A DNA stretch of 64,000 nucleotides, from NCBI GenBank assembly GCA_022841365.1, contig JALHRP010000006.1:50320-114319 (forward strand). Reading direction: 5' to 3'. Both the position numbers and the translations under genes were made by a program. The stretch's first letter is position 1, and each line of letters begins with the position of its first letter. The notes beneath the pieces are model-generated. The model saw nothing but the letters and a program-made list of their open reading frames with translations. It did not search any database and was not told the DNA's origin. Source of the stretch: Chitinophagaceae bacterium (GTDB taxonomy: Bacteria > Bacteroidota > Bacteroidia > Chitinophagales > Chitinophagaceae). Positions 1 to 64,000 of the stretch are shown here, one piece after another.

Positions 1-201
1 ATTGTAGATTATATCTACGAAAAGCTGGGCATCAAACCCGGGCAAACAACTGCAGATGGTTTGTTTACATTAAAGACAGTAGAATGTTTAGGTGCCTGTG
101 GTTATGCACCCATGATGCAGTTAGGTCCTGATTTCAGAGAGCATCTTACAAAAGAAAAAATTGATGCATTGATTGCCGAAGGAAAAACAAAAGCTAATTA
201 A
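1..201 (+). CDS. nuoE: NADH-quinone oxidoreductase subunit E, C-terminal part
   Basis: This open frame runs in from the window edge and ends with TAA at 199-201, leaving the last 66 residues of NuoE. The motif [11 protein letters not shown] carries the last two cysteines of the N1a [2Fe-2S] cluster of the thioredoxin-like fold. NuoE pairs with NuoF in the NADH-oxidising tip of complex I on the cytoplasmic side. It sits directly upstream of nuoF, with one small gene between them. Confidence 0.93.
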
Positions 202-202
202 G

Positions 203-406
203 ATGAAGAAGAAAACAGCTATGTTGATCGGATTTATGCTTTCAGTTTCAGCAATGATTGTGATCATTACTTTTTTAATGGCAACAGATAAAGCAGCGAT
301 GCGGCCAATGCTGTTTGTAGGAATCGGGTTGGCATTAACCTCTTTGATTATCCGTAATCTGATTCGGTTTAAGCCGGAGTGGTTTAAAGATAATAATGTC
401 GATTAG
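203..406 (+). CDS. small two-helix membrane protein inside the nuo operon
   Basis: This is a 67-residue protein. The ATG at 203 is one base after the nuoE stop and is preferred over an in-frame upstream start that would overlap nuoE. The sequence is a lysine-rich N-terminus, a hydrophobic helix (about residues 5-26), a short loop and a second helix (about 32-50), ending in a charged tail. I do not recognise a family. Its position suggests co-transcription with nuoE and nuoF; a role in complex I assembly would be guesswork. Confidence 0.65.
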   Translation: MKKKTAMLIGFMLSVSAMIVIITFLMATDKAAMRPMLFVGIGLALTSLIIRNLIRFKPEWFKDNNVD

Positions 407-417
407 AATGAAGAACG

Positions 418-469
418 TACAAGAGTGCGACCCGCCTTCGCTAAAGCTACGGATGGGCAGGCGCAACAG
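418..469. repeat. intergenic repeat with a 31-bp GC-rich insertion
   Basis: Between the small membrane gene and nuoF lies a copy of a short sequence that recurs at 4401-4421. In the 418 copy it is split by 31 extra bases (432-462) beginning CCGCCTTCGC and ending GGGCAGGC. The 4401 copy looks like the empty site, which is direct evidence of a small insertion or excision event. Confidence 0.6.
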
Positions 470-537
470 AAGTTCAATAGTAGTAACTGCGATGACTAAA
501 TAAAATATTAAGTCGAGAAAAACAGACGACGAAAACA

Positions 538-1899
538 ATGGGAAGAAAATTACTTTTAGACAAAGCGCATATCGAAGGCATCAGGCATTATGATGTCTAT
601 CGCCGTGAAGGTGGTTACCGCAGCGTAGAGAAAGCATTGAAAACAATGTCGCCCGATGCAGTAACAGAAGAAGTAAAGAAAAGTGGGTTGCGTGGACGTG
701 GTGGTGCAGGTTTTCCAACCGGTATGAAATGGGGTTTTCTTGCCAAACCCGAAGGCGTTCCCCGTTACTTAGTGGTGAATGCAGATGAGAGTGAGCCGGG
801 TACATTTAAGGACCGTTACCTGATGGAATTTATTCCGCATTTGTTGATCGAAGGAATGATCACTGCATCGTATGCATTGGGCAGCAACACATCTTATATC
901 TACATCCGTGGTGAATACTGGTGGGTAAAAGAAATTTTAGAAGTGGCCGTACAGGAAGCACGCAATGCAGGTTGGTTAGGAAAAAATATTTTAGGCAGTG
1001 GTTTCGATTGCGACATTTTTGTACAACCCGGTGCAGGTGCTTATATCTGCGGTGAGGAAACGGCATTGATTGAAAGTTTAGAAGGTAAGCGTGGTAATCC
1101 TCGTATCAAGCCTCCGTTCCCTGCGGTAAAAGGGTTGTGGGGTTGCCCGACTGTGGTAAACAATGTAGAAACCATTGCAGCGGTTGTGCCCATTGTGAAC
1201 GATGGTGGTGATGAATATGCAAAACTGGGCATTGGTAAATCAACAGGTACCAAATTAATTTCGGCATGCGGTAACATCAGCAAACCGGGTGTGTATGAAA
1301 TTGAAATGAATATTTCGGTAGAAGAATTTTTATATAGTGATGAATACTGCGGAGGTATTGCCAATGGTAAAAAACTAAAAGCATGTATCCCCGGTGGTTC
1401 ATCTGTTCCGATTCTTCCTGCAAATCTGTTGTTGAAAACAGCAAAGGGTGAAACCAGAATGATGACCTATGAAAGTTTGAGTGATGGTGGTTTTGCAACA
1501 GGTAGCATGATGGGTAGTGGTGGTTTTATTGCGATGGATGAAGATCAGTGCGTAGTGAAGCACACCTATACATTGGCTCGGTTCTATCGTCATGAAAGTT
1601 GCGGACAATGTTCGCCTTGCAGAGAAGGAACAGGTTGGATGGAAAAAATTCTGCTCAACATTGAAAACGGAAAAGGAAAGATGAGTGATATTGATCTGCT
1701 GTGGGATATTCAACGCAAGATCGAAGGAAACACAATTTGTCCGTTGGGTGATGCAGCAGCATGGCCGGTGGCAGCAGCTATCCGTCATTTCCGTGATGAG
1801 TTTGAATGGCATGTGACCAATCCGGCAGATGCATTGAAAAGAAATTATGGTTTGGCGAATTATGAGAAGCCGTTGGAGATAGCAGTGGCGGCCCCCTAA
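538..1899 (+). CDS. nuoF: NADH-quinone oxidoreductase subunit F
   Basis: NuoF (453 aa) is the complex I subunit that oxidises NADH with FMN and passes electrons to the N3 [4Fe-4S] cluster. The glycine-rich GRGGAGFPTG near residues 52-61 forms the FMN/NADH site. The motif ESCGQCSPCREG near 350-361 and the later CPLGD cysteine near 400 ligate N3. Length is normal for the family. The last residues (AVAAP) are encoded by the start of a GC-rich palindromic repeat that also supplies the stop codon, so the natural C-terminus may have been replaced. nuoG follows after the repeat. Confidence 0.96.
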   Translation: MGRKLLLDKAHIEGIRHYDVYRREGGYRSVEKALKTMSPDAVTEEVKKSGLRGRGGAGFPTGMKWGFLAKPEGVPRYLVVNADESEPGTFKDRYLMEFIPHLLIEGMITASYALGSNTSYIYIRGEYWWVKEILEVAVQEARNAGWLGKNILGSGFDCDIFVQPGAGAYICGEETALIESLEGKRGNPRIKPPFPAVKGLWGCPTVVNNVETIAAVVPIVNDGGDEYAKLGIGKSTGTKLISACGNISKPGVYEIEMNISVEEFLYSDEYCGGIANGKKLKACIPGGSSVPILPANLLLKTAKGETRMMTYESLSDGGFATGSMMGSGGFIAMDEDQCVVKHTYTLARFYRHESCGQCSPCREGTGWMEKILLNIENGKGKMSDIDLLWDIQRKIEGNTICPLGDAAAWPVAAAIRHFRDEFEWHVTNPADALKRNYGLANYEKPLEIAVAAP

Positions 1900-2000
1900 A
1901 TCCCCCAAAGGGGGACTTTTGGAGTCGCAGAAAATTTGAAAAGTATTATTTAATTAAAATGCTACAAACCCTCCCCCGTTGGGGGAGATGGAGGGGGCTA
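1886..2000. repeat. GC-rich palindromic repeat pair between nuoF and nuoG
   Basis: Two hairpin arms, one near 1889-1914 (CCCCC/GGGGG around AAA) and one near 1970-1999 (CCCCC GTT GGGGG), flank an AT-rich core. The outer ends, GCCCCCTAAATCCCCC and GGGGGAGATGGAGGGGGC, are themselves inverted repeats, so the whole resembles a small non-autonomous palindromic element. The right arm ends two bases before the nuoG ATG and provides a purine-rich GGAGGGGG that could act as its ribosome-binding site. Confidence 0.7.
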
Positions 2001-2001
2001 T

Positions 2002-3114
2002 ATGGCAGACGAAAAAAAATTATTTACAGTAACCATCGACAACATCACTGTTGAAGTGGAGCCGGGAACAAGCATTCTGCAGGCTGCACGTAAAATAGGT
2101 GGTGATGTGGCGCCGCCGGCGATGTGTTATTACACAAAGCTGAAAGATAGTGGTGGTAAATGCCGCACTTGTTTAGTGGAAGTGGCTGCAGGTTCAGCTG
2201 CCGATCCACGACCCATGCCTAAGCTGGTGGCAAGTTGCCGTACCAACGTGATGGACGGTATGGTGGTGAAAAATATTACCAGCGATCGTGTAATAGATGC
2301 AAGAAATGGTGTGGTTGAATTTTTATTGATCAATCATCCGCTGGATTGCCCCATTTGCGATCAGGCAGGTGAATGTCATTTGCAGGATCTCAGTTACGAA
2401 CATGGTAAAGGCGCCAGTCGCTATGAGTTCAAACGCAGAACATTTGATAAGCATGATCTTGGTCCATACATACAATTGCACATGACACGTTGCATTCTTT
2501 GCTATCGTTGTGTGTACACAGCCGATCAGGTGACGAATGAACGCAAGCATGGTATATTGATGCGTGGTGATCATTCTGAAATTGCTACCTATATCGAGAA
2601 GAGTTTAGAGAATGATTTTATAGGGAATGTGATTGATGTTTGTCCGGTAGGTGCATTAACCGACCGCACATTCCGTTTCAAAAACCGTGTATGGTTTACC
2701 AAGCCGGTTGATGCACATTGCAATTGTGATAAGTGCAGTGGTGAAGTGCAGTTGTGGATGCGTGGAGATGAAGTGCTTCGTGTAACTGCACGTAAAGATG
2801 AGTGGGGTGAAGTAAAAGATACAAGCAAAGGTGAAACAGGATGGATCTGCAATACCTGTCGCTTTGAACGGAAGAACGCAAGCGACTGGATCATTGAAGG
2901 ACCATCGCAAATCAATCGTCATTCAGTGATTTCGCAAGGACATTATGAAAATGCTGTGAAACCGAATGAAACAATTAAGAAAGTAATGGGAGGAAGGGAT
3001 CCGAAGTTGCTCATGAACATTAAAGATGTAAGTGAAGTAAATCAGGTGGAGCTGAGTGAAATAAAAGGAGCGGCCACATCGGAATCGTTTAAACAATTGA
3101 AGAAAGGAAATTAA
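2002..3114 (+). CDS. nuoG: NADH-quinone oxidoreductase subunit G, short form
   Basis: NuoG (370 aa) carries iron-sulfur clusters between NuoF and the peripheral arm. An N-terminal [2Fe-2S] domain has cysteines in MCYYT, KCRTC and ASCRT (about residues 42-75). A HxxxC-type [4Fe-4S] region follows (LDCPICDQAGECHLQD), then RCILCYRC and CNCDKCSG motifs. The long C-terminal molybdopterin-oxidoreductase-like domain of proteobacterial NuoG is absent, which I take to be usual for Bacteroidetes. The stop overlaps the nuoH start by one base (TAATG), indicating translational coupling. Confidence 0.93.
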   Translation: MADEKKLFTVTIDNITVEVEPGTSILQAARKIGGDVAPPAMCYYTKLKDSGGKCRTCLVEVAAGSAADPRPMPKLVASCRTNVMDGMVVKNITSDRVIDARNGVVEFLLINHPLDCPICDQAGECHLQDLSYEHGKGASRYEFKRRTFDKHDLGPYIQLHMTRCILCYRCVYTADQVTNERKHGILMRGDHSEIATYIEKSLENDFIGNVIDVCPVGALTDRTFRFKNRVWFTKPVDAHCNCDKCSGEVQLWMRGDEVLRVTARKDEWGEVKDTSKGETGWICNTCRFERKNASDWIIEGPSQINRHSVISQGHYENAVKPNETIKKVMGGRDPKLLMNIKDVSEVNQVELSEIKGAATSESFKQLKKGN

Positions 3115-4172
3115 TGGATATCACATTATTAGCAGTTGATTGGGCATTGGTGCTGGAGAAATTCATCTTCATCGCTTTTATTATCACCGTTTCATTGGTG
3201 GTGGCTCTGTACATGACGTTTGGTGAGCGCAAAGTAGCGGCATGGATTCAGGATCGTTTGGGTCCAAACCGTGCAGGTCCGTTTGGTATTTTACAACCAC
3301 TGGCCGATGGTGTAAAAATGTTTTTTAAAGAAGAGATCATTCCTACATCTTCCAATAAAATTTTATTTATTCTCGGTCCGTCACTGGCCATGATTACAGC
3401 GATGTTAACCAGTGCGGTGATTCCATGGGGCGACAAAGCAGAATTATTCGGACGTACCATTTCATTACAAATTGCCGATGTAAATATTGGCATCTTGTAT
3501 GTGTTTGGTATTTTAAGTTTAGGTGTATATGGTATTATGATTGGTGCATGGGCAAGTAACAACAAGTTCTCCTTGATGGGTGGTTTGCGTGCCGCATCAC
3601 AGATCATTTCGTATGAACTGGCAATGGGTATTTCACTGATCGCTTTGATCATGATCACCGGAACATTGAGTTTGGGTGAAATGGTGCATCAGCAGAAAGA
3701 AGGCTGGTGGAATTTTTTCTATCAACCACTCGGCTTTTTTATTTTCTTAGTGTGTGCCTTTGCAGAGTGTAACCGTACTCCATTTGATCTGGCAGAAGCA
3801 GAGAATGAACTGATCGGTGGTTACCACTCTGAATATTCAAGTTTGAAACTTGGTTTCTATTTATTTGCTGAATACATCAACATGTTTATCAGCAGTGCGG
3901 TAATGGCTACGTTGTATTTTGGCGGCTATGATATCATTCCGTTTTATGATGAGAGTGTGTGGGGATTATCAGCCAACATCATGGCCTTGTTAGGAGCTGC
4001 GGCATTATTCTTTAAAATTCTGGTATTCATTTTCATATTCATGTGGGTACGCTGGACCATTCCGAGATTCCGTTACGATCAGCTGATGAACCTTGGTTGG
4101 AAGGGATTGATTCCTTTGGCCTTGTTCAATATGATTGTAACAGCAGCAGTGATTTTGTTTTTGAAGAAGTAG
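3114..4172 (+). CDS. nuoH: NADH-quinone oxidoreductase subunit H
   Basis: NuoH (352 aa) is the membrane subunit at the joint of complex I that helps form the quinone chamber. It has about eight hydrophobic helices. Visible family motifs are GERKVAAWIQDRLGPNRAGPFG near residues 38-59 (first 20 residues as read), the acidic loop AECNRTPFDLAEAENEL near 217-234, and a C-terminal MWVRWTIPRFRYDQ. It is followed by a repeat-filled gap of about 310 bp before nuoI. Confidence 0.96.
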   Translation: MDITLLAVDWALVLEKFIFIAFIITVSLVVALYMTFGERKVAAWIQDRLGPNRAGPFGILQPLADGVKMFFKEEIIPTSSNKILFILGPSLAMITAMLTSAVIPWGDKAELFGRTISLQIADVNIGILYVFGILSLGVYGIMIGAWASNNKFSLMGGLRAASQIISYELAMGISLIALIMITGTLSLGEMVHQQKEGWWNFFYQPLGFFIFLVCAFAECNRTPFDLAEAENELIGGYHSEYSSLKLGFYLFAEYINMFISSAVMATLYFGGYDIIPFYDESVWGLSANIMALLGAAALFFKILVFIFIFMWVRWTIPRFRYDQLMNLGWKGLIPLALFNMIVTAAVILFLKK

Positions 4173-4486
4173 AGGGCGGCCCCCTCTAACTCCCCCGGAG
4201 GGGGAGGACAGCAAGGCACAGGCCCAGCTTATTTGAAATGAATGATGAATAGGCAGAGATATTGAAGTAGTGATAATTGAAATGATGAAGAAGAATTGGA
4301 AGTGAGTAAGTGGGGTGTTTATCCCCTCCTCGGAGGGGCGGAGGAGAGTCACACAGAAAGAATGATTGAAGGGGTGGGTTGTTGAATAGAATGGTTGCTG
4401 TACAAGAGTGCGACGCAACAGCAGCAGAAGAAAGAGCTGAAGTGGATGACAAAAAATATATTTGCAAACTTTTATAACAAACGTTG
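4173..4486. repeat. repeat-filled gap between nuoH and nuoI
   Basis: No credible gene is present. A GC-rich hairpin of the nuoF/nuoG type (CCCCCTCTAACTCCCCC then GGAGGGGGAGG) lies at about 4178-4207, immediately after the nuoH stop. A second arm lies at about 4322-4350 (CCCCTCCTCGGAGGGG). The short sequence shared with the nuoF leader is at 4401-4421. The last 40 bases are AT-rich and lead into nuoI. Confidence 0.6.
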
Positions 4487-5053
4487 ATGCAATTAACAAA
4501 CAAAGCAAAACCGGTAGACCGTAAACCGTTGAGTATTGCAGAAAAGATTTATCTGCCTGCAATTCTCAAAGGAATGGGAATCACGTTTTCGCACATTTTT
4601 AAAAAGAAGGTAACGATCAACTATCCGGAAGAAACAAGACCATTCAGTCCTGTGTTCCGTGGTTTGCATATTCTGAACCGTGATGAAGAAGGTCGTGAAA
4701 ACTGCACTGCCTGTGGTTTGTGTGCAGTAGCTTGTCCTGCAGAAGCCATCACCATGGATGCAGCAGAACGGTTACCTGGCGAAGAACATTTATATCGTGA
4801 AGAAAAATATGCAGCCAAGTACGAGATCAATATGCTGCGTTGTATTTTCTGTGGTTTGTGCGAAGAGGCGTGTCCCAAAGATGCAATTTATTTAACCGAA
4901 ACATTTGCACCTGCAAATTACAGCCGGCAAAGTTTTATCTATGGTAAAGACAACCTGGTAATTCCTCATCCAAAGGAAAACCCGGAAGCATTTACCAAAG
5001 CAAAAGGATTAATTGACGAACGAAAGGCGAAAGCCAATCAACAGACTGCATAA
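4487..5053 (+). CDS. nuoI: NADH-quinone oxidoreductase subunit I
   Basis: NuoI (188 aa) holds the N6a and N6b [4Fe-4S] clusters that feed electrons towards quinone. Two ferredoxin motifs are visible: NCTACGLCAVACPAEAI (about residues 71-87) and CIFCGLCEEACPKDAI (about 123-138). The ATG at 4487 is chosen over the TTG immediately before it. An amphipathic N-terminal segment (KGMGITFSHIFKKK) matches the family's membrane-contact helix. The gene is one base from nuoJ. Confidence 0.95.
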   Translation: MQLTNKAKPVDRKPLSIAEKIYLPAILKGMGITFSHIFKKKVTINYPEETRPFSPVFRGLHILNRDEEGRENCTACGLCAVACPAEAITMDAAERLPGEEHLYREEKYAAKYEINMLRCIFCGLCEEACPKDAIYLTETFAPANYSRQSFIYGKDNLVIPHPKENPEAFTKAKGLIDERKAKANQQTA

Positions 5054-5054
5054 C

Positions 5055-5558
5055 ATGAGTATTACTGAAATTCTATTCTGGTTCCTTACTGCAATGGCAG
5101 TTGGCGGAGCATTGATGATGGTTACCAGCAAAAACCCGGTGTACAGTGTACTGTGGTTAATTGTTGTATTCTTTGCCATTTCCGGTCATTATATTTTATT
5201 GAATGCACAGTTCCTTGCAGTGGTCAACATCATTGTATATGCAGGGGCAATCATGGTGTTGTTCTTATTCGTAATCATGCTCATGAACATGAATGCAGAT
5301 AACGAGCCGCAAAAAAACATCTGGTTAAAAATTGCGGGGATGATTGCAGGCGGATGTTTGCTGCTGGTGTTTATTGCAGCTATCCGTCAAACAGAAGCGT
5401 TGCAAATACAGAAAGTAAACACCGGCGGACAAACAGGATTGATTCATTTGCTGGGCAAAACATTGTTTACAGATTATGTATTGCCTTTTGAAATAAGCAG
5501 TGTGTTGTTTTTAAGTGCTATGGTAGGAGCCGTGGTGTTGGGGAGAAAAGGAGATTAG
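5055..5558 (+). CDS. nuoJ: NADH-quinone oxidoreductase subunit J
   Basis: NuoJ (167 aa) is a proton-pump-arm membrane subunit with about five helices. The segment VVNIIVYAGAIMVLFLFVIM is the characteristic pi-bulge helix (ND6 family). The ATG at 5055 lies one base after the nuoI stop and is preferred to an upstream in-frame codon inside nuoI. The C-terminus ends with the typical AMVGAVVLGRK. Confidence 0.94.
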   Translation: MSITEILFWFLTAMAVGGALMMVTSKNPVYSVLWLIVVFFAISGHYILLNAQFLAVVNIIVYAGAIMVLFLFVIMLMNMNADNEPQKNIWLKIAGMIAGGCLLLVFIAAIRQTEALQIQKVNTGGQTGLIHLLGKTLFTDYVLPFEISSVLFLSAMVGAVVLGRKGD

Positions 5559-5566
5559 AAATTAGT

Positions 5567-5645
5567 AATTTGAAAATTTGAGAATTTGAAAATGATTAAC
5601 TGTATGACAATTTTCAAATTTTCAAATTGAGAAATTTTCAAATTG
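5567..5645. repeat. AT-rich long palindrome between nuoJ and nuoK
   Basis: The left arm has repeated AATTTGAAAATTTG-like units and the right arm their inverse (CAAATTTTCAAATT), separated by roughly 14 bases. The transcript would form a long hairpin inside the operon. It reaches to a few bases before the nuoK ATG at 5651. Composition and architecture differ from the GC-rich elements in neighbouring gaps. Confidence 0.7.
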
Positions 5646-5650
5646 TATTT

Positions 5651-5986
5651 ATGCCGATCAATTATTATATTTTTTTAGCAATTGCACTGTTCAGTATTGG
5701 TGTGGCCGGTGTGTTAACACGCCGCAACGCCATTATTATTTTTATGTGCGTGGAGTTAATGCTCAATGCAGTAAACCTGTTACTGGTAGCATTCAGCAAA
5801 ATGCATTATGAGAATGTGGTGATGTTTAATCCCACCTCACCGGTAGGAACAGAAGCACAGCTGTTTGTATTTTTTATTATGGTGGTGGCAGCAGCAGAGG
5901 TAAGTGTAGGGCTGGCCATTATTGTAATGATGTACAGAAATATCCATAGTGTGGATGTAAACTTTTTGAACAGACTTAAACACTAA
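5651..5986 (+). CDS. nuoK: NADH-quinone oxidoreductase subunit K
   Basis: NuoK (111 aa) is a three-helix antiporter-like subunit of the complex I membrane arm. It carries the conserved membrane glutamates in [16 protein letters not shown] (about residues 34-50) and [17 protein letters not shown] (about 82-99). The ATG at 5651 gives the usual NuoK length and start (MPINYYI); an upstream in-frame ATG lies within the palindromic repeat. Confidence 0.95.
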
Positions 5987-5990
5987 TACA

Positions 5991-6042
5991 GAAGTACGAA
6001 CTGCGAAGTACGAATGACGTACTTCCAACTTCGTGCCTCGTA
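5991..6042. repeat. short palindromic repeat between nuoK and nuoL
   Basis: A perfect 8-bp stem GAAGTACG (6005-6012) and CGTACTTC (6018-6025) with a 5-base loop is extended by imperfect arms built from further GTACGAA-like units. It fills the gap between nuoK and the nuoL start at 6053. Confidence 0.65.
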
Positions 6043-6052
6043 CCTGACTATT

Positions 6053-7972
6053 ATGAACAGTATTATCGACCTGGTTTATTTAGTTCCGTTGTTTCCGTTG
6101 ATCGGTTTCCTGATCAATGGATTGGGAAGAAAAAATTTAAGCAAATCGCTCAGCGGTATTATTGGCAGCGGGGTAATTCTTGCGTCGTTTATTGTGAGCC
6201 TGTTGATCTTTAATGAAACAAGGGCTGAAGGTTTTACAGCAACAACAGTCAACCTGTTTGAGTTTATTAATGTAGCCGGGTTAAATATTCCATTTGCATT
6301 TCAGGTAGATCAATTGTCTGCACTCTTTCTGCTCATCATTACCGGTGTAGGGTTTCTTATTCATGTGTATTCAACTTCTTACATGCACGAAGAAGCGCCT
6401 CATCATTATGCACGTTACTTCGCCTATCTCAATTTATTTGTGTTTAGCATGTTGTTGCTGGTGCTGGGAGCAAACTATCTCATCATGTTTATTGGCTGGG
6501 AAGGTGTTGGTCTTTGTTCTTACTTACTTATCGGATATTGGTTTAAGAATACAGAATACGGCAATGCTGCACGCAAAGCCTTTGTGATGAACCGCATTGG
6601 TGATCTTGGATTTCTGTTGGGCTTATTCTTCATCATTCAACAGTTTGGATCGCTAACCTACATAGATGTGTTTGCACGGGCACAGGGTGCAGGTACAAGC
6701 ATCCTTACAGTCATTACACTCTTGTTATTTGTTGGTGCAATGGGTAAGAGTGCACAGATTCCTTTGTACACCTGGTTGCCCGATGCAATGGCAGGTCCAA
6801 CACCTGTATCTGCTTTGATCCACGCTGCGACAATGGTAACAGCAGGTATCTACATGATTGCACGCAGCAACATATTATATACGCTGGCTCCCGTTTCACA
6901 AACTTTGGTTGCGGTTATTGGTTTGGCAACAGCTATTCTTGCTGCTACCATTGCCCTCAAACAAAACGATATTAAAAAAGTACTGGCTTACTCAACGGTT
7001 AGTCAGTTAGGTTATATGTTCCTTGGTTTAGGAGTGGGTGCTTACACAGGTGCTGTGTTTCATGTAATGACACATGCGTTCTTCAAAGCCTTGTTATTCT
7101 TAGGTGCAGGTTCTGTTATTCATGCCATGCATCACGAGCAGGATATTCGCAAGATGGGTGGCTTAGCGAAAAAACTTCCTGTAACACATTGGACGTTCTT
7201 AGCCGGTTGTATTGCTATCGCCGGTATTCCTCCGTTCAGTGGTTTCTTTTCAAAAGATGAAATTTTAGTGCATGCATTTGCAGCTGAACCTTTTGGGATA
7301 ATTTATTATGTAATTGGTTTGGCAGGTGCGTTGATGACAGCGTTCTATATGTTCCGCTTATATGCAATGACGTTCAAAGGAACTTTCCGTGGTACACATG
7401 AACAGGAACATCATCTACATGAAAGTCCCTGGCAAATGACTGTGCCATTGATTATACTTGCTTTCCTTGCAGTGGTTGCAGGTTTTGTTGGTATTCCTGA
7501 ATTATTTGCAGCTGATGCACATAAGCTGGAACATTATTTAGCTCCTGTTTTTGCAGCATCAACAGATATTGCAGAAACACATCCTGTATCACATGAAACC
7601 GAATATATTTTATTAGCTGTAAGTATAACGCTGATTGTTGTTTCCATACTGTATGCATTAAACCGTTTCAGCAAAAAACCTGAAACCGGAGAAGCTGAAG
7701 GCTTTGGAAAAATTCTCGCCAACAAATGGTATGTAGATGAATTGTACAATAACATCATTACAAAACCATTGAACGGTTTGGGGGCATTCAGTAATCGCTT
7801 TATTGAAAAGAGTGGCATTGATGGTCTGGTAAATGGTGTAGGTAAAACTGTACAGTGGGGTGGCCGTCAATTACGCTTATTACAAAGCGGACAGGTAGGG
7901 AATTATGTGTTGTGGATGGTGTTAGGCGTATTAATCTTCTTTGTACTTGCAATTACAATCCTTAATAAATAA
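6053..7972 (+). CDS. nuoL: NADH-quinone oxidoreductase subunit L
   Basis: NuoL (639 aa) is the distal proton-pumping antiporter-like subunit. The Proton_antipo core has the key motifs GWEGVGLCSYLLIGYW, the lysine-bearing LPDAMAGPTPVSALIHAATMV (first 20 residues counted), the HVMTHAFFKALLFLGAGSVI helix and GGLAKKLP. The long C-terminal lateral helix and terminal helix are present. The ATG at 6053 lies beyond the repeat and gives the family-typical start (MNSIIDLVYLVPLFPLIGF). Confidence 0.96.
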   Translation: MNSIIDLVYLVPLFPLIGFLINGLGRKNLSKSLSGIIGSGVILASFIVSLLIFNETRAEGFTATTVNLFEFINVAGLNIPFAFQVDQLSALFLLIITGVGFLIHVYSTSYMHEEAPHHYARYFAYLNLFVFSMLLLVLGANYLIMFIGWEGVGLCSYLLIGYWFKNTEYGNAARKAFVMNRIGDLGFLLGLFFIIQQFGSLTYIDVFARAQGAGTSILTVITLLLFVGAMGKSAQIPLYTWLPDAMAGPTPVSALIHAATMVTAGIYMIARSNILYTLAPVSQTLVAVIGLATAILAATIALKQNDIKKVLAYSTVSQLGYMFLGLGVGAYTGAVFHVMTHAFFKALLFLGAGSVIHAMHHEQDIRKMGGLAKKLPVTHWTFLAGCIAIAGIPPFSGFFSKDEILVHAFAAEPFGIIYYVIGLAGALMTAFYMFRLYAMTFKGTFRGTHEQEHHLHESPWQMTVPLIILAFLAVVAGFVGIPELFAADAHKLEHYLAPVFAASTDIAETHPVSHETEYILLAVSITLIVVSILYALNRFSKKPETGEAEGFGKILANKWYVDELYNNIITKPLNGLGAFSNRFIEKSGIDGLVNGVGKTVQWGGRQLRLLQSGQVGNYVLWMVLGVLIFFVLAITILNK

Positions 7973-7990
7973 ACCGGATTAAAACTGTTT

Positions 7991-9430
7991 ATGACTGCAT
8001 TATTGTTGATATTGATTCCGTTGATTGGTGGCTTCACTGCTTTTTTTATCAAAGAAGAAAAGCTGGTAAAGATGTGGAGCCTGGCAGTTGCATTCGCTTC
8101 GCTGGCAGTAATGAGCTATGGATTGCTGTTTGCATACAACCTCGATAACAAAGTATTTGTTGCCGAATGGTTACCGCAGTTTGGTTCATCATTCGCATTG
8201 CTCATGGATGGAGTAAGCAGCCTGCTTTGTTTATTAACAGTGGTTGCTTATCCTATCATCTTTGCATCTACATGGAAAAGCAAGTACACAGCGCCCAATA
8301 GTTTTTATGGATTGATGCTGTTAACACAGGCAGGTATACTGGGTGTGTTTCTTGCAGCAGATGGATTGTTATTTTACTTCTTCTGGGAGCTGGCATTGAT
8401 TCCTGTTTATTTTCTCTGCTCCAAATGGGGAGGCGAAAAACGCATTGCCGTTACATTTAAATTCTTCATCTACACATTCGTAGGTTCTTTGTTGATGTTG
8501 GTTGGATTGATCTATCTCTATTATCAAACCGCAGATGCATCGTTTTCCATGCAGTCGTTGTACGAAGTAAAATTGACTGTAACACAACAGGCTTGGTTGT
8601 TCTGGTTATTCTTTATTGCGTTTGCAGTTAAGATGCCGGTGTTTCCGTTTCATACCTGGCAGCCCGATACATATGAACAATCTCCAACAGCAGTAACCAT
8701 GGTGTTGAGTGCATTGATGGTGAAGATGGGTTTGTTTGCAGTAGTACGCTGGTTAATTCCTTTGTTCCCGGCAGGCGCATTGATGTTTGATAATGTAGTG
8801 ATTGGTTTAAGTGTTGTGGGGATGGTTTATGCAAGTGTACTTGCCATGCAGCAGGATGATCTCAAACGTCTGGTTGCTTATTCATCCATTGCACATATTG
8901 GTTTAATGAGTGCAGCACTGTTTGTAAATAATGAGAGTGGTATGCAGGGAGCTATGATTCAGTTCTTCAGTCATGGTGTAAATGTATTGGGTATGTGGAT
9001 TGTGGTTGAACTCATCGAACGTCAATTCGGCACACGTAAAATGAGTGAGCTGGGGGGTATTGCACAAAAAGCACCGGCGCTCGCTATCTTACTGGTGGTG
9101 GTAGCTCTTGCAAATGTTGCACTGCCTTTAACCAATGCCTTTGTGGGCGAATTCTTAATGTTTAATGGCTTGTTTAAATTCAATATCTGGTATGCGGCAG
9201 TGGGTGGATTAAGTATTATTCTCAGTGCTGTGTATACATTACGTATGATCCAGAAAGTATTTTTCGGAAATGAAAATGCGGTTACTGTAAATACAACCGA
9301 AATAAACTGGTATGAAAAAACAAGTTTAGTGGTAATTGTTGCAGCCATCTTTATAATGGGTATTTATCCCAAGCCGGTGTTTGCATTGGTGCAGGAAACG
9401 GTAACAATGATTTTAGGAATTTTTAAATAA
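7991..9430 (+). CDS. nuoM: NADH-quinone oxidoreductase subunit M
   Basis: NuoM (479 aa) is the second antiporter-like pump of the membrane arm, with about 14 helices. The conserved glutamate is in FFWELALIPVYFL, the lysine in FAVKMPVFPFHTWQPDTYEQ, and the LKRLVAYSSIAHIG and SHGVNVLGM motifs follow. It begins 18 bases after nuoL. Confidence 0.96.
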   Translation: MTALLLILIPLIGGFTAFFIKEEKLVKMWSLAVAFASLAVMSYGLLFAYNLDNKVFVAEWLPQFGSSFALLMDGVSSLLCLLTVVAYPIIFASTWKSKYTAPNSFYGLMLLTQAGILGVFLAADGLLFYFFWELALIPVYFLCSKWGGEKRIAVTFKFFIYTFVGSLLMLVGLIYLYYQTADASFSMQSLYEVKLTVTQQAWLFWLFFIAFAVKMPVFPFHTWQPDTYEQSPTAVTMVLSALMVKMGLFAVVRWLIPLFPAGALMFDNVVIGLSVVGMVYASVLAMQQDDLKRLVAYSSIAHIGLMSAALFVNNESGMQGAMIQFFSHGVNVLGMWIVVELIERQFGTRKMSELGGIAQKAPALAILLVVVALANVALPLTNAFVGEFLMFNGLFKFNIWYAAVGGLSIILSAVYTLRMIQKVFFGNENAVTVNTTEINWYEKTSLVVIVAAIFIMGIYPKPVFALVQETVTMILGIFK

Positions 9431-9523
9431 AGAGTTTTCAACTATTCACTTGAATAGTCGAAGGCTATGTTGAATACACAGTTTTGAAAAGTTGAATAAC
9501 GACTTATAATTAAAAGGAGAATA

Positions 9524-10903
9524 ATGAACCTGATTTTAATTTCGGCACTCTGGGGTATTGTGATGATGTTTAGCGGTTTGTTTATTGCAAATAAATCAAC
9601 GGCTAAAACAATTGCTGTTGTTGGTGCACTTGTTTTGCTGGCGGGCAACCTGTTTGATCTTTCCGGTAAAATGATCATTGACAGCAACTTCAACGGAATG
9701 TTGCAGTATGATAAGTTCGGGTTACTTTTTTTAACGGTGATTGTACTGGCATTGCTGTTTTATTTTCTGCTCAGCGGTAAGGCCATTCAGGAAGTGGGCA
9801 ATCACTCCTACGAATATTTTGCTCTCATGTTTTTTATCATGAGTGGGATTGGATTAGTTGCGTTGTTCAATAACCTCCTGATCCTGTTTATTGGTATTGA
9901 AATTGTTTCTATTCCGCTGTATATCTTAACCGGTGCAGATAAAAAGAACCTGAAGGGAAATGAAGCAGCACTCAAATATTTTTTAATGGGTGCATTTTCA
10001 ACAGGTATCATGCTCATGGGTATTGCATTTTTGTATGGAGCCACCGGATCTTTTCAGGTAGATAAACTCAACCTCACGGCCAACGATAACTTCACCATTT
10101 TTCTGGTCATTGGTGTGGTGATGATCATGATTTCACTGGCGTTTAAAGTTTCTGCAGCTCCTTTTCATTTCTGGACACCCGATGTGTACGATGGCGCTCC
10201 AACAGTATTTACATCTTTCATGGCCAGCATTGTAAAAGCTGCAGTGTTTATCGGTTTCCTCAATCTGTTCATGAATGGTTTTGGAACCATCACAGGTAAA
10301 TGGCAATTATCCATTGCCATCATTACTGCTCTTACTTTGTTCATTGGAAATATTACAGCCGTGTATCAGCAAAGTGTAAAACGTATGCTTGCTTATTCAA
10401 GCATTGCACAGGCAGGCTTTATGATGTTTGCCATTTTTGCTGTAAACGATATGTCAAAACAGGGACTGCTCTTGTACGCAGCTGCTTACTGTCTGGCCAC
10501 TATTGGCATTTTTGCCGTGCTTGTAAAAATGAAAGACTTTACAATCGAGGGCTTTAATGGATTAGCAAAAAAAGAACCGCTCATTGCATTGGTTGTAACG
10601 GTTTGTTTTCTCTCTCTTGCAGGCATTCCTTTAACTGCAGGCTTCTTTGCCAAATATTTTGTGCTGGCTGCAGCAATAAAAACAGGTACGTATTTGTGGC
10701 TGGTGATTTTTGCTGTGTTGATGGCAGCTGTGAGTGTATATTATTACTTCCGTGTGATACAGGCCATGTACTTTAAAGAAGGCAACAGCGAAATGGCTGA
10801 AACAAGTTCCGGCTTTAAAGGGTTGCTCGTGGCAGTTGCAGTACTCATTATTCTATTGGGTGTTGCGCCCAACCTGCTCCTCAACTGGTTAATCCTGTAT
10901 TAA
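9524..10903 (+). CDS. nuoN: NADH-quinone oxidoreductase subunit N
   Basis: NuoN (459 aa) is the third antiporter-like pump and the usual last gene of the operon. Core motifs are GIEIVSIPLYIL, FKVSAAPFHFWTPDVYDGAP, VKRMLAYSSIAQAGFM and LAGIPLTAGFFAKY. The start is preceded by AAAAGGAG (9512-9519), a clear ribosome-binding site. The 93-base gap before it has short inverted repeats (ACTATTCAC/GAATAGT) but no gene. Confidence 0.96.
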   Translation: MNLILISALWGIVMMFSGLFIANKSTAKTIAVVGALVLLAGNLFDLSGKMIIDSNFNGMLQYDKFGLLFLTVIVLALLFYFLLSGKAIQEVGNHSYEYFALMFFIMSGIGLVALFNNLLILFIGIEIVSIPLYILTGADKKNLKGNEAALKYFLMGAFSTGIMLMGIAFLYGATGSFQVDKLNLTANDNFTIFLVIGVVMIMISLAFKVSAAPFHFWTPDVYDGAPTVFTSFMASIVKAAVFIGFLNLFMNGFGTITGKWQLSIAIITALTLFIGNITAVYQQSVKRMLAYSSIAQAGFMMFAIFAVNDMSKQGLLLYAAAYCLATIGIFAVLVKMKDFTIEGFNGLAKKEPLIALVVTVCFLSLAGIPLTAGFFAKYFVLAAAIKTGTYLWLVIFAVLMAAVSVYYYFRVIQAMYFKEGNSEMAETSSGFKGLLVAVAVLIILLGVAPNLLLNWLILY

Positions 10904-10967
10904 GTCCGTCTGCAGAAAGAACTTGTTTATCGTTGGTTGTTTCTTAATTTCGGTACGAAATCTTATT

Positions 10968-12245
10968 ATGACCTTCCGGGATATACTTACTCTTTCGTGG
11001 CGAACAGTGCGTTCTAATAAATTGAGAACAGGTATCACTGTATCAATCATTGCATTTGGTATTATGGCGCTGATTGGGATCATTACCGCTATTGAAGCCA
11101 TGAATCAGAGCTTGTATGAAAATTTCTCCATTCTCGGCGCCAATTCATTCAGCATCCGTTTTAAAGAACGGAATATCCGTTTTGGCGGAGGCCCCAACAG
11201 TGATCTCAAAAAAGAAAAGAAAGGCGCTAAAAAAGAAAAGAACTCCAGCCTTGGGCGTGTAATTTCTTTTGATGAAGCAAGAAATTTTAAAGAGAATTTC
11301 CGGTTTCCTTCTTCGGTAAGTATTTCAAAATTTGCCAGCGGCAACTCCACCATTTTTTTTGAAGCAATAAAAACCAATCCCAACGTACGGGTAATGGGTG
11401 GCGATGAAAATTATTTGCTCAACAGCGGGTATGTACTGGAGCAGGGAAGGGATTTTAATAAACTCGATATCGAAAGTGGACGCAACGTGGTGATCATTGG
11501 AAGTGATCTGGTACGCAAACTCTTTAAAGGCAAGAGTGCATATGCTGTTGGTAAAATCATCCGCATCAACGCCAACCGCTACCGTGTAATTGGTGTGATG
11601 AAAGAACGGGGCGCCAGTTCTTTTCTGGCATTGGATAATATTGCCATTATCACTTACAACAATGTACGCCGCATCTTCAGTAACGAAGGCAGTTACAGCG
11701 TAACCATTCGTGCCAATGATTTTAAACAGATGGATGCGGCAGTGGGAGAAGCAACAGGCGTTTTCCGTCAGGCACGTAAACTCAACATTAAAGAAGCAGA
11801 TAATTTTTATATTGATCGCAGCGACAGTATTGTTGAAACGCTTAAGAATACACTCCGCTATGTACGTTATGCAGCCATGGTCATTGGTATCATCACTTTA
11901 ATTGGTGCTGCAATAGGTTTAACCAATATCATGCTGGTGGCAGTGAACGAACGCACCAGAGAAATTGGATTATCTAAGTCGCTGGGTGCAAGAGGCTCCA
12001 CCATCCGCACACAGTTTTTATGGGAAAGTATTTTAATCAGTTTGCTGGGTGCTGGTATCGGTATCATTCTTGGTATTCTGGTAGGTAATCTTGCTTCTAT
12101 GTTTTTTAAAACCGGTTTTGTTGTGCCATGGGCATGGGTGGTTGCCGGTGTATTGATTTGTTTCTTTACAGGTTTGCTGGCGGGTTTGTATCCGGCGATG
12201 AAAGCATCCAAGCTTGACCCGATTAATGCGTTACGATACGAGTAA
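10968..12245 (+). CDS. ABC transporter permease, MacB/FtsX type
   Basis: This is a 425-aa membrane protein. The N-terminal transmembrane helix (about residues 17-38) is followed by a periplasmic MacB_PCD-like domain, then three C-terminal FtsX helices (about 295-420). The signature EIGLSKSLGARGSTIRTQFL is at about 330-349, and the end LYPAMKASKLDPINALRYE is typical of this family. The partner ATPase is not adjacent. The ATG at 10968 matches the conserved MTFRDILTLSWR start; the gene follows nuoN by 64 bases. Confidence 0.88.
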   Translation: MTFRDILTLSWRTVRSNKLRTGITVSIIAFGIMALIGIITAIEAMNQSLYENFSILGANSFSIRFKERNIRFGGGPNSDLKKEKKGAKKEKNSSLGRVISFDEARNFKENFRFPSSVSISKFASGNSTIFFEAIKTNPNVRVMGGDENYLLNSGYVLEQGRDFNKLDIESGRNVVIIGSDLVRKLFKGKSAYAVGKIIRINANRYRVIGVMKERGASSFLALDNIAIITYNNVRRIFSNEGSYSVTIRANDFKQMDAAVGEATGVFRQARKLNIKEADNFYIDRSDSIVETLKNTLRYVRYAAMVIGIITLIGAAIGLTNIMLVAVNERTREIGLSKSLGARGSTIRTQFLWESILISLLGAGIGIILGILVGNLASMFFKTGFVVPWAWVVAGVLICFFTGLLAGLYPAMKASKLDPINALRYE

Positions 12246-12259
12246 CAGTGCAACCATTG

Positions 12260-13153
12260 ATGAAAAACATGAAATGGCACATCGTTTTATTTCTCCCTCT
12301 TTTTCTTTTCATTCATGTGCAGAAAATTTCCGGAAAGGAAAGGTTTTCAGTTCCTGCAACTGAAAAGAACATCACTTATCTTTTTATTGAATGGCGTCAC
12401 TGGAACAATACGGTGGTGCTGGGGCATTTCAGCAGCAACCGTTTAAAACGGATAGAAGAAGTGGTTTGTGATGTTGATCAACTCAACGAAGTGATGCTCC
12501 GTAAATGGCTGAAAAACCCTGAGCAGGCTGCTTTGTTTTCTTTTCACTGTATGTGGGGACAGCAACCCTGGTTTCACGGGTTGAAATATCTCACTCCCTT
12601 TTCAGAAGTTTTATCAACTGCAGAGCAATCAAACATCCGCACAGTAATTTCATTTATCTGGCATGCAGGTGGCTTTAATTATAAAAAAAACTGGAACAGT
12701 GCTTTTGAAAAAGGATCGGCTATTGGAAAAAGTCTGGCTGCTATTAATCAATATTACAACAGAAACAGTTTTATTTTCTGCCATTCCATGGGCACCCGTT
12801 TTTTTGAAGGTGCTTTACATTCCATGTCAACAGATAAAAACCTGTTCAAAGCGGTGATACTTTTTTCTGCAGATCTTCCGGCAGACATTCATCAGCAGGA
12901 ATTCCGCAACATCATCAACTCAACGGATACCGTTCTGCTGTTTAAGCATCAAAAAGATAAACCGCTTTTGCTGTCTTCTAAAATATTTAAATGCAAACGA
13001 CTGGGAAGAAGCGGTCCTTTTCCATTGACAGAAGCAAACAAAATAATGATCTATGACATGACGGGATATGTAAAAGGTCTGCAACATCATGCACACATCA
13101 ATAAGCGGTGGCCAAAAGAAAAACTGGCCGGATTTTTTAACCGCAGATATTAA
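12260..13153 (+). CDS. exported alpha/beta hydrolase-like protein
   Basis: The protein has about 297 residues and a signal peptide (MKWHIVLFLPLFLFIHVQ). The segment IFCHSMGTRFFEGAL near residues 170-184 matches a GxSxG-like nucleophile elbow with the first Gly replaced by Cys. The preceding strand FIWHAGGFN resembles the oxyanion region of DUF900-type serine hydrolases. A late His (LQHHAH) could complete a triad. The start could be 12248 (GTG), 12260 or 12269. Substrate unknown. Confidence 0.6.
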   Translation: MKNMKWHIVLFLPLFLFIHVQKISGKERFSVPATEKNITYLFIEWRHWNNTVVLGHFSSNRLKRIEEVVCDVDQLNEVMLRKWLKNPEQAALFSFHCMWGQQPWFHGLKYLTPFSEVLSTAEQSNIRTVISFIWHAGGFNYKKNWNSAFEKGSAIGKSLAAINQYYNRNSFIFCHSMGTRFFEGALHSMSTDKNLFKAVILFSADLPADIHQQEFRNIINSTDTVLLFKHQKDKPLLLSSKIFKCKRLGRSGPFPLTEANKIMIYDMTGYVKGLQHHAHINKRWPKEKLAGFFNRRY

Positions 13154-13257
13154 AAGAAAGAGGCTTCGGTAAGTTCTGCTGCTTACTTAACTTTAGTACT
13201 GATATTGGAACACAACTCAGGACGAGGCCTTTTGCCATTCATGATTAAAGTACTGTT

Positions 13258-14628
13258 ATGTATAAATTTTTTTCTCTTCTTCTCTTTTTCCCTCTCATTG
13301 GTTTCTCACAGAACAATGTCGTTACTGCAATAGATAGTTTTATGAACGGACAGGCAAACCATTTCAATTTTAACGGCAATATACTTGTGGCAGAAAAAGG
13401 TACCATCATTTATCAGCAGGCATTCGGCTATGCTGATTACAGTACAAAGCGCAGACTCAGCAACCAATCTGTATTTGAGCTGGCATCGGTGAGTAAGCAA
13501 TTTACTGCAGCAGGTATTCTGTTGCTGAAACAAAAAGGTCAGCTGCAGTTGAGTGACAGTCTGCGGAAATTTTTTCCTGAACTTCCTTATGCAAACATGA
13601 CCATTCAGCAATTACTGAATCATACTTCGGGATTACCTGATTACATTGATGCGATGCAGACGGGATGGGATGTAAAGAAAGTTGCTTTCAATACAGATGT
13701 GATTGCTGTAATGGCAAAAAAGAAATTGCCTGTTCATTTTCAGCCGGGAGAAAAATGGGAATACAGCAATACCGGTTACATGCTGCTTGCATCCATTATT
13801 GAAAAAGTAAGTGGTATGTCTTTTAATGAATTTATGGCGAAGCATATTTTTCAGCCATTAGGCATGAACCGTACACAGATCTATAATACCCGCCGCTCAA
13901 AAAAAGATACCATTACTGATTATGCTTACGGGCATGTGTACAGTGATTTTTTGAAACGATATATTGTTCCGGACAGTATTCAACAATTAAAGATGGTTTA
14001 TTTTCTGGACGGGATTACCGGCGATGGAACAGTGAACAGCACAACGGGCGACTTATTGATCTGGGACCGGGCTTTGAAAAACAATCAATTGCTTTCAAAA
14101 AAATTGCAGCAGGAAATGTTTGCAGCGCAGGCACCTGTTGATACGGCCAATAAGCTTTACTACGGCTATGGTGTTATGACCGGAAAAAATGAACTGGGAC
14201 AATACATCACTCATTCAGGAGGCTGGCCGGGTTACTCAACCATTTTAACCAGATATCTGAAACGGGATTTTACAATCATCGTTTTATCAAACAACAATGC
14301 ATCGAGCGGAGCACTGGCAGCAACGGTTACCAATCTGCTGTATAAAAAACCGGTTGTGATGCCATATGAACACAAGGCCATTGTTATGGATACCGCTGCA
14401 TTGGATAAGTTTGAAGGAAAGTATGAAGGATTTTATATTGAGCGGAAAGGAAATAAATTATACCGCAATACAACCAATCGGCTTGAAATCATCCCCGAAT
14501 CTGCTGTAAAGTTTTTTTACAGCGATGGTACCGACAGGCAAATTGAATTTGAACTCGATAAAAAAGGGGATGTAATCAAGTGCTGGTTTATTGCTTACGG
14601 TGTTAAAGAAGAACGGAAGAAACTTTAA
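13258..14628 (+). CDS. serine hydrolase, class C beta-lactamase/esterase family
   Basis: This is a 456-aa exported protein with signal peptide MYKFFSLLLFFPLIGFSQ. The penicillin-binding-like fold is shown by the SxxK motif in ASVSKQFTAAG (about residues 77-87), YSNTGY (about 165-170) as the YxN motif, and HSGGWPG (about 319-325) in place of KTG. The C-terminal 100 residues form an accessory beta-rich domain common in such hydrolases. Family members range from D,D-peptidases to esterases; no evidence here picks one. Expressed alone. Confidence 0.85.
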   Translation: MYKFFSLLLFFPLIGFSQNNVVTAIDSFMNGQANHFNFNGNILVAEKGTIIYQQAFGYADYSTKRRLSNQSVFELASVSKQFTAAGILLLKQKGQLQLSDSLRKFFPELPYANMTIQQLLNHTSGLPDYIDAMQTGWDVKKVAFNTDVIAVMAKKKLPVHFQPGEKWEYSNTGYMLLASIIEKVSGMSFNEFMAKHIFQPLGMNRTQIYNTRRSKKDTITDYAYGHVYSDFLKRYIVPDSIQQLKMVYFLDGITGDGTVNSTTGDLLIWDRALKNNQLLSKKLQQEMFAAQAPVDTANKLYYGYGVMTGKNELGQYITHSGGWPGYSTILTRYLKRDFTIIVLSNNNASSGALAATVTNLLYKKPVVMPYEHKAIVMDTAALDKFEGKYEGFYIERKGNKLYRNTTNRLEIIPESAVKFFYSDGTDRQIEFELDKKGDVIKCWFIAYGVKEERKKL

Positions 14629-14928
14629 GCCACAACTCTCACCACTCATCATACATACTTTACCAATGGTGAAACGGTACTTCCCATTCTTCCCGATTCA
14701 ACAGTCAGTTGTTTCAACTGAAATATAACTTTGCTGTTCCAAATTAACGGAACAAACCAATGTAGCATTCGCTCAGTCTTCGCAAATAGCACTAACTGCT
14801 TCAACAACCACCTCCGGTAAGTTTTCAACAAGGTGCACCTACTTACTCACAAAGTGAACTGAACAGCTTAACAGGCTACTCTATCCATTTAACAACAGTT
14901 ATTTTTCATCTTTAAACCATTTTCAATT
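14629..14928. other. 300-bp gap without a recognisable gene
   Basis: This gap separates the serine hydrolase and the SPFH-protein gene. Neither strand has an open frame that looks coding; a 60-codon reverse frame has no family resemblance and no plausible leader. No strong terminator, repeat or RNA gene is evident. Confidence 0.5.
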
Positions 14929-16848
14929 ATGGACATTGCATCTTTATTTTTCGCCTATTGGTGGATCCTTCTTATTCTGGGTTCACTCATTTTTTACAAA
15001 TTTGTTTTACGTGTATTTTTTGGTATGGTCATCGTACCGGAAGATAAAATCGGACTGGTCACAAAAAAGTTTGTGCTCATTGGTGCAAACCGTGAACTGC
15101 CCGATGGCCGCATCATTGCTACAAAAGGAGAAGCGGGCTTTCAGGCAAAAACATTAGCACCGGGTTTGTACTGGTTTATGTGGCCATGGCAGTTTGGAGT
15201 AGATATGATTCCATTTACAGTTGTGCCTGAAGGTAAAATTGCACTGGTCTTGAGTAAAGACGGTGCTGAAATTCCTACCGGTCATATTCTTGCACGCAGA
15301 GTTGAATGTGATAATTTCCAGGATGCACATGCATTTCTTGATCGTAACGGACAGCGTGGCCGCCAAACAGCATTCATCACTGCAGGTTCTTACCGTATCA
15401 ACCGTCATTTGTTTGATATCAGTATTGTGGATCAGGTAACCATCAACGAAAACATGGTTGGTATTGTTACAGCACTTGATGGTGAACCTATTCCCATTGG
15501 TTCAATTGCAGGTATGTTTGTAGAAGGACATAATAACTTCCAGAATTTCGATTCGTTTCTGGGCAGCGGAGGTAATCGTGGTTTACAGCCACAGGTGATC
15601 CTTGCCGGTTCTTACTACATAAACCCTTGGGCTTTGCAGATTGAAGAAACACCGATGACGGATATTCCCATTGGTCATGTTGGTGTAGTGATCTCTTACA
15701 TTGGCGAAGCAGGAAAAGATGTAACAGGTGTAAGTTTTAAACACGGTAACATTGTTGAAAAAGGCTTTCGTGGTGTGTGGATGGAACCATTGGGTCCCGG
15801 TAAATATCCCATCAACAAATACACAACAAAAGTTGAGCTGGTACCAACAACCAATCTGGTGTTAAACTGGGCCAATGCAAGAAGCGAAGCACATTCATTA
15901 GATAAAAATTTATCAACGATCACAGTGCGTTCAAAAGACGGTTTCCCTTTTAATCTGGATGTGGCACAAATCATTCATATACCTGCAACAGAAGCACCCA
16001 AAGTAATTGCACGTTTCGGCAGTATGAATAATCTGGTGAGCCAGGTGCTGGAACCAACCATCGGTAACTACTTCCGTAACAGTGCGCAGGACAGTGATGT
16101 AATTTCGTTTTTAAGTACACGTAAAGAACGTCAGAACGCAGCAAAGGATCACATTAAAGAAGTGCTGGAAGAGTACAACGTAAATGCGGTTGATACATTG
16201 ATTGGTGATATTGTTCCTCCTGAAGCTTTGATGAAAACATTAACCGATCGTAAGATCGCACAGGAAGAAGAAAAGACATACGAGACACAACGAATGGCAC
16301 AGGAAAAAAGACAGGGTGTTGAAAAAGAAACAGCCATTGCAGATATGCAGAAAGAAATTGTAAAGGCACAACAGAGTGTAGAGATTGCTCAACGTACTGC
16401 CGATGCAACAGTGAAGAAAGCAGAAGGTGATGCAACCAGTTTAAAACTGAATGTAAATGCAGAAGCTGAAGCAACCAAGATGCGTGCAAATGCAGATAGT
16501 GAAGCTATTAAAATGAAAGCTGCTGCACAAGCTGAATCAACAAAGCTGAATGCCACTGCAGATGCGGAACGTATTTCAAAAACCGGTTTGGCAGAAGCGG
16601 AAAAAATTATGGCCATTGGTAAATCAACAGCTGAGGCATATGAGTTGCAGGTGAAGGCAATGGGTGGCGATAATTTTACACGTTATAAAATTACCGAAGA
16701 AATCAGTAAAGGTCAAATCAAGATCATACCCGATGTGTTGATTGGTGGCGGCAATGGATCTGATGGTCCTATCAGCGGGCTGCTTGGTTTAAAGCTGATG
16801 GAAATGATGGATGCTGATAAGAAAAAAGAAAAGGGTAATGAAAATTAA
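14929..16848 (+). CDS. SPFH/band 7 protein, YqiK/flotillin-like
   Basis: The protein has 639 aa. One N-terminal membrane helix (about residues 5-30) is followed by a long duplicated SPFH region. A helical, Ala/Glu-rich coiled-coil tail (about 440-560) carries flotillin-type repeats (AEATKMRANADSEAIKMKAA). Flotillins scaffold membrane microdomains. A GC-rich hairpin terminator follows the stop codon, so it is the last gene of its transcript. Confidence 0.88.
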   Translation: MDIASLFFAYWWILLILGSLIFYKFVLRVFFGMVIVPEDKIGLVTKKFVLIGANRELPDGRIIATKGEAGFQAKTLAPGLYWFMWPWQFGVDMIPFTVVPEGKIALVLSKDGAEIPTGHILARRVECDNFQDAHAFLDRNGQRGRQTAFITAGSYRINRHLFDISIVDQVTINENMVGIVTALDGEPIPIGSIAGMFVEGHNNFQNFDSFLGSGGNRGLQPQVILAGSYYINPWALQIEETPMTDIPIGHVGVVISYIGEAGKDVTGVSFKHGNIVEKGFRGVWMEPLGPGKYPINKYTTKVELVPTTNLVLNWANARSEAHSLDKNLSTITVRSKDGFPFNLDVAQIIHIPATEAPKVIARFGSMNNLVSQVLEPTIGNYFRNSAQDSDVISFLSTRKERQNAAKDHIKEVLEEYNVNAVDTLIGDIVPPEALMKTLTDRKIAQEEEKTYETQRMAQEKRQGVEKETAIADMQKEIVKAQQSVEIAQRTADATVKKAEGDATSLKLNVNAEAEATKMRANADSEAIKMKAAAQAESTKLNATADAERISKTGLAEAEKIMAIGKSTAEAYELQVKAMGGDNFTRYKITEEISKGQIKIIPDVLIGGGNGSDGPISGLLGLKLMEMMDADKKKEKGNEN

Positions 16849-16860
16849 TGCTTAATGTTA

Positions 16861-16885
16861 GCGGCCGCTAATGTGGCCGCTTTTT
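16861..16885 (+). terminator. rho-independent terminator after the SPFH gene
   Basis: A perfect stem GCGGCC (16861-16866) and GGCCGC (16875-16880) with an 8-base loop is followed by TTTTT. Confidence 0.85.
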
Positions 16886-16933
16886 CTCTCCTGCTGCGAA
16901 GTAAAATAACTTACACACTTTATAAATGATAAC

Positions 16934-17191
16934 ATGATTTTCTTTGGCTTTCTTTTTATTATTAGTTTTATCGTAAAGCTGTTACTTCATGTATACTTAG
17001 CAAATAAAAATGATAATCCCATTGCATTTTCTGGTGCAGGAGATTCTATTGAATTATTTTGGTTCTATACTAAACCAGTTGCAGATGAATATAAAAACTT
17101 GAAGAAAATTTGCAACTATCTTCATGCCTATAATCTTATCATGATTACAATAGGATTAATATGCGGTATTCTAAACTCTATTAATAAATGA
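16934..17191 (+). CDS. small membrane protein of unknown function
   Basis: This is an 85-residue protein with an N-terminal helix (about residues 2-20) and a C-terminal helix (about 63-80) separated by a polar, aromatic-rich loop. It is short, more AT-rich than the flanking genes and stands alone between two terminators. I do not recognise a family. The start ATG is at 16934. Confidence 0.55.
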   Translation: MIFFGFLFIISFIVKLLLHVYLANKNDNPIAFSGAGDSIELFWFYTKPVADEYKNLKKICNYLHAYNLIMITIGLICGILNSINK

Positions 17192-17244
17192 AACAGTGTT
17201 CAAATAGATTCCAAAAAAAAGAAAATTAGTAGCATCAGTAAAAC

Positions 17245-17274
17245 AAAAAACCTCTGCAATCGCAGAGGTTTTTT
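17245..17274. terminator. bidirectional terminator between convergent genes
   Basis: The stem CCTCTGC (17251-17257) and GCAGAGG (17262-17268) is flanked by AAAAAA on the left and TTTTTT on the right. It therefore works in both directions, between the + strand membrane protein and the - strand metalloprotease. Confidence 0.9.
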
Positions 17275-17292
17275 ATGCACTTTATAGAAGAA

Positions 17293-19860
17293 TTATTTTG
17301 CTTCCAATACTTGTGTAATACGATCATTCAAATCCTGCAGATGCAGTCTGGTCATCGTATCAGTTGTTGTTGGTATAGCTGCACGGATATCATTACGCAG
17401 TGTACGCAATGTTCCTCTTAAGATTGAATACACATCCGTGTTCTTTACATTCAATGATGGTGCAACCTGGATATTGAACGTGATGGTGCCAAAACTTAAT
17501 GGCGCTGCACCACCTGGTAACAGTGTAATAATGCGCTCAACAAACATTTTCTGCAAATTACGACGGTATACATCGGTTGCTTTCTTTGTATACAGTTCGC
17601 TGAAGATCATCTTACGCAGATCGTCCATTACTTCTGTTGCTTTGTAAGCATTATTACCAACTGTTGATTCCATCAGAAACAACTTACTCATGGTGTTGGC
17701 ACTGATGATTCGGTTGAGAATAGATTCCTGACGGTTGCCAATTACAATTTGCGGATTTGCACCGGTACGGCTGAAGATATCATTGTTGATCAACCATGTT
17801 GGTGTAGCAAACAACTGCTGACCAATAAAATTCATGGCATCTTTTTGCACAGCCTTTGGTGTAAATTCATAAATACCACCATCCTGCTCAACAACCTTTG
17901 GTGTTTCATAAATACCGCCAATGTTCTTTACAACATGTCCAAGGTAACGGCCATACTGACCAACAACCTGGTTGTACATTTCATCTAAGCCATCATAATA
18001 TTCATTGGGTTCTTTGGTCCATGAAATTAAGTTGGGTACAATACGTTGCAGGTTTTTTATACCATAGTTACCTGCCTTCATAGCATCGTTACCAAGATCT
18101 TCACTTTGTGAACGTGGATCATCCGGATTTTGTTCTGTACCAAACCAGAGACGTTTATTTTTTAAACGCTCAGTAGTCAGTTTTTGTAATGCAGGAACTT
18201 CATCAGCAGCTGTTTTAAATTCAGGCATCCAGCGGTAACCCCATTCAATAGCCCACTTATCATAATCGCCGATACGTGCAAACAATCCGCTTCTTGAAAT
18301 ATTATCTTCCGGTTGTGCTACATAATTAAAACGTGCATAGTCCATAATAGATGGTGTATGACCGTTTGCTTCAACCCATTTTTTATTGCGTAAACTGTCA
18401 ACAGGAACAGAAGAAGATGATCCGAAGTTATGACGGAGACCAAGGGTATGACCTACTTCGTGTGATGATACAAAACGGATGAGCTCGCCCATCAATGCAT
18501 CATCAAACATCATGGTTCTTGCACCGGGATCAACTGCAGCAGTTTGTATAAAATACCAGTTGCGTAATAATTTCATTACGTTATGATACCAGTTGATATG
18601 ACTTTCTAAAATTTCTCCGCTGCGTGGATCATGTACGTTTGGTCCGCTTGCATTTTGTGTTTCTGATGGTTTGTACACAATAGCACTGTAACGGGCATCT
18701 TCAATACTCCAGGTGCTGTCTTCTTTTGGAGTAGGTGCCATTTTTCCAACGATGGCATTTTTAAATCCTGCTTTTTCAAACGCAACCTGCCAGTCGGTAA
18801 CACCCTGCATTAAATAAGGAACCCATTTTTTTGGTGTAGCAGGATCAATGTAATAGATGATTTGTTTTTTAGGTTCAACCAGTTCGCCACGTTTGTATTT
18901 TTCAATGTCTTCATCTTTGGGCTCCAGTTTCCAGCGCACAGCCATTTCAACATTTTTTACGCCTTGCGGATTGGCATCAAAATCGGTATAGCTTCTGGCA
19001 AAGAAACCAACACGTGGATCAAAATATCTTGCTTTGGCTGGTGTTTTAGGAAGCAGCAACATGGAGCTGTTTAACTCCAGTGTATAAGCACCACCTGAAG
19101 GAGCCGCAAAGGGGTTGATGGCTCCACCCGGTGCACCGCCACGTGAATACGTTTTTGTGGTTTTAATTTCGATGTTGAGCGGATAAGAGCGAACGGTCTG
19201 GATAAATGAACGGTCCGACTGTAAAGCACCCAGCTGTAAGCTTGATTTTGCGCCGGTATTAAAAAACAGCACATCGTTATCACCGGAAATATAATCGGTT
19301 AATTCAATAACAGTAGAGTTGGTATTGGTAACTGAATCTTTTCCGAAAGCCCTTACATCAAATGCCTGCATGATGGGTAAGGTGTTTGAGTTCATTACAG
19401 CTTTGTACATACCGTCGGTATCAGTTGCACGTTGATCAAACGACACTCTTTTCAGAAAGATTTTGTTGTTAGGTCCTTTGTCAAAACGGATGACATTATT
19501 GTTGATGATATCACCTGCATAACCGCTGAAGCCATTACTCAATCCTGCAGCCGATTTAGAGATACGGCTCACAATCAGAATTTCTCTGCCAATTAATGAA
19601 TCTGGTACTTCAAAGTACCATTTGTCATCCACACGGTGTACCTTAAACAAGCCTTCGTCGGTACGTGCTTTATCGGTAATCACTTCTTTATAAGGTCTTG
19701 GCGTTGAACGACCCGGTATGGAGGGCGGTGCTCCTGTTGGAGCCTGTGGAAGAGCGGGACCTCCTGTTTGGGGTGTACCCGGTCTGTTTTGAGAGCCGGC
19801 AGTAAACCCTGCACTCACAAATAAAATGATTGCCAGCGGTCGCAGCATTTTTTTTCTCAT
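17293..19860 (-). CDS. zinc-dependent metalloprotease, DUF5117/DUF4953 type
   Basis: The protein has about 855 residues and a signal peptide beginning MRKKMLRPLAIILF; this ATG (19858-19860) is preferred to one 21 codons upstream because it starts the signal sequence directly. A Pro/Gly-rich linker follows. The zinc-binding motif HEVGHTLGLRH is near residues 467-477, with the downstream SIMDYARFNY resembling a Met-turn. Large exported metalloproteases of this layout are common in Bacteroidetes, often annotated with DUF5117, DUF5118 and DUF4953. The substrate is unknown. The prophage is inserted in its upstream region. Confidence 0.88.
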   Translation of the reverse strand: MRKKMLRPLAIILFVSAGFTAGSQNRPGTPQTGGPALPQAPTGAPPSIPGRSTPRPYKEVITDKARTDEGLFKVHRVDDKWYFEVPDSLIGREILIVSRISKSAAGLSNGFSGYAGDIINNNVIRFDKGPNNKIFLKRVSFDQRATDTDGMYKAVMNSNTLPIMQAFDVRAFGKDSVTNTNSTVIELTDYISGDNDVLFFNTGAKSSLQLGALQSDRSFIQTVRSYPLNIEIKTTKTYSRGGAPGGAINPFAAPSGGAYTLELNSSMLLLPKTPAKARYFDPRVGFFARSYTDFDANPQGVKNVEMAVRWKLEPKDEDIEKYKRGELVEPKKQIIYYIDPATPKKWVPYLMQGVTDWQVAFEKAGFKNAIVGKMAPTPKEDSTWSIEDARYSAIVYKPSETQNASGPNVHDPRSGEILESHINWYHNVMKLLRNWYFIQTAAVDPGARTMMFDDALMGELIRFVSSHEVGHTLGLRHNFGSSSSVPVDSLRNKKWVEANGHTPSIMDYARFNYVAQPEDNISRSGLFARIGDYDKWAIEWGYRWMPEFKTAADEVPALQKLTTERLKNKRLWFGTEQNPDDPRSQSEDLGNDAMKAGNYGIKNLQRIVPNLISWTKEPNEYYDGLDEMYNQVVGQYGRYLGHVVKNIGGIYETPKVVEQDGGIYEFTPKAVQKDAMNFIGQQLFATPTWLINNDIFSRTGANPQIVIGNRQESILNRIISANTMSKLFLMESTVGNNAYKATEVMDDLRKMIFSELYTKKATDVYRRNLQKMFVERIITLLPGGAAPLSFGTITFNIQVAPSLNVKNTDVYSILRGTLRTLRNDIRAAIPTTTDTMTRLHLQDLNDRITQVLEAK

Positions 19861-19998
19861 ACTTTGATTGGTTTTATTAAACGGATGAAGATAAACGGAA
19901 TCACTGAAACCCTGATTAAACAAGGATGAAATTAAAAATGTTAAGGATAAACGGCAGATTGTGATAAACGGTTGATACGGCGGTCAACGCAAACCTTT

Positions 19999-20104
19999 GT
20001 TAGGGAAAAGAAATAAAAAAATTAAAAAGCAGGAACTTGTTGAAAATAAAAACGCAAATTCCTAACGACCCAAATATAAAAACGAAACGCCCTATTTTTT
20101 CAAA
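19999..20104. other. right end of the prophage: putative transposase-binding sites
   Basis: The terminal GTTAGGGAAA (19999) is followed by an A-rich stretch, then the inverted TTCCTAACGACC (20059-20070), then AAAAACGAAACGCCCTA (20078-20094). The last motif recurs inverted near the opposite end (58527-58537) and inside the prophage (46438-46458). Arrays of transposase sites within about 100 bases of each end are expected for MuA-type transposases; assignment is by inference. Confidence 0.55.
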
Positions 20105-20164
20105 TTCCCATTTTCCGCTCAATATCAACTTATAGGTATCCCTTTTTAAGCTACTTTTGAGCCA

Positions 20165-20290
20165 CCACTAAACAGAAAATATTTAAGCCAGCAAGACGGT
20201 CAAACCGGCCCGCTTTACTCAAAATAAAGCCCGGACAACCAGTCTTGCTGGCGTTTTTTGTTTAGTGGTATAAACTAAAACAGTCCGGGC
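20165..20290. repeat. nested palindrome with pseudoknot potential after the last late gene
   Basis: Three nested stems are visible: CCACTAAAC (20165-20173) with GTTTAGTGG (20260-20268); GCCAGCAAGAC (20187-20197) with GTCTTGCTGGC (20242-20252); and GCTTTA (20212-20217) with TAAAGC (20225-20230). In addition GCCCGGAC (20229-20236), inside the loop of the second stem, is the inverse of GTCCGGGC (20283-20290) outside it, allowing a pseudoknot. On the + strand the second stem is followed by GTTTTTTG, a terminator-like tail. It sits just past the stop codon of the methylase gene, in the 3' end of the late transcript. Confidence 0.7.
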
Positions 20291-20297
20291 CTTTTTC

Positions 20298-21101
20298 TTA
20301 CTTCAATGGATAGTTTGCTGTAAGCACTTCTACTTTCTTTTTCCGGTAGCCGCTTTTTGCATTAACGGAAACCTGCTGCTCAACGTCCCACTGATTCCAG
20401 CCATATCGCTTCAAATACTTGTCCAAGACTTCGCTGTGATAGCTGCTCAGTAGAAACTTCCCTTTCATTTCTGCGAGCGTTTTAAGCAGCATTTCGAAGT
20501 CCTCCACACTGTAACCATCATAGTGGCCCATGTTGCTGTTAAAGTAGGGAGGATCGGCATAAACGAAAGATTCAGGCCCGTCAGCACGTTTAATGATGTA
20601 CAAGGCATCAGCGCACTCGATCTGCGCATGCTGGAGCCGCCAGGCCAACTCTTCGGTAAACTGTTCCCGTTTGTTGCTGATCTTCTTTGTAGTCGTATCA
20701 TCAGCCTTATCAAAGCCCCATGATCCGTCAAGCATGGCACTAAAACTTTGTGTGCTTAAAACCCACACAGCCCACGCCCGGCGAACCTCATCATGCAAAT
20801 GCGGTTTATTGTAAATAACCCAGGCATCATCATGAGCCAGCCTACTGTGAAGTGTAGTGCGCACCAACGAACTCAGATCGTGGAAACGGTTGCGACAAAC
20901 TTTGTAGAAGTTAATAAGCTCCGCATTGGTATCATTGATGATTTCAACGTTGCTTTGCGGTTTTGCGAAGAAAATAGCTGCGCCGCCAACAAATGGCTCA
21001 CAGTACAAATTGTGAGTTGGCATGAACTTTAATACAGTTGATGCCAACTTTTGCTTGCCTCCATAATAGCTGATTGGAGTACGTAGAAAAATTTGTTTCA
21101 T
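20298..21101 (-). CDS. DNA adenine (N6) methyltransferase, D12/Dam class
   Basis: The protein has 267 aa. Motif I for S-adenosylmethionine appears as PISYYGGKQKL (about residues 8-18) and CEPFVGGAAIFF (about 39-50). The catalytic DPPYFN is near residue 183. It is the last gene of the late operon, next to the prophage right end, the position where Mu carries its mom DNA-modification gene; a role in protecting phage DNA from restriction is inferred. The ATG at 21101 is preferred over an in-frame TTG at 21131. Confidence 0.92.
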   Translation of the reverse strand: MKQIFLRTPISYYGGKQKLASTVLKFMPTHNLYCEPFVGGAAIFFAKPQSNVEIINDTNAELINFYKVCRNRFHDLSSLVRTTLHSRLAHDDAWVIYNKPHLHDEVRRAWAVWVLSTQSFSAMLDGSWGFDKADDTTTKKISNKREQFTEELAWRLQHAQIECADALYIIKRADGPESFVYADPPYFNSNMGHYDGYSVEDFEMLLKTLAEMKGKFLLSSYHSEVLDKYLKRYGWNQWDVEQQVSVNAKSGYRKKKVEVLTANYPLK

Positions 21102-21137
21102 GTTATTGAGTTTTGCTGCCCGCTTACTCAATACATT

Positions 21138-21518
21138 TTAGCTATGTAACTTTTCCTTATAACTGTTAATTGAAAAGGCAGTTATATCCCAATTGCCCTG
21201 ACGTATTGCCTGTACATACCCTGCCAATTCAATTGCTTCCCCATCTCCTTGGCCTGTGGCCTCCAATATTTGGGGCATTAGGATTTCATTCATTTCTGTG
21301 TTAATCATGTTTACCTGGCCTTCCGGCTTTTCAGATAATGCCAGGTAGATTCTTCTGATTTTTAAAACATCAGCATTTACTGTGCAATAATCATTATCAT
21401 CTTTTCCTGCTGTAACAGCTTTTATTTGTTGCCATAAATCAGAAGAATCATCGGTAGGATATGCACCGATCACACTGGCAATGAAATACAGATGTTTTGC
21501 TTTAAGTGTAATATTCAT
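21138..21518 (-). CDS. hypothetical phage protein next to the fibre gene
   Basis: This is a 126-residue protein, mostly helical and mildly acidic, without a signal or membrane segment. It starts two bases after the long adhesin-like gene, so the two are likely co-translated. It could be a fibre-assembly chaperone by position, but no family is recognised. Confidence 0.6.
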   Translation of the reverse strand: MNITLKAKHLYFIASVIGAYPTDDSSDLWQQIKAVTAGKDDNDYCTVNADVLKIRRIYLALSEKPEGQVNMINTEMNEILMPQILEATGQGDGEAIELAGYVQAIRQGNWDITAFSINSYKEKLHS

Positions 21519-21520
21519 AA

Positions 21521-24154
21521 TTAAGGATTTGTAAGTGAAAAACCGTTATTGTCTAATGTTGCTGGTGCTGTCAATGTATAAGTACCTTTCACACTCACAT
21601 TACCAAGCAGGCGTTTTGCTCCACTACCTGCAAGTGTAAGATGCCTGTACCCCGGTGTAGTTGGATCATCAGGCACTTTAATATCCTGGTTGCCCCCAGC
21701 ATCGTAATAAAAAATATTTGCGGTATTTTGGTTAGCATACAATTTACCAGTAATCATTGGAGCTGTTGCTGACCTGTACCTTGCAATGGTGTTTGATACA
21801 AATACGCTGTTTGCATTATTTCCGTCAATAATTCCATTAAAAATAAATTCGCTAAACGTGCCTGATGAAAATGTGTGAGTTAATAATATTGCTCCTGATA
21901 TAAGAATTGAGCAGTCAAAAGTCCTGATAGTTTGACCGCTTGAAATATCTTGATTGTTTGTACTAAAAGTCCAAGTACCAGTGCCAGAGTAAAAATCTTG
22001 CCAAGAGTAAGAGTTGAAAGATAATCCGCCTCTTAGTTCAACACTTGGATTTCCTGATAAATTAAAATCAACAGAACCACTTATTAAGTCAACTTTTCCT
22101 TTAAACAGGATACTTCCTGCTGCTGATTTTTTGAAAGAAGATTTTACTTCAGAAGAACCCCAAACGCCTCCAGAACCCATAATTAATTTTTTCTCTAAAG
22201 TCAAATTGTAGGTTGACAATTCAAAGTTTGAACTTACTCCTGTAACTTTTTCTATTACAAGGTTTTGATTTATTTGAAGGTTTGATGATGCCGTTTTTGT
22301 TCCACTTCCTCCTATTGTCAAATGCTGGTAAGTTGAGTATGGTATTGAATAGTCTCCATTATAAGCATATTCAATGCAACTATCCTGATTTGTTGTAAAA
22401 TCAAAAATGCCAGTACTCATTGTGGTACTTGTAGTATTGAATCGCACAATACTTCTGTATGTAGCACTTCCGTTTCCTAATAAGAATTTATCTGTTCCAG
22501 AAACACCAGTTATTGTATTATTCAGACGAATTCTTATATCCGCACCAACATTTATAAGGGATAAGGTTATACCCCCTGTAATCACAATAGGAGAATCGAA
22601 AGTCCAATCAGGTAATCCGCCACTGATAGATTGATTGTTAGTGCTAAATGTCCAAGTACCAGTACCTGTTTTAAATTGCTCAGGGGGAACACCGCCAATT
22701 ACAGAAATACCTCCTCTTAATTCAACGTTAGGATTGCCTCCTGAAAAATCCAATATGCTTTTATAGGCTGGTGCATTTTGGAACGATACATTACCAATAA
22801 AAGTTACATTTCCAGCACCGCTTTTTAAAAGAGAGTTATAGGGAGCAATAGTTGTTGTAGAAGTAACTGAAAAATTATATGAAGACAATTGAAAAACAGT
22901 AGGGTTACCATTAATTCCATTTGTATTCATGTCTAATACTCCTGCAAGCGTAGTGTTAGAGGTAAGACTCTTAGTTCCTGTACCTGTGATATACAAGCCA
23001 CCAAAAGTGTTGTATGATATTGAGTAGTTCCCGTTAAAGATGTAACCAACTCTGTTCTGAGTCCAGTTAAAGGTGCTAAAATCGGTAAGAGCACCAACCA
23101 TAAAATTATCAGCAGCAGTAGATGTTGCAAAGTAAATCCTGTCTTTCATGATTACTTTGCTCAATGAATTGCCCGCAATAGTTTGTCCGTAAAGAATAGT
23201 TGTAATGTACGTACCGCTACCGCCACCAATGGTAAGTGTCAGCCCATTATCAACATAAATGTTTCCCATAAACGGTAATACACCATTTGCGTTGCTATCT
23301 AAAATTGACTGATTGTTAGTTGTAAACCTCCATGTTCCTGTTCCTGATTTGAATCGAACAGCACCATTGAATCCATTGCTATGTGTTATGCCATTCCAAC
23401 ACTCCACATCAGGATTGCCTGCTGAAAAATCTAATGTATTCGCTCCTCCGTTTGACAGATTCAATGTACTTCTGAACAACACCTTACCGCTTGTGTACAT
23501 TTTACTTAAACTGCAACTCATATTCACGCCTTGAGTTCCGGATGTAAAATCATAACCAAGCAACTCAAGAGTTCCTGTTCCTCCTAAATCTGTTTTGTAA
23601 TCGACAGTAAGGTTTCCCGTCAGGTATTTTTTCCCTGAGCCACTTAAATAGAAATTTCTGTATTGTATCGGCGCAATGTACTGATCAGAGTTGCCAGCAT
23701 ATTCAATACCACCTGCTGTATCGCCTGAATATAAGTATTGCTTTATAACAGTATCTTTTCCGTAAAGCTTTAGCAACAAACCAAAGCCGGTTGAACTTAT
23801 TCCGTTAATAATTCCGTAGCTCGTTAAATTCCCTAATACATTTACAGTCCTTACCGCCACCTGATCATCATACCTCAAAGTACCGGTAGATGCGATATAC
23901 ATATCGTTAACTGTAACGGAAGATAAATTTGTTAAAACCCGATGCTTGATGTAAATATTATCCGATGCAGCTGGAAGTTTATTTACACGACCGCTAACGG
24001 TTTCCCATACATTCAAATCACTCCAGTTACCGTCTTTAACTGTATAGAAAATCTCAGCTCCCTTAGTTACAGGAAAGAAGCTGGATAATTTTGGCGATGT
24101 TTTAGTTGCATCGTCAAAAAGCTTTTCATATATGAAATTAAATCCGGTCTGCAT
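21521..24154 (-). CDS. long repeat-containing tail fibre/adhesin-like protein
   Basis: The protein has about 877 residues, is Gly/Thr/Asn/Ser-rich and has a repetitive beta pattern. A module with core GTGTW-x-F-(S/T)TNNQ-(S/D)-I occurs at least three times. Each copy is preceded by a G-N-P-x-V-E segment and FK or FY, and followed by a hydrophobic strand pair, which suggests a beta-helix or beta-solenoid shaft. The ATG at 24154 follows the upstream stop and a GGTGGAG ribosome-binding site; a GTG at 24169 is the alternative. By position this is the receptor-contacting fibre. Confidence 0.7.
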   Translation of the reverse strand: MQTGFNFIYEKLFDDATKTSPKLSSFFPVTKGAEIFYTVKDGNWSDLNVWETVSGRVNKLPAASDNIYIKHRVLTNLSSVTVNDMYIASTGTLRYDDQVAVRTVNVLGNLTSYGIINGISSTGFGLLLKLYGKDTVIKQYLYSGDTAGGIEYAGNSDQYIAPIQYRNFYLSGSGKKYLTGNLTVDYKTDLGGTGTLELLGYDFTSGTQGVNMSCSLSKMYTSGKVLFRSTLNLSNGGANTLDFSAGNPDVECWNGITHSNGFNGAVRFKSGTGTWRFTTNNQSILDSNANGVLPFMGNIYVDNGLTLTIGGGSGTYITTILYGQTIAGNSLSKVIMKDRIYFATSTAADNFMVGALTDFSTFNWTQNRVGYIFNGNYSISYNTFGGLYITGTGTKSLTSNTTLAGVLDMNTNGINGNPTVFQLSSYNFSVTSTTTIAPYNSLLKSGAGNVTFIGNVSFQNAPAYKSILDFSGGNPNVELRGGISVIGGVPPEQFKTGTGTWTFSTNNQSISGGLPDWTFDSPIVITGGITLSLINVGADIRIRLNNTITGVSGTDKFLLGNGSATYRSIVRFNTTSTTMSTGIFDFTTNQDSCIEYAYNGDYSIPYSTYQHLTIGGSGTKTASSNLQINQNLVIEKVTGVSSNFELSTYNLTLEKKLIMGSGGVWGSSEVKSSFKKSAAGSILFKGKVDLISGSVDFNLSGNPSVELRGGLSFNSYSWQDFYSGTGTWTFSTNNQDISSGQTIRTFDCSILISGAILLTHTFSSGTFSEFIFNGIIDGNNANSVFVSNTIARYRSATAPMITGKLYANQNTANIFYYDAGGNQDIKVPDDPTTPGYRHLTLAGSGAKRLLGNVSVKGTYTLTAPATLDNNGFSLTNP

Positions 24155-24155
24155 A

Positions 24156-24575
24156 TTAGTAATCTCCACCTATTGCAAAAACATCTGTGTTGTCTGCGAT
24201 TGTTGCACATAGCGATTGAGCAACTTTAATGATTTGTCCGGCTTTTAAAGGAATACCGTTAGCAATGTTGGCTGAAACAGTTGCACCAATAACAGTGTTC
24301 GATGCTGTTACAGCAGGAAGAAGTAACTCCTGAAACAACTTAGGATTCGCTCCGGCTGTGTCTGTAATAAAAATGCGCACTACTTTCAACGCACTTGCAC
24401 CAGCCGCCGCCTGGGCATTGGTAAACGTAATACTTGTTACTAAGGAGCCATTTGCACCGGCAGTAAACAATGTAAACAAAGTTCCGCTGCCGTCTCTGGC
24501 TGTGTTAGCAGCAGTAATAGTTACACTTGGTGTATTGGGTACTGCTGTAAAAATCGGTGATGTATTTGCTGGCAT
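24156..24575 (-). CDS. phage structural protein, fibre/decoration-like
   Basis: This 139-residue protein is rich in Ala, Thr, Val and Asn with short strands and almost no charged residues. It resembles small virion surface or fibre-associated proteins in composition. It lies between two fibre-type genes in the - strand late operon, with its TAA just ahead of the adhesin start. Exact role unknown. Confidence 0.6.
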   Translation of the reverse strand: MPANTSPIFTAVPNTPSVTITAANTARDGSGTLFTLFTAGANGSLVTSITFTNAQAAAGASALKVVRIFITDTAGANPKLFQELLLPAVTASNTVIGATVSANIANGIPLKAGQIIKVAQSLCATIADNTDVFAIGGDY

Positions 24576-25150
24576 TATCTGAAATTGTAATAGTTAAATA
24601 ATTTGTTTCCTACGCTTGCATTTGAAATGGCTAAACTGTTTGCTTCAACATTTCCGGCCAACTTTTGTATTGCCGATAATATACTATCGGCAGCAGTAAC
24701 AGTTCCAGTGCTTTGTACATAACCTGTAAGCAGCGTTGCAATTACTTCCTGCCATGATGCATTTGTGCCGTCTGTTTTCAAAAACTTTCCTGCCTGTCCT
24801 GTCTGATCGGGCAAGCCAGTGCCTACACCGCCTGCATCACCTGGCTCGTATCTGCTGTTAGCTGCAACATACTTCAACACCTGCCCATCGGCTGGAGCTA
24901 CGTTGTGTACTGACACACCTTGTATTTTTGATACAGTTGGATTTGGCAACGTTCCTGAGAGATCACCTCCGGCAGCAGCACCAACACTTATTTTAGCGTT
25001 TAACAAAGTAATCAGTCCATCAACTTGCGCAGGAGTAATCGACTCACTTTTATGAATGAAACTGTCCAGCCAATCCCAAAATTGCTGTTGAGTCGGATAG
25101 TCACCCGTTTCAAACCACTGCTTTAATTGATCCCTTGTTTGTATTGCCAT
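24575..25150 (-). CDS. tail fibre-like protein
   Basis: The protein has 191 residues. The N-terminal helical part (DYPTQQQFWDWLDSF) is followed by the fibre motif GGDLSGTLPNPTVSKIQG (about residues 60-77) and FLKTDGTNASW (about 122-132), both common in phage fibre shafts. A short helical C-terminus follows. It overlaps the neighbouring gene by one base. Confidence 0.7.
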   Translation of the reverse strand: MAIQTRDQLKQWFETGDYPTQQQFWDWLDSFIHKSESITPAQVDGLITLLNAKISVGAAAGGDLSGTLPNPTVSKIQGVSVHNVAPADGQVLKYVAANSRYEPGDAGGVGTGLPDQTGQAGKFLKTDGTNASWQEVIATLLTGYVQSTGTVTAADSILSAIQKLAGNVEANSLAISNASVGNKLFNYYNFR

Positions 25151-25152
25151 CG

Positions 25153-25983
25153 TTATATTTTTTGTATGTACAGCAGAATAACAGAATCAGGATAATAAGG
25201 CTGTCCATATTGTCCTGCTGATTTGTTTCTGCTATACGGCACACTAATGTCAAAAAAGAAAGCAGTTTCACCAGCTCCTTTATCGCCAGCGGCAAACTTG
25301 GTTGAGTTGCTATGATCGTTATTGTCGCCACCTGTCTGACCACCAATACTGATTGAAAAGTCTGGCAACTGTGTTGTGCCAATCAGGTTGCTACCCTTGC
25401 CTGTTTTTAATGCGCCTGTAGCACCGTCAACAACTGCATAATCCGCCCAATTAAAACCAATGGGCAACTTATTGTCCATTGCAATAGTGCCATTGTTACC
25501 GTTACACACTTTCCATCCAGTGCGCTCATTCACTCCTAAACCCGTTGCATCAAAGTTGTCACGCATGTAACTCATAGTTACAGAAATCAATTTCATGTCA
25601 CCAGGTTGCCACATTTCTTTTAACGTATTCAATGGTTTCAAATCATTGAAAGGAAATGTTGCTGGAGCGCCGATGTATGCAACTTTTGTAAATAATACCG
25701 GGCGATCAACAGCATCTTCAAAAGTCAAATCAACACTTGTTTCCTCAACAACAACATCGGCACCTGTTGCGCCACCAATAAATGGTATAAGCTCTCCATT
25801 GTAACTGATCCACCCGTTACTTACACTGCCGCCAGTAACGACCACGCCAGAGAGAATCATCTTATTACCACACAATGATGCAATGCCCTTGAATGCTTCT
25901 CTGTAGCTCGTTTGCATAAAGTCAAGAATCTCCTGCGTGAACGGGAAGCCGCCAACCTGACTAAGATCAATCCGTTTGTTCAT
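25153..25983 (-). CDS. tail collar-domain fibre protein
   Basis: The protein has 276 residues. An N-terminal helical segment leads into a beta-rich body with the phage tail collar pattern: a GWKVCNGNNG-type sequence near residue 163, LPIGFNWADYA, and a terminal TTQLPDFSISIGGQTGGDNNDHSN-like Asn/Gly/His-rich tip (20 residues read). Such tips commonly bind the receptor or metal ions. It overlaps the upstream tail gene by four bases. Confidence 0.7.
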   Translation of the reverse strand: MNKRIDLSQVGGFPFTQEILDFMQTSYREAFKGIASLCGNKMILSGVVVTGGSVSNGWISYNGELIPFIGGATGADVVVEETSVDLTFEDAVDRPVLFTKVAYIGAPATFPFNDLKPLNTLKEMWQPGDMKLISVTMSYMRDNFDATGLGVNERTGWKVCNGNNGTIAMDNKLPIGFNWADYAVVDGATGALKTGKGSNLIGTTQLPDFSISIGGQTGGDNNDHSNSTKFAAGDKGAGETAFFFDISVPYSRNKSAGQYGQPYYPDSVILLYIQKI

Positions 25984-26456
25984 ACATACTGTATTTTAGC
26001 CACCATGCCTGCTAATTTGTACGCTCTTACCAGGCTTAACATTTCTGGTTCTTCAAACGTAAACTGCAAGGCAAGTGGAACTTTTATAATAAAATCATTA
26101 CTTAACACACCCGTTTCGCCATTGGTGTAAATAAATTTGCTTCCGAGATAAACCGGCTTTAATTCAGCCTGGATATATACATAGCTGAGTTCTTTATCAA
26201 CTGAATCTTCAATTACAATACGGCGTTGAATGTAGTCGTATCTATCATTCAGTAGTTTCTCCAGGTAACACACTTGAGGCGTAATGGTGAGCTGATAAAT
26301 CTTTGCTTCACGAAACAGTTTAAAGTCCTGGTACAGTGTTACCACTGGTTTAATGAGTACCTGGAACCAATTAACAATCCTGGCATTCCTTAACCTGTTC
26401 GGGATTAGCCATATCACGAGTTTGTTGTAGTCGATATCGTAAATTTTATTACTCAC
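25980..26456 (-). CDS. phage tail protein in the gpI position
   Basis: This 158-residue protein has an aromatic-rich N-terminal half and a beta-rich C-terminal half. It immediately follows the baseplate J-like gene, overlapping it by eight bases. That is where P2/Mu-type phages encode the gpI baseplate-to-fibre adaptor. Sequence similarity to gpI is not evident to me, so the role rests on synteny. Confidence 0.55.
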   Translation of the reverse strand: MSNKIYDIDYNKLVIWLIPNRLRNARIVNWFQVLIKPVVTLYQDFKLFREAKIYQLTITPQVCYLEKLLNDRYDYIQRRIVIEDSVDKELSYVYIQAELKPVYLGSKFIYTNGETGVLSNDFIIKVPLALQFTFEEPEMLSLVRAYKLAGMVAKIQYV

Positions 26457-27282
26457 TGTAAGGCACGAATGTTATTGTTAAATCTCCTGGATTAGTTAAG
26501 CGCAGGTAACCTGCATCTGGCAAATACTTTACTGCAAATGATTGATAAGGAAGCAAACCATAACGGGCCTGTGCGCCGGTAAGGTGAGCAATCTTTACAC
26601 CATCTACCAACTGCAAAACATCAATGAGGCTTTGCAATACAAACACACCATTAAACGGCAGGTTTTTCAAATACTCTTTTACTGCATCCTGCACAGGTTC
26701 ACTCACTGTTCCATCCAGTCTGCCGCCTGCGCTGTTAAGCACAAGCGGATTATAATATATTTCAAGTGTAAGCCTCAACTCATCAGCAGCAGTGCTGGTA
26801 ATGTTCAAACGAACACCGGCATCTTTTATCCGCTTCATGTATTCTTCAAACGCTTCGAGCTGCGGCGCTGTTAATGCAGCGAGATCACCTGTATCCCTGG
26901 CAACCTTAATACGCAAACCACGATCCTGTTCAACAACAGCAGCGTAAGCAACAACTTTACTTGCTTCAATGGTCGCATCATCAAGGCCGGTGTTATCGTA
27001 ATAATCAGCATCAGCAACAAGGTTGTAACCGAATTGAAATGCAACAGCCTTTTCTGCATACCAGCGCAACGAGTGTGGTTTCAATTTGCTGATGGTTTCG
27101 TTAACATCAGCAACATGAAGATCAAAAAGTGTTTCCAGCGTCCATATTGCAGTTGCAACAACTAATGCAAGCAGTCTCCAGGTTGCAACACGGCTCGTGC
27201 TGGTAAGCAACGGAGCAAGTGTAGCATTGGCAGCAACACCGGCAATAATGTTATTCTGTATTGTAGTAATTGAACGTGCCAT
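26449..27282 (-). CDS. baseplate wedge protein, gpJ-like
   Basis: The protein has 277 residues. The order of a helical N-terminus with a hydrophobic segment, a middle alpha/beta domain and a C-terminal part with the FNGVFVLQSLIDVLQLVDGV motif matches the baseplate J family of contractile-tail phages. It lies between the LysM-like and gpI-like genes in the baseplate block. The gene order W-like, LysM-like, J-like, I-like supports the call. Confidence 0.72.
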   Translation of the reverse strand: MARSITTIQNNIIAGVAANATLAPLLTSTSRVATWRLLALVVATAIWTLETLFDLHVADVNETISKLKPHSLRWYAEKAVAFQFGYNLVADADYYDNTGLDDATIEASKVVAYAAVVEQDRGLRIKVARDTGDLAALTAPQLEAFEEYMKRIKDAGVRLNITSTAADELRLTLEIYYNPLVLNSAGGRLDGTVSEPVQDAVKEYLKNLPFNGVFVLQSLIDVLQLVDGVKIAHLTGAQARYGLLPYQSFAVKYLPDAGYLRLTNPGDLTITFVPYSE

Positions 27283-27758
27283 CAGCTCACTATAAAATTG
27301 TTTTGTATTTGCATGTATCCTATACCGCCCGGCTGCACCTGGCTTGCTGTTTTTGTACTAACTATATCAATGGGCCTTGCTGCGAAATAATTAACCACTT
27401 GCACGTTTTCCGGTTCAATGGCCAGCGCTACGCCTTCTGCAACATCTTCTGTAATACTTGTACCATTCAACACTGCTACTTTAAACATTGATTCAATTGT
27501 ACCGGCATGCTGCGTTGTAAAATCAAGAACCGTTTGTTGTTTTTTCAATACGATTGCTTCAGGCAGTTGCACAGGAGCCGGTATTGTTGCCTCCATCGGT
27601 ATTAACCTGGAGCTGATCGTTTGCGCTTCAAATCCTGCGGCCACATCTTCAGTAATACCCAAATCATTAAGCCTGGCAACATCAAACCACGACATGATTG
27701 AACCGCCATGTTCAACCACGTAATCGAGTAATGTTTGATGTTTCTTAATAACTGGCAT
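27282..27758 (-). CDS. tandem LysM-like baseplate/hub protein
   Basis: The protein has 158 residues. Two similar modules of about 40 residues, at about residues 5-43 and 72-110, share the pattern KK-x-Q-T-(L/V)-L-D-(Y/F), H-x-G-(S/T)-I, F-x-V-A and L-N-x-x-x-I-T-E-D-V-A. This resembles a LysM domain as in P2 gpX-type proteins that contact the tail hub and peptidoglycan. The gene overlaps baseplate genes on both sides. Confidence 0.65.
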   Translation of the reverse strand: MPVIKKHQTLLDYVVEHGGSIMSWFDVARLNDLGITEDVAAGFEAQTISSRLIPMEATIPAPVQLPEAIVLKKQQTVLDFTTQHAGTIESMFKVAVLNGTSITEDVAEGVALAIEPENVQVVNYFAARPIDIVSTKTASQVQPGGIGYMQIQNNFIVS

Positions 27759-28026
27759 CTACTAATATTTTTTCGTCTGTTAACTCAACAATTCTCACAT
27801 TCATTCCATCACGTTCAAATTCTTTTTTTATCTCGCCAAGCAAACCGTTTACATCTTCATCTTTCAGGTAGCCAGCAGCACCAACACCCACAGTTGGGTT
27901 TTCTTTCCAATCACCTTTTGCGCTGTAGATAAGCAGCTCTTGGTGTTCGCTGGTTGCATCGCCTGTAACAAAATCGCCGTCGGCAATTTCAAGGTCGAGG
28001 TCGGTATTTAATTTAAAATCGTTCAT
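27745..28026 (-). CDS. baseplate protein W/gp25-like
   Basis: The protein has 93 residues. The central LLIYSAKGDWKENPTVGVG matches the gp25/GPW lysozyme-like baseplate family pattern of a hydrophobic pair, a G-x-W/R and N-P-x-x-G-V-G. The gene overlaps the LysM-like gene by 14 bases. Confidence 0.7.
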   Translation of the reverse strand: MNDFKLNTDLDLEIADGDFVTGDATSEHQELLIYSAKGDWKENPTVGVGAAGYLKDEDVNGLLGEIKKEFERDGMNVRIVELTDEKILVDASY

Positions 28027-28283
28027 TACAAAATTGTTCCTGTCGTTGATGCACCTGTTACCGCTCCACCACCACTTGGCGCTACCAATCCTGTTCCCGG
28101 TATGTTTATTTCAATATTTGCTTTGAAATGTTTAATAATCTCGTCAGCATCTGCTTTCGCAATTGCTAACCTGTATGCCTCAATAGTTCCATACGTTGCA
28201 AGTACCTGGTCAATGTTCATATCCATGAACGGTTGACGTGCATTGTAGAGAGCTGTACCTAAAACATCTTTATTGAGTGCCAT
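28026..28283 (-). CDS. hypothetical baseplate-block protein
   Basis: This is an 85-residue protein with a helical N-terminal two-thirds and a Gly/Ala/Thr-rich tail (PSGGGAVTGASTTGT). It overlaps both neighbours by one base, so it belongs to the baseplate operon. Family not recognised. Confidence 0.55.
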   Translation of the reverse strand: MALNKDVLGTALYNARQPFMDMNIDQVLATYGTIEAYRLAIAKADADEIIKHFKANIEINIPGTGLVAPSGGGAVTGASTTGTIL

Positions 28284-28765
28284 TACTGTAACAGATTATT
28301 TGTTTTTGTTAAGGCTGTTGCCAGCTTCGTGTAATCCGGGTTATTACCTTGTGCCACTACAATTACCTGGCAAGCCTGGATAATGTTGGTTAGAATTTCT
28401 TTCAACGTATCAGCGCCTTTCTTCATCTCAACACCAGTTGCATCAACATTCAACTCCACCGTTCCGATCTTCCATTTTATTTCCTTCACTTCATCAATGC
28501 TTACAACTACATATTCATCACTGTTTGCAATTTTGCCAATCAGCACAAACGAATTATTCTCCGGAACAATCACCAGCTTATTACCTGCTTTAACCATGCT
28601 CTTTAACCGCACATCATCAATGGTAATGCCGCCGGTAAGCTCCACTTCAATAGTTTCATCATCTTCGTTATAAGAAAGAACTTTTGCAGGAACAATTGTC
28701 TCGGGCCCAAACTGACCGGAAAACTTTTGTAGCTCTGCTTTTATATGTTCATCAACAAGACTCAT
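28283..28765 (-). CDS. baseplate spike protein, gpV-like
   Basis: The protein has 160 residues. An OB-like beta barrel (about residues 25-80, including PAKVLSYNEDDETIEVELTG and VIVPENNSFVLIGKI) leads into a beta-rich stretch and a short helical end. It is placed between the late control D-like and W-like genes, as for gpV spike proteins in P2/Mu-type tails. Confidence 0.65.
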   Translation of the reverse strand: MSLVDEHIKAELQKFSGQFGPETIVPAKVLSYNEDDETIEVELTGGITIDDVRLKSMVKAGNKLVIVPENNSFVLIGKIANSDEYVVVSIDEVKEIKWKIGTVELNVDATGVEMKKGADTLKEILTNIIQACQVIVVAQGNNPDYTKLATALTKTNNLLQ

Positions 28766-28775
28766 TTCATTTCCT

Positions 28776-28812
28776 TTTTCCCCTCTCCCTTTAGGGGAGG
28801 ACGGGAGGGGTT
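28776..28812. repeat. GC-rich palindromic repeat inside the baseplate operon
   Basis: The sequence CCCCTCTCCCTTTAGGGGAGG, continuing to GGGAGGGG, is the same type as the repeats in the nuo operon. It fills the 46-base gap between two baseplate genes and ends within the stop codon of the downstream gene. Confidence 0.6.
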
Positions 28813-29810
28813 CATAATTTCAATCCTATTCCTACTTTTCGTCTTGCACCACCTGTGCCGTAAGTTGTACTAACACTTTCAACCAGGTAACTTCCGCTGC
28901 GTTCAGGATACTTATCATCAGTAACAATTGCTTTCATTGCAGGCTCTGCATACGGCAAAAGGAATGTTGTGATCTTTCCCTCGTAACCATCATAACTCAA
29001 TCTGCTCAGTTGTGCATCGGCCATTTGCTTTAACGCTTTTGCATCCTGCACATCAACTCGCCTGTATTCTTTTACCTCACCAGTTTTCCCGCTTTCAACA
29101 ATTACTTTACTGCCGTCTTTCTTTTCACCGATGTAGCGGACGATCACCTGCTGATTTTTTGCCTGGCGAAGTTTCAATTCGTTATCCTTGATCGTATTCC
29201 AACCGAGTTTGTATTTTACTTCCAATCCCGATGGCACCAGGGGAAACAAAACAGCATTCAACTGCTTCCCGGTAAAGAAAAAAGCTACACTGTTCGCCCT
29301 GTTTTCTTTTAACTTCAACAAAGCCTCAACGCCACTCATTTTATCGAAAACGATTTTATCAATCTTCGTATCAGGCACATCGTTTTCGTTAAGTGTGATC
29401 TGCGTACCCTTTACTATTTCCTTCAGCACAGTGATCAGCTTTGCATCTTTAAATGTTTTGCTGATCGTTTTATTCCGCAGTTGGTAACTGTAACCTTCAC
29501 ATTCAATCTCAACAGGTGATGCGAAATTTACACGGCTTACAAAGCCAATAAACTCCTGTTTCAAAGAACCATTGTAACCAAGCTCAATAAGTACCTCTTG
29601 TCCTTCAGTTACCACCTTTGCGGTTTCAACCGGCACTTCGCCGGTTACCGGAGCTGTGCCATCATTCTTAACCACCAACCTTGCTTTCGCAGGTATTTTT
29701 ATTACTGCTTTATCAACGAGATCAAAAACGCTTTTATCAATCTTCACATCGTTAACATGAACACGCTTGTAAGTACCTATGCTGATATTGCTGTTTAATG
29801 CAAATGCCAT
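28812..29810 (-). CDS. phage late control gene D-like protein (tail hub)
   Basis: The protein has 332 residues. Beta-rich N-terminal domains are followed by a long region with the GWNTIKDNELKLRQAKNQQV and DAKALKQMADAQLSRLSYDGYEG segments, typical of gpD/VgrG-like hub proteins in contractile tails. The C-terminus (SGSYLVESVSTTYG) fits the family. The hub holds the spike on the tube. Placed right after the DUF6046-like gene and before the spike gene. Confidence 0.75.
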   Translation of the reverse strand: MAFALNSNISIGTYKRVHVNDVKIDKSVFDLVDKAVIKIPAKARLVVKNDGTAPVTGEVPVETAKVVTEGQEVLIELGYNGSLKQEFIGFVSRVNFASPVEIECEGYSYQLRNKTISKTFKDAKLITVLKEIVKGTQITLNENDVPDTKIDKIVFDKMSGVEALLKLKENRANSVAFFFTGKQLNAVLFPLVPSGLEVKYKLGWNTIKDNELKLRQAKNQQVIVRYIGEKKDGSKVIVESGKTGEVKEYRRVDVQDAKALKQMADAQLSRLSYDGYEGKITTFLLPYAEPAMKAIVTDDKYPERSGSYLVESVSTTYGTGGARRKVGIGLKL

Positions 29811-29811
29811 G

Positions 29812-30348
29812 TTATTGCTCCAGTTTGAAAATAGTATCGCTCAAACAGTTTATCTCAAAAGGCTGCGCCTGCTGAATGCCAGGTGTAACCGGAAGAGGGA
29901 TTTCAGTTATTACTACCTTATCCTCACCAACTAAAAAGATGTCAGTCTTAGCACTCCTGAGTGTAATGGCTGCATTTATTTTAAAAATTTCATACAGCTT
30001 TCTTACTTCATCTTCGGGATAATCATTTTCATTTATCAGCAGTATCCCTTTTATGTTAATTGAATAATCGTTGATCGATATAATCTCATGCACGCTGCCA
30101 TTGCGTTCAACCATTGGCGTGCTTACAATGTTTTTTCTTGCTGTTACACTCACTACTCCAAAAGGGATTACCCAATTTTCTAACCTGATCGGCATAAAGT
30201 GTTCACGGCCTAAATCATCAACATCAAAGTAGGGTTGACCAAGAGCACTTATTTCACGCCTGGCAGTTGCCTGCTCAATTCTAAACTCCGCTTCCGGTTG
30301 ATAACCGAATGAGCGTTGAAATATATCTCTGATCAAAAACTCGCTCAT
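29812..30348 (-). CDS. tail protein, DUF6046-like
   Basis: The protein has 178 residues and a mixed alpha/beta pattern (for example PFGVVSVTARKNIVSTPM and GILLINENDYPEDEVRKLYE). It overlaps the tape measure gene by four bases and precedes the hub gene, the position of the tail-baseplate connector (Mu gp43/P2 gpU-like) genes. My recollection is that this family is DUF6046 in Bacteroidetes phages; a profile search is needed to settle it. Confidence 0.55.
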   Translation of the reverse strand: MSEFLIRDIFQRSFGYQPEAEFRIEQATARREISALGQPYFDVDDLGREHFMPIRLENWVIPFGVVSVTARKNIVSTPMVERNGSVHEIISINDYSINIKGILLINENDYPEDEVRKLYEIFKINAAITLRSAKTDIFLVGEDKVVITEIPLPVTPGIQQAQPFEINCLSDTIFKLEQ

Positions 30349-32051
30349 GATGTTGCTACTCCGTTTAAATTGTATAATACACGGCGCATAGCTTCACGCA
30401 CCATTTGCTCAATCTCATTCGCACCTTGCTTTGCATCCAGCACGCTGATCTCCATTTTTTCAATCTGCTTACCAATGTTTATTACAATGCTGCGTTGACC
30501 GCCGTTGTTAATGCTTTCGCTTTTTGTTTTGCCTGCATCAAGTCCACCGCTAACGGTTGCACCAGTAGCAGCAAAAGTGTTTGGTGTTACACCGCCTGGA
30601 ACTGTAGGTGCAGCGGTTGTGACCTTTCCACCAACAGTTACCTTTTGTTCAACTGTTGCTTTACCACCAAAGCCTAATGAATTTTTAACCGATTTATAAA
30701 CCCATTCAATACCATCAAGTATTGGTTTCAATACATTTTCCCAAATCCACTCGAGTCCATCACCAATCTTCATCACCACCCAACTGATGCCTTCAAATGC
30801 TTTTCCTATCAGCCAGGCTATATCCTGGATCAGTTCACTTTTTGCAAGCCATTGTACAACACCGCTTACAATGTTCCACACGTTCATAAAAACAGAACGT
30901 ACAAGGTTCCATATATTCATTGCATGGTTGCCGATTAAGGTCATCCAGGTTGTCCATGTTTCAGAACCTGTATTGATACCGGAAACCCAATTAACTATTT
31001 GCTGAATGCCTGCGCTGATGTACGGGATCACCATATTTGCAAGCACTGTAAACTTTTCAATAAGTGGTGTTACTATCGGCATCAATCCCTCTCCAATAGT
31101 TGTCTTAACACTGAACATTGCGTTATTGAATCGCTCAACAATTGCATGCGGCCCATTTGCATTAGCCAGGGCTTGCGCACCAAAGCTCTTTTCCATTTGT
31201 GCAGCAAACTTTGGAAGGAAATCACTTGCAGCTATTTCACCTTTCTGCAACATGCTGTTGAGCTTTGCTTCGGTTACTCCCATTGCCTGCGCTGCAATAC
31301 CAAATGCACCAGGTATTCGTTCACCCAATTGTCCTCTTAATTCTTCTGCACTTACTGTGCCTTTACTTGCCATTTGTCCAAGCGCAAGCATTGCACCTTT
31401 CGTTTGCTCACTGCTGAGTTTTAAAGCAGCAGCTCCACTGGCAACACCTTCAAAAATTTTCATTTGTTTCTCCAGTGGCATATTCAAACTCATCAAGCCA
31501 CCTGTAAGTGTTTTTACACCCTCAAGGTTTGCTTCTAAATTCAATCCATATTTATTGCTGATGGCCGATGTCATGCCAAAGGCTTGAGCGCCCTGGCCTT
31601 TTGTGGTTGCATTCAATGCACTCTTTGTGCCGAGCGATTCCATCGTAGTGGAAGCAACATCACCAGCAAAGTTTGCAACCATTCCCATGCCTTTGCCAAT
31701 CATGCCTGTTACAAGGTTTGCTTTCAGCATACCACCAAATACACCGCCATTGCCACCACCACCTTTGCCTTTATTTTCCAGTGAAGCGATCTGCCGCTCC
31801 AGGCGCTGGGCTTCCCTGGTTGCTGCATTAAATTCACTCACGAGCCTGGTACCAAAACGCACATTGTTTACAGCCTCCAAACGTTGACGCATCTCATTGA
31901 GAGATGCGTTCATGGTACGACTACGGCCAGTAATGCGATCCATGTTGCCTTGTATCCTGGCAGCAGCACTATCGCTTACACCGGCTGCGCTTCGCATGGC
32001 CGGTGTAAGCATATCGGTAAGTTTCAATATAAAATCAAGTGTGCTGCTCAT
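30345..32051 (-). CDS. tape measure protein
   Basis: The protein has 568 residues. An N-terminal coiled-coil region with Ala/Arg/Gln-rich helices is followed by a Gly-rich spacer, then the tape-measure domain motif GEIAASDFLPKFAAQMEKSF near residues 258-285. Hydrophobic helices near 325-420 and a disordered C-terminus follow. The tape measure sets tail length; 568 residues suggests a short contractile tail. It follows the tail chaperone gene, the standard order. Confidence 0.85.
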   Translation of the reverse strand: MSSTLDFILKLTDMLTPAMRSAAGVSDSAAARIQGNMDRITGRSRTMNASLNEMRQRLEAVNNVRFGTRLVSEFNAATREAQRLERQIASLENKGKGGGGNGGVFGGMLKANLVTGMIGKGMGMVANFAGDVASTTMESLGTKSALNATTKGQGAQAFGMTSAISNKYGLNLEANLEGVKTLTGGLMSLNMPLEKQMKIFEGVASGAAALKLSSEQTKGAMLALGQMASKGTVSAEELRGQLGERIPGAFGIAAQAMGVTEAKLNSMLQKGEIAASDFLPKFAAQMEKSFGAQALANANGPHAIVERFNNAMFSVKTTIGEGLMPIVTPLIEKFTVLANMVIPYISAGIQQIVNWVSGINTGSETWTTWMTLIGNHAMNIWNLVRSVFMNVWNIVSGVVQWLAKSELIQDIAWLIGKAFEGISWVVMKIGDGLEWIWENVLKPILDGIEWVYKSVKNSLGFGGKATVEQKVTVGGKVTTAAPTVPGGVTPNTFAATGATVSGGLDAGKTKSESINNGGQRSIVINIGKQIEKMEISVLDAKQGANEIEQMVREAMRRVLYNLNGVATS

Positions 32052-32083
32052 GATAATAGTAAAGAAGGGTACGGATTCAACAG

Positions 32084-32595
32084 TTACAGTTTGAACTGTT
32101 TCTGTTTGGCTTCCATTTCACGGATATTAGTCAGTATTGCATATGTCTGCGCCCATTGTTCATCAGACATATTATTCAACTCTTCCTGTGTACACCCGAA
32201 GTGATACCGCAGTTGTAAGTTGATATACTGTACGGGGTTTTGTTGGTAATCTCCTTTGGCTTCGCTTAGAGTTCGCTCAAGCTCCCCTTTTTTTTACCGA
32301 GCAATTCTTCAATGAATTCAATCAAAGCGAAATAGTAACGATCTTCTTTACGAATGGCATCATCACCACCAAGCCAAATGTTCTCCAGAATCACTTCATT
32401 AAACTTATTGGGGCCTGCGCTGGCTACTTTGCTGCTGGCGAGGCTAAATGTGTTACGATCTACACTGCGGAGATAGGCTACGCTGTCGTCCACTTTGTAT
32501 TCATACACTTTTGCATTTTCGCCATACTTGGTTGCAACCTCTTTTTTCCAGGCTGCAATTTGTTCGGGAGTTGCTTGTCCTTTAAAACCTTCCAT
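32084..32595 (-). CDS. tail assembly chaperone, -1 frameshift fusion (gpGT-like)
   Basis: Reading the chaperone transcript with a -1 slip at A-AAA-AAG continues for about 68 more codons without a stop to TAA at 32084-32086. The extension begins GELERTLSEAKGDYQQ and ends REMEAKQKQFKL. It fills the otherwise empty 214-base space before the tape measure gene. A G plus GT pair produced by programmed frameshift is a well-known feature of long-tailed phages. The slip rate cannot be read from sequence. Confidence 0.78.
32266..32595 (-). CDS. tail assembly chaperone (short, gpG-like product)
   Basis: This is a 109-residue protein between the tube and tape measure genes, the place where tailed phages encode the G/GT chaperones. 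It is helical and charged, ending EELLGKKKGSLSEL. The last codons contain an eight-adenine run followed by GGGG (T8/C4 on the + strand at 32284-32295), which is a frameshift site described separately. Confidence 0.8.
   Translation of the reverse strand: MEGFKGQATPEQIAAWKKEVATKYGENAKVYEYKVDDSVAYLRSVDRNTFSLASSKVASAGPNKFNEVILENIWLGGDDAIRKEDRYYFALIEFIEELLGKKKGSLSEL
32284..32295 (-). promoter_or_regulatory. programmed -1 ribosomal frameshift site
   Basis: On the coding (-) strand the site reads A8 then G4, and the zero frame parses it as AAA AAA AAG GGG. The heptamer A AAA AAG is one of the most efficient -1 slippery sequences in bacteria. Shifting opens the GT-like extension. Confidence 0.75.
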
Positions 32596-32624
32596 AGTTG
32601 TATGTTGTTTGTTTAGTTGTGCAG

Positions 32625-33053
32625 TTATGATTTACGAACCTTCAATGCCAGGAACGGAAGGCTCACTTCTTTAAACTTATCAGCGTTCTCCATTCCATCT
32701 TCCCACTCGGTAAATTCTACATTGATGATTTTATCTGTCCTCAATAGAGATGAACCGTCTTTCTGATATACACAGGTAATGTCGATGAGGTGACCGGGTA
32801 CATCAACAATATCTTCGTAACCGGCAGCAACCGCAGCAGCATTCAATGCATCAAAGTCACTCTTTAACACACTCAATGTGCCATCGTAACTTTTCTTACC
32901 ACGCTGTATGGCCTTTGGCTCGTTGCCTGAACCGTGTACAGGTTCTTTTTCCTGGCTTTTTTTATACTTCAATCCACGAAGACCAGTTAATTCACGGCCA
33001 AGCAATTGAACTTTTGTATCAGAAAACTCAAACTCTCGTGTATCGAAACCCAT
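32625..33053 (-). CDS. major tail tube protein
   Basis: The protein has 142 residues and a mainly beta fold. It is placed directly after the tail sheath gene and before the tail chaperone, the invariant position of the tube gene in contractile-tailed phages. Motifs such as QLLGRELTGLRGLKYK and the final VSLPFLALKVRKS strands are consistent with tube subunits that stack into the inner tail tube. Confidence 0.72.
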   Translation of the reverse strand: MGFDTREFEFSDTKVQLLGRELTGLRGLKYKKSQEKEPVHGSGNEPKAIQRGKKSYDGTLSVLKSDFDALNAAAVAAGYEDIVDVPGHLIDITCVYQKDGSSLLRTDKIINVEFTEWEDGMENADKFKEVSLPFLALKVRKS

Positions 33054-33082
33054 AGTAGTAGGATTTAAAATTGATAATGTTG

Positions 33083-34315
33083 TTAGATAGAAGTTGCGGT
33101 TAAGCCGACATACACATTGATGTATTTCAAACTTCCTTTTGGCTTCAGAAAAAGAAACAAATAAATGGTTTCACTCTGAATGATGTTGAAGTTTGGAGTA
33201 ATGTTATTCTTCGCATACAGCGCCGCATGTGTTTCGAGCGGAGGATTAATCAGGCATGTTACATCTGCACTTCCATCTTTGCGCTTACTGAGGTTTGCAC
33301 GCATGTCGTCATCGATAGCACTTTCAATTTTTGTTTCAAGTGCTTTTTCGCTTACAATACTCAGGCGGCCATTTTCATCAACCTCAACATCATCTTTCAG
33401 CTCTTCATAATACTCACGGAAGGCAATTCGCTGCGCCTTATCAATGATTCTTCCATGACGGAAGTTGTTATAATCATCTGTTACAGCAGTAAGTGTATTA
33501 TCATCACTCCACACATACCCGCTTGCAATTTGATTTTTCTCGAATGTGATGTATCGTTTTGTATGCAGTAAGTTCAGGTCTGTATCTGATACCTGGTCAG
33601 CTTCGGTTGCACCAATTTTTACACTGTCTGCCGGATCGATGTTGAGGCTGCCGCTTTTGACTTTGCCCATATTTTCCTGTATCTGAATGCGTGCTTCTCT
33701 TCCTAACGCAAGCAAAGTAGCTGTTGCAGTTTTATCCGCAACACTACCAACCACAATGCCACCGTTACGATAAGCCTCTTCTTTGTAATCTTTAGCAGCA
33801 GCAGCATTCGTATAGCCATATCCCTGAATAAAATAACGGAAGCCCTTGTTCTTGGCATTCCATGCAGCAGCTAATGTTTGTGCATCAACAACAGCGTTGT
33901 GAACGTCCTGGTCAAAACCATCTGTAACAGTTGGAGTATAACCAACCGATGGGAATTTAATAGCAGCTAACAAACAAGCATCACCAGCAGCCAGGTTCAA
34001 TGCTTTTTCAGCATTGGATGCAGCAAGTAGCGTTTCCAGGTTGGTAGCCGGAGCCATTGCAAGGAACACAACATTTGTGCCTTCAGGAGCCTCGGCAAAA
34101 AAACCTTTTTCAAACGCTTCAATAACTGGCTCATTTCCAACAGCCGCAAACTCTGTTTTAATTTCTGCCAACGTAGTTACAAGTTTTGCAACACCATAAC
34201 CAACAGTAGGCGCAACAGGAGCAGCTACCAGCACAACAGAATACCCATCTTCACTTGGCGCTCTTAAGCCCAGGTTATCGTTTGTAATAATGACATCTAC
34301 TTTAGGACGTGACAT
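33083..34315 (-). CDS. tail sheath protein, DUF2586-like
   Basis: The protein has 410 residues. It starts MSRPKVDVIITNDNLGLRAP and ends with hydrophobic strands (YLFLFLKPKGSLKYINVYVGL), as in sheath proteins whose terminal strands link neighbouring subunits. The central part contains a Ser/Asp-rich domain and DNNTLTAVTDDYNNFRHGRI. It is followed by the tube gene. The sheath contracts to drive the tube through the host envelope. Confidence 0.8.
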   Translation of the reverse strand: MSRPKVDVIITNDNLGLRAPSEDGYSVVLVAAPVAPTVGYGVAKLVTTLAEIKTEFAAVGNEPVIEAFEKGFFAEAPEGTNVVFLAMAPATNLETLLAASNAEKALNLAAGDACLLAAIKFPSVGYTPTVTDGFDQDVHNAVVDAQTLAAAWNAKNKGFRYFIQGYGYTNAAAAKDYKEEAYRNGGIVVGSVADKTATATLLALGREARIQIQENMGKVKSGSLNIDPADSVKIGATEADQVSDTDLNLLHTKRYITFEKNQIASGYVWSDDNTLTAVTDDYNNFRHGRIIDKAQRIAFREYYEELKDDVEVDENGRLSIVSEKALETKIESAIDDDMRANLSKRKDGSADVTCLINPPLETHAALYAKNNITPNFNIIQSETIYLFLFLKPKGSLKYINVYVGLTATSI

Positions 34316-34337
34316 AGTACACTTTTTAAATTGTTGT

Positions 34338-34404
34338 TGTGAGTATGGGATTCGAACCCACGCTTTCCTTAAAAAAACCGGCGGCGCACCGCCGGTTCCT
34401 CACA
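34338..34404 (-). other. tRNA-like structure enclosing a terminator
   Basis: On the - strand, TGTGAG (34399-34404) pairs with CTCACA (34338-34343) as an acceptor-like stem. GTGGG-TTCGAAT-CCCAT (34345-34361) is a perfect tRNA T-arm with a consensus 7-base T-loop. Between them a 9-bp hairpin (AACCGGCGG/CCGCCGGTT, 34376-34397) replaces the D and anticodon arms. Total length (67 bases) is tRNA-like, but no anticodon arm is discernible. It could be a decayed tRNA or a tRNA mimic. Confidence 0.55.
34371..34397 (-). terminator. terminator hairpin upstream of the sheath gene
   Basis: On the - strand a 9-bp perfect stem AACCGGCGG/CCGCCGGTT with a 4-base loop is followed by seven T residues. It lies between gene 34426-34797 and the sheath gene, so it would attenuate late transcription entering the tail genes. 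Confidence 0.8.
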
Positions 34405-34425
34405 TCTGGAATTTGGTATTCTTAA

Positions 34426-34797
34426 TTACCCGTTGGCTTTTTTCTTAGCACCTTTTTTTGGAGCATTATCAACAACCTTTTGTTCACCTGTTTCTTTGGT
34501 TGTCAAAAAACCTTCATCATCATTCACAGGAATTTCTATTTCATCACCTACTTTTACACCTGCATCAATCAATTCAGGATTCTCGGTAATATCTTCATTG
34601 GTAACAGTGTGTTCAATTGTTAATGCATCACGCTTTACCTCAACAACAACATCATCTTTCAATGTTCCGTGTGCGTGAGTTTCAGCGTTACCTTTTACGA
34701 AAAACACTTGTTCATCGCTCGTTACAAAGAGCTCCTTTGCATCAGGATAACTCTTGAAAATTTCTTTTGCAACTGCGGTTGCTTTTTCTTGATTCAT
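34426..34797 (-). CDS. hypothetical acidic phage protein
   Basis: The protein has 123 residues, is strongly acidic in the middle and ends in a lysine tail (PKKGAKKKANG). It begins with a helical segment (EKATAVAKEIFKSYPDAKELFVTSDEQVFF read in part). Small proteins of this kind next to sheath or lysis genes are common in Bacteroidetes phages, but I cannot assign a function. Confidence 0.6.
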   Translation of the reverse strand: MNQEKATAVAKEIFKSYPDAKELFVTSDEQVFFVKGNAETHAHGTLKDDVVVEVKRDALTIEHTVTNEDITENPELIDAGVKVGDEIEIPVNDDEGFLTTKETGEQKVVDNAPKKGAKKKANG

Positions 34798-34815
34798 ATA
34801 AATGGAGTTTAAAAT

Positions 34816-35187
34816 TTACCATCGTGCCTTAGTGCCTCGTACATCATAATGCACGAAGCCTGGATAAATACCTAATCCACCTTGCTTCATCTTCCGTTGG
34901 CTGATCAGGCGTTCAATCATCACTGCCAGTTGCTTTGGCGTTTTGCCTTTTACAGTAATATCAGCGGCTTGTGCAATCAAATGTTTGCTTGCCGGTTTGC
35001 CGCCAATACGTTTATTGTAATTAGGACTACGGTAAGCACTGTTTATGTGTATAGGCTCGCCAAGTTCATCACGCAACACCTGGAGATTTTCTGCAAGCAG
35101 TTTCACGTTGTGCATGTATTCATCAGGCACAGGCGAACCATCCTTACATATAAATTCAATCAGCTCAAAATTTTCCGTGAGTTGCAT
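34816..35187 (-). CDS. endolysin, peptidase M15-like (D-Ala-D-Ala/L-Ala-D-Glu peptidase)
   Basis: The protein has 123 residues. Zinc-peptidase motifs of the M15 family are visible: INSAYRSPNYN (about residues 48-58), SKHLIAQAADI (about 68-78, with the zinc His and Asp) and FVHYDVRG (about 111-118, with the second zinc His). It cleaves peptide stems of peptidoglycan. It overlaps the spanin gene by one base (TAATG), and holin-like genes lie just upstream, forming a lysis cassette. Confidence 0.85.
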   Translation of the reverse strand: MQLTENFELIEFICKDGSPVPDEYMHNVKLLAENLQVLRDELGEPIHINSAYRSPNYNKRIGGKPASKHLIAQAADITVKGKTPKQLAVMIERLISQRKMKQGGLGIYPGFVHYDVRGTKARW

Positions 35188-35657
35188 TATCGTTTTTTAA
35201 AGAAGATGATTAGTAACAGTATCAGTGCCAGGAAAAAGCCTGCTGCAACAACAACAGCAATCATCAATTGCTTTTGTATTGCTTCATAACGGGCTTCGTT
35301 TTTTGCTGCTGTTATCTGGCTATCGTTCAGCAGTTTTTTGTATGCATCAATTTGCCTGGTATCTGTAACCGTATTGGTTGTGCTGTCGTGATAGTAAAAG
35401 CGGTTGTTGATGACTGTTTCATTGTAAACAGTATCCTTACCTCCAGGCTCAGTTGATTGCACGTAGTATGTATTCTTAACTGAATCCACACGAAACAAGG
35501 TATCACGCTTGCTGATCGTTTCAACCTTTGGTGTGGATGGGTTACGGATAGCCCACTCATTTCCAATCTTGTCAAACTTCTCAACATTGTTCATGATCCT
35601 TTTACCAGGATCACAGGATGCAAGCAGCACAAACAATATGGTTACAACAGTGCGCAT
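35187..35657 (-). CDS. candidate unimolecular spanin (lipoprotein with C-terminal membrane helix)
   Basis: The protein has 156 residues. The N-terminus MRTVVTILFVLLASC ends in a lipobox, so Cys15 would be lipidated. A long polar periplasmic segment follows, and a C-terminal helix (about residues 130-152, QLMIAVVVAAGFFLALILLLIIFF in part) precedes a KKR tail. A lipoprotein that also spans the inner membrane at its C-terminus is the architecture of u-spanins such as T1 gp11, which fuse the two membranes in the last step of lysis. It lies between holin-like and endolysin genes. Confidence 0.72.
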   Translation of the reverse strand: MRTVVTILFVLLASCDPGKRIMNNVEKFDKIGNEWAIRNPSTPKVETISKRDTLFRVDSVKNTYYVQSTEPGGKDTVYNETVINNRFYYHDSTTNTVTDTRQIDAYKKLLNDSQITAAKNEARYEAIQKQLMIAVVVAAGFFLALILLLIIFFKKR

Positions 35658-35983
35658 TACTTTTCTATACGCTCAGGTGTTACAGTTGGTGCAATGGTCA
35701 TGAGAATAGCGAGTACCGATTGCAGAATAAACTCATGCCAGGTAAATTGGCCGGTTTGGTAGATGGTAACAAAAGCATAGCTAAGGTTACCAATGATGCC
35801 GAGAATAGTGATGCCTTTACCTTTCCAGTTATTGGCCAACACACCAAGCACAGCAATTAAAGCTGCCATACCAATGGCTTTCCAATTGATAGGAGGAGTA
35901 CTTAAAGCCTGCTGAAGTACCAGGATAATGGCACTCACAATAGCGGCAATCACCACTTTATTATCGTTAAGAAACTTTTTCAT
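35657..35983 (-). CDS. holin-like membrane protein
   Basis: The protein has 108 residues and about three membrane helices (residues 9-27, 35-50 and 75-97). The ATG at 35983 (MKKFLNDNKVV) is preferred to an in-frame start 23 codons upstream inside the previous gene. Its position between another small membrane protein and the spanin/endolysin genes supports a holin role. Confidence 0.65.
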   Translation of the reverse strand: MKKFLNDNKVVIAAIVSAIILVLQQALSTPPINWKAIGMAALIAVLGVLANNWKGKGITILGIIGNLSYAFVTIYQTGQFTWHEFILQSVLAILMTIAPTVTPERIEK

Positions 35984-36200
35984 TGTCTTTGTTTTTGATT
36001 CGCTTAATAACAAGCCCGAAGATGTAAGAGCCGAGAATACCGCAAATACCACTGATGAAAGCGGTTACCGCTGCTTCAAGAAGCCTCTCTCCAAAGGCCA
36101 TGTCTATTTTCAAAAAGAACTGGATCATTCCGGTTGTTGCGCCCAGGATAAAGCCGCTTGCAGTAGTTGTTGCCATTCTGTTTTCTTGATGTTCGATCAT
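35967..36200 (-). CDS. small membrane protein, holin/antiholin-like
   Basis: The protein has 77 residues. Two hydrophobic helices (about residues 12-30 and 43-65) are followed by a basic tail (KRIKNKDNEK). It overlaps the start of the next membrane gene, suggesting a holin pair. Confidence 0.6.
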   Translation of the reverse strand: MIEHQENRMATTTASGFILGATTGMIQFFLKIDMAFGERLLEAAVTAFISGICGILGSYIFGLVIKRIKNKDNEKVS

Positions 36201-36224
36201 TGTATCGGTTTTGCACTTGTAGTA

Positions 36225-36246
36225 GTCTCCCCAATGAAGGGGAGAC
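36225..36246. repeat. GC-rich hairpin between capsid and lysis genes
   Basis: AGTCTCCCC and GGGGAGACT face each other with a short loop around AATGAA. No T-run follows on the - strand, so it is not a classical terminator; it may stabilise or process the late mRNA, or belong to the GC-rich repeat family. Confidence 0.5.
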
Positions 36247-36283
36247 TAAACAAGCCACCTATGAGAAAAAACAACTGCTATAC

Positions 36284-37342
36284 TTATGCTGGTACACCTT
36301 GACGAACAATGTAGATACCTAAGCCATCTTCACGGCGTGCACGGCCACCACACATAGTTAATGTGCTGTACACATCACCGTAGTAAAGTGCGTCTTTGGT
36401 ATTCTCAAACAACATCACATCACCCATTGCCATTGCAACACTGTTCTTTTGCCATGCCAGGCTACAGAGATTATCTGTTGCTGCAATTGCAGAACCGAGT
36501 GCTTTAATGGCGTTGGCGTTTGTAACTGCTAATACAGAACTACGAGTCATGATATTAAATCCATGCAGGCGACCGATGATACCGTTCTCAGCATCTACAT
36601 ATCTGCTGAAATCTTTACTCTGTGTATCGCTCAATGAATTGTAGAAACCATCATACATATAATCATCCATAAGAATATAGCGGTCTGCCTTTGGCACTTT
36701 GTCCGTATTCATACGGGTCATGAGCTTTTGGAGATCAGTATGATGGAATGCTAAACGATTTCCTGTTTGGCCAGTTGCCGGAGCTACCTGCGTTACTGCT
36801 GCTCCACCAGTTGTTGCAACCTGTGAAACGTTTGAGCTCGATGCCCACTTAATGAGAATGTCATCAGCAACAGTTTCGTTTAAAGTCATTACATGATCAC
36901 CAAGAACACTGTCTTGCTTGCTATAACTCAAATGAACTGAATCGATGTTTGGAATATGTGTAGGATCGGTAGTGTACTCATCCAATGTGTAAGTAATATC
37001 GGTATCAGTACGACGTACAGCAGTTGCAGGGAAAGAACTACGGTTTTTAACCACCGTTGGCTTACTGCCTGGTTGCGGAATGTGTACGATACGACCGGCA
37101 ACAACCGCATCACTTTCGTCAACAAACTTGCCCTGGAGAAAAGCATTGTCTTTCCAGAACCGCTCTACGATGTACGGACGCCATGTTTCTTTAACTACGC
37201 CGTTCATGGTAAGACCTTGCTGGCCGCCGCCACTGAACAAGGATAATACGAACAATCCAACGGCTGTTAAAACCGGGAAAGCTGTCATGCTGGCTACAAT
37301 GCTGAGCATCAATAATGAAGGAATGTGCTTAAACGCTTTCAT
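36284..37342 (-). CDS. major capsid protein with hydrophobic N-terminus
   Basis: The protein has 352 residues and lies directly after the protease/scaffold gene. The body (VVKETWRPYIVERFWKDN, GRIVHIPQPGSKPTVVKNRS, RRTDTDITYTLDEYTTDPTH) has the pattern of HK97-type capsids. The first 45 residues hold two hydrophobic stretches (LLMLSIVASMTAFPVL and VGLFVLSLFSGGG). An alternative start at MNGVVKE (residue 46) would remove them. If translated, the leader may be cleaved by the phage protease. Confidence 0.75.
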   Translation of the reverse strand: MKAFKHIPSLLMLSIVASMTAFPVLTAVGLFVLSLFSGGGQQGLTMNGVVKETWRPYIVERFWKDNAFLQGKFVDESDAVVAGRIVHIPQPGSKPTVVKNRSSFPATAVRRTDTDITYTLDEYTTDPTHIPNIDSVHLSYSKQDSVLGDHVMTLNETVADDILIKWASSSNVSQVATTGGAAVTQVAPATGQTGNRLAFHHTDLQKLMTRMNTDKVPKADRYILMDDYMYDGFYNSLSDTQSKDFSRYVDAENGIIGRLHGFNIMTRSSVLAVTNANAIKALGSAIAATDNLCSLAWQKNSVAMAMGDVMLFENTKDALYYGDVYSTLTMCGGRARREDGLGIYIVRQGVPA

Positions 37343-37378
37343 ATCTGTTTTTTGAAAATTGAATAAATGGGTTACGGA

Positions 37379-38521
37379 TTATTTTGAGAGTGGATATTCA
37401 GAACCGAAGTACTCTTTGTACTTAGCTTTGAAGTTGTTGAAATCAAGACCTTTCAATTCTTCCAACTCGCCACTCATGTACAGGTCTTTACCTGTTTTTG
37501 CACTCAACACAGCAATACGAGCTGTCTTTACTGCATCAGCTCCCTGGTTTTGCATTTGTTGCTGAACAGAATTGTAAGCCTGCATACCTTCCAGCACTTC
37601 CTTAGTTGTATCAAAATCAGCTTTAGCCAATTTCAAATACTTTTCCTTTTCCGATTCAGTGATCTTGTTTGCGCCAACTGCTGCATCAACAATTGCTTGC
37701 GCTTTGGCAGCGGCAGCATCGTTCTCTACCTGTTGCAGTTTTTGTGTAAGAGTTGCAACCTGTTGCTGCAATCCATCTGCTTTCTGTGCTTTGGCCACCA
37801 TTGCAACAAAAGCTGTGTTCACTGCGTTTGCATCAGCATCAGCAGTAATGTTTAATACTGCCAGTTGATCGGCAGTGAGCATGATTTGTTTCATATCTGT
37901 TTGTGTTAAAAAATTTGTGTAGAGATTAACCAGGTCTTTTTCGTTACGCATGGCAACAGGCACGGCAACTTCTTTCTTAACCGGGCCGTCATAAATGCCA
38001 TCAATAATTTTTGCAGCAAGTGCCTGGTTTGCATTGAGCCAGTTATCAGCAGCGCCTAAATATTTTTTCTTTACATCATCAATACTTAATCCTGTGCGTT
38101 CGGCATAAATAGCAGTGATTGTTTTCTCCAGCTCTTCCAGCATATCTGCATGGCTGCGTAATTGATCCGGGTTTCCCATTACTGCACCACTTGGTCTGTG
38201 CGTCATAAGCATTGCATGCTTACTCATGCGAATCGTTTTACAAGCAAGAATGATAACGCTTGCCATGCTTGCACACAAGCCATCAATCTCTGCTTCAAAC
38301 TCGATAGACGAGTTTTTAATTGCGTTAAATATTGCAAGCCCTTCGAAGATGCTGCCGCCGCCACTGTTAACTTTTAACGTTGCATGTTTACAACCTTTCT
38401 CTTCGAGCGCTTTCACTTCCCTGGTAAAATCATTGGCGTTCACATCTTCACTGCCGATGTAACCATACATCAGTATTTCTGCTTTGCCGCCATTTAATTG
38501 ATTAATTGCCCAGAGTTTCAT
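37379..38521 (-). CDS. head maturation protease fused to scaffold, ClpP-like
   Basis: The protein has 380 residues. The N-terminal half is a ClpP/S14-type serine protease: nucleophile in LCASMAS (about residue 86), catalytic His in LMTHRPSG (about 108) and a later Asp. The C-terminal half from about residue 230 is a Gln/Ala-rich coiled coil with a charged end, the layout of Mu gpI-type protease plus internal scaffold. A Met within TQTDMKQIMLTADQ could be an internal start for a scaffold-only form. The ATG at 38521 is chosen for MKLWAINQ. Confidence 0.82.
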   Translation of the reverse strand: MKLWAINQLNGGKAEILMYGYIGSEDVNANDFTREVKALEEKGCKHATLKVNSGGGSIFEGLAIFNAIKNSSIEFEAEIDGLCASMASVIILACKTIRMSKHAMLMTHRPSGAVMGNPDQLRSHADMLEELEKTITAIYAERTGLSIDDVKKKYLGAADNWLNANQALAAKIIDGIYDGPVKKEVAVPVAMRNEKDLVNLYTNFLTQTDMKQIMLTADQLAVLNITADADANAVNTAFVAMVAKAQKADGLQQQVATLTQKLQQVENDAAAAKAQAIVDAAVGANKITESEKEKYLKLAKADFDTTKEVLEGMQAYNSVQQQMQNQGADAVKTARIAVLSAKTGKDLYMSGELEELKGLDFNNFKAKYKEYFGSEYPLSK

Positions 38522-38592
38522 TTGCGTTCTTGTGTGTTGTGAGCGTAAAATTGCAATGGGCTGAAAGCCCCGCCAAATCAGCATTACAGCAT

Positions 38593-38631
38593 GGTACACT
38601 TACTGTACCGCAGTAGTACACTTACTGTACC
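38593..38631. promoter_or_regulatory. tandem palindromic operators between the divergent late operons
   Basis: GGTACACTTACTGTACC (38593-38609) is a perfect 6-bp inverted repeat with a 5-base spacer. A second copy, AGTACACTTACTGTACC, lies at 38615-38631. The centres are 22 bases apart, two helical turns, on the same DNA face. They sit in the gap from which capsid/tail genes run left and terminase/portal genes run right, so they are prime candidates for binding a late-gene regulator. Confidence 0.7.
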
Positions 38632-38674
38632 GTCATAGATTTTGCATTATTTATATGGCCATTGCCTGGTGCAA

Positions 38675-38693
38675 CTTTGCGTATAACGCAAAG
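38675..38693. promoter_or_regulatory. palindrome just upstream of the terminase small subunit gene
   Basis: CTTTGCGT-ATA-ACGCAAAG is a perfect 8-bp inverted repeat ending nine bases before the ATG at 38702. It overlaps the expected transcription or translation start of the + strand late operon and could be an operator for that side, or an autoregulatory site for the HTH protein encoded next. Confidence 0.6.
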
Positions 38694-38701
38694 CATTATC
38701 A

Positions 38702-39160
38702 ATGGCTGAACTATCGATCAATCAAAAGAAAGAATGGGCAAAGCAGTTGTTTATCGAAAACAAACTGTCGCAAAAACTTATCGCCGAAAAAGTAGGTGTA
38801 AGTGAAAAAGCAATCAGCCGTTGGGTAAACGATCCTAATGAAAACTGGGAGCGCTTACGCAAATCACTTCTTATCAGTAAGCAGGAGCAGCTCGGCAATT
38901 TATACGAACAGCTATCTGAAATCAATGAGCATATTAAAAAGAAACCGGAAGGCCAACGATTTGCAGACAGTAAACAGGCTGACATCATGGTGAAGATTAC
39001 CGCAGCAATTGAACAGCTTGAAGAGGAAACAAACCTTGCTGATGTATTTGAAGTGGGGAAGCGTTTCATCACATGGTTGCAAACGCATGATTTTGAAAAG
39101 GCTAAAGCTGTAGTTGATCTGTATGATGGCTTTATTAAACACAGTTTAAAACAGAGTTAA
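38702..39160 (+). CDS. terminase small subunit-like HTH protein
   Basis: The protein has 152 residues. The N-terminal helix-turn-helix (LSQKLIAEKVGVSEKAISRWV, about residues 22-42) is followed by long helices likely used for oligomerisation. It is placed one base before the large terminase gene. Terminase small subunits recognise phage DNA for packaging; in Mu-like phages packaging starts near the left end and is headful. Confidence 0.75.
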   Translation: MAELSINQKKEWAKQLFIENKLSQKLIAEKVGVSEKAISRWVNDPNENWERLRKSLLISKQEQLGNLYEQLSEINEHIKKKPEGQRFADSKQADIMVKITAAIEQLEEETNLADVFEVGKRFITWLQTHDFEKAKAVVDLYDGFIKHSLKQS

Positions 39161-40657
39161 GTGGCACTCAGCGATAAGAAAATAGAATTGTTGTGGGGTG
39201 AGTTTCGTGATGGCGTGCGTAACAGTACGCATGTTGATAAAAGCGAAACGCAGGAACAGCAACGAAAACGAATTGCAAAACTTGAAAGCAATGTGGAAGA
39301 TTGGTTTAAATACTATTTTCCTAAGTATGCCTACAGTGAGCCTGCGCCATTTCACAAGCGTGCAACGCAGCGAATCATCAATAACCCTGAATGGTATGAA
39401 GTAAGAAGCTGGAGCCGGGAACTTGCAAAGAGTACACGAACCATGTTCGAAATTCTTTTCCTGGCATTAACAGAAAAGAAAAGATATATCCTGCTCACTT
39501 CGAATAATGAAACCAACGCCAGCAATCTGTTAGAGCCTTACCGCATACAGCTCGACAGTAACCAGCGCATCATGAACGATTATGGTGTACAGGAAACTTT
39601 AGGTAAGTGGACGGCAGGAGAATTTGTTACACGTAACGGCGTTGCCTTCAAAGCTATTGGCGCAGGGCAAAGCCCTCGTGGCACAAAAAATGAAGAAGTA
39701 CGCCCGGATGTATTGCTGTTTGACGACATGGATACGGATGAAGATTGCCGTAACCCGGAGATGATCAACAAACGCTGGCGCTGGATTGAAGATGCGGCCA
39801 TTGGTACACGTTCAATTAGTAAAGGAACGCTCATCATGTTCCTGGGCAACATCATTGCAAAGGATTGTTGTGTTGTACGTGCGCAACAGTTTGCCGATCA
39901 TATTGACATCATTAACATTCGTGACAAAAATGGCAAAAGCAATTGGCCAGCCAAAAACACAGAATCGCACATTGACCGTGTGCTTTCACAAAAAAGTTAT
40001 CTCAGCACGCAACGTGAATACTTCAATAACCCAATAACAGAGGGAACGGTATTCAAAGAAATGCATTACAAAATACTGCCTGCACTCACGGCATACAAAT
40101 TCCTTGTTTGCTATGTCGATTTATCTTATAAGAGTACAAGCCGCAACGATTACAAAGCGGCTGTACTCATGGGCAGAATAAAAAATGAATATCATATTAT
40201 CAAATGCTTCTTAATTCAGGGCACTACGAGAGAATTTGCAAAGGGATTAGTTGTGATAGAGGAATATGTCAATAACAAAGTGCCGGTGTACTGGTATGCT
40301 GAAGAAAAGTTTTTGCTGGACATTGTTAAGAAAGAAGTGAACGACAATCTCACTGAACTAAGAAGCAAAATTGTTTTAACGGCTGACACCACAGACAAAG
40401 GAGACAAGTTTACACGAATTGAAGCAGCGCTTGAACCGCTTAACAGCAATGGACGCTTATTTCTCAATGAAGCCGAAAAAAGTAATCCTTCAATGGTAAT
40501 TCTCGAAGACCAGTTTAAAGCACTTGGCCCTGGCAGTCGTGCGCATGATGACGGCCCGGATGCAGCAGAAGGCGCAAAGCAGATCATAGATCAAAAACAT
40601 TTTGTCGATACGCCAATGCTTATTGGTAAACGACAGTCACACTCAAAACGTTACTGA
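39161..40657 (+). CDS. terminase large subunit (Mu gp28-like)
   Basis: The protein has 498 residues and starts at GTG immediately after the small subunit stop. The ATPase part shows a degenerate Walker region (SWSRELAKSTRTMFEILFL) and Walker B (VLLFDDMDTDED, about residues 183-194). The C-terminal RNase H-like nuclease is indicated by YVDLSYKSTSRNDYKAA (about 320-336) and the late HDDGPDAAEGA. It powers DNA packaging and cuts the headful ends. It overlaps the next gene by one base. Confidence 0.85.
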   Translation: MALSDKKIELLWGEFRDGVRNSTHVDKSETQEQQRKRIAKLESNVEDWFKYYFPKYAYSEPAPFHKRATQRIINNPEWYEVRSWSRELAKSTRTMFEILFLALTEKKRYILLTSNNETNASNLLEPYRIQLDSNQRIMNDYGVQETLGKWTAGEFVTRNGVAFKAIGAGQSPRGTKNEEVRPDVLLFDDMDTDEDCRNPEMINKRWRWIEDAAIGTRSISKGTLIMFLGNIIAKDCCVVRAQQFADHIDIINIRDKNGKSNWPAKNTESHIDRVLSQKSYLSTQREYFNNPITEGTVFKEMHYKILPALTAYKFLVCYVDLSYKSTSRNDYKAAVLMGRIKNEYHIIKCFLIQGTTREFAKGLVVIEEYVNNKVPVYWYAEEKFLLDIVKKEVNDNLTELRSKIVLTADTTDKGDKFTRIEAALEPLNSNGRLFLNEAEKSNPSMVILEDQFKALGPGSRAHDDGPDAAEGAKQIIDQKHFVDTPMLIGKRQSHSKRY

Positions 40658-41085
40658 TGCCCTATTTAACAGCAGCAGAAATTAACACACATCTCTATGG
40701 AGAAGTGGTTGCAGAAATCGAACGACAAACACCTGCATCGCCATTGCTTGATACAGCAATAAAAGCAGCCATTGCAGAGGTAAAAGGCTACCTGAGTGCC
40801 TATGATAAAACTGCAATATTTAATGCTACAGGTGATGATCGCAATCCTATCATTCTGCTTTACACAAAAGATGTTGCTGTGTGGCACTACATACAGCTTG
40901 CTAATCCTGATGTTGATTATGAGCAGCGAAAAGAACGCTATGAACTTGCAATCGACTACCTGGAAAAAGTACAAAGCGGCAAAGCAGTTCCTGAGTTACC
41001 TGTTCCTACTGTTGAGGGCACAACAGAAGGTGAAGGCTTTATAAAATTTGGCAGCAATCCAAAGCGTAACAATTATTACAACTGA
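40657..41085 (+). CDS. head-tail connector, DUF1320/Mu gp36-like
   Basis: The protein has 142 residues. The start MPYLTAAEINTHLYGEVV and the helical body with YDKTAIFNATGDDRNPIILLYTKDVAVWHY (20 read) fit the DUF1320 pattern of adaptor proteins. In Mu the equivalent lies among the tail-joining genes; here it sits between terminase and portal. Confidence 0.68.
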   Translation: MPYLTAAEINTHLYGEVVAEIERQTPASPLLDTAIKAAIAEVKGYLSAYDKTAIFNATGDDRNPIILLYTKDVAVWHYIQLANPDVDYEQRKERYELAIDYLEKVQSGKAVPELPVPTVEGTTEGEGFIKFGSNPKRNNYYN

Positions 41086-41093
41086 TCTCTTAT

Positions 41094-42416
41094 ATGGAAA
41101 CAAACGTAAACGTACAGCGTAACCTCGTGCCTGACAAAGGTGTAGTAATTCAAAATATTACTGTAAGGCCGGTCGTTCGCCAAAGCCAGGATATTGAGAA
41201 ATGGCGCAATGCACTCAAACAGGCTGAAATGATTAATCCATCAAGGGTTAGTTTGTATGATTTGTATGAAGAAATACTTCTCGATGCTGTTCTTACAAGT
41301 TTAATGGAAAAACGCATCCTGGGCGTCACCAAACACAATCTTATTTGTATAAGAGAGAATGGCGAAGAAAATGAAGTTGTAAACAAGAGTCTTAAACTAC
41401 GTGCCTTTCGTGAAATGCGAAAGGAGATACTCAAGTATAAATTCTTCGGCATCAGTGTAATTGAAGCAATGAATCAAAACAAAGTATTCAGTTACTATAG
41501 TGTACCACGTAAAAACATCAAACCAAAAGAAGGCCGCATTGTGTATGAACAATATGGCCATGATGGTATTGATTACCGTTTACCTCCTTACAACAAGTTT
41601 GTTTTTGAAGTTGGCCGTTGGGATGATCTTGGATTGTTACTCAAAGCTGCTCCCTATGTTATTTACAAACGTGGTGGCTTTGGCGATTGGGCACACTTTG
41701 CAGAAATATTCGGCATGCCGTTTCGTGAAGCCAGGTACGATGGCTACAATCCAACAGTAAGGGCGCAACTGGAGCAAGCGCTTGAGCAGGCAGGAAGCGC
41801 CGGTTATGCAATACTTCCAAAGGAAGCAGAACTTACTTTCCATGAAGCCAAAAGCACACAGGGAAGCAGCGACTTGTATAACATGCTTCGCCAGGCGTGT
41901 AATGAAGAGTTGGCAATACTTATACTCGGCCAAACGGAAACTACCACCAAAACCGCAGGCAAGCTCGGTGGTAATGATGATACACACGAAGCGACAGAAG
42001 ATGCAATTAACCTGGCAGACCGTGAAGATGAACTTGCCATATTGAACGAGCAGGTATTGCCCATTTTAAAGAACCTCGGATGGCCGGTGGATGGTTGTTT
42101 GTTTATCCACAAAGTGGAAGATGAAAAATTAACCACTGCACAAAAAGTGGAAATGTACATCAAGCTGAAAAAAGAATACGGCTTACCGATGGATGATGAT
42201 TTTGTTTATAACGAAACCGGCATACCTAAGCCTGCTGACTATGAAGCGCAAATACAAAAGCGTGAAGAAGCTGCCAATGCTATGCAACAAAACAACCAGC
42301 CGTCAAAACCGGACAAAGAGAAGAAACCTAAACCGAAGCCAGACGGCAACATGCGTTTTGTTGATCGCTTTAAAATGGCATGGGCTGATTTTTTCGAAGA
42401 AGCCCACGAAAGCTGA
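41094..42416 (+). CDS. portal protein, DUF935/Mu gp29-like
   Basis: The protein has 440 residues. Family features include YDLYEEILLDAVLTSLMEKR (about residues 53-72), DYRLPPYNKFVFE, the GDWAHFAEIFGMPFREARYDGY motif (about 200-222, 20 residues counted), and QACNEELAILILGQTETT (about 270-287). The portal is the ring at the capsid vertex through which DNA enters and leaves. A charged, Pro/Lys-rich linker lies near the C-terminus. Confidence 0.88.
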   Translation: METNVNVQRNLVPDKGVVIQNITVRPVVRQSQDIEKWRNALKQAEMINPSRVSLYDLYEEILLDAVLTSLMEKRILGVTKHNLICIRENGEENEVVNKSLKLRAFREMRKEILKYKFFGISVIEAMNQNKVFSYYSVPRKNIKPKEGRIVYEQYGHDGIDYRLPPYNKFVFEVGRWDDLGLLLKAAPYVIYKRGGFGDWAHFAEIFGMPFREARYDGYNPTVRAQLEQALEQAGSAGYAILPKEAELTFHEAKSTQGSSDLYNMLRQACNEELAILILGQTETTTKTAGKLGGNDDTHEATEDAINLADREDELAILNEQVLPILKNLGWPVDGCLFIHKVEDEKLTTAQKVEMYIKLKKEYGLPMDDDFVYNETGIPKPADYEAQIQKREEAANAMQQNNQPSKPDKEKKPKPKPDGNMRFVDRFKMAWADFFEEAHES

Positions 42417-42457
42417 TTAAACAGTTAAGTGGGCTTCCTGGGCTATCGTTTACAGAA

Positions 42458-43765
42458 ATGGATCAACAACTGAACAGCCTGTATTATGGCTGCACAGATG
42501 TAAACTGCCAGCACGATCATCACAACTTTACAATGAGTGCTGATGATGAGTGGGCATCTATACTTGCACAACTGCTTGCCCAGGAAACACAACGTGTGTG
42601 GAATGAAAAGGGAATGCCAAAGCAAATTAACCAGCGCTTAACCGATGCTTATGCATCTGTGTTTATGGATGCCGTGCAGGAGGGATATGGTGTTGATTTT
42701 GGCAATATTGATTACGAAACACCTGACAGGGTGATGCTGCAAAAACTGGTGGAGAATACCTACCAATTCAGTGCTGCTAAAAACTATACACAGCTTCGCC
42801 AACTGTCGCAGGCATTGGTTGGCCCCGATGGTAAACTAAGATCGTTTGCAGAATTCAGACAAGCAGCGTTTGAAATCAACAACGCACACGTTGACCGCTA
42901 TTTGAAAACGGAATACAACACAGCAGTTGGCAGTGCGCAAATGGCCCGTAAGTGGAATGACATTCAGCAAAACAAAGATTCACTTCCATTGTTGGAGTTT
43001 GATGCAATCATTGACGGACAAACAAGTGATCTGTGCAGAGGTTTTGATAAAGTGGTGAAGCCGGTGAACGATCCATTTTGGAACACCTATTATCCTCCTA
43101 ATCATTTTGGATGCAGAAGTATCGTTAACCAACTGCGTAGCGGAAGAATTACTCAAGATGCTTCCATTGTATATCCCGAGAGAGGCATCCCTGAAATGTT
43201 CCGCACCAACCTGGCAAAGAGCGGAATGATCTTTCCTCCGGCGCATCCATATTGGATCGGTGTTCCTGAAAATGTAAAGGCCGATACAATAAAACTGTAC
43301 CCATACGACATGCAGTTTGAAGAGATTGATCCTGGTCAATACAAAGGCACAGTAAGAAAGCATCGCTTATTACAAAAGTCAGAGGATTACAATTTGCATT
43401 TACAAATAGCTGCGGAAAAAGCAAGTGCAGGACACCATGTAGATATTATGCCGGTAATTGAACAGTATGATAAAGCATGGCGCTCAGTTGTATTTCATGA
43501 TGCTGTTGGAAACAAGAATGCAGACCTGCGAATTGATGGTGTACTAACCGAAGTAAAAAGTCCGTTGCAGCCCATTCACAGCAACAAACTGAAACATGCT
43601 ATTGGTGCAGCAAGCAACCAGGCAAATCATGTGATCATTGATCTGAAAACAAAAGTGAACAAAGGGCAGCAATGGAAAATTGTAAGGAGCAAATTCAAAC
43701 AGCATAAGAAACTGCGTAGAATCGAATTCAGAATTGATGGTGCATACCAGCAATGGGATAAATAA
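42458..43765 (+). CDS. Mu F-like head morphogenesis protein with C-terminal nuclease-like domain
   Basis: The protein has 435 residues. The Mu F domain occupies roughly 60-230, with LPLLEFDAIIDGQTSDLCRG and the NTYYPPNHFGCRS motif near 212-224. From about residue 290 a second domain begins with HRLLQKSEDYNLHLQIAAEKAS. It carries ADLRIDGVLTEVKSP (about 355-369), the D...ExK pattern of PD-(D/E)XK nucleases found in CdiA-type toxin C-termini, followed by an Arg/Lys-rich end. Such MuF-toxin fusions are known as a class; a nuclease delivered with the virion is inferred. Confidence 0.8.
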   Translation: MDQQLNSLYYGCTDVNCQHDHHNFTMSADDEWASILAQLLAQETQRVWNEKGMPKQINQRLTDAYASVFMDAVQEGYGVDFGNIDYETPDRVMLQKLVENTYQFSAAKNYTQLRQLSQALVGPDGKLRSFAEFRQAAFEINNAHVDRYLKTEYNTAVGSAQMARKWNDIQQNKDSLPLLEFDAIIDGQTSDLCRGFDKVVKPVNDPFWNTYYPPNHFGCRSIVNQLRSGRITQDASIVYPERGIPEMFRTNLAKSGMIFPPAHPYWIGVPENVKADTIKLYPYDMQFEEIDPGQYKGTVRKHRLLQKSEDYNLHLQIAAEKASAGHHVDIMPVIEQYDKAWRSVVFHDAVGNKNADLRIDGVLTEVKSPLQPIHSNKLKHAIGAASNQANHVIIDLKTKVNKGQQWKIVRSKFKQHKKLRRIEFRIDGAYQQWDK

Positions 43766-43840
43766 AAATGCAGCCTTTCGGCTGCACTGAGAGCAAGAGC
43801 CCGTAAGCTCCTGCGGATACAAAGATACACTTTTTCTAAC
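43766..43840. other. structured intergenic segment before the Mu G-like gene
   Basis: The hairpin GCAGCC-TTTC-GGCTGC lies just after the MuF stop codon, and a second stem (GAGC...GCTC) follows within the same 75 bases. The first hairpin could partly terminate transcription or separate MuF expression from the downstream gene. Confidence 0.5.
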
Positions 43841-44413
43841 ATGGCAAAGACCTTTGATATAAAAGCAGCGGAAGCCCACTTTAAGCGGGTTTTAATGTAT
43901 GCACCGGGCATGTTGGGTAATGAAGCAGTAAACTTCTTTACTAACAGTTTCCGGCAGCAGGGATGGCTTGGCAACTCGTTTCAAAAGTGGCCTTCGAGAA
44001 AAGCATCTAAATGGGGTAAGGTTGATAAACGTAAAGGCAGAGCGCTCCTGGTTGATTCTGGAAGGTTACGTCGCAGCATTCGCATTGTAAGCAACAGCAG
44101 GGGCATTGTACGCATCGGCACTGATGTTCCTTATGCAAAGGCTCACAATGAAGGAATGCGGTTGGGACTAATACAAACCGTTCGAGGCCATAAACGTCGC
44201 CTAACAAAACTTGGCATTACAAAAAAGAAGACACTTAAAACCCGCACTAAAATTGAATTCGGCAGGGTTGACAATGGCTTTACTGTTGTGAAGATGCACA
44301 AGCGCCGTATTGATCAACGCATACCGCAACGCCAGTTTATGGGCAACAGCCCGTATTTAACGGCAAAACTTAAACGTATTCTGCAAGCCGAGCTAATGAA
44401 GGGCTTGCGCTAA
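43841..44413 (+). CDS. virion morphogenesis protein, Mu G/gp31-like
   Basis: The protein has 190 residues and is very basic. The pattern NFFTNSFRQQGWLG, ALLVDSGRLRRSIRI and VPYAKAHNEGMRLG followed by RQFMGNSPYL is the phage virion morphogenesis (Mu gpG) signature: an early FxxxGxx, a DSGxLRxSI motif, YAxxHNEG and the final RxFxG. It acts in head assembly or head-tail joining. Confidence 0.85.
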   Translation: MAKTFDIKAAEAHFKRVLMYAPGMLGNEAVNFFTNSFRQQGWLGNSFQKWPSRKASKWGKVDKRKGRALLVDSGRLRRSIRIVSNSRGIVRIGTDVPYAKAHNEGMRLGLIQTVRGHKRRLTKLGITKKKTLKTRTKIEFGRVDNGFTVVKMHKRRIDQRIPQRQFMGNSPYLTAKLKRILQAELMKGLR

Positions 44414-44435
44414 ATAACCGCTAAAATCAAACGCT

Positions 44436-44951
44436 ATGGCCTTACAAAGCCCGTTCAGCAAATTGCTGCAACAAATCAAAAACAGGATAATAGATCAAGT
44501 ACCGGAGATCAGGTACATTAACCAGGAACTTGGCCAACTGGAGGAAGCCAGGCCGCCGGTTACTTATCCCTGTGTTTTGATTGATATGGACGAATTTGAG
44601 TTTACAGAAGCAGGTAATGAACCAAAGCAGATGGCCGATGGTTTTGTTGTGATTCGCCTGGCATTACCAAGCTACAGCAGCAGCAGCAACCTGGCTCCGG
44701 ATGCTGTGTTTGAAAAAGCAATGGATTATTACGAGCTGGAGTATAAGCTCTATACTGCTTTGCATAATTGGGCTCCAACAGGTTTCAGCAGAATGCTTCG
44801 CAAAAAAGCGGGTACTGAAAAAAGGGAAGATAACAAGCGTGTGCGGATCATGCCGTTTGCAATCAACTTTGAAGACAGCGGAGCTAAGAAAACATACACG
44901 ATAAGAGCAACTCCTGAACCCAGGATCAACGGAGAGATTGGTGAAGTTTAA
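44436..44951 (+). CDS. phage protein in the tail completion position
   Basis: The protein has 171 residues. The segments TYPCVLIDMDEFEFTEAGNE and VVIRLALPSYSSSSNLAP fit an alpha/beta head-tail or tail-terminator protein; Mu gp37 and P2 gpR-like proteins occupy comparable places. It is the last gene of the + late operon and overlaps the convergent gene by four bases at their stop codons. Confidence 0.55.
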   Translation: MALQSPFSKLLQQIKNRIIDQVPEIRYINQELGQLEEARPPVTYPCVLIDMDEFEFTEAGNEPKQMADGFVVIRLALPSYSSSSNLAPDAVFEKAMDYYELEYKLYTALHNWAPTGFSRMLRKKAGTEKREDNKRVRIMPFAINFEDSGAKKTYTIRATPEPRINGEIGEV

Positions 44952-45283
44952 TCCCAAACAATATAAGGGTACTTCTTTTGGAAATATTTTTCCGATGGTT
45001 TTGTTTCCTGGAAAGATTTTAACAGCACATCGTTTGCCTGTATTATGCGGATGATAGTTAACTGTGCAAGAAAGATTTCATTCTCCAGGGCATCGAGTGT
45101 ATCAGGATAAGTTTTGCGCTTCAGCTTTACATAGTACCAATAGCGGCAAACGATCAATTCGTTTTGCTTTTCCTTTAATGAATTACTACGGCCTTTACGC
45201 TCCACAACTTTAAGTTGAGGTAATGGCTGATCATCGAAAAGAACTGCGTTGTAAATGGATTGGTGGCCTCTGAGCGCTTGCAT
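44948..45283 (-). CDS. hypothetical protein at the end of the middle region
   Basis: The protein has 111 residues, is basic and helical, with RYWYYVKLKRKTYPDTLDAL and a C-terminal KKYPYIVWD. It has a 124-base leader rich in hairpins and a TATACTTG box shortly upstream, so it may have its own promoter. Position at the end of the early/middle operon is where Mu encodes its late activator genes, but no HTH is clear. Confidence 0.55.
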   Translation of the reverse strand: MQALRGHQSIYNAVLFDDQPLPQLKVVERKGRSNSLKEKQNELIVCRYWYYVKLKRKTYPDTLDALENEIFLAQLTIIRIIQANDVLLKSFQETKPSEKYFQKKYPYIVWD

Positions 45284-45407
45284 GGATACAAGTATAAAAC
45301 TTTTGCGCCACCTGTAAAACAGGTGTGTGAAAGTAGTGGTGGGAATGCCCCCGAACGAGGCCGGGGGCTGAACGCCTGATTTAAACGTGGTTTAAAAATC
45401 CGTGTGT
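45284..45407. other. hairpin-rich leader upstream of gene 44948-45283
   Basis: Two stems are visible: CACCTGT-AAA-ACAGGTG at about 45307-45323 and GCCCCCG with CGGGGGC at about 45347-45369. The second is of the GC-rich type. Read leftwards, neither has a long T-run. The segment could be an attenuator or a repeat. Confidence 0.5.
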
Positions 45408-45611
45408 TCATTCTTCCCTTACCAACTCTTCAAGCAACTGGCTTATTACGTATTGGTTTTCTGCATCGGCTTTATAGCTTGCTCCGCAACGGTCGCTCGT
45501 TGCTTTCCAGCGCATGGCGGCTGCAATGGCCTTTATCAATTGCTCACGCCTCTGCACCGGCTCCGGTTCTTGCATTGTAATTACAAGACTTTCATTGTTA
45601 AGTGTAATCAT
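45408..45611 (-). CDS. small hypothetical protein downstream of the antirepressor
   Basis: This 67-residue, helical protein has its ATGA start overlapping the antirepressor stop, so it is probably translated with it. The segment EQLIKAIAAAMRWKATSD suggests an amphipathic helix. Family unknown. Confidence 0.5.
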   Translation of the reverse strand: MITLNNESLVITMQEPEPVQRREQLIKAIAAAMRWKATSDRCGASYKADAENQYVISQLLEELVREE

Positions 45612-46276
45612 GCTTTACCTCCTTGCAATAACGGGTTTCCAAAATCGAGCGGCAACACCGGCTGCGCAGCTTGCATAACAACCCTGTTGTTTATCACCTG
45701 CTTTTGCCTTAACAGGTGCAGGGCAAACTCTGCGGTAACATACAAGGTGTGACCATCTTTTATAAAATGCATCCAGTACCTTGCTCTGTGGCTGCCACCG
45801 CCGTGGCGGCTGTACCCTGCACGCTCCCGTATATCACTGTAAGGGTACAACTCCCGGTCGTTAATGCGTTTGGCTTTAAGCCCTTTAAACAAAGCGGTTT
45901 CTTTTGGCAGATGGCTAATGCCACGGGCTTTTTTCTCCTCTTGAATAAACCTTTTGCGAATTGCTCTGCCGATTTCAGAGCGTTCTAACATGCCCAATTC
46001 TTTACACATGTCAATTGTTAATAGATAATCAGTGCCTTTTCGGCCACCTGTACTTTTTCGCAGATTTGCGAAAAAGTCAACGCCGTTTTCAAATTTGTAA
46101 TCTGAAATACGCCTGCGAATCCAGTCTTCAAATTTGACCTTTACAAGTAAATCTTTGTGTAACAATCGGGCATCATAAAGGAAATTTTCGCCCTGTTGAA
46201 TAAATGGCAACTCCGAAGAGTGCACCAGGCTACCACGAGAGTGGCTCGGCTGGGTTTGATTTTTACTGACGTTCAT
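45608..46276 (-). CDS. AntA/AntB-type antirepressor
   Basis: The protein has 222 residues. The AntA/AntB domain spans about residues 45-115 (VKFEDWIRRRISDYKFENG, VDFFANLRKSTGGRKG, DYLLTIDMCKELGMLERSE). A C-terminal domain with YSRHGGGSHRARYW and a helical end follows. Phage antirepressors bind or displace the prophage repressor and trigger lytic growth. It stands behind a long structured leader, so its expression may be tightly gated. Confidence 0.8.
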   Translation of the reverse strand: MNVSKNQTQPSHSRGSLVHSSELPFIQQGENFLYDARLLHKDLLVKVKFEDWIRRRISDYKFENGVDFFANLRKSTGGRKGTDYLLTIDMCKELGMLERSEIGRAIRKRFIQEEKKARGISHLPKETALFKGLKAKRINDRELYPYSDIRERAGYSRHGGGSHRARYWMHFIKDGHTLYVTAEFALHLLRQKQVINNRVVMQAAQPVLPLDFGNPLLQGGKA

Positions 46277-46437
46277 ATCAAAAAAAAATCCCCTGAGATG
46301 TGAACGTCAGTTACATGCGGGCATGTATCTCGGCAGGCATCGCTGCTCTGCACCATCTCAAGGGAAAACTTTAAGCTTGTTTGAATTTTGCCCTGTATAT
46401 GTAACTAACGTTCAGGGCAAATATAAAGAACTTTTGG
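46277..46437 (-). promoter_or_regulatory. structured leader and putative promoter of the antirepressor operon
   Basis: A TATATTTG box (TAnnTTTG type) lies on the - strand at about 46419-46426. The leader between it and the ATG contains two interleaved inverted repeats: TCCCCTGAGATG near 46289 with CATCTCAAGGGA near 46353, and AACGTCAGTTACAT near 46303 with ATGTAACTAACGTT near 46399. The second pair reaches to within 30 bases of the start codon, so RNA pairing could hide or expose it. Confidence 0.5.
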
Positions 46438-46458
46438 AAAATAGGGCGTTTCGTTTTT
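46438..46458. repeat. internal copy of the prophage end motif
   Basis: These 21 bases, containing AGGGCGTTTCGTTTTT, are an exact inverted match of 20078-20098 close to the prophage right end. A shorter version (GTTTCGTTTTT) lies near the left end. The segment ends at the stop codon of gene 46458-47294 and lies just upstream of the antirepressor promoter. It may be an internal transposase site or the scar of an accessory-gene insertion. Confidence 0.6.
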
Positions 46459-47294
46459 TAAAATCCAAAATCAACTACACCCTTACTTATACTTATAACA
46501 GGGTTTGCTCCTGTCCATGTGAATGTAATTTTATCTGAGCCTCTCATTATGTAAACGCTCTTCTTATTTTTTAATGAGGATACACTTATATCGTAGTCTT
46601 CCCAATAATCTAAAAACAGATCTATTACATCGTTTGCCGTGCCTGTGATGGTTACATTTTTAATTCTTGATTTAGCATCAAGAGTTGCCTTGATATAAAT
46701 TTTAGCATCATAAGCAAATTTATTATTGTACATCTCTGCATAACCAGAGTATGAGCTACCTGCAATTTTTGGCTCCGATACCGACCATCCTTTATTATTG
46801 CTCAAATAGATTAGCATGTAATTAAGGTAAGTTGATTTAGCGCCTATCAAAAAAACACGCCATCCATTTTTTGATTGCTGCATTTGTCCTTGCTGTAACC
46901 TGTACTCATATTCTGATCCATATACTTCTTTGAATGTGACAGAATCCATGTTTAGCTTTTCCCAAACCTTTTTACTTGCCTCTTTTTCTATGGCCAAATA
47001 AATACTATCATCCCGTTTCTTTATTAGCATTTTCTGTATCGAATCATTCCTTTTCTGCTCTGCTTTGTTTACTGCTGCTACTGAATCGTAGTACCTATTC
47101 TGCTTTTTAGCTTTTTCAATCCTGATACTATCCTGGATGCGCAGCTCTTCATCTTTTTTTCGAATAGCTTCCTCTCTCTTTTTTTTATCTGCTGCTTCTC
47201 TTTTTGCTTTAATAACATCACCAAGCACTCCCACCTGTGCATTAGCAGATAATCCCGAAAAGAAGATGATTAGTAATAGAGCTGTTTTTTTCAT
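46458..47294 (-). CDS. exported protein of unknown function (accessory gene)
   Basis: The protein has 278 residues. Signal peptide MKKTALLLIIFFSGLSANA; a highly charged coiled coil (about residues 28-95, REAADKKKREEAIRKKDEEL in part) follows, then a globular beta-rich domain. The ATG at 47294 starts the signal peptide directly. An exported protein of host style is unusual between phage regulators, and base composition is lower in GC than its neighbours, so I take it for a moron-type lysogenic gene. Confidence 0.65.
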   Translation of the reverse strand: MKKTALLLIIFFSGLSANAQVGVLGDVIKAKREAADKKKREEAIRKKDEELRIQDSIRIEKAKKQNRYYDSVAAVNKAEQKRNDSIQKMLIKKRDDSIYLAIEKEASKKVWEKLNMDSVTFKEVYGSEYEYRLQQGQMQQSKNGWRVFLIGAKSTYLNYMLIYLSNNKGWSVSEPKIAGSSYSGYAEMYNNKFAYDAKIYIKATLDAKSRIKNVTITGTANDVIDLFLDYWEDYDISVSSLKNKKSVYIMRGSDKITFTWTGANPVISISKGVVDFGF

Positions 47295-47298
47295 GGTG

Positions 47299-47745
47299 TT
47301 ACTTTTTATTGAGTGAATGAATAAATGACGAATATACCTGTTCAAATTGCGTTACAAGTTTAGGCAACTCTTTGTATTTATACCAATCCAATTTCTTTTT
47401 CAGGTAGCTGCGGCCTTTGCACCATTCATCCAGGCGCTTCATATCAACCACCCGGCCCCCTCCGGCTCCCCCTGTAGGGGGAGAGCGCCTCGGCACAGTC
47501 CAACCCATTTCATGGCAGTAGTAGAAGATTTTGCCTTTCATCTTTTCAATGGCAGCTCTGTTTGGATCGTTCTGTTGTAAGTGCTGCAGCATGAGTGTTG
47601 CCTCTTCATCATACAAATCTTTTGTACTGCTGCACCGGCCCAGGCTAAAGCCCTCCACCATCATTGCCTTTGTATCTTTATCAATACCATATTGGCTTAC
47701 AAGCGTGTTGATGGCAATGAGTTTATTTTTGCTGATGGGATTCAT
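47299..47745 (-). CDS. GemA-like (Mu gp16/DUF1018) protein with repeat-encoded insert
   Basis: The protein has 148 residues. The N-terminal KNKLIAINTLVSQYGIDKDT, the SLGRCSSTKDLYDEEATLML segment and a C-terminal KRLDEWCKGRSYLKKKLDWY match the GemA pattern of Mu-like phages, a host-regulating early protein. About 13 residues, RRSPPTGGAGGGR near 86-98, are encoded by a GC-rich palindrome (47453-47485) of the type seen in host intergenic gaps, inserted in frame. The gene overlaps its upstream neighbour by 23 bases. Confidence 0.7.
   Translation of the reverse strand: MNPISKNKLIAINTLVSQYGIDKDTKAMMVEGFSLGRCSSTKDLYDEEATLMLQHLQQNDPNRAAIEKMKGKIFYYCHEMGWTVPRRSPPTGGAGGGRVVDMKRLDEWCKGRSYLKKKLDWYKYKELPKLVTQFEQVYSSFIHSLNKK
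47453..47485. repeat. GC-rich palindromic repeat inside the GemA-like gene
   Basis: GGCCCCCTCCGGCTCCCCC followed by TGTA and GGGGGAGAG is the same design as the hairpins near 1890, 4180 and 28780. It lies within a reading frame that stays open through it. Confidence 0.7.
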
Positions 47746-47965
47746 ACTCTTTGGGCGTTAAAGTGAAATAATTGCAGGCATCCTGAAAACTGATCTCTTC
47801 GCTGAAACTTTCGGCGAGTTCCCTGTACCGATCCAGCAAGCCAGGATAACCTCCAAAAATCCGCTGGCATGCAAAATCAACCGAGTTAATTATTACTCCT
47901 TCACACCAGTAGTTGTAAGTAATGGTGCATTTGTTGTTTTGAATTGTTTCGTTTCGTGTGATCAT
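47723..47965 (-). CDS. small hypothetical middle-region protein
   Basis: This 80-residue protein has the segments IINSVDFACQRIFGGYPGLL and FQDACNYFTLTPKEYESHQ. No signal or membrane segment. It shares 23 bases with the GemA-like gene downstream, suggesting coupled translation. Family not recognised. Confidence 0.5.
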   Translation of the reverse strand: MITRNETIQNNKCTITYNYWCEGVIINSVDFACQRIFGGYPGLLDRYRELAESFSEEISFQDACNYFTLTPKEYESHQQK

Positions 47966-47974
47966 ATAAAATTT

Positions 47975-48397
47975 TTATTGCCATTCATTTTCCCAATACT
48001 CCTTCTTGAGGTATGTTTCGGGATCAGCTTTTTTTCTCCACTCATTAGCTTTCAGGAATTTATTGTACTCAGCAACACCTAACCACGCTGCAACCTTCTT
48101 TGATATACTAAGCCTGTTCCATAAATCTTCACAACGCTTGCGGTTGATCTTGTGGTTGTATTCATTCCAAAACATATCGAATGATATTTCAAACGCAGCT
48201 TCAACAATCGTCACATCTGCACTAAACGAAGTTTCTATTGCTTCAACATGCACAGGCACTGAGTGCTTAAAATGCGCTAATAAAGCCTTGGTTAAATCGC
48301 TCTGCCTGGTGTTGATTGTTATAAGATCGCCGTCCTGGTTGTACAGCAGCTCTGCCGTACCTGCAAACTTTTTTGATGATATAAGAAACCTTCTCAT
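47975..48397 (-). CDS. phage protein with a replication-protein-like C-terminus
   Basis: The protein has 140 residues. The C-terminal half has the pattern FWNEYNHKINRKRCEDLWNR followed by helices and YLKKEYWENEWQ. It resembles the end of phage replication initiator or DnaT-like proteins (W-x-x-Y-x-x-K, then K-x-P-x-x-Y-L-x-x-x-x-W). The N-terminal half is a small beta domain. Role uncertain; its ATGA start overlaps the gene upstream. Confidence 0.5.
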   Translation of the reverse strand: MRRFLISSKKFAGTAELLYNQDGDLITINTRQSDLTKALLAHFKHSVPVHVEAIETSFSADVTIVEAAFEISFDMFWNEYNHKINRKRCEDLWNRLSISKKVAAWLGVAEYNKFLKANEWRKKADPETYLKKEYWENEWQ

Positions 48398-48690
48398 AGT
48401 TCTGTGTTTTCGAGTTCTTCAATTACCTGCTCTCTCGTTCTGTTGCTGTAAACAGCAGGAGGCCTTTCGTATGTCTGAAACTTCTTTGCTTCAGCTTGCT
48501 CATGATCATCGCCGTCATTTTCTTTTTTCAATTGACGTAAGCCGCCGCCATGCAATGCCTCTGCCTGGTTGTACATTTCTGTTGCTTCCTCTTCGTTCAA
48601 CTGAAAGAATGCCATCATGTCTTTTTTTTTCCACTTGCCTTTGAGCAACTTCCAAAACGCACGTAGTTCTCTTTCTGTGAATGTTCTCAT
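48394..48690 (-). CDS. small charged hypothetical protein
   Basis: This 98-residue, highly charged protein is helical at the N-terminus (RELRAFWKLLKGKWKKKDMM) and disordered at the C-terminus. ATGA overlaps at both ends place it in an operon with the exported barrel-like protein and the replication-like protein. Confidence 0.5.
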   Translation of the reverse strand: MRTFTERELRAFWKLLKGKWKKKDMMAFFQLNEEEATEMYNQAEALHGGGLRQLKKENDGDDHEQAEAKKFQTYERPPAVYSNRTREQVIEELENTEL

Positions 48691-49190
48691 TGCTTTTGAT
48701 TTACGAGGTTATAACTCATGCCAACACCGCCGCCAACAAAGCCTGGTGTATAATGCGCAGTAATAAACATGCTACCACTGTCGAACTTCATTGCATGTAA
48801 TTGAAATCCTGTAGTAAAGCGGTTATAATTGCGACTCTTATCATCTACACTGTACATGATGCGAGTACCGGCAACATATACATGAAGCCACTCAGTAATG
48901 TTATAACCAATACGAGTTTGAAAAAGGACAGGCTGTGTATTGTTTGCAATTGCATTGAAACCAACACCAGCGGAAATTTTTTTAAACCGATACCCGGTTA
49001 TCCATTCGGCGCTAAAGAAACCGTTGGTACTGTTGGCAGATGCATAAGTAAATATGCCTGATTCCGTTGTTTGTTGCGGTTGGTAACATTGTGCATTCCC
49101 TTTTTTGCCTGTTAACAGCATCATAATGATTAATGCAAGTACCAACATAATGTAAACTTCTACAGGTGTTTGCTTGATTGTTTTTTTCAT
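48687..49190 (-). CDS. exported beta-barrel-like protein (possible outer membrane moron)
   Basis: The protein has 167 residues. A hydrophobic N-terminal helix (about 12-30) ends near GNAQ, a likely signal cleavage site. The rest is alternating aromatic/polar strands with Gly turns (FSAEWITGYRFKKISAGVGF, TRIGYNITEWLHVYVAG, SMFITAHYTPGFVGGGVGMSY), suggesting an 8-strand outer-membrane barrel. A phage gene of this sort could change the lysogen surface. The ATG at 49190 fits the signal; an upstream start would overlap the next gene. Confidence 0.55.
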   Translation of the reverse strand: MKKTIKQTPVEVYIMLVLALIIMMLLTGKKGNAQCYQPQQTTESGIFTYASANSTNGFFSAEWITGYRFKKISAGVGFNAIANNTQPVLFQTRIGYNITEWLHVYVAGTRIMYSVDDKSRNYNRFTTGFQLHAMKFDSGSMFITAHYTPGFVGGGVGMSYNLVNQKQ

Positions 49191-49195
49191 ACTGA

Positions 49196-49378
49196 TTATT
49201 TTTTTCGTTTTGCCTGGTTGTACTCTTCCTCTTTCATTGAAGTGAGATGCCATCCGTTACATTGTTTGCAGTAATATTTTCGCTTTGGTATGCGGTGGCG
49301 TTTATTGCCCCGCCGCTTTACCATGCTCAATACATGATCTGCTTTTTCTTTTGTTAGTATGGATTTGCTGCAACTCAT
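49196..49378 (-). CDS. small zinc-ribbon-like protein
   Basis: This is a 60-residue, very basic protein. The motif YYCKQCNGWHLTS near the C-terminus has a CxxC and a following His, a short zinc-binding type. The ATG at 49378 (MSCSKS) is preferred over one seven codons upstream. Confidence 0.55.
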   Translation of the reverse strand: MSCSKSILTKEKADHVLSMVKRRGNKRHRIPKRKYYCKQCNGWHLTSMKEEEYNQAKRKK

Positions 49379-49379
49379 T

Positions 49380-49631
49380 TTATTTTTTTGAAAGATCAAC
49401 CCTGCGGTAATGTTGTTGCCATAACAGTTTTGCAGTGGCGCTGCTTTCTTTTCTTACTTTGGTTTCGCTCCATTCAGGATGTTGAACATGATAATGTTCG
49501 TGCAGGAGGTAAAGCATGTGGCGATAACCTTTCAACCGTGTGTCAAGCTCAATCGTTCTTTTCTCATCGCTTGCAAGCCCCCAGGCTTTATGCCTTCCTA
49601 ATTTTCGATGTATTACTTTGCTGCTGTTCAT
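49380..49631 (-). CDS. minimal HExxH protein
   Basis: The protein has 83 residues. LLHEHYHVQHPEWSETK carries an HExxH signature (about residues 42-46) in a helix, as in minimal zinc metallopeptidases of the SprT or IrrE kind, but the third zinc ligand is not obvious. It overlaps its upstream neighbour by 44 bases and lies two bases from the zinc-ribbon-like gene. Enzyme activity is not proven by sequence. Confidence 0.5.
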   Translation of the reverse strand: MNSSKVIHRKLGRHKAWGLASDEKRTIELDTRLKGYRHMLYLLHEHYHVQHPEWSETKVRKESSATAKLLWQQHYRRVDLSKK

Positions 49632-49920
49632 TAACCTTTTTGTTTTTGTTGTACACGATTATTTTTTCAGGCACCTTCCACCCAAATCGGCGGTATATTT
49701 TTTCCACGATCAATGGGGCAAACACACGGATGTATAACACGTTCTCAAGAGGAATATCAGTTAGTGGAACTGTACCCTGGAATTTTAAGCGGTTGGTAAA
49801 CTTTACTCGTACATATTGCCTTCCCTTACTTTTTACATGCTTGATGAACACCGCAGGCATGTGAGTGCGGCTATGTACAATCACCTTCTTTTTAAAATAC
49901 TTTTTTATCGTCTGTATCAT
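49588..49920 (-). CDS. basic hypothetical protein just downstream of the DGR template
   Basis: This 110-residue, strongly basic protein is mostly beta (VKFTNRLKFQGTVPLTDIPLENVLYIRVF in part). It is the first gene after the template repeat, where DGRs usually encode the reverse transcriptase or accessory Avd. It is far too short for an RT and is not an Avd-like helical bundle by appearance. Nucleic-acid binding is possible from charge alone. Confidence 0.5.
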   Translation of the reverse strand: MIQTIKKYFKKKVIVHSRTHMPAVFIKHVKSKGRQYVRVKFTNRLKFQGTVPLTDIPLENVLYIRVFAPLIVEKIYRRFGWKVPEKIIVYNKNKKVNEQQQSNTSKIRKA

Positions 49921-49937
49921 GTGAATAAGAATGAAAG

Positions 49938-49970
49938 AGGGTCGTTTTCGACATTGCTACCAACGACCCT
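49938..49970. other. hairpin downstream of the DGR template repeat
   Basis: AGGGTCGTT (49938-49946) and AACGACCCT (49962-49970) form a perfect 9-bp stem with a 15-base loop. In a template RNA read on the - strand it lies about 50 bases past the template repeat, in the region that is structured in known DGR template RNAs. Confidence 0.55.
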
Positions 49971-50021
49971 TATTTGTGTTGTTGTTTTTTGCACTGATGG
50001 CAGGGTTTGCATTACAGTAAG

Positions 50022-50102
50022 TTTAGCATAGGTGGGAGCTGACATTCGAATTCGAGTTCCAGTTGTCGTAGTCGTTGTACGCTGGGCCGGAGGGCGAAGA
50101 CA
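50022..50102 (-). repeat. DGR template repeat (TR), non-coding
   Basis: These 81 bases align without gaps to 50208-50288 and 50580-50660 inside the two genes upstream. Read on the - strand, every mismatch to either copy is at an adenine of this copy; about 45 other positions in the mismatch-containing core are identical in all three. The gene frame is interrupted here by TAA, so it is not a working gene copy. Codon examples, template versus gene copies: AAC versus TGC and CGC; AAT versus CTT and GTT; AAC versus GAC and CAC. This is the adenine-specific hallmark of DGR templates. Confidence 0.9.
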
Positions 50103-50133
50103 AACCGCTCTGTAATGCACAACCACTTTCGTA

Positions 50134-50499
50134 CTATTGCAGCACGAAGTATTGTCGATACAATTTTTGGAATTGCTTACCTGCATACTCCGCTAACTCT
50201 TCGCTTTTAAAGCAAAGGCGGGAGCCGACATTCGAAAGCGAGCACCAGTCGTCGCAGACGTCGTACGCCGGGCCGGAGGGCGAAGACATGTCAAACCACG
50301 GATAATACTTCCATTCGCTACTATCTTTCCAGTTCGGTTTCCAACCATCGTTCAATGCTTCGGTGATGATTACAAGTTTTGCATGTGCAACTGTTGCATC
50401 TTGGTGATGCTTTGGCATAGTGCCAACCTTTGGTAATACTTTTTCCGGATCGTAGCCTAACTTTTTGCAGGCTTGTTCGAACGTTTTAATTTTAGCCAT
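50134..50499 (-). CDS. DGR variable protein, copy A
   Basis: The protein has 121 residues and is paralogous to the adjacent upstream gene. The N-terminal helical part starts MAKIKTFEQACKKLGYDPEK. YYPWFDMSSPSGPAY (about 65-80) leads into the variable segment (DVCDDWCSLSN), followed by the fixed VGSRLCFKSEELAEYAGKQF. There is no signal, membrane or fibre motif, so a cytoplasmic role is likely. The family is common in Bacteroidetes mobile DNA in my recollection, without known function. The template repeat starts 32 bases after its stop. Confidence 0.82.
   Translation of the reverse strand: MAKIKTFEQACKKLGYDPEKVLPKVGTMPKHHQDATVAHAKLVIITEALNDGWKPNWKDSSEWKYYPWFDMSSPSGPAYDVCDDWCSLSNVGSRLCFKSEELAEYAGKQFQKLYRQYFVLQ
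50208..50288 (-). repeat. DGR variable repeat (VR) in copy A
   Basis: This is the 81-base segment of gene 50134-50499 that matches the template. It differs from the template at 14 positions of the core, all template adenines (for example TAC to TGC, AAC to TGC, AAT to CTT). It differs from the copy B repeat at six bases, again all at template adenines. Confidence 0.9.
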
Positions 50500-50508
50500 G
50501 TGAGTTGT

Positions 50509-50940
50509 TTAGAGAGTTAAAAAATCAGTGTAGATTGAAATGAATTGCTTACCTGCATACTCCGCTAATTCCCTGCTTTTAAAGCAAAGGCGGGAGCCGA
50601 CAAACGAAACCGAGCGCCAGTGGTCGCAGTCGTCGTACGCCGGGCCGGAGGGCGAAGACATGTCAAACCACGGATAATACTTGTACTGGCTTTTGTTTGA
50701 CCAATCTGGTGTCCATCCTTCATTCAATGCACGTACAATAATTACCAGCTTTGCGAAGGCTGCTACTGCTGCGATTGATCTTGTCGCATCATCATTGTGG
50801 CCAAAATCAACCGTCATTGAAATTTCTTTCGGATAGATGCCTAATACTTCGCATGCATCTTCGAAGGTTTTTACTCGCTCCATGATGTTGCCACTTTGCG
50901 GAGTGGACTTTGTGAACAGTTGTGCTGTTAATGTTTCCAT
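50509..50940 (-). CDS. DGR variable protein, copy B
   Basis: The protein has 143 residues, or 124 if it starts at the ATG at 50883 (MERVKTFEDACEVLGI), which aligns with the start of copy A. The ATG at 50940 lies three bases from the upstream stop. Layout equals copy A: helical N-terminus, YYPWFDMSSPSGPAY, variable segment (DDCDHWRSVSF), VGSRLCFKSRELAEYAGKQF. The last part is nearly identical to copy A in DNA, indicating recent duplication or shared retrohoming. Confidence 0.82.
   Translation of the reverse strand: METLTAQLFTKSTPQSGNIMERVKTFEDACEVLGIYPKEISMTVDFGHNDDATRSIAAVAAFAKLVIIVRALNEGWTPDWSNKSQYKYYPWFDMSSPSGPAYDDCDHWRSVSFVGSRLCFKSRELAEYAGKQFISIYTDFLTL
50580..50660 (-). repeat. DGR variable repeat (VR) in copy B
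   Basis: This is the 81-base segment of gene 50509-50940. It differs from the template at about 15 core positions, all template adenines, including AAC to CGC, AAT to GTT and AAT to TTT. The last 22 bases before the 3' boundary are the same in both VRs but differ from the template, as expected for an initiation-of-mutagenic-homing segment. Confidence 0.9.
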
Positions 50941-50942
50941 TG

Positions 50943-51605
50943 TTACTTGTTTTTATGTTTGTTAAATAATTTGATACCGTAGTGCTTTTTTGCACCTTCT
51001 TCCCAAATGATGAAGTTTTTATTACCGCCATACCTACCCTTCGGAAAGGCAATAAAGCCGTCAACTCTTGTCTTGATATTTGCGTAATACTTTACTGCTT
51101 TTGCAACTGCACCCGAGGGAAGTTTTCCATCGGCCCAGGATACTACGAGGAATATTTTCTTTTTCTTGGATAGCACGAATTCATTCTTAAGCATTGCATA
51201 TTCCTGCTGTGTCCATCCGCTCGCCTGGATACTGTCGAATACCCAAATTTTTGAGCTGCGGCGTTTTGCGAGCATCTTCCTTATATCCTGAAAAGAACCA
51301 CCATCAAGGATTGACATATTATTGCCCATTCGATCAAGCAGGTTGTGTCTAATGAGTGCATCACGTAATGATTTGCCATGTCCTTCCTCCCAGCTTACAT
51401 AAGTTGCTTTGCACTTTAATGCAATGGACAACTGAGCAACCACTTCGAGGTTGAAATTTGTTTTCCCATTTGCGCTGTCCCCCCAACTGATCATGTCAAA
51501 TGCATCTTCAATATCGCCGAGACTGTTTTTTAATTCCGGACTAAGGCCTACTACTTCATTGTAGGATTTCTGAAACATCTGTTTCAGCGCTATATTTTTT
51601 CCCAT
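50943..51605 (-). CDS. P-loop (RecA-like) ATPase
   Basis: The protein has 220 residues. Walker A is in SWGDSANGKTNF (about residues 40-51) and Walker B in KIWVFDSIQ (about 117-125). It matches the RecA/KaiC-type core in compact form. It lies three bases upstream of variable protein B and is likely co-transcribed with both. Similar small ATPases accompany phage replication or recombination genes; the specific substrate is unknown. Confidence 0.72.
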   Translation of the reverse strand: MGKNIALKQMFQKSYNEVVGLSPELKNSLGDIEDAFDMISWGDSANGKTNFNLEVVAQLSIALKCKATYVSWEEGHGKSLRDALIRHNLLDRMGNNMSILDGGSFQDIRKMLAKRRSSKIWVFDSIQASGWTQQEYAMLKNEFVLSKKKKIFLVVSWADGKLPSGAVAKAVKYYANIKTRVDGFIAFPKGRYGGNKNFIIWEEGAKKHYGIKLFNKHKNK

Positions 51606-51611
51606 AGCTGT

Positions 51612-52193
51612 TTAGCTGAATAGTTCGTTGAATGTTGCAAGAAATATTTCCTTTGCTGTTTCATGATCCCATGCCCACTTCCCGTTTTCCGGTGCATGCC
51701 AGCCAACATCGTGAAGCATTTCATTAAATGGCCGGAGATTGCCCAGGATCAGCGCCTTATGCTCAACTTCAAGCAAGTATTTATCCCATGCCTTCACTTC
51801 GTTGTGAATTGATTCGTTGTATGGAATCAAAAAGCAGGCTTTGATTGATTTCTCAAAGGATTCTTCAATTTGCCGGTATTGAGGTTCCAACATTACTTTA
51901 AGTGGTTTTACCACATCGCCGAGGTAGGCTTCAGCCGCATCGTGCATCAAAGCCCATTTCTTGGCCTCCTGTGCAGCGCAGGCTGCAACCATTACCGAAT
52001 GCTGCGCCACACTATAGAAAGCACTGCTGTGGCCACCAAAACGGCAAATACGGGAAAGCGATTTGGCAATGTCCTCAATGTGGAACATTTGCGGCGTTGG
52101 GTCTTTCAGATCAATTACACGGCCTGTTGAGGTGTTGTATTTGCCCTGAAAGTGGCTGTGAACGGGGATTATGTTGTTTTTTGCAGTATGCAT
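51612..52193 (-). CDS. HD-domain phosphohydrolase, YfbR-like
   Basis: The protein has 193 residues. The HD signature is spread over FHIEDIAKSLSRICRFGGHS, VAQHSVMVA and WALMHDAAEAYLGDV, with a later aspartate in EVKAWDKYLLEVE. YfbR-type enzymes are 5'-deoxynucleotidases; a phage might use one to shape nucleotide pools. It is followed by the ATPase gene after six bases. Confidence 0.8.
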   Translation of the reverse strand: MHTAKNNIIPVHSHFQGKYNTSTGRVIDLKDPTPQMFHIEDIAKSLSRICRFGGHSSAFYSVAQHSVMVAACAAQEAKKWALMHDAAEAYLGDVVKPLKVMLEPQYRQIEESFEKSIKACFLIPYNESIHNEVKAWDKYLLEVEHKALILGNLRPFNEMLHDVGWHAPENGKWAWDHETAKEIFLATFNELFS

Positions 52194-52334
52194 TTATCTC
52201 ATTTTAAAGGTGGAAAAGTGGCCAAACCCCTCACTTATAGCGGCGTTTGGTTGCCATGTTTGGTGCAGTTTGAAGGATAATGGCAGCCCGTAGAAACGGG
52301 CTTTGCCGTACCATTTAACCTATACCCTGATTGA

Positions 52335-52850
52335 TTATGCCGTTGCTAATTCTTCCTCTTTAGGGGTTACGAAAAAGGTTTCGTCCTGCACTACCATGAT
52401 GTGACATTTTTTGCTGATGTCTGCAAACTGTTCATCATCACGAAGAGCAATGATGGCCTCCTTATCCGGCTCACTTTTGGTACGAACCAGATTAGGGAAA
52501 TACTCGGTGAGCAACTCTGTAACCGCTGGCCATGTAAACTTTTTACTCTTTTCAACCTTTGGTGTGCCAGTGCGGAAACCGATAGTACCAGCCATGAGAT
52601 CAAAGCTCTTGCCATCCCAATTCGGACAATCTTTTTTACCCCACACTTCAAGCACTTCAATTTGCTGTGCTTTCTCCTGCTGTAGCTTTAACACTTCGTC
52701 ACTGTATTTTTCATCGATGCGTTGTTTCTCCAATTCAATCTTTGCCTCCAGGCGTTTCAGATTGCTGTTACTTTTTGCGAGTGCCTGCATAGCTTCCTCA
52801 GCTTGCGCACGTGATGGATTGATGATCGTTTTTTTTGCTTCTCTTGCCAT
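52335..52850 (-). CDS. Mu Gam-like host-nuclease inhibitor
   Basis: The protein has 171 residues. A long coiled coil (about 10-65) is followed by the Gam-type core with SFDLMAGTIGFRTGTPKVEK and TWPAVTELLTEYFPNLVR. Mu Gam is a Ku-like protein that binds DNA ends and blocks exonucleases. The position after the transposition genes is as in Mu. Confidence 0.85.
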   Translation of the reverse strand: MAREAKKTIINPSRAQAEEAMQALAKSNSNLKRLEAKIELEKQRIDEKYSDEVLKLQQEKAQQIEVLEVWGKKDCPNWDGKSFDLMAGTIGFRTGTPKVEKSKKFTWPAVTELLTEYFPNLVRTKSEPDKEAIIALRDDEQFADISKKCHIMVVQDETFFVTPKEEELATA

Positions 52851-52869
52851 AATTGTTTATTTAAGATGT

Positions 52870-53022
52870 TTATTTACGTTTTGTTTTACCCGCCTTCGGT
52901 TTGCTGTTGAGGCGATCCATATAGGCTTGCTGCATTTTATATTCAGGGCTGTTAAAAAAAATAATGGCACCTGCAATAATGATTACAGACAATACTGCGA
53001 TTGATATTAATAATGCTATCAT
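52870..53022 (-). CDS. 50-residue membrane peptide
   Basis: The ATG at 53022 overlaps the TGA of the upstream gene (ATGA) and the frame runs to TAA at 52870. The peptide MIALLISIAVLSVIIIAGAI continues with a polar, Lys-rich tail ending KTKRK, so one helix with its C-terminus in the cytoplasm is likely. Function unknown. Confidence 0.6.
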   Translation of the reverse strand: MIALLISIAVLSVIIIAGAIIFFNSPEYKMQQAYMDRLNSKPKAGKTKRK

Positions 53023-53327
53023 GAGTAATAGAATTGATGCACTTCATTAGCGATCATGTGAAGGCGGTTAGAAAATTGTGTTGTTTCGGGTGGCGTAAAA
53101 TGCACATACAAAATGCGGAGTGCAATTGCCTGGGCTGGTGTGAACGTGATGGTGTATTGCGATTGATAGTTGATCACCTTTTTCATCAACCGGATACGTA
53201 CTTCATCAAGAGCAGCCATTACAAGTTTATCATCATCATCTTCATACTCAGCATTGAGTATGTTAGTAAGCACATTGATAAAAGCTTCGGCAATTTGATG
53301 CGTTAGTTGCGTTTTAAATCCTTTCAT
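53019..53327 (-). CDS. hypothetical early-region protein
   Basis: The protein has 102 residues and is helical, with an acidic NAEYEDDDDKLVMAALDEVR segment. ATGA overlaps at both ends show a tight operon with the DnaA-like protein upstream and the membrane peptide downstream. Family not recognised. Confidence 0.55.
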   Translation of the reverse strand: MKGFKTQLTHQIAEAFINVLTNILNAEYEDDDDKLVMAALDEVRIRLMKKVINYQSQYTITFTPAQAIALRILYVHFTPPETTQFSNRLHMIANEVHQFYYS

Positions 53328-53695
53328 AAATAAGCCTCCTTTAACTTGTGAATGATGTTGCGGAAGTGCGGCATTATCTTCTCATCCTGCTTTTCCATAT
53401 AACCTTTCATTGTGCGAAGACTGCTAAGTATGGATGTGTGATTACGCTCGTAATACCTTGCAATTCCAGCCTTGCTCTGGCCAAATACATGATGCAGAAC
53501 AAACCATGTAATATGCCTTGCATCGTTGTATGGATATTCTTTTAGGTGAGAGCGGAGCAAGCCAACACTGATGTTGTATTCTTCACAAATGATCCGTTCA
53601 ATTTTTATAAGATCATCAAGCGTTAATGTTTCCCTTATCTCAAAACGAACATTTTCGATGGTGATGAATCTTATTTTCATTTCCTCTACTATCAT
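53324..53695 (-). CDS. DnaA domain IV-like DNA-binding protein
   Basis: The protein has 123 residues. Helices IICEEYNISVGLLRSHLKEY, NDARHITWFVLHHVFGQSKA and IARYYERNHTSILSSLRTM follow the layout of the DnaA C-terminal DNA-binding domain (basic loop, then the R/N-H-T-S/T signature). The ATPase part of DnaA is missing. It may bind phage or host sites, or compete with DnaA. A second ATG at 53680 has a better ribosome-binding site (AGAGGA). Confidence 0.7.
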   Translation of the reverse strand: MIVEEMKIRFITIENVRFEIRETLTLDDLIKIERIICEEYNISVGLLRSHLKEYPYNDARHITWFVLHHVFGQSKAGIARYYERNHTSILSSLRTMKGYMEKQDEKIMPHFRNIIHKLKEAYL

Positions 53696-54087
53696 GCTTT
53701 CTGTATTGACTTGTTAACGTTGCTGATCATACCTGCGTAAGCCAGTTCCAGGATCACGCCGTTGGGACGGATGCAGCTTGCCAATGTGTTTGGATTGTGC
53801 AGTTCGTGATAGAGTTGTGTGCGCAGTTTAAGGCTGAGGCTTTCTACATGACCAACACAAAACTGTTCGTCACGCATTGCCCAATGGTTGCGCCACCATG
53901 TCCAGTATATCCGTTGCTCAAGCAACTGATCAATACCAACCGGATCATGCGGGATATATGCCTGCAAGTATTGGCGACCGTACTTGAATTGCAGATCAGC
54001 ATACTGCTGTTCAGTAATGCCGAGCAGTTCACACACACGGCGCTTAAACTCTTCAAATTGTTTTCTACGGTTTACTACCCGGCTCAT
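53692..54087 (-). CDS. hypothetical early-region protein after MuB
   Basis: The protein has 131 residues and a basic helical start (RRKQFEEFKRRVCELLGITE). The central YIPHDPVGIDQLLEQRIYW and an aromatic WTWWRNHWAMRDEQF segment follow. Overlaps with both neighbours place it in the transposition operon. No family recognised. Confidence 0.55.
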   Translation of the reverse strand: MSRVVNRRKQFEEFKRRVCELLGITEQQYADLQFKYGRQYLQAYIPHDPVGIDQLLEQRIYWTWWRNHWAMRDEQFCVGHVESLSLKLRTQLYHELHNPNTLASCIRPNGVILELAYAGMISNVNKSIQKA

Positions 54088-54965
54088 TAGCTTACTTTTT
54101 TGAGTGATGTGTTGCTTTGAGATACAATTCGGCGTAAGTAGAAGCGATCAATGCGTCGCAGATCGCCACCATACTCATTGTAAATCCGGTTGATCTCGAT
54201 TTCCTCGGTGATTCCGTTCGCTTCGCAGAGTTGAACGACCTCATTTTTGCTTGTACCATTCAGTGCAATAAACTTGCGACCAATGCGACTCTTGATTTCC
54301 TGGAAACCCTTGCGGTTTCGGTTAATACCTTTCTCAATGCGGTTTGCAATGTTGTCGGTGCTTGTCCATACAATGCCGCACATGCCATGCAGTTTATTGT
54401 AAAGCGTAATAAAGAAGTAAAGCACTTCGTCTTTCAGCTTATCAACTTCATCCAGGATAATAAGCGGGTGATCTTGCTTGCGCAATGTGCTTACCACTTC
54501 GTCCATCATTTCGTATACGTTCAATCCGCTGGCATTACGGCCCATGCTGCGCAGCAGCTCGGCGAGGAAGTATTTTTTATTCCAGTACTCGGCACACTCC
54601 ATGTAATACACGTTGCGGCCCTTCATCATATCGGTATAGTAACGGGCAGCGTATGTTTTTCCGCTACCGGCCGCACCTACCACCGCAAAGGTTTCTCCAT
54701 GATCCTGTGCTATGCTGAAGTACAGCATCAGCGTACTGAAGTCCTGCGTTTCAACCAGCTTGCTGCGGCGTTCGTTCCAGCCAATCTGTTTGCCAACGTT
54801 GCGCCACATTGCATCGCTGATGCCGTTCCACTTGTTTTGCAGAATGTTAATTACGGTTGCCTCGCTTACTCCTTCGAGTAAATTGATGGCTTGCTTTTGA
54901 CTGCTGAAACCTTGCACGTATGCCTGCAGCAGTTTCGTGATTTGTTGTTTCTGTTCGAGATTCAT
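54087..54965 (-). CDS. MuB-type transposition ATPase
   Basis: The protein has 292 residues. An N-terminal HTH-like region (about 10-60) is followed by an AAA+ core with Walker A GAAGSGKT (about residue 100) and Walker B LIILDEVD (about 168), then a sensor region and a C-terminal helical domain. MuB binds target DNA, stimulates the transposase and gives target immunity. It follows the transposase gene by 60 bases. Confidence 0.88.
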   Translation of the reverse strand: MNLEQKQQITKLLQAYVQGFSSQKQAINLLEGVSEATVINILQNKWNGISDAMWRNVGKQIGWNERRSKLVETQDFSTLMLYFSIAQDHGETFAVVGAAGSGKTYAARYYTDMMKGRNVYYMECAEYWNKKYFLAELLRSMGRNASGLNVYEMMDEVVSTLRKQDHPLIILDEVDKLKDEVLYFFITLYNKLHGMCGIVWTSTDNIANRIEKGINRNRKGFQEIKSRIGRKFIALNGTSKNEVVQLCEANGITEEIEINRIYNEYGGDLRRIDRFYLRRIVSQSNTSLKKVS

Positions 54966-55025
54966 AGCTTTGTGTTTACTTGTTATTAATGGGCCGTAAG
55001 TGTTAGAGCACTGCGGTCTTTTTGT

Positions 55026-56948
55026 TTACATCTGATCCAGCGGATTGTATTCACCAAGCTGTGCTTGCTGGTACACCAGCTCGGCGTTTTGTTTCAGTTC
55101 CTTTGTTAATACCTGCGCCTGCAGTAAGCTGTTGGCATCAATAGCGTGGCGCTCCAATACATCAACACGGTTGTTCTTGCTGTCGGCAATGCGCTGCACG
55201 TGGTTCTTTTTCATTAACAGCAAGTGGTTAAGGCGGCTGCGTTCACCATCTTTGTAATCGGCAATGGCACTGCTCATTTTTTCAAACTCACGGGCCACAA
55301 ATCGAAGGCTTGCACCATCAGTTACCAGTACACGGCTGTAGTCGTATGGGTCGTAAGTAACCTTCACCTTCTTACCTACATTTTGCAGGTACAAATCATC
55401 CGGCACATCGTACACAAACTGCTGTCCGTCGATGGTTACTTTAATGCCTCCGTTGGTAATGGTGTGGCTGTGTGTATGTTCAACTCCAAACAGGTGCAGC
55501 ATACGTGCATCGCTTATTTGGTGCTGGCGGCTCAGTTCGCTGTTGTTAAATGCGGTGATCCATTGTTGCTGGCGGGTAACACCTGTTTTGCGGTCGGGCA
55601 AATGGCGCAGGCGGTTTACAAAATCTTCAATGTATTGCAAGCCTTCGTTTACAGTGGGGAAGTTGCGTTTTTGCAGCTCCAGGTTATCACGGTTAATGCG
55701 GCTTTGGCTGGTAATGTTGGTGCCGGCATAGTTGGGGTACATCTTCAGCATCTGATGCCATACGTTACCAAACGCCTGCTCAATGTACTTGGCTCGTGCA
55801 ACCTTAGCGGTGGCCGGTGTGTAAATGCTCATGCTGCTGTAGAAATCTTTTAAGGCAGCAAGGCCCCAACGGTCACTTTGTATTTGGTTGCTCAGGTACC
55901 AGCCTCCGGTTAACTCTTTAATATGGTACATGGCATCGAGGTAAGCGGCTTTAATCAAATCGGTGGTAACCGTTTCGCCGTAGGCATAACCAAGGATGTA
56001 ATCGTTATGTGCATCCATTACAAAAATCAATTTGAAACGGAAGTAGTGGTTTGTTTTGCCTTTGCGCTCCTCACGGAAATACAAGTCGAGGTCGTTATCA
56101 TCACTGCCCACCAACAGCAGCGGAGCAGTTGGGCGGTTACGCAGGATCACTTTACCGTAGGTATTGTACCATGCTGCGTTTCCTTCACGTGCGCCCTGCA
56201 GCTGGTAGTAATTGGTGCGGCGGTGTACACCTACCGTTGCCGGGTCAATGGGCTTATAACCGAGCGGTACCACCTTCTTATTATATGCCTGTGCAATAAT
56301 AAAATCGTCATGTTGGTTAGGGTGGGCAATCAGTTCCAGTAAAAGGCTGCTGGTAAATTCATCGTTTACTTTTGCCGCCAGCTTGTTACCAAAGCGCCAG
56401 TCAATAAGCGATTCGTAACCCTTCTCTTGGTAGTCGGCCATTGCTTTGCGCAGTCGCTTGTAGCTGGTTGGCAGATCAATGTTTTCGGTTTTAATGAGGG
56501 AGTAGATGTGCGTATAAAACTCATCCAGCTTCAGGTTCAACTGCTTCTTTACAATAGCTGCATTTTTATTGATGAGTGCCAGCATGTTCAACCATGCTGC
56601 GGCTTTGCTGTACTTACTAACGTGCTCAACCGGCAGGCTTTTACCATCATCGTAGCGATAGCTCAGGAAATACTCTTCGGCTTTGTGATCCGGCTTAACC
56701 ATTGCTTTAATTGGCTCACGGGCTACATAGTCGTATGGGTTGCCGAAGAACTTTTCAATTGCGTCCTTGTACCTGCGGCCTAATTTTTCGTATGGGTAGA
56801 TGTTCAGTTTTGCATTTGAAGGGTCTTTAGTATACGGCAGTGTTGTATAGCCATGCCTGCAACTACTGTAAATCGTGTTTATATTAAAACCAGCCGCAAC
56901 CAAGTCTGATGTTTCTATAAACAATTCATTATCGTTAAGTATCTTCAT
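55026..56948 (-). CDS. MuA-type DDE transposase
   Basis: The protein has 640 residues. N-terminal DNA-binding helices are followed by an RNase H-like core with candidate catalytic residues in GSDDNDLDLYF (about 280), QSDRWGLAAL (about 358) and YIEQAFGNVW (about 388). A Mu-type C-terminal beta barrel (IDGQQFVYDVPDDLYLQNVG in part) and a final helical region for MuB contact follow. It carries out both prophage integration and replicative transposition. Confidence 0.9.
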   Translation of the reverse strand: MKILNDNELFIETSDLVAAGFNINTIYSSCRHGYTTLPYTKDPSNAKLNIYPYEKLGRRYKDAIEKFFGNPYDYVAREPIKAMVKPDHKAEEYFLSYRYDDGKSLPVEHVSKYSKAAAWLNMLALINKNAAIVKKQLNLKLDEFYTHIYSLIKTENIDLPTSYKRLRKAMADYQEKGYESLIDWRFGNKLAAKVNDEFTSSLLLELIAHPNQHDDFIIAQAYNKKVVPLGYKPIDPATVGVHRRTNYYQLQGAREGNAAWYNTYGKVILRNRPTAPLLLVGSDDNDLDLYFREERKGKTNHYFRFKLIFVMDAHNDYILGYAYGETVTTDLIKAAYLDAMYHIKELTGGWYLSNQIQSDRWGLAALKDFYSSMSIYTPATAKVARAKYIEQAFGNVWHQMLKMYPNYAGTNITSQSRINRDNLELQKRNFPTVNEGLQYIEDFVNRLRHLPDRKTGVTRQQQWITAFNNSELSRQHQISDARMLHLFGVEHTHSHTITNGGIKVTIDGQQFVYDVPDDLYLQNVGKKVKVTYDPYDYSRVLVTDGASLRFVAREFEKMSSAIADYKDGERSRLNHLLLMKKNHVQRIADSKNNRVDVLERHAIDANSLLQAQVLTKELKQNAELVYQQAQLGEYNPLDQM

Positions 56949-57003
56949 TTTCTTATGGTAATTGAGATCGCTTTTATTAGAAGTGTTGAGGATGAAATAC
57001 AGG

Positions 57004-57228
57004 TCATTGCTGAAGACTTTCGAAATATCTGTTCATGTCTTCCTTTGTTGCAATTAAAACTTGTTCCTTCAACGGAGTTAAGAACACACGGCCCTCATAC
57101 AGGCGAAATTTTTTATCACTTAGAAGTTTTTGTAAATACTCCTCCGAGTGCTGGTATTCACCGGCAGGTGGCGTTGGCAACGCTGTTTCGTGGCCTGGCT
57201 GATTTTCATGTATGCAATCTGTTTTCAT
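57004..57228 (-). CDS. small hypothetical early protein
   Basis: This 74-residue protein has a disordered start, then HSEEYLQKLLSDKKFRLYEG, RVFLTPLKEQVLIATKEDMN. The start MKTDCIHEN at 57228 is preferred to one 13 codons upstream. It lies between the Ner-like gene and the transposase. Confidence 0.5.
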   Translation of the reverse strand: MKTDCIHENQPGHETALPTPPAGEYQHSEEYLQKLLSDKKFRLYEGRVFLTPLKEQVLIATKEDMNRYFESLQQ

Positions 57229-57294
57229 TAAATGATGTGGTTTAGAGTAAATAAATAAGGGGCACACCTGTATGGTAATACCCCTGCCGTTGGC

Positions 57295-57513
57295 CTACAT
57301 AGGCACCGCTTTACGAATGCTGTCGAGCAGTAAATTGTCCTGCTCCACTATTTCCATGTACGTTTCTACAATCGCCTCGTTTTCCCGCTCGCCGTTCATA
57401 ATCATGCGCACATACCTCGGCGTTACCCCGTGTATTTGAGCAACCAGTGTTGCAACGTCTCGCCGTTTTACTACCGTATTTCCGTTTTTTGCTATACTTT
57501 TATTCCCTTGCAT
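57295..57513 (-). CDS. Ner/Cro-like HTH regulator
   Basis: The protein has 72 residues. RRDVATLVAQIHGVTPRYVRMIMNG is a helix-turn-helix with a recognition helix starting at TPRYV. It is the first gene of the leftward early operon and faces the repressor gene, as does ner in Mu. The ATG at 57513 is preferred; the longer frame reaches into the operator region. Confidence 0.68.
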   Translation of the reverse strand: MQGNKSIAKNGNTVVKRRDVATLVAQIHGVTPRYVRMIMNGERENEAIVETYMEIVEQDNLLLDSIRKAVPM

Positions 57514-57552
57514 TTTGTTCTTCGTTTGAGAACACGAATATTGAACGAAAAA

Positions 57553-57576
57553 TTGAGATAACAAAAAATATCTCAA
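57553..57576. promoter_or_regulatory. operator between the repressor and early genes
   Basis: TTGAGATA-ACAAAAAA-TATCTCAA is a perfect 8-bp inverted repeat, 15 bases before the repressor ATG and near the Ner-like gene promoter. It is a likely binding site for the repressor or the Ner-like protein. The surrounding sequence is strongly A/T-rich. Confidence 0.7.
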
Positions 57577-57591
57577 AAAATATTTCATTTT

Positions 57592-58500
57592 ATGTCAACA
57601 TTTCTTTCATCAAACCTTAAGCTTTTGCGGAAGAATATTCGTAAAAGTCAAACTGACATTGGTTTTCAGCTTAATAAGGCTCATACTTCGATTGGCAATT
57701 GGGAGAAGGGAATTAGCGAACCATCTCTTACTGAAATAGAGGAAATTGCAAGAATATTTGAGATTTCTCCAGCAGATTTACTGTACACTGACCTTGCAAA
57801 AGTGCAGGTTAGCGAAAAAAAGCAAGTAGGTGAAATAAAGCAAAACATGCAGGTAAAAGTGCAGGATAAGGTGCAGGTTAGCGGCCAAAATCAGAGTATT
57901 TATGGTACTGAAATGACTGACCAACGGGGGAATATGTTACAGGAGCCAACCCATAATATTACACCTGTAACAGCGCCGAAAGTGATAACAATAGACAGCT
58001 CCGGCAATGAAAATGTGCTGTATGTACCCGTAAAAGCCAGGGCAGGCTACCTGACGGGTATGGCTGACCCTAAATTCATTGAAAAACTACCTGCTTACAG
58101 CCTTCCTGGTTACCATAATGGAACGTATCGCATCTTTGAAATAAATGGGCCATCGATGTTCCCGACATTTCAAGATAAAGACCGCTGTGTTACACGCTGG
58201 TCGCAGGTTTCAGACATTCGTGATGATCGTGTTTACGTAGTAATTACTAAGAATGACGGGCTGCTAATTAAACGGTGTATCAACCGTATGAACGAGGGAA
58301 AGATTATCTGCAAATCAGATAACAATTTAAGCGGTGAATACCCGCCAATCGTGCTGGATGTGAGCGAAATTTTGGAGGTTTGGTATGTAGTAGAACGCTG
58401 GACCAGGCAGATGCCCGGACCGGGAGAGATATATAAGCGTATTGTAAACTTAGAGGCTGCTGTAACTCTGCTTACCCATCGCTTGGACAATCCTAAGTGA
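57592..58500 (+). CDS. prophage repressor, XRE HTH plus S24 (LexA/CI) peptidase
   Basis: The protein has 302 residues. An N-terminal XRE HTH (KSQTDIGFQLNKAHTSIGNW and EKGISEPSLTEIEEIARIF) is followed by a Gln/Val/Lys-rich linker. The S24 domain has the Ala-Gly cleavage pair in VKARAGYLTG (about 151), the catalytic Ser in GPSMFPT (about 187) and Lys in GLLIKRC (about 226). RecA-stimulated self-cleavage is therefore likely, meaning SOS induction. It is the only + strand gene at the left end of the prophage. Confidence 0.88.
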   Translation: MSTFLSSNLKLLRKNIRKSQTDIGFQLNKAHTSIGNWEKGISEPSLTEIEEIARIFEISPADLLYTDLAKVQVSEKKQVGEIKQNMQVKVQDKVQVSGQNQSIYGTEMTDQRGNMLQEPTHNITPVTAPKVITIDSSGNENVLYVPVKARAGYLTGMADPKFIEKLPAYSLPGYHNGTYRIFEINGPSMFPTFQDKDRCVTRWSQVSDIRDDRVYVVITKNDGLLIKRCINRMNEGKIICKSDNNLSGEYPPIVLDVSEILEVWYVVERWTRQMPGPGEIYKRIVNLEAAVTLLTHRLDNPK

Positions 58501-58514
58501 TTTACCCTAAATTA

Positions 58515-58659
58515 ACCCTTGTGGATCGTTTCGTTTTTTTCATTCAAAACATTAAAATCGGCTGAAACCCGCTACAGTTGTGCATTTTTCGCACTTTTTG
58601 GGTGTGTGTGTATTAGGTCACTTCGTTTTAACCCCCTTAAAAATAAATATTTCCCTAAC
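58515..58659. other. left end of the prophage: putative transposase-binding sites
   Basis: GATCGTTTCGTTTTTTTC (about 58523-58540) and CACTTCGTTTTAA (about 58619-58631) match the ACGAAACG motif of the right end in inverse. The terminal TTTCCCTAAC (58650-58659) mirrors GTTAGGGAAA at 19999. No gene fits between the repressor stop and exbB. Confidence 0.55.
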
Positions 58660-58775
58660 TTGTGCCACCCCATAGGTGGGAAGGCGGTTTGATTTTTTGA
58701 AATTTTTTTTCATAGAATTGCGCCAAATTTTTAAGATAAAAACTTACTTAATTAAAAACCAAAAAATCAATTGTC
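58660..58775 (+). promoter_or_regulatory. host leader of the exbB operon at the prophage junction
   Basis: TTTG near 58688 and TAGAATTG near 58714 resemble the Bacteroidetes TTTG...TAnnTTTG promoter with one mismatch and about 21 bases of spacing. The prophage end is only about 30 bases upstream, so insertion lies just outside the core promoter. Confidence 0.4.
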
Positions 58776-59633
58776 ATGGCTGAAACAAAACCAACTGCAG
58801 CAAAGGCTGCATCTTCAGTTCAAGCGAAACAAAGCAGCAATGCTATTTCATGGGTTGCTCCTGTTGTGTGTATTCTTGCCGGTTATTCTATCTGGCGTTT
58901 TATTTTAGGTGCGTCTAGCGGATTTGCTGAGCCCGATAACAGCGGTGCATGGTTTTGGCCAAAACACCATAAGCCAATTGGTGCGTTAAATGCCATCTAT
59001 GAAGGTGGTATCATTGTACCATTTCTGATTGGTTTATTCTTAATGGTAATTGTATTTTCTATTGAGCGTTACCTCACTATCCGTAAAGCAATGGGCGCAG
59101 GAAGTGCTACAGATTTTATCCGTAAAGTTCAATACCACCTTGCTAATAAAAATGTAGATGCTGCTCTGGCAGAATGTGATAAGCAAAAAGGTTCTGTAGG
59201 TAATGTAATGAAAGCGGGTCTTAAAAAATACCGTGAAATGATTACAGCTACGGATGTTGATCATGAACAAAAAGTACAGGCCATTCAAAAAGAAGTAGAA
59301 GAAGCTACAGCTTTGGAATTGCCGATGCTTTCTAAAAACCTGGTATTCTTATCTACCATTACATCACTTGGTACGTTGATCGCCCTGTTAGGTACGGTAT
59401 TGGGTATGATCCGTTCATTTGCGTCTCTTGGTAAAGAAGGCGGCGGCGGTGATGCAGGTGCATTGGCGATTGGTATCTCTGAGGCCCTGTATAATACAGC
59501 ATTGGGTATCGGTACTTCTTCTTTTGCCCTCATAATGTACAACGTGTTTACAACAAAGATTGACTCGATCACTTACGGTATTGATGAAACAAGCTTTACA
59601 TTAACTCAAAGTTTTGGATCTCAGTACAAGTAA
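58776..59633 (+). CDS. exbB: ExbB/TolQ-type proton channel protein
   Basis: The protein has 285 residues. Ala/Thr-rich start, then membrane helices near 26-46, 70-92, 180-205 and 225-250. The MotA/TolQ/ExbB motif spans STITSLGTLIALLGTVLGM and GISEALYNTALGIGTSSFAL. ExbB with ExbD uses the proton gradient to drive TonB. First gene of the exbB-exbD-exbD-tonB cluster. Confidence 0.9.
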   Translation: MAETKPTAAKAASSVQAKQSSNAISWVAPVVCILAGYSIWRFILGASSGFAEPDNSGAWFWPKHHKPIGALNAIYEGGIIVPFLIGLFLMVIVFSIERYLTIRKAMGAGSATDFIRKVQYHLANKNVDAALAECDKQKGSVGNVMKAGLKKYREMITATDVDHEQKVQAIQKEVEEATALELPMLSKNLVFLSTITSLGTLIALLGTVLGMIRSFASLGKEGGGGDAGALAIGISEALYNTALGIGTSSFALIMYNVFTTKIDSITYGIDETSFTLTQSFGSQYK

Positions 59634-59698
59634 TTTGTACTGCTGATTTTGTGGATTTTGAATGAAATTGAATCTATCATAACAAAACTGTTCAAGTA

Positions 59699-60370
59699 AT
59701 GCCTAAACTTAAAATAGCCAGGAAGAGTACATGGGTGGATATGACGGCCTTTGTGGACGTAGCATTCCTCATCCTGTCTTTCTTCATGCTGGCAACTAAA
59801 TTCAAGCCACCAGAAGTGGTGAAGATTGAGAATCCAAAATCGGTTTCTTCAGAAAATCAGCCCGAGAAAGATGTGTTTAAGGTTTCTTTTGACAAAGAAG
59901 GGCGTGTTTTTGTAAGCTTTAGTTCTGATCAGGATGGAAAGGAAAAAGCACAGTTAACAGCCGAAGTGTTAAGCCGTCAGAAAGGGTTGGGTTTAACACC
60001 TGCAGAAATTTCAAACTTTATTAAATTTTCTGTTGGTGGTATTGGTGTACCTGTAACGCAGTTAAAGAGCTTTTTGAATTTAACCGATGATCAGTACAAA
60101 TCGTTTAAGCAGCCGGGTATTCCTGTACAGGACACACTCAATAATCAGTTAAACGATTACCTGAATGCGTTGCTCACAGGCACCGGTGGCCGCAAACCTG
60201 AAAACGTGATGTTAAACGGAGATAACGGAACAACCTATCCTTACTTTAAGAATGTGCTTGCCGCATTTAAAAAGAACGGTATCTTCTCCTTTAAACTCAT
60301 CACTTCTCTGGAAGGCGTGCCTGCTGGAACACCATTGTACAAGAAGCGTAAAGAACAGCAAACGAAGTAA
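59699..60370 (+). CDS. exbD: ExbD-type protein, long form
   Basis: The protein has 223 residues. STWVDMTAFVDVAFLILSFF contains the essential aspartate of the single membrane helix (about residues 13-32). The periplasmic part is longer than in ExbD, with an insert FSVGGIGVPVTQLKSFLNLT in the middle. Bacteroidetes often carry two unequal ExbD proteins after ExbB. Confidence 0.88.
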   Translation: MPKLKIARKSTWVDMTAFVDVAFLILSFFMLATKFKPPEVVKIENPKSVSSENQPEKDVFKVSFDKEGRVFVSFSSDQDGKEKAQLTAEVLSRQKGLGLTPAEISNFIKFSVGGIGVPVTQLKSFLNLTDDQYKSFKQPGIPVQDTLNNQLNDYLNALLTGTGGRKPENVMLNGDNGTTYPYFKNVLAAFKKNGIFSFKLITSLEGVPAGTPLYKKRKEQQTK

Positions 60371-60401
60371 ACATCATTGTTCATTTTAAATAACAAACGC
60401 T

Positions 60402-60956
60402 ATGGGAGCAGATGTATCAGCACCGGATAGTGGGGGTCATAAGAAAGGCCCGGGGGTCAAAAAACAGACAAGAAAAGATACCAAGGTGGACATGACACCA
60501 ATGGTGGATCTTGGGTTTTTGCTCATCACGTTCTTCGTTTTCACTACCACAATGAGTACGCCAAAAGCGTTTAAACTCAATGTGCCCGATGATTCGGCAA
60601 AGGATGAAGAAAAGAGTGAAGCAAAAGCATCAGGTGCGTTTACTGTTTTGCTGAGTAAAGAAAATCACGTGTATTATTATGAAGGTCAGTTAGCTCCGGA
60701 CGGATCTAATTTCAAATCTTCTAATTTTAAAGATATCCGTGCAGAAATACTCAGGAAAAAAGCAAATACACCTGAAAAAGATCTGGTGGTGATTATTAAG
60801 CCAAACGAATCAGCCGTTTATAAAAACGTAGTAGATATGCTGGATGAAATGCAGATTGCTGAAATTAAGCGATATGCAGTTGTAGATATTTTTCCCGGTG
60901 AAGTTGATCTGATCAACGCAACTGAAGGAGGTGCACCACCTCCCGGCGGAAAATAG
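60402..60956 (+). CDS. exbD: ExbD-type protein
   Basis: The protein has 184 residues. A basic Gly-rich start is followed by DTKVDMTPMVDLGFLLITFF with the channel aspartate (about residue 37), then a periplasmic domain with DLVVIIKPNESAVYKNVVDM. The C-terminus is Gly/Pro-rich. Confidence 0.9.
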   Translation: MGADVSAPDSGGHKKGPGVKKQTRKDTKVDMTPMVDLGFLLITFFVFTTTMSTPKAFKLNVPDDSAKDEEKSEAKASGAFTVLLSKENHVYYYEGQLAPDGSNFKSSNFKDIRAEILRKKANTPEKDLVVIIKPNESAVYKNVVDMLDEMQIAEIKRYAVVDIFPGEVDLINATEGGAPPPGGK

Positions 60957-61008
60957 TTTATGGAAAATTAACGTCCACGCATCTCATTCATAACACAACG
61001 GATCATTT

Positions 61009-61836
61009 ATGGAAGTAAATAAAATTTTAAGCGCCGATTTCCTCGACATCCTCTTTGAAGGAAGAAACAAGGATTATGGTGCTTATGAACTCAGAAAAAA
61101 TTATCAGAAAAGGTTAACCACCGCTCTGTTAATTACCGCAGGTGTTGCACTGCTTATTTTCATTGCAGTAATTGTAGGAAGAAGCGTTGGCACCGGCGAT
61201 AAAAATAAAGTAAAGGTGAGCGATGTAAACCTGGAGAATATTAAACAGGAAGAACAGCAGAAAATTGAGCCACCACCTCCGCCTCCTCCAAAACAGGAGC
61301 CGCCAAAAATTGAAATTCAGAAATTTACTCCTCCAAAAATTGTGGAGGATGAAAAATTTGAAGAAAAAAATGAGGTAAAAGAGCAGGAAGTAATTACCAA
61401 CGTAGGTAAAATTGACCAGGAAGGTATTAAAGATCCCGAGGTTGTAAATCCGCCTAAAGTGGAGCAGGAAACAAAAGTTGTAGAAGCTCCCAAGGAAGAT
61501 GAAAACCAGGTGTTCACCAAAGTGGAAGTGGAAGCACAGTTCCCCGGTGGTGAGGGTAAATGGAATCAGTATGTACAACGTGAAGTTGAAAAGAACATTG
61601 ATGATTTAACAGATGATGGACAGGCAGGTACATGTGAAGTTCAATTTATTGTGGATAAAGAAGGTAATGTAAGCAGCGTGGAAGCATTAACCATGAAAGG
61701 TTCTAAATTAGCTGAGGTTGCAGTAAATGCAATTAAGCGTGGACCGAAATGGGTTCCTGCCATCCAGAATGGCCGTCAGGTGAAAGCATGGCGCCGTCAG
61801 AAAATTACGTTCCGTCTTCCTGACGAACAACCGTAG
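61009..61836 (+). CDS. tonB: TonB energy transducer
   Basis: The protein has 275 residues. The Bacteroidetes-type cytoplasmic start has FEGRNKDYGAYELRKNYQKR. One membrane helix (about 38-58), then a Pro/Lys/Glu-rich periplasmic spacer (IEPPPPPPPKQEPP) and a C-terminal TonB domain (GQAGTCEVQFIVDKEGNVSS, KWVPAIQNGRQVKAWRRQKI). It links the ExbB/ExbD motor to outer-membrane transporters. Confidence 0.93.
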   Translation: MEVNKILSADFLDILFEGRNKDYGAYELRKNYQKRLTTALLITAGVALLIFIAVIVGRSVGTGDKNKVKVSDVNLENIKQEEQQKIEPPPPPPPKQEPPKIEIQKFTPPKIVEDEKFEEKNEVKEQEVITNVGKIDQEGIKDPEVVNPPKVEQETKVVEAPKEDENQVFTKVEVEAQFPGGEGKWNQYVQREVEKNIDDLTDDGQAGTCEVQFIVDKEGNVSSVEALTMKGSKLAEVAVNAIKRGPKWVPAIQNGRQVKAWRRQKITFRLPDEQP

Positions 61837-61868
61837 ACCTTTATCAAGAAGGAATATACAAGCAAACG

Positions 61869-61902
61869 TCCCCATCGGTTTTCCGGTGGGGATTCTTTTT
61901 TC
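61869..61902 (+). terminator. terminator after tonB
   Basis: TCCCCATCGG (61869-61878) and CCGGTGGGGA (61883-61892) form a stem with one G-T pair and a TTTT loop, followed by TTCTTTTTTC. Confidence 0.85.
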
Positions 61903-62022
61903 TGCTGAAGTTTCCATTTTCGCTGAAGTTTTACAGGAACAATAAGTTATTAGGGTTAATCTTCCGGGAGCAGTAGATTTATGGATTTCTCTTTTGCTTT
62001 CATCTAATAAAAAACATTTTTT

Positions 62023-62496
62023 ATGAATGCAATTGAGACAAACAACAGCAAACGAAATTTGCAAATTGATTTTGCCCCAATGGTTGATCTTGGTTTTTTG
62101 CTGATCACATTTTTTGTGTTCACTACACAGCTGCAGCAAAGTAAGGCCTTTGGTTTAAACATGCCGGCAGATGGTACGGGCACAGAAGCAAAACTCTCCA
62201 CTACCATAACATTGCTCATAAAGGAAAATGGGGTGATTGATTATACCGAAGGCAATGAGGAAAAGGTATTGAAAAGCGGAACCGTTGCTCTAAACAACAA
62301 ACCCGGATTAAGAGATCACTTAATTGATAAGCGCAGAAGAATTATTCAGCAACATGGTTCAGATTCAGATTATACCGTCTTAATACAGCCTACAACAGTT
62401 ACCAGTTACAAAGATCTGGTTGATGTACTGGACGAAATGACCATCAACGATATTAAAAAATATGTGCTCATGAAAGATAAACCGGCCAAACAATAA
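62023..62496 (+). CDS. exbD: ExbD-type protein, third copy
   Basis: The protein has 157 residues. NLQIDFAPMVDLGFLLITFF holds the channel aspartate (about residue 23), followed by a periplasmic domain similar to the second ExbD (YTVLIQPTTVTSYKDLVDVL). It lies after the tonB terminator, so it may have its own promoter, and precedes mnmE. Confidence 0.9.
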   Translation: MNAIETNNSKRNLQIDFAPMVDLGFLLITFFVFTTQLQQSKAFGLNMPADGTGTEAKLSTTITLLIKENGVIDYTEGNEEKVLKSGTVALNNKPGLRDHLIDKRRRIIQQHGSDSDYTVLIQPTTVTSYKDLVDVLDEMTINDIKKYVLMKDKPAKQ

Positions 62497-62528
62497 ACTG
62501 TTGCGCTGCAACTGTATAAATTTGCAGC

Positions 62529-63908
62529 ATGCTGGGAAAACTCACAGGCTGGGACGATACCATTGTTGCTTTGGCAACTCCACACGGAATTGGTGCAATA
62601 GGCATCATCAGACTCAGTGGCAGTAAAGCCATTGAAATCGTTAATCAACTTTTTCCGGCAAAAGATTTAAACAAACAAAACTCTCATACCATACATGTAG
62701 GGTTTCTGAAAGAGGACGGAAAGACGCTTGATGAAGTAGTTGTTTCCTTATATAAAAATCCAAGAAGTTATACCGGCGAAGATGTTGTTGAAATCAGTTG
62801 TCATGGTTCACCATATATTCAGGAGCAGGTGATGAATGCAATTGTTGCAAAAGGTGCAAGACTGGCAAAGCCGGGAGAATTTACACAGCGTGCTTTCTTA
62901 AAAGGCAAGCTTGATTTAACCCAAGCCGAAGCGGTTGCAGATTTAATTGCCAGCAATACAGAAGCAAGCCGTAATACGGCTTTACATAATATACGTGGCG
63001 GATTTTCAACCGTATTGCAGGAGTTGAGAGAACAGTTGATTCAGTTTTCTGCATTGATTGAGCTGGAGCTTGACTTCAGTGAAGAAGATGTAGAGTTTGC
63101 AGACCGTACAAAATTTTACAAGCTTATTCATGAGTCACAAAAAATAACAGACGATTTGTTGCAATCGTTTCAACTGGGGAATGTGATTAAGAATGGTGTT
63201 AATGTTGCGATTGTTGGTAAGCCCAACGCAGGGAAATCAACTTTACTGAATACGCTGCTCAATGAAAACCGTGCTATTGTAAGTGAAATTGCAGGTACAA
63301 CAAGAGATACCATTGAAGAAGTGATTAATATTGACGGAATCTTATTCCGCCTGATTGATACGGCCGGCATCAGAGAAAGTACCGATGTAATTGAATTGAT
63401 TGGAGTGGAACGTAGTCTGGAAAAAATGAGCACAGCGGATGTTGTACTTTATTTATTTGATGTAAAGGAAGAATCGCTTCCACTGCTTCAGGCTGCATTA
63501 GCATTGGTGAAAGAGCAAAACAGCAGGTATCTTTTAATTGGTAATAAGGTTGATCAGCTTGGAGAAGAAGTTGCACGGCAAAAATTTACAGGCGAAGATG
63601 TACTGTTCATTTCTGCTAAAGAACATCTGCATATCAATTTACTGAAGCAGCGGCTGGTTGATAAAGTGATTGCAGGTCAGGTCAACACAGAAAATACCAT
63701 TGTTACCAATGCCCGACATTACGAAGCACTAAAAGAAGTGGCATCATCATTGGCAGATATCAGCAAGGGACTTGATGAAAGAATTTCAGGTGATCTGCTG
63801 TCGCTTGATATACGCCGCTGTTTACATTATCTGGGAGAAATAACCGGAGAGATCACTAATGAAGACAGACTGGATTATATTTTCAGTAAGTTTTGTATCG
63901 GAAAGTAA
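62529..63908 (+). CDS. mnmE: tRNA modification GTPase MnmE
   Basis: MnmE (459 aa) with MnmG modifies the wobble uridine of certain tRNAs. N-terminal folate-binding domain (DDTIVALATPHGIGAIGIIR), helical domain, and a central G domain with GKPNAGKST (about 226-234), the DTAGIRES switch and NKVD (about 338-341). The C-terminus ends with the catalytic FCIGK. The last 92 bases of the window hold no gene. Confidence 0.96.
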   Translation: MLGKLTGWDDTIVALATPHGIGAIGIIRLSGSKAIEIVNQLFPAKDLNKQNSHTIHVGFLKEDGKTLDEVVVSLYKNPRSYTGEDVVEISCHGSPYIQEQVMNAIVAKGARLAKPGEFTQRAFLKGKLDLTQAEAVADLIASNTEASRNTALHNIRGGFSTVLQELREQLIQFSALIELELDFSEEDVEFADRTKFYKLIHESQKITDDLLQSFQLGNVIKNGVNVAIVGKPNAGKSTLLNTLLNENRAIVSEIAGTTRDTIEEVINIDGILFRLIDTAGIRESTDVIELIGVERSLEKMSTADVVLYLFDVKEESLPLLQAALALVKEQNSRYLLIGNKVDQLGEEVARQKFTGEDVLFISAKEHLHINLLKQRLVDKVIAGQVNTENTIVTNARHYEALKEVASSLADISKGLDERISGDLLSLDIRRCLHYLGEITGEITNEDRLDYIFSKFCIGK

Positions 63909-64000
63909 TTATATTTCCTTTGTTTTCTAAATGCTTGTTTTTCATAGGTTTTAACTGATTTTCCCTTCTTTTATTTGTTGCCAAACTACTCTTTTTTACT

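What the first reader, a model, noticed from the sequence alone, without database searches (positions are those of the whole stretch)
50022..50660. Diversity-generating retroelement: one template repeat and two variable repeats with strictly adenine-directed differences
Three 81-base copies (50022-50102, 50208-50288, 50580-50660) align without gaps. Read on the - strand, the downstream non-coding copy differs from copy A at 14 core positions and from copy B at about 15, and every one is an adenine in the non-coding copy; non-adenine positions are unchanged in all three. A and B differ from each other at six bases, again all at template adenines. Random drift cannot give that pattern; reverse transcription with adenine mutagenesis can. 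The variable codons cluster in a short segment of each protein (DVCDDWCSLSN versus DDCDHWRSVSF), with fixed flanks. DGRs with this logic are known, including in the transposable Bacteroides phage Hankyphage, but targets of this type in this layout look new to me.
Basis: partly seen in the sequence, partly recalled or inferred. Interest (0 to 1): 0.95.

Follow-up and report, generated by a model that had tools for sequence, protein, structure and literature searches.

The report
Hypermutation cassette that lost its enzyme
A virus resting in a bacterial genome carries two genes whose short inner stretch differs from a nearby template copy only where the template has the letter A, the mark of a likely diversity-generating retroelement, but the reverse transcriptase gene that nearly all fetched relatives with this template RNA carry was not found here or elsewhere in the genome, so the cassette is likely frozen, which would make it a natural snapshot of how such systems die or come to depend on another virus.

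Summary
TR 50022-50102 and VRs 50208-50288 and 50580-50660 align without gaps; 14 of 14 and 15 of 15 mismatches lie at template adenines (P 6e-11, 7e-12). Five per VR are shared, apparently fixed 3' differences rather than mutagenesis. Third codon positions of the two targets are identical at 27 of 27 codons inside the VR and at about half outside: both were likely overwritten from one template. The window's spacer RNA is largely kept, but it lacks the terminal AAAGCAAAGG box and is the only one of 82 with its hairpin-1 pair broken. Best reading: a genuine DGR of a Mu-like Bacteroidota prophage, recently decapitated and now frozen. Six other RT-less loci keep the RNA; three lie in genomes holding a related RT elsewhere. 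The targets are paired, small and uncharacterised. New variant of a known kind.

The parts
50022..50102 (-). Template repeat (TR), 21 A of 81
50208..50288 (-). Variable repeat A inside target gene A; 14 mismatches, all at TR adenines
50580..50660 (-). Variable repeat B inside target gene B; 15 mismatches, all at TR adenines
50134..50499 (-). Target gene A, 121 aa, PHROG 11581 (unknown function), no Pfam family; VR is internal, followed by a constant C-terminal stretch of about 24 aa
50509..50940 (-). Target gene B, 143 aa, same family; AlphaFold2 model pLDDT 85.0, pTM 0.81
50110..50119 (-). 5' arm of stem P1 that encloses the TR in the predicted RNA (TGCATTACAG)
   Evidence: sequence; P1 covaries across 82 sequences
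50008..50017 (-). 3' arm of stem P1 (CTGTAATGCA)
49917..50023 (-). Spacer RNA downstream of TR, match to covariance model R1, 62.5 bits, full length; the window was one of the 51 sequences the model was built from
49985..50004 (-). Hairpin 1 of the spacer; its innermost pair is C-U here, C-G in the other 81 of 82 sequences
49939..49969 (-). Hairpin 2 of the spacer (GGGTCGTTGGTAGC..TCGAAAACGACCC), intact
49588..49938 (-). Where relatives carry the AAAGCAAAGG box and the RT gene; here no box is found and a 110-aa ORF of unknown function (49588-49920) follows
48394..49631 (-). Further ORFs of the mechanical list (48394-48690, 48687-49253, 49196-49399, 49380-49631) filling the RT slot relative to L001, before the shared gene 47975-48397
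54087..56948 (-). Transposition genes of the prophage: MuB-like ATPase (54087-54965) and MuA-like transposase (55026-56948)

Best explanation
The three repeats are the template and two variable copies of a likely diversity-generating retroelement in a Mu-like prophage of a Bacteroidota host, and the cassette is likely frozen because no reverse transcriptase gene is found and the likely priming box of its RNA is gone. Inferred mechanism, by analogy with BPP-1: an RNA carrying the TR (enclosed by stem P1) and a structured spacer was reverse transcribed with errors at adenines, and the cDNA overwrote the homologous stretch in both neighbouring target genes. Shown: A-only differences, identical third positions within the VR, conserved RNA structure in the family, absence of RT from the assembled genome. 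Inferred: that a deletion or replacement beginning just after hairpin 2 removed box and RT recently, before ordinary drift could separate TR and VRs, and that no mutagenesis happens now.
For: A-only mismatches. Third codon positions identical at 27 of 27 codons in the VR against 54% and 50% in the flanks of the two genes. Closest relative by target B, L001, has the same order with RT (604.6 bits) in the slot, followed by homologues of window genes 47975-48397 and 47299-47745. No RT in window ORFs of 30 aa or more at E <= 10, none in the draft genome by PF00078 at E <= 0.001, and only E 0.335 with L001's RT. All 119 RT-bearing loci of 159 fetched have the template RNA, and 119 of the 125 loci with that RNA have an RT hit. 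Terminal box absent (best 8/10 match 120 nt on, reached by 161 of 1000 shuffles) and hairpin-1 pair broken only here among 82. Zero non-A mismatches in both VRs point to recent loss. Otherwise the prophage has transposase, MuB, repressor, terminase, portal, capsid, protease, sheath, baseplate hub and tape measure.
Against: The genome is a draft of 326 contigs, so an RT on an unassembled piece or in other cells of the population is possible; the published PB-PSB1 case had structural variants with intact RT (PMC10907252, passages). RT-less cassettes in three other genomes coexist with a related RT, so absence beside the TR does not prove inactivity. That the lost box is the priming element has only weak support. 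The time of loss is not dated beyond 0 non-A differences in either VR. No read data were available.
Confidence: 0.72

Rival explanations
1. The cassette is non-autonomous but alive: an RT supplied in trans by another phage or element still reads this TR RNA and diversifies both targets.
For: Six other loci have the spacer RNA without an RT hit (L179, L185, L190, L203, L204, L207). Aquimarina algiphila holds one RT-less copy (L185) and, on another contig, a 201-nt stretch 99.5% identical over TR and spacer that is followed by an RT (L232, 594.8 bits). In L203 and L204, phages about 76% identical in the two aligned segments that hold the cassette, all four VRs match their own TR at every non-A position except the last two of 75 bases compared, including sites where the two TRs differ, while a related RT with its own TR RNA lies elsewhere in each genome. 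Trans action is proposed in print for Thiohalocapsa (PMC10907252, passages).
Against: No RT found in this genome. The window's RNA lacks the terminal box and has a broken hairpin-1 pair, whereas L179, L185, L203, L204 and L207 keep the box or a one-letter variant of it. L190, with no PF00078 match in its genome either, has also lost it.
Confidence: 0.17
2. RT lies in this phage or host but was lost from the assembly, so the DGR is ordinary and active.
For: Draft of 326 contigs; 119 of 125 fetched loci with the template RNA have an RT hit.
Against: The contig runs unbroken through TR and spacer into tightly packed ORFs; the 110-aa ORF that follows has 8 other homologues of 56-88% identity, so it is probably a real gene; box loss and the hairpin lesion are in the assembled sequence itself.
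Confidence: 0.08
3. The third copy is a decayed gene copy and the A pattern comes from directional mutation of that copy towards A.
For: The third copy lies where a further truncated paralogue could lie.
Against: Across 188 accepted TR/VR pairs the non-A TR bases match VR at 97.8-99.3% (acceptance filter of at most 6 non-A mismatches); similar adenine-rich TR cores recur beside RT genes and are enclosed in a covarying stem; the VR letters opposite template A are G, T and C, which no single deamination gives.
Confidence: 0.01

Closest known systems
Bordetella phage BPP-1 DGR
   Same: TR/VR pair with A-directed differences, a 3' junction called IMH in VR and IMH* in TR, a structured spacer between TR and RT that holds a priming adenine (PMC12875486, passages)
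   Different: BPP-1 diversifies a tail-fibre protein (its C-type lectin fold and C-terminal VR partly recalled) and has avd and brt; here two small proteins, VR internal, no avd looked for or identified, no RT found
Hankyphage (transposable Bacteroides phage) DGR
   Same: Mu-like transposable phage of Bacteroidota with a DGR; its 117-bp repeats mismatch at 14 adenine positions (PMC6199706, passages)
   Different: Its VR lies at residues 2188-2225 of a large ORF with a C-type lectin domain and it has an RT; here paired 121- and 143-aa proteins and no RT found
Thiohalocapsa PB-PSB1 incomplete DGR loci
   Same: Incomplete DGR loci, diversification explained by trans action or as predating the disruption (PMC10907252, passages)
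   Different: Bacterial, not phage, with putative conflict-system targets; here a phage cassette that keeps its own TR RNA and lacks RT plus box
Bacteroides phage BT-TP2 DGR
   Same: Its TR matches a small protein of the window's target family over 119 nt with 14 mismatches, all at A
   Different: The same TR also matches the C-terminal part of gp44, a 2262-aa protein annotated as hypothetical that I take for a tail protein (16 mismatches, all at A), and an RT (gp45) is present

Membership tests
Diversity-generating retroelement (DGR) | TR and VR in a target gene, mismatches at TR adenines | tested here: met
   14/14 and 15/15 at A
Diversity-generating retroelement (DGR) | Reverse transcriptase of the DGR kind in the element or genome | tested here: not met
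   None found in window or draft genome; so this is filed as a DGR remnant, not as a complete DGR
Diversity-generating retroelement (DGR) | Fixed 3' differences that tell VR from TR (IMH and IMH*) | tested here: met
   Five shared 3' differences per VR; V-G-S-R-L-C-F invariant in the 14 members of A1; over 167 VRs of the family 91 end in CTTTGCTT and 76 deviate
Diversity-generating retroelement (DGR) | Structured spacer RNA 3' of TR | tested here: met
   Window scores 62.5 bits with R1, full length, but R1 was built with the window among its 51 sequences; all 7 P1 pairs show two-sided changes over 82 sequences; terminal box missing
Diversity-generating retroelement (DGR) | Ongoing A-specific variation in a population | not testable with these tools
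   No reads available
C-type lectin fold of DGR targets | VR displayed on a C-type lectin domain | tested here: inconclusive
Mu-like transposable phage | MuA- and MuB-type transposition proteins with head and contractile-tail genes | tested here: met
   PF09299 22.4 bits against cut-off 21.7, phrog_310, phrog_296, tail sheath, tape measure, portal, capsid

The most novel reading that the evidence does not exclude
Phages of Bacteroidota carry a class of non-autonomous DGR cassettes: hypervariable target genes plus a complete, covarying template RNA without an RT, rewritten in trans by the RT of another cassette or another phage, as SINEs borrow LINE enzymes. The window would be a late stage in that class, its RNA already losing trans competence. 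The targets, paired small soluble proteins that in part of the phages lie near the transposition genes, would be hypervariable intracellular binders of host or rival-phage factors rather than tail tips.
Probability: 0.25. Interest if true: 0.85.

Novelty: new variant of a known kind. Interest (0 to 1): 0.62.

Why it matters
The largest survey seen here started from RT genes within 1 kb of an imperfect repeat (Roux et al., PMC8144416, passages), so it could not see RT-less cassettes; DGRscan can report partial systems, but only through similarity to known TRs (PMC4159848, passages). This family gives a template RNA with strong covariation that can be searched by itself, examples with and without RT, and one named isolate genome (Aquimarina algiphila) and one phage with a recorded laboratory host (BT-TP2) where trans or two-target use could be tested. 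The targets, small paired proteins with no Pfam family, raise a direct question: what does a phage diversify besides its tail?

Tried and rejected
Looked for an RT remnant in the window with an HMM of 20 RTs: none at E <= 10 in ORFs of 30 aa or more. Rfam gathering scan of the window: 0 matches. Scans of viral contigs for the 110-aa ORF, for an alignment of it and for 47975-48397 found no relative; 9 proteins match the 110-aa ORF, its own included, but their contigs could not be read. MuA relatives L224-L226 (36-50% identity) have neither VR genes nor RT in the held stretch. A search of 395 genomes of the phylum with R1 (stricter filters) found 5, the window's own included; the other four all have an RT hit, so R1-positive RT-less cassettes look rare.

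Against a tidy picture of the family: of 159 fetched loci 40 have no RT hit, and 34 of these have no complete R1 match either (7 of the 34 end within 1.5 kb of the last target; L053 was not searched with R1, L175 matches only to its contig end). So relatives without TR RNA and RT are common, above all among the more distant genome loci.

Pairing of the terminal box: with the VR 3' end, 124 of 169 VR genes have 8 nt or more, against 3 of 169 for shuffled boxes, but both are conserved, so this is not covariation, and 45 of 169 fall short. For non-consensus boxes, own 6.88, other loci's boxes 5.97, the consensus box 7.72, which speaks against covariation. With the TR 3' end, a general permutation test was negative (own 6.08, permuted 5.95, 192 of 2000 reach it; deviant loci 1014 of 5000). 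A narrower two-column count gave G/C 38, G/T 3, A/C 2, A/T 6 plus one T/C left out, Fisher 1.5e-4, with 50 of 81 loci usable and 31 skipped; by eye the two A/C cases (L137, L150) look like misparsed boxes, but I did not recount. I treat the pairing as a lead. The fused double-domain protein P0001 did not fold (pLDDT 45.7), so the idea that the two targets work as a pair is untested. The RT- table (19 pairs, 10 loci; A 73.4%, C 1.5, G 1.9, T 3.8%) includes L208 (looks spurious) and L175 (contig end); without them 17 pairs give A 73.1%, C 0.8, G 1.5, T 2.9%. One L190 pair has 5 non-A mismatches. My reading of the single RT in L207's genome as group-II-intron-like rests on its score and size only.

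Full report
The observation. Reading the - strand, TR 50022-50102, VR-A 50208-50288 and VR-B 50580-50660 are ungapped copies. All 14 and 15 mismatches are at template adenines (7 A>G, 6 A>T, 1 A>C; and 7, 6, 2), and the six differences between the VRs are too. Chance values are 6.4e-11, 6.7e-12 and 1.7e-4. In the VR frame TR reads SSPSGPAYNDYDNWNSNSNVSSHLC-stop, VR-A reads SSPSGPAYDVCDDWCSLSNVGSRLCF. The last five mismatches are shared by both VRs and fall in codons invariant in the 14 members of alignment A1: apparently fixed TR/VR differences, like IMH and IMH* of BPP-1. Nine and ten mismatches remain in the first 60 nt, still all at A (3.4e-7, 4.0e-8).

Both targets were probably overwritten from one template. 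Aligning the two genes by codon, third positions are identical at 27 of 27 codons inside the VR, but at 54% of 69 before and 50% of 22 after it. Paralogues this divergent are not expected to keep one such island unless it is copied.

The family. Target proteins hit PHROG 11581 (unknown function) and no Pfam model; a profile finds 7508 homologues among the 7997 candidates scored, and none of the 120 listed carries a Pfam domain. I fetched 80 viral loci (best 80 of 117 related stretches), 79 loci from bacterial genomes, Bacteroidota apart from a few titled Ignavibacteria or Chlorobi (best 80 of 96), and 15 regions from family-level genomes. Of 394 genomes drawn from the host's family 15 have a relative, the window's own included. 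The usual order is target, target, TR, spacer, RT on one strand: of 118 RT-bearing cassettes in this redundant set 102 have exactly two full targets (96 of the 110 not at a contig edge). Over 188 accepted TR/VR pairs in 98 RT-bearing loci, TR adenines are changed in 68.5%, C, G and T in 0.7, 2.2 and 2.0%; pairs with more than 6 non-A or fewer than 4 A mismatches in 60 nt were not accepted, and the mean is 0.64 non-A.

The RNA. Eighty-two TR-plus-spacer sequences, window included, share a stem P1 that closes around the TR, and two spacer hairpins. All seven P1 pairs show two-sided changes; over the whole structure 95.4% of cells pair against 72.4% in shuffles, and sliding the partners gives 30-45%. 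A covariance model of the spacer (R1) was built from 51 of these sequences, the window included, which match by construction. Over the 159 viral and genome loci (158 searched) R1 matches 125 in full; all 119 loci with an RT hit have it, and 6 of the 125 have no RT hit: L179, L185, L190, L203, L204, L207. The 119 include two broken RTs, L217 (fragment) and L223 (two pieces). In the window's genome R1 matches once.

No RT is found. An HMM from 20 relatives finds RT in 73 of 80 viral and 46 of 79 genome loci, 119 of 120 hits within 700 nt after the last target or TR match, and nothing in the window. PF00078 is found in 47 of 50 viral records tested (50 of the 80 loci given) and not in the window's genome; the closest relative's RT finds only E 0.335 there. 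In L001 the RT sits between TR and a homologue of 47975-48397; in the window that slot holds five ORFs of the mechanical list. Similarity to relatives runs through hairpin 2 and then stops: the nearly invariant AAAGCAAAGG box that precedes RT is missing (best 8/10 match, 161 of 1000 shuffles do as well), and the window alone of 82 breaks the innermost hairpin-1 pair. In BPP-1 an adenine within the spacer primes cDNA synthesis at the TR 3' end (PMC12875486, passages); that the lost box is this element is my inference, with mixed support.

The phage. The prophage has MuA-like transposase, MuB-like ATPase, repressor, terminase, portal, capsid, head protease, sheath, baseplate hub and tape measure, so it does not look degraded as a whole. 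The three nearest transposase relatives found lack the cassette in the held stretch, which suggests an accessory module. In 22 of 80 viral loci a MuB-like homologue lies within the fetched flank.

RT-less relatives. L184 and L216 keep a TR or part of it but no R1 match. Genome-wide PF00078 finds none in the genomes of L179, L184, L190 and L216, one elsewhere for L185, two for L203, three for L204, one for L207. For L185, L203 and L204 one of the other RTs scores as this family (594.8, 523.6, 519.5 bits) and has its own R1 RNA. L185 and the RT-bearing L232 of the same isolate share 201 nt at 99.5%. In L203's genome the second cassette lies on a contig of the same length, 57,982 nt, that I take for the same contig, RNAs at about 10.4 and 45.8 kb. 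L203 and L204 are about 76% identical in the two segments that hold the cassette (70-81% over the longer matches), their TRs differ at five sites, and all four VRs follow their own TR at every non-A position except the last two of 75 bases compared. Either RT acts in trans or both lost RT lately and independently. L179, L185, L203, L204 and L207 keep the box or a close variant; the window and L190 do not.

Targets. The AlphaFold2 model of target B (74-sequence alignment) has pLDDT 85.0 and pTM 0.81: helices, a beta-hairpin (87-93, 101-108) whose second strand and following loop lie in the VR, at lower confidence, and a C-terminal helix pair. No solved structure matches well; the 7 viral matches with E <= 0.001 are uncharacterised phage proteins. 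Of 329 family sequences 4 reach a hydropathy of 1.6 over 19 residues; target B itself peaks at 1.82, target A at 0.63. In phage BT-TP2 one TR matches, over 119 nt with 0 non-A mismatches, both gp44 (2262 aa, annotated hypothetical, by size and position probably a tail protein) and an unannotated member of this family; that member also has a weak match (33%) to a protein annotated as tail protein in phage Versailles. LoVEphage carries a homologue without R1 match in the stretch read.

Novelty. Incomplete or trans-served loci are described for Thiohalocapsa, targets in isolates without RT and TR for Treponema, and two targets per cassette are known (about 13%, cited in PMC10743442, passages). 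Searches, judged by their listings, showed no paper on RT-less phage cassettes with an intact template RNA or on this target family; the library lacks most subscription journals and I could not read supplements, where Roux et al. describe their target clusters (24 main ones, section read).

Noticed in passing
L244:3681-3799 and L245:121-239 (Bacteroides phage BT-TP2): One TR matches two unlike targets, the large hypothetical protein gp44 and a small unannotated protein that spans the record's ends; 16 and 14 mismatches, all at A.
   Followed up: partly
P0001-P0006: Proteins of 247-286 aa with two copies of the target domain fused in tandem, suggesting that the two targets may work as a pair; the fold of one failed.
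   Followed up: partly
L012, L013, L134, L139, L144, L172: Loci in which the terminal spacer box differs from consensus apparently in step with the TR 3' end; formal tests mixed.
   Followed up: partly
L005, L166, L185, L192: Three or more target-family hits in one locus (some are short pieces or the TR); L185 and L192 without an RT hit.
   Followed up: no
L240-L242 (G811, G705, G834): R1-positive RT cassettes without a recognisable member of this target family: the RNA model seems to reach other DGRs.
   Followed up: no
window 20298-21131: DNA methyltransferase (PHROG 56) next to the tail genes of the prophage.
   Followed up: no
window 17293-19923: DUF4953/DUF5117 zinc metalloprotease, probably a host gene beyond the prophage.
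   Followed up: no
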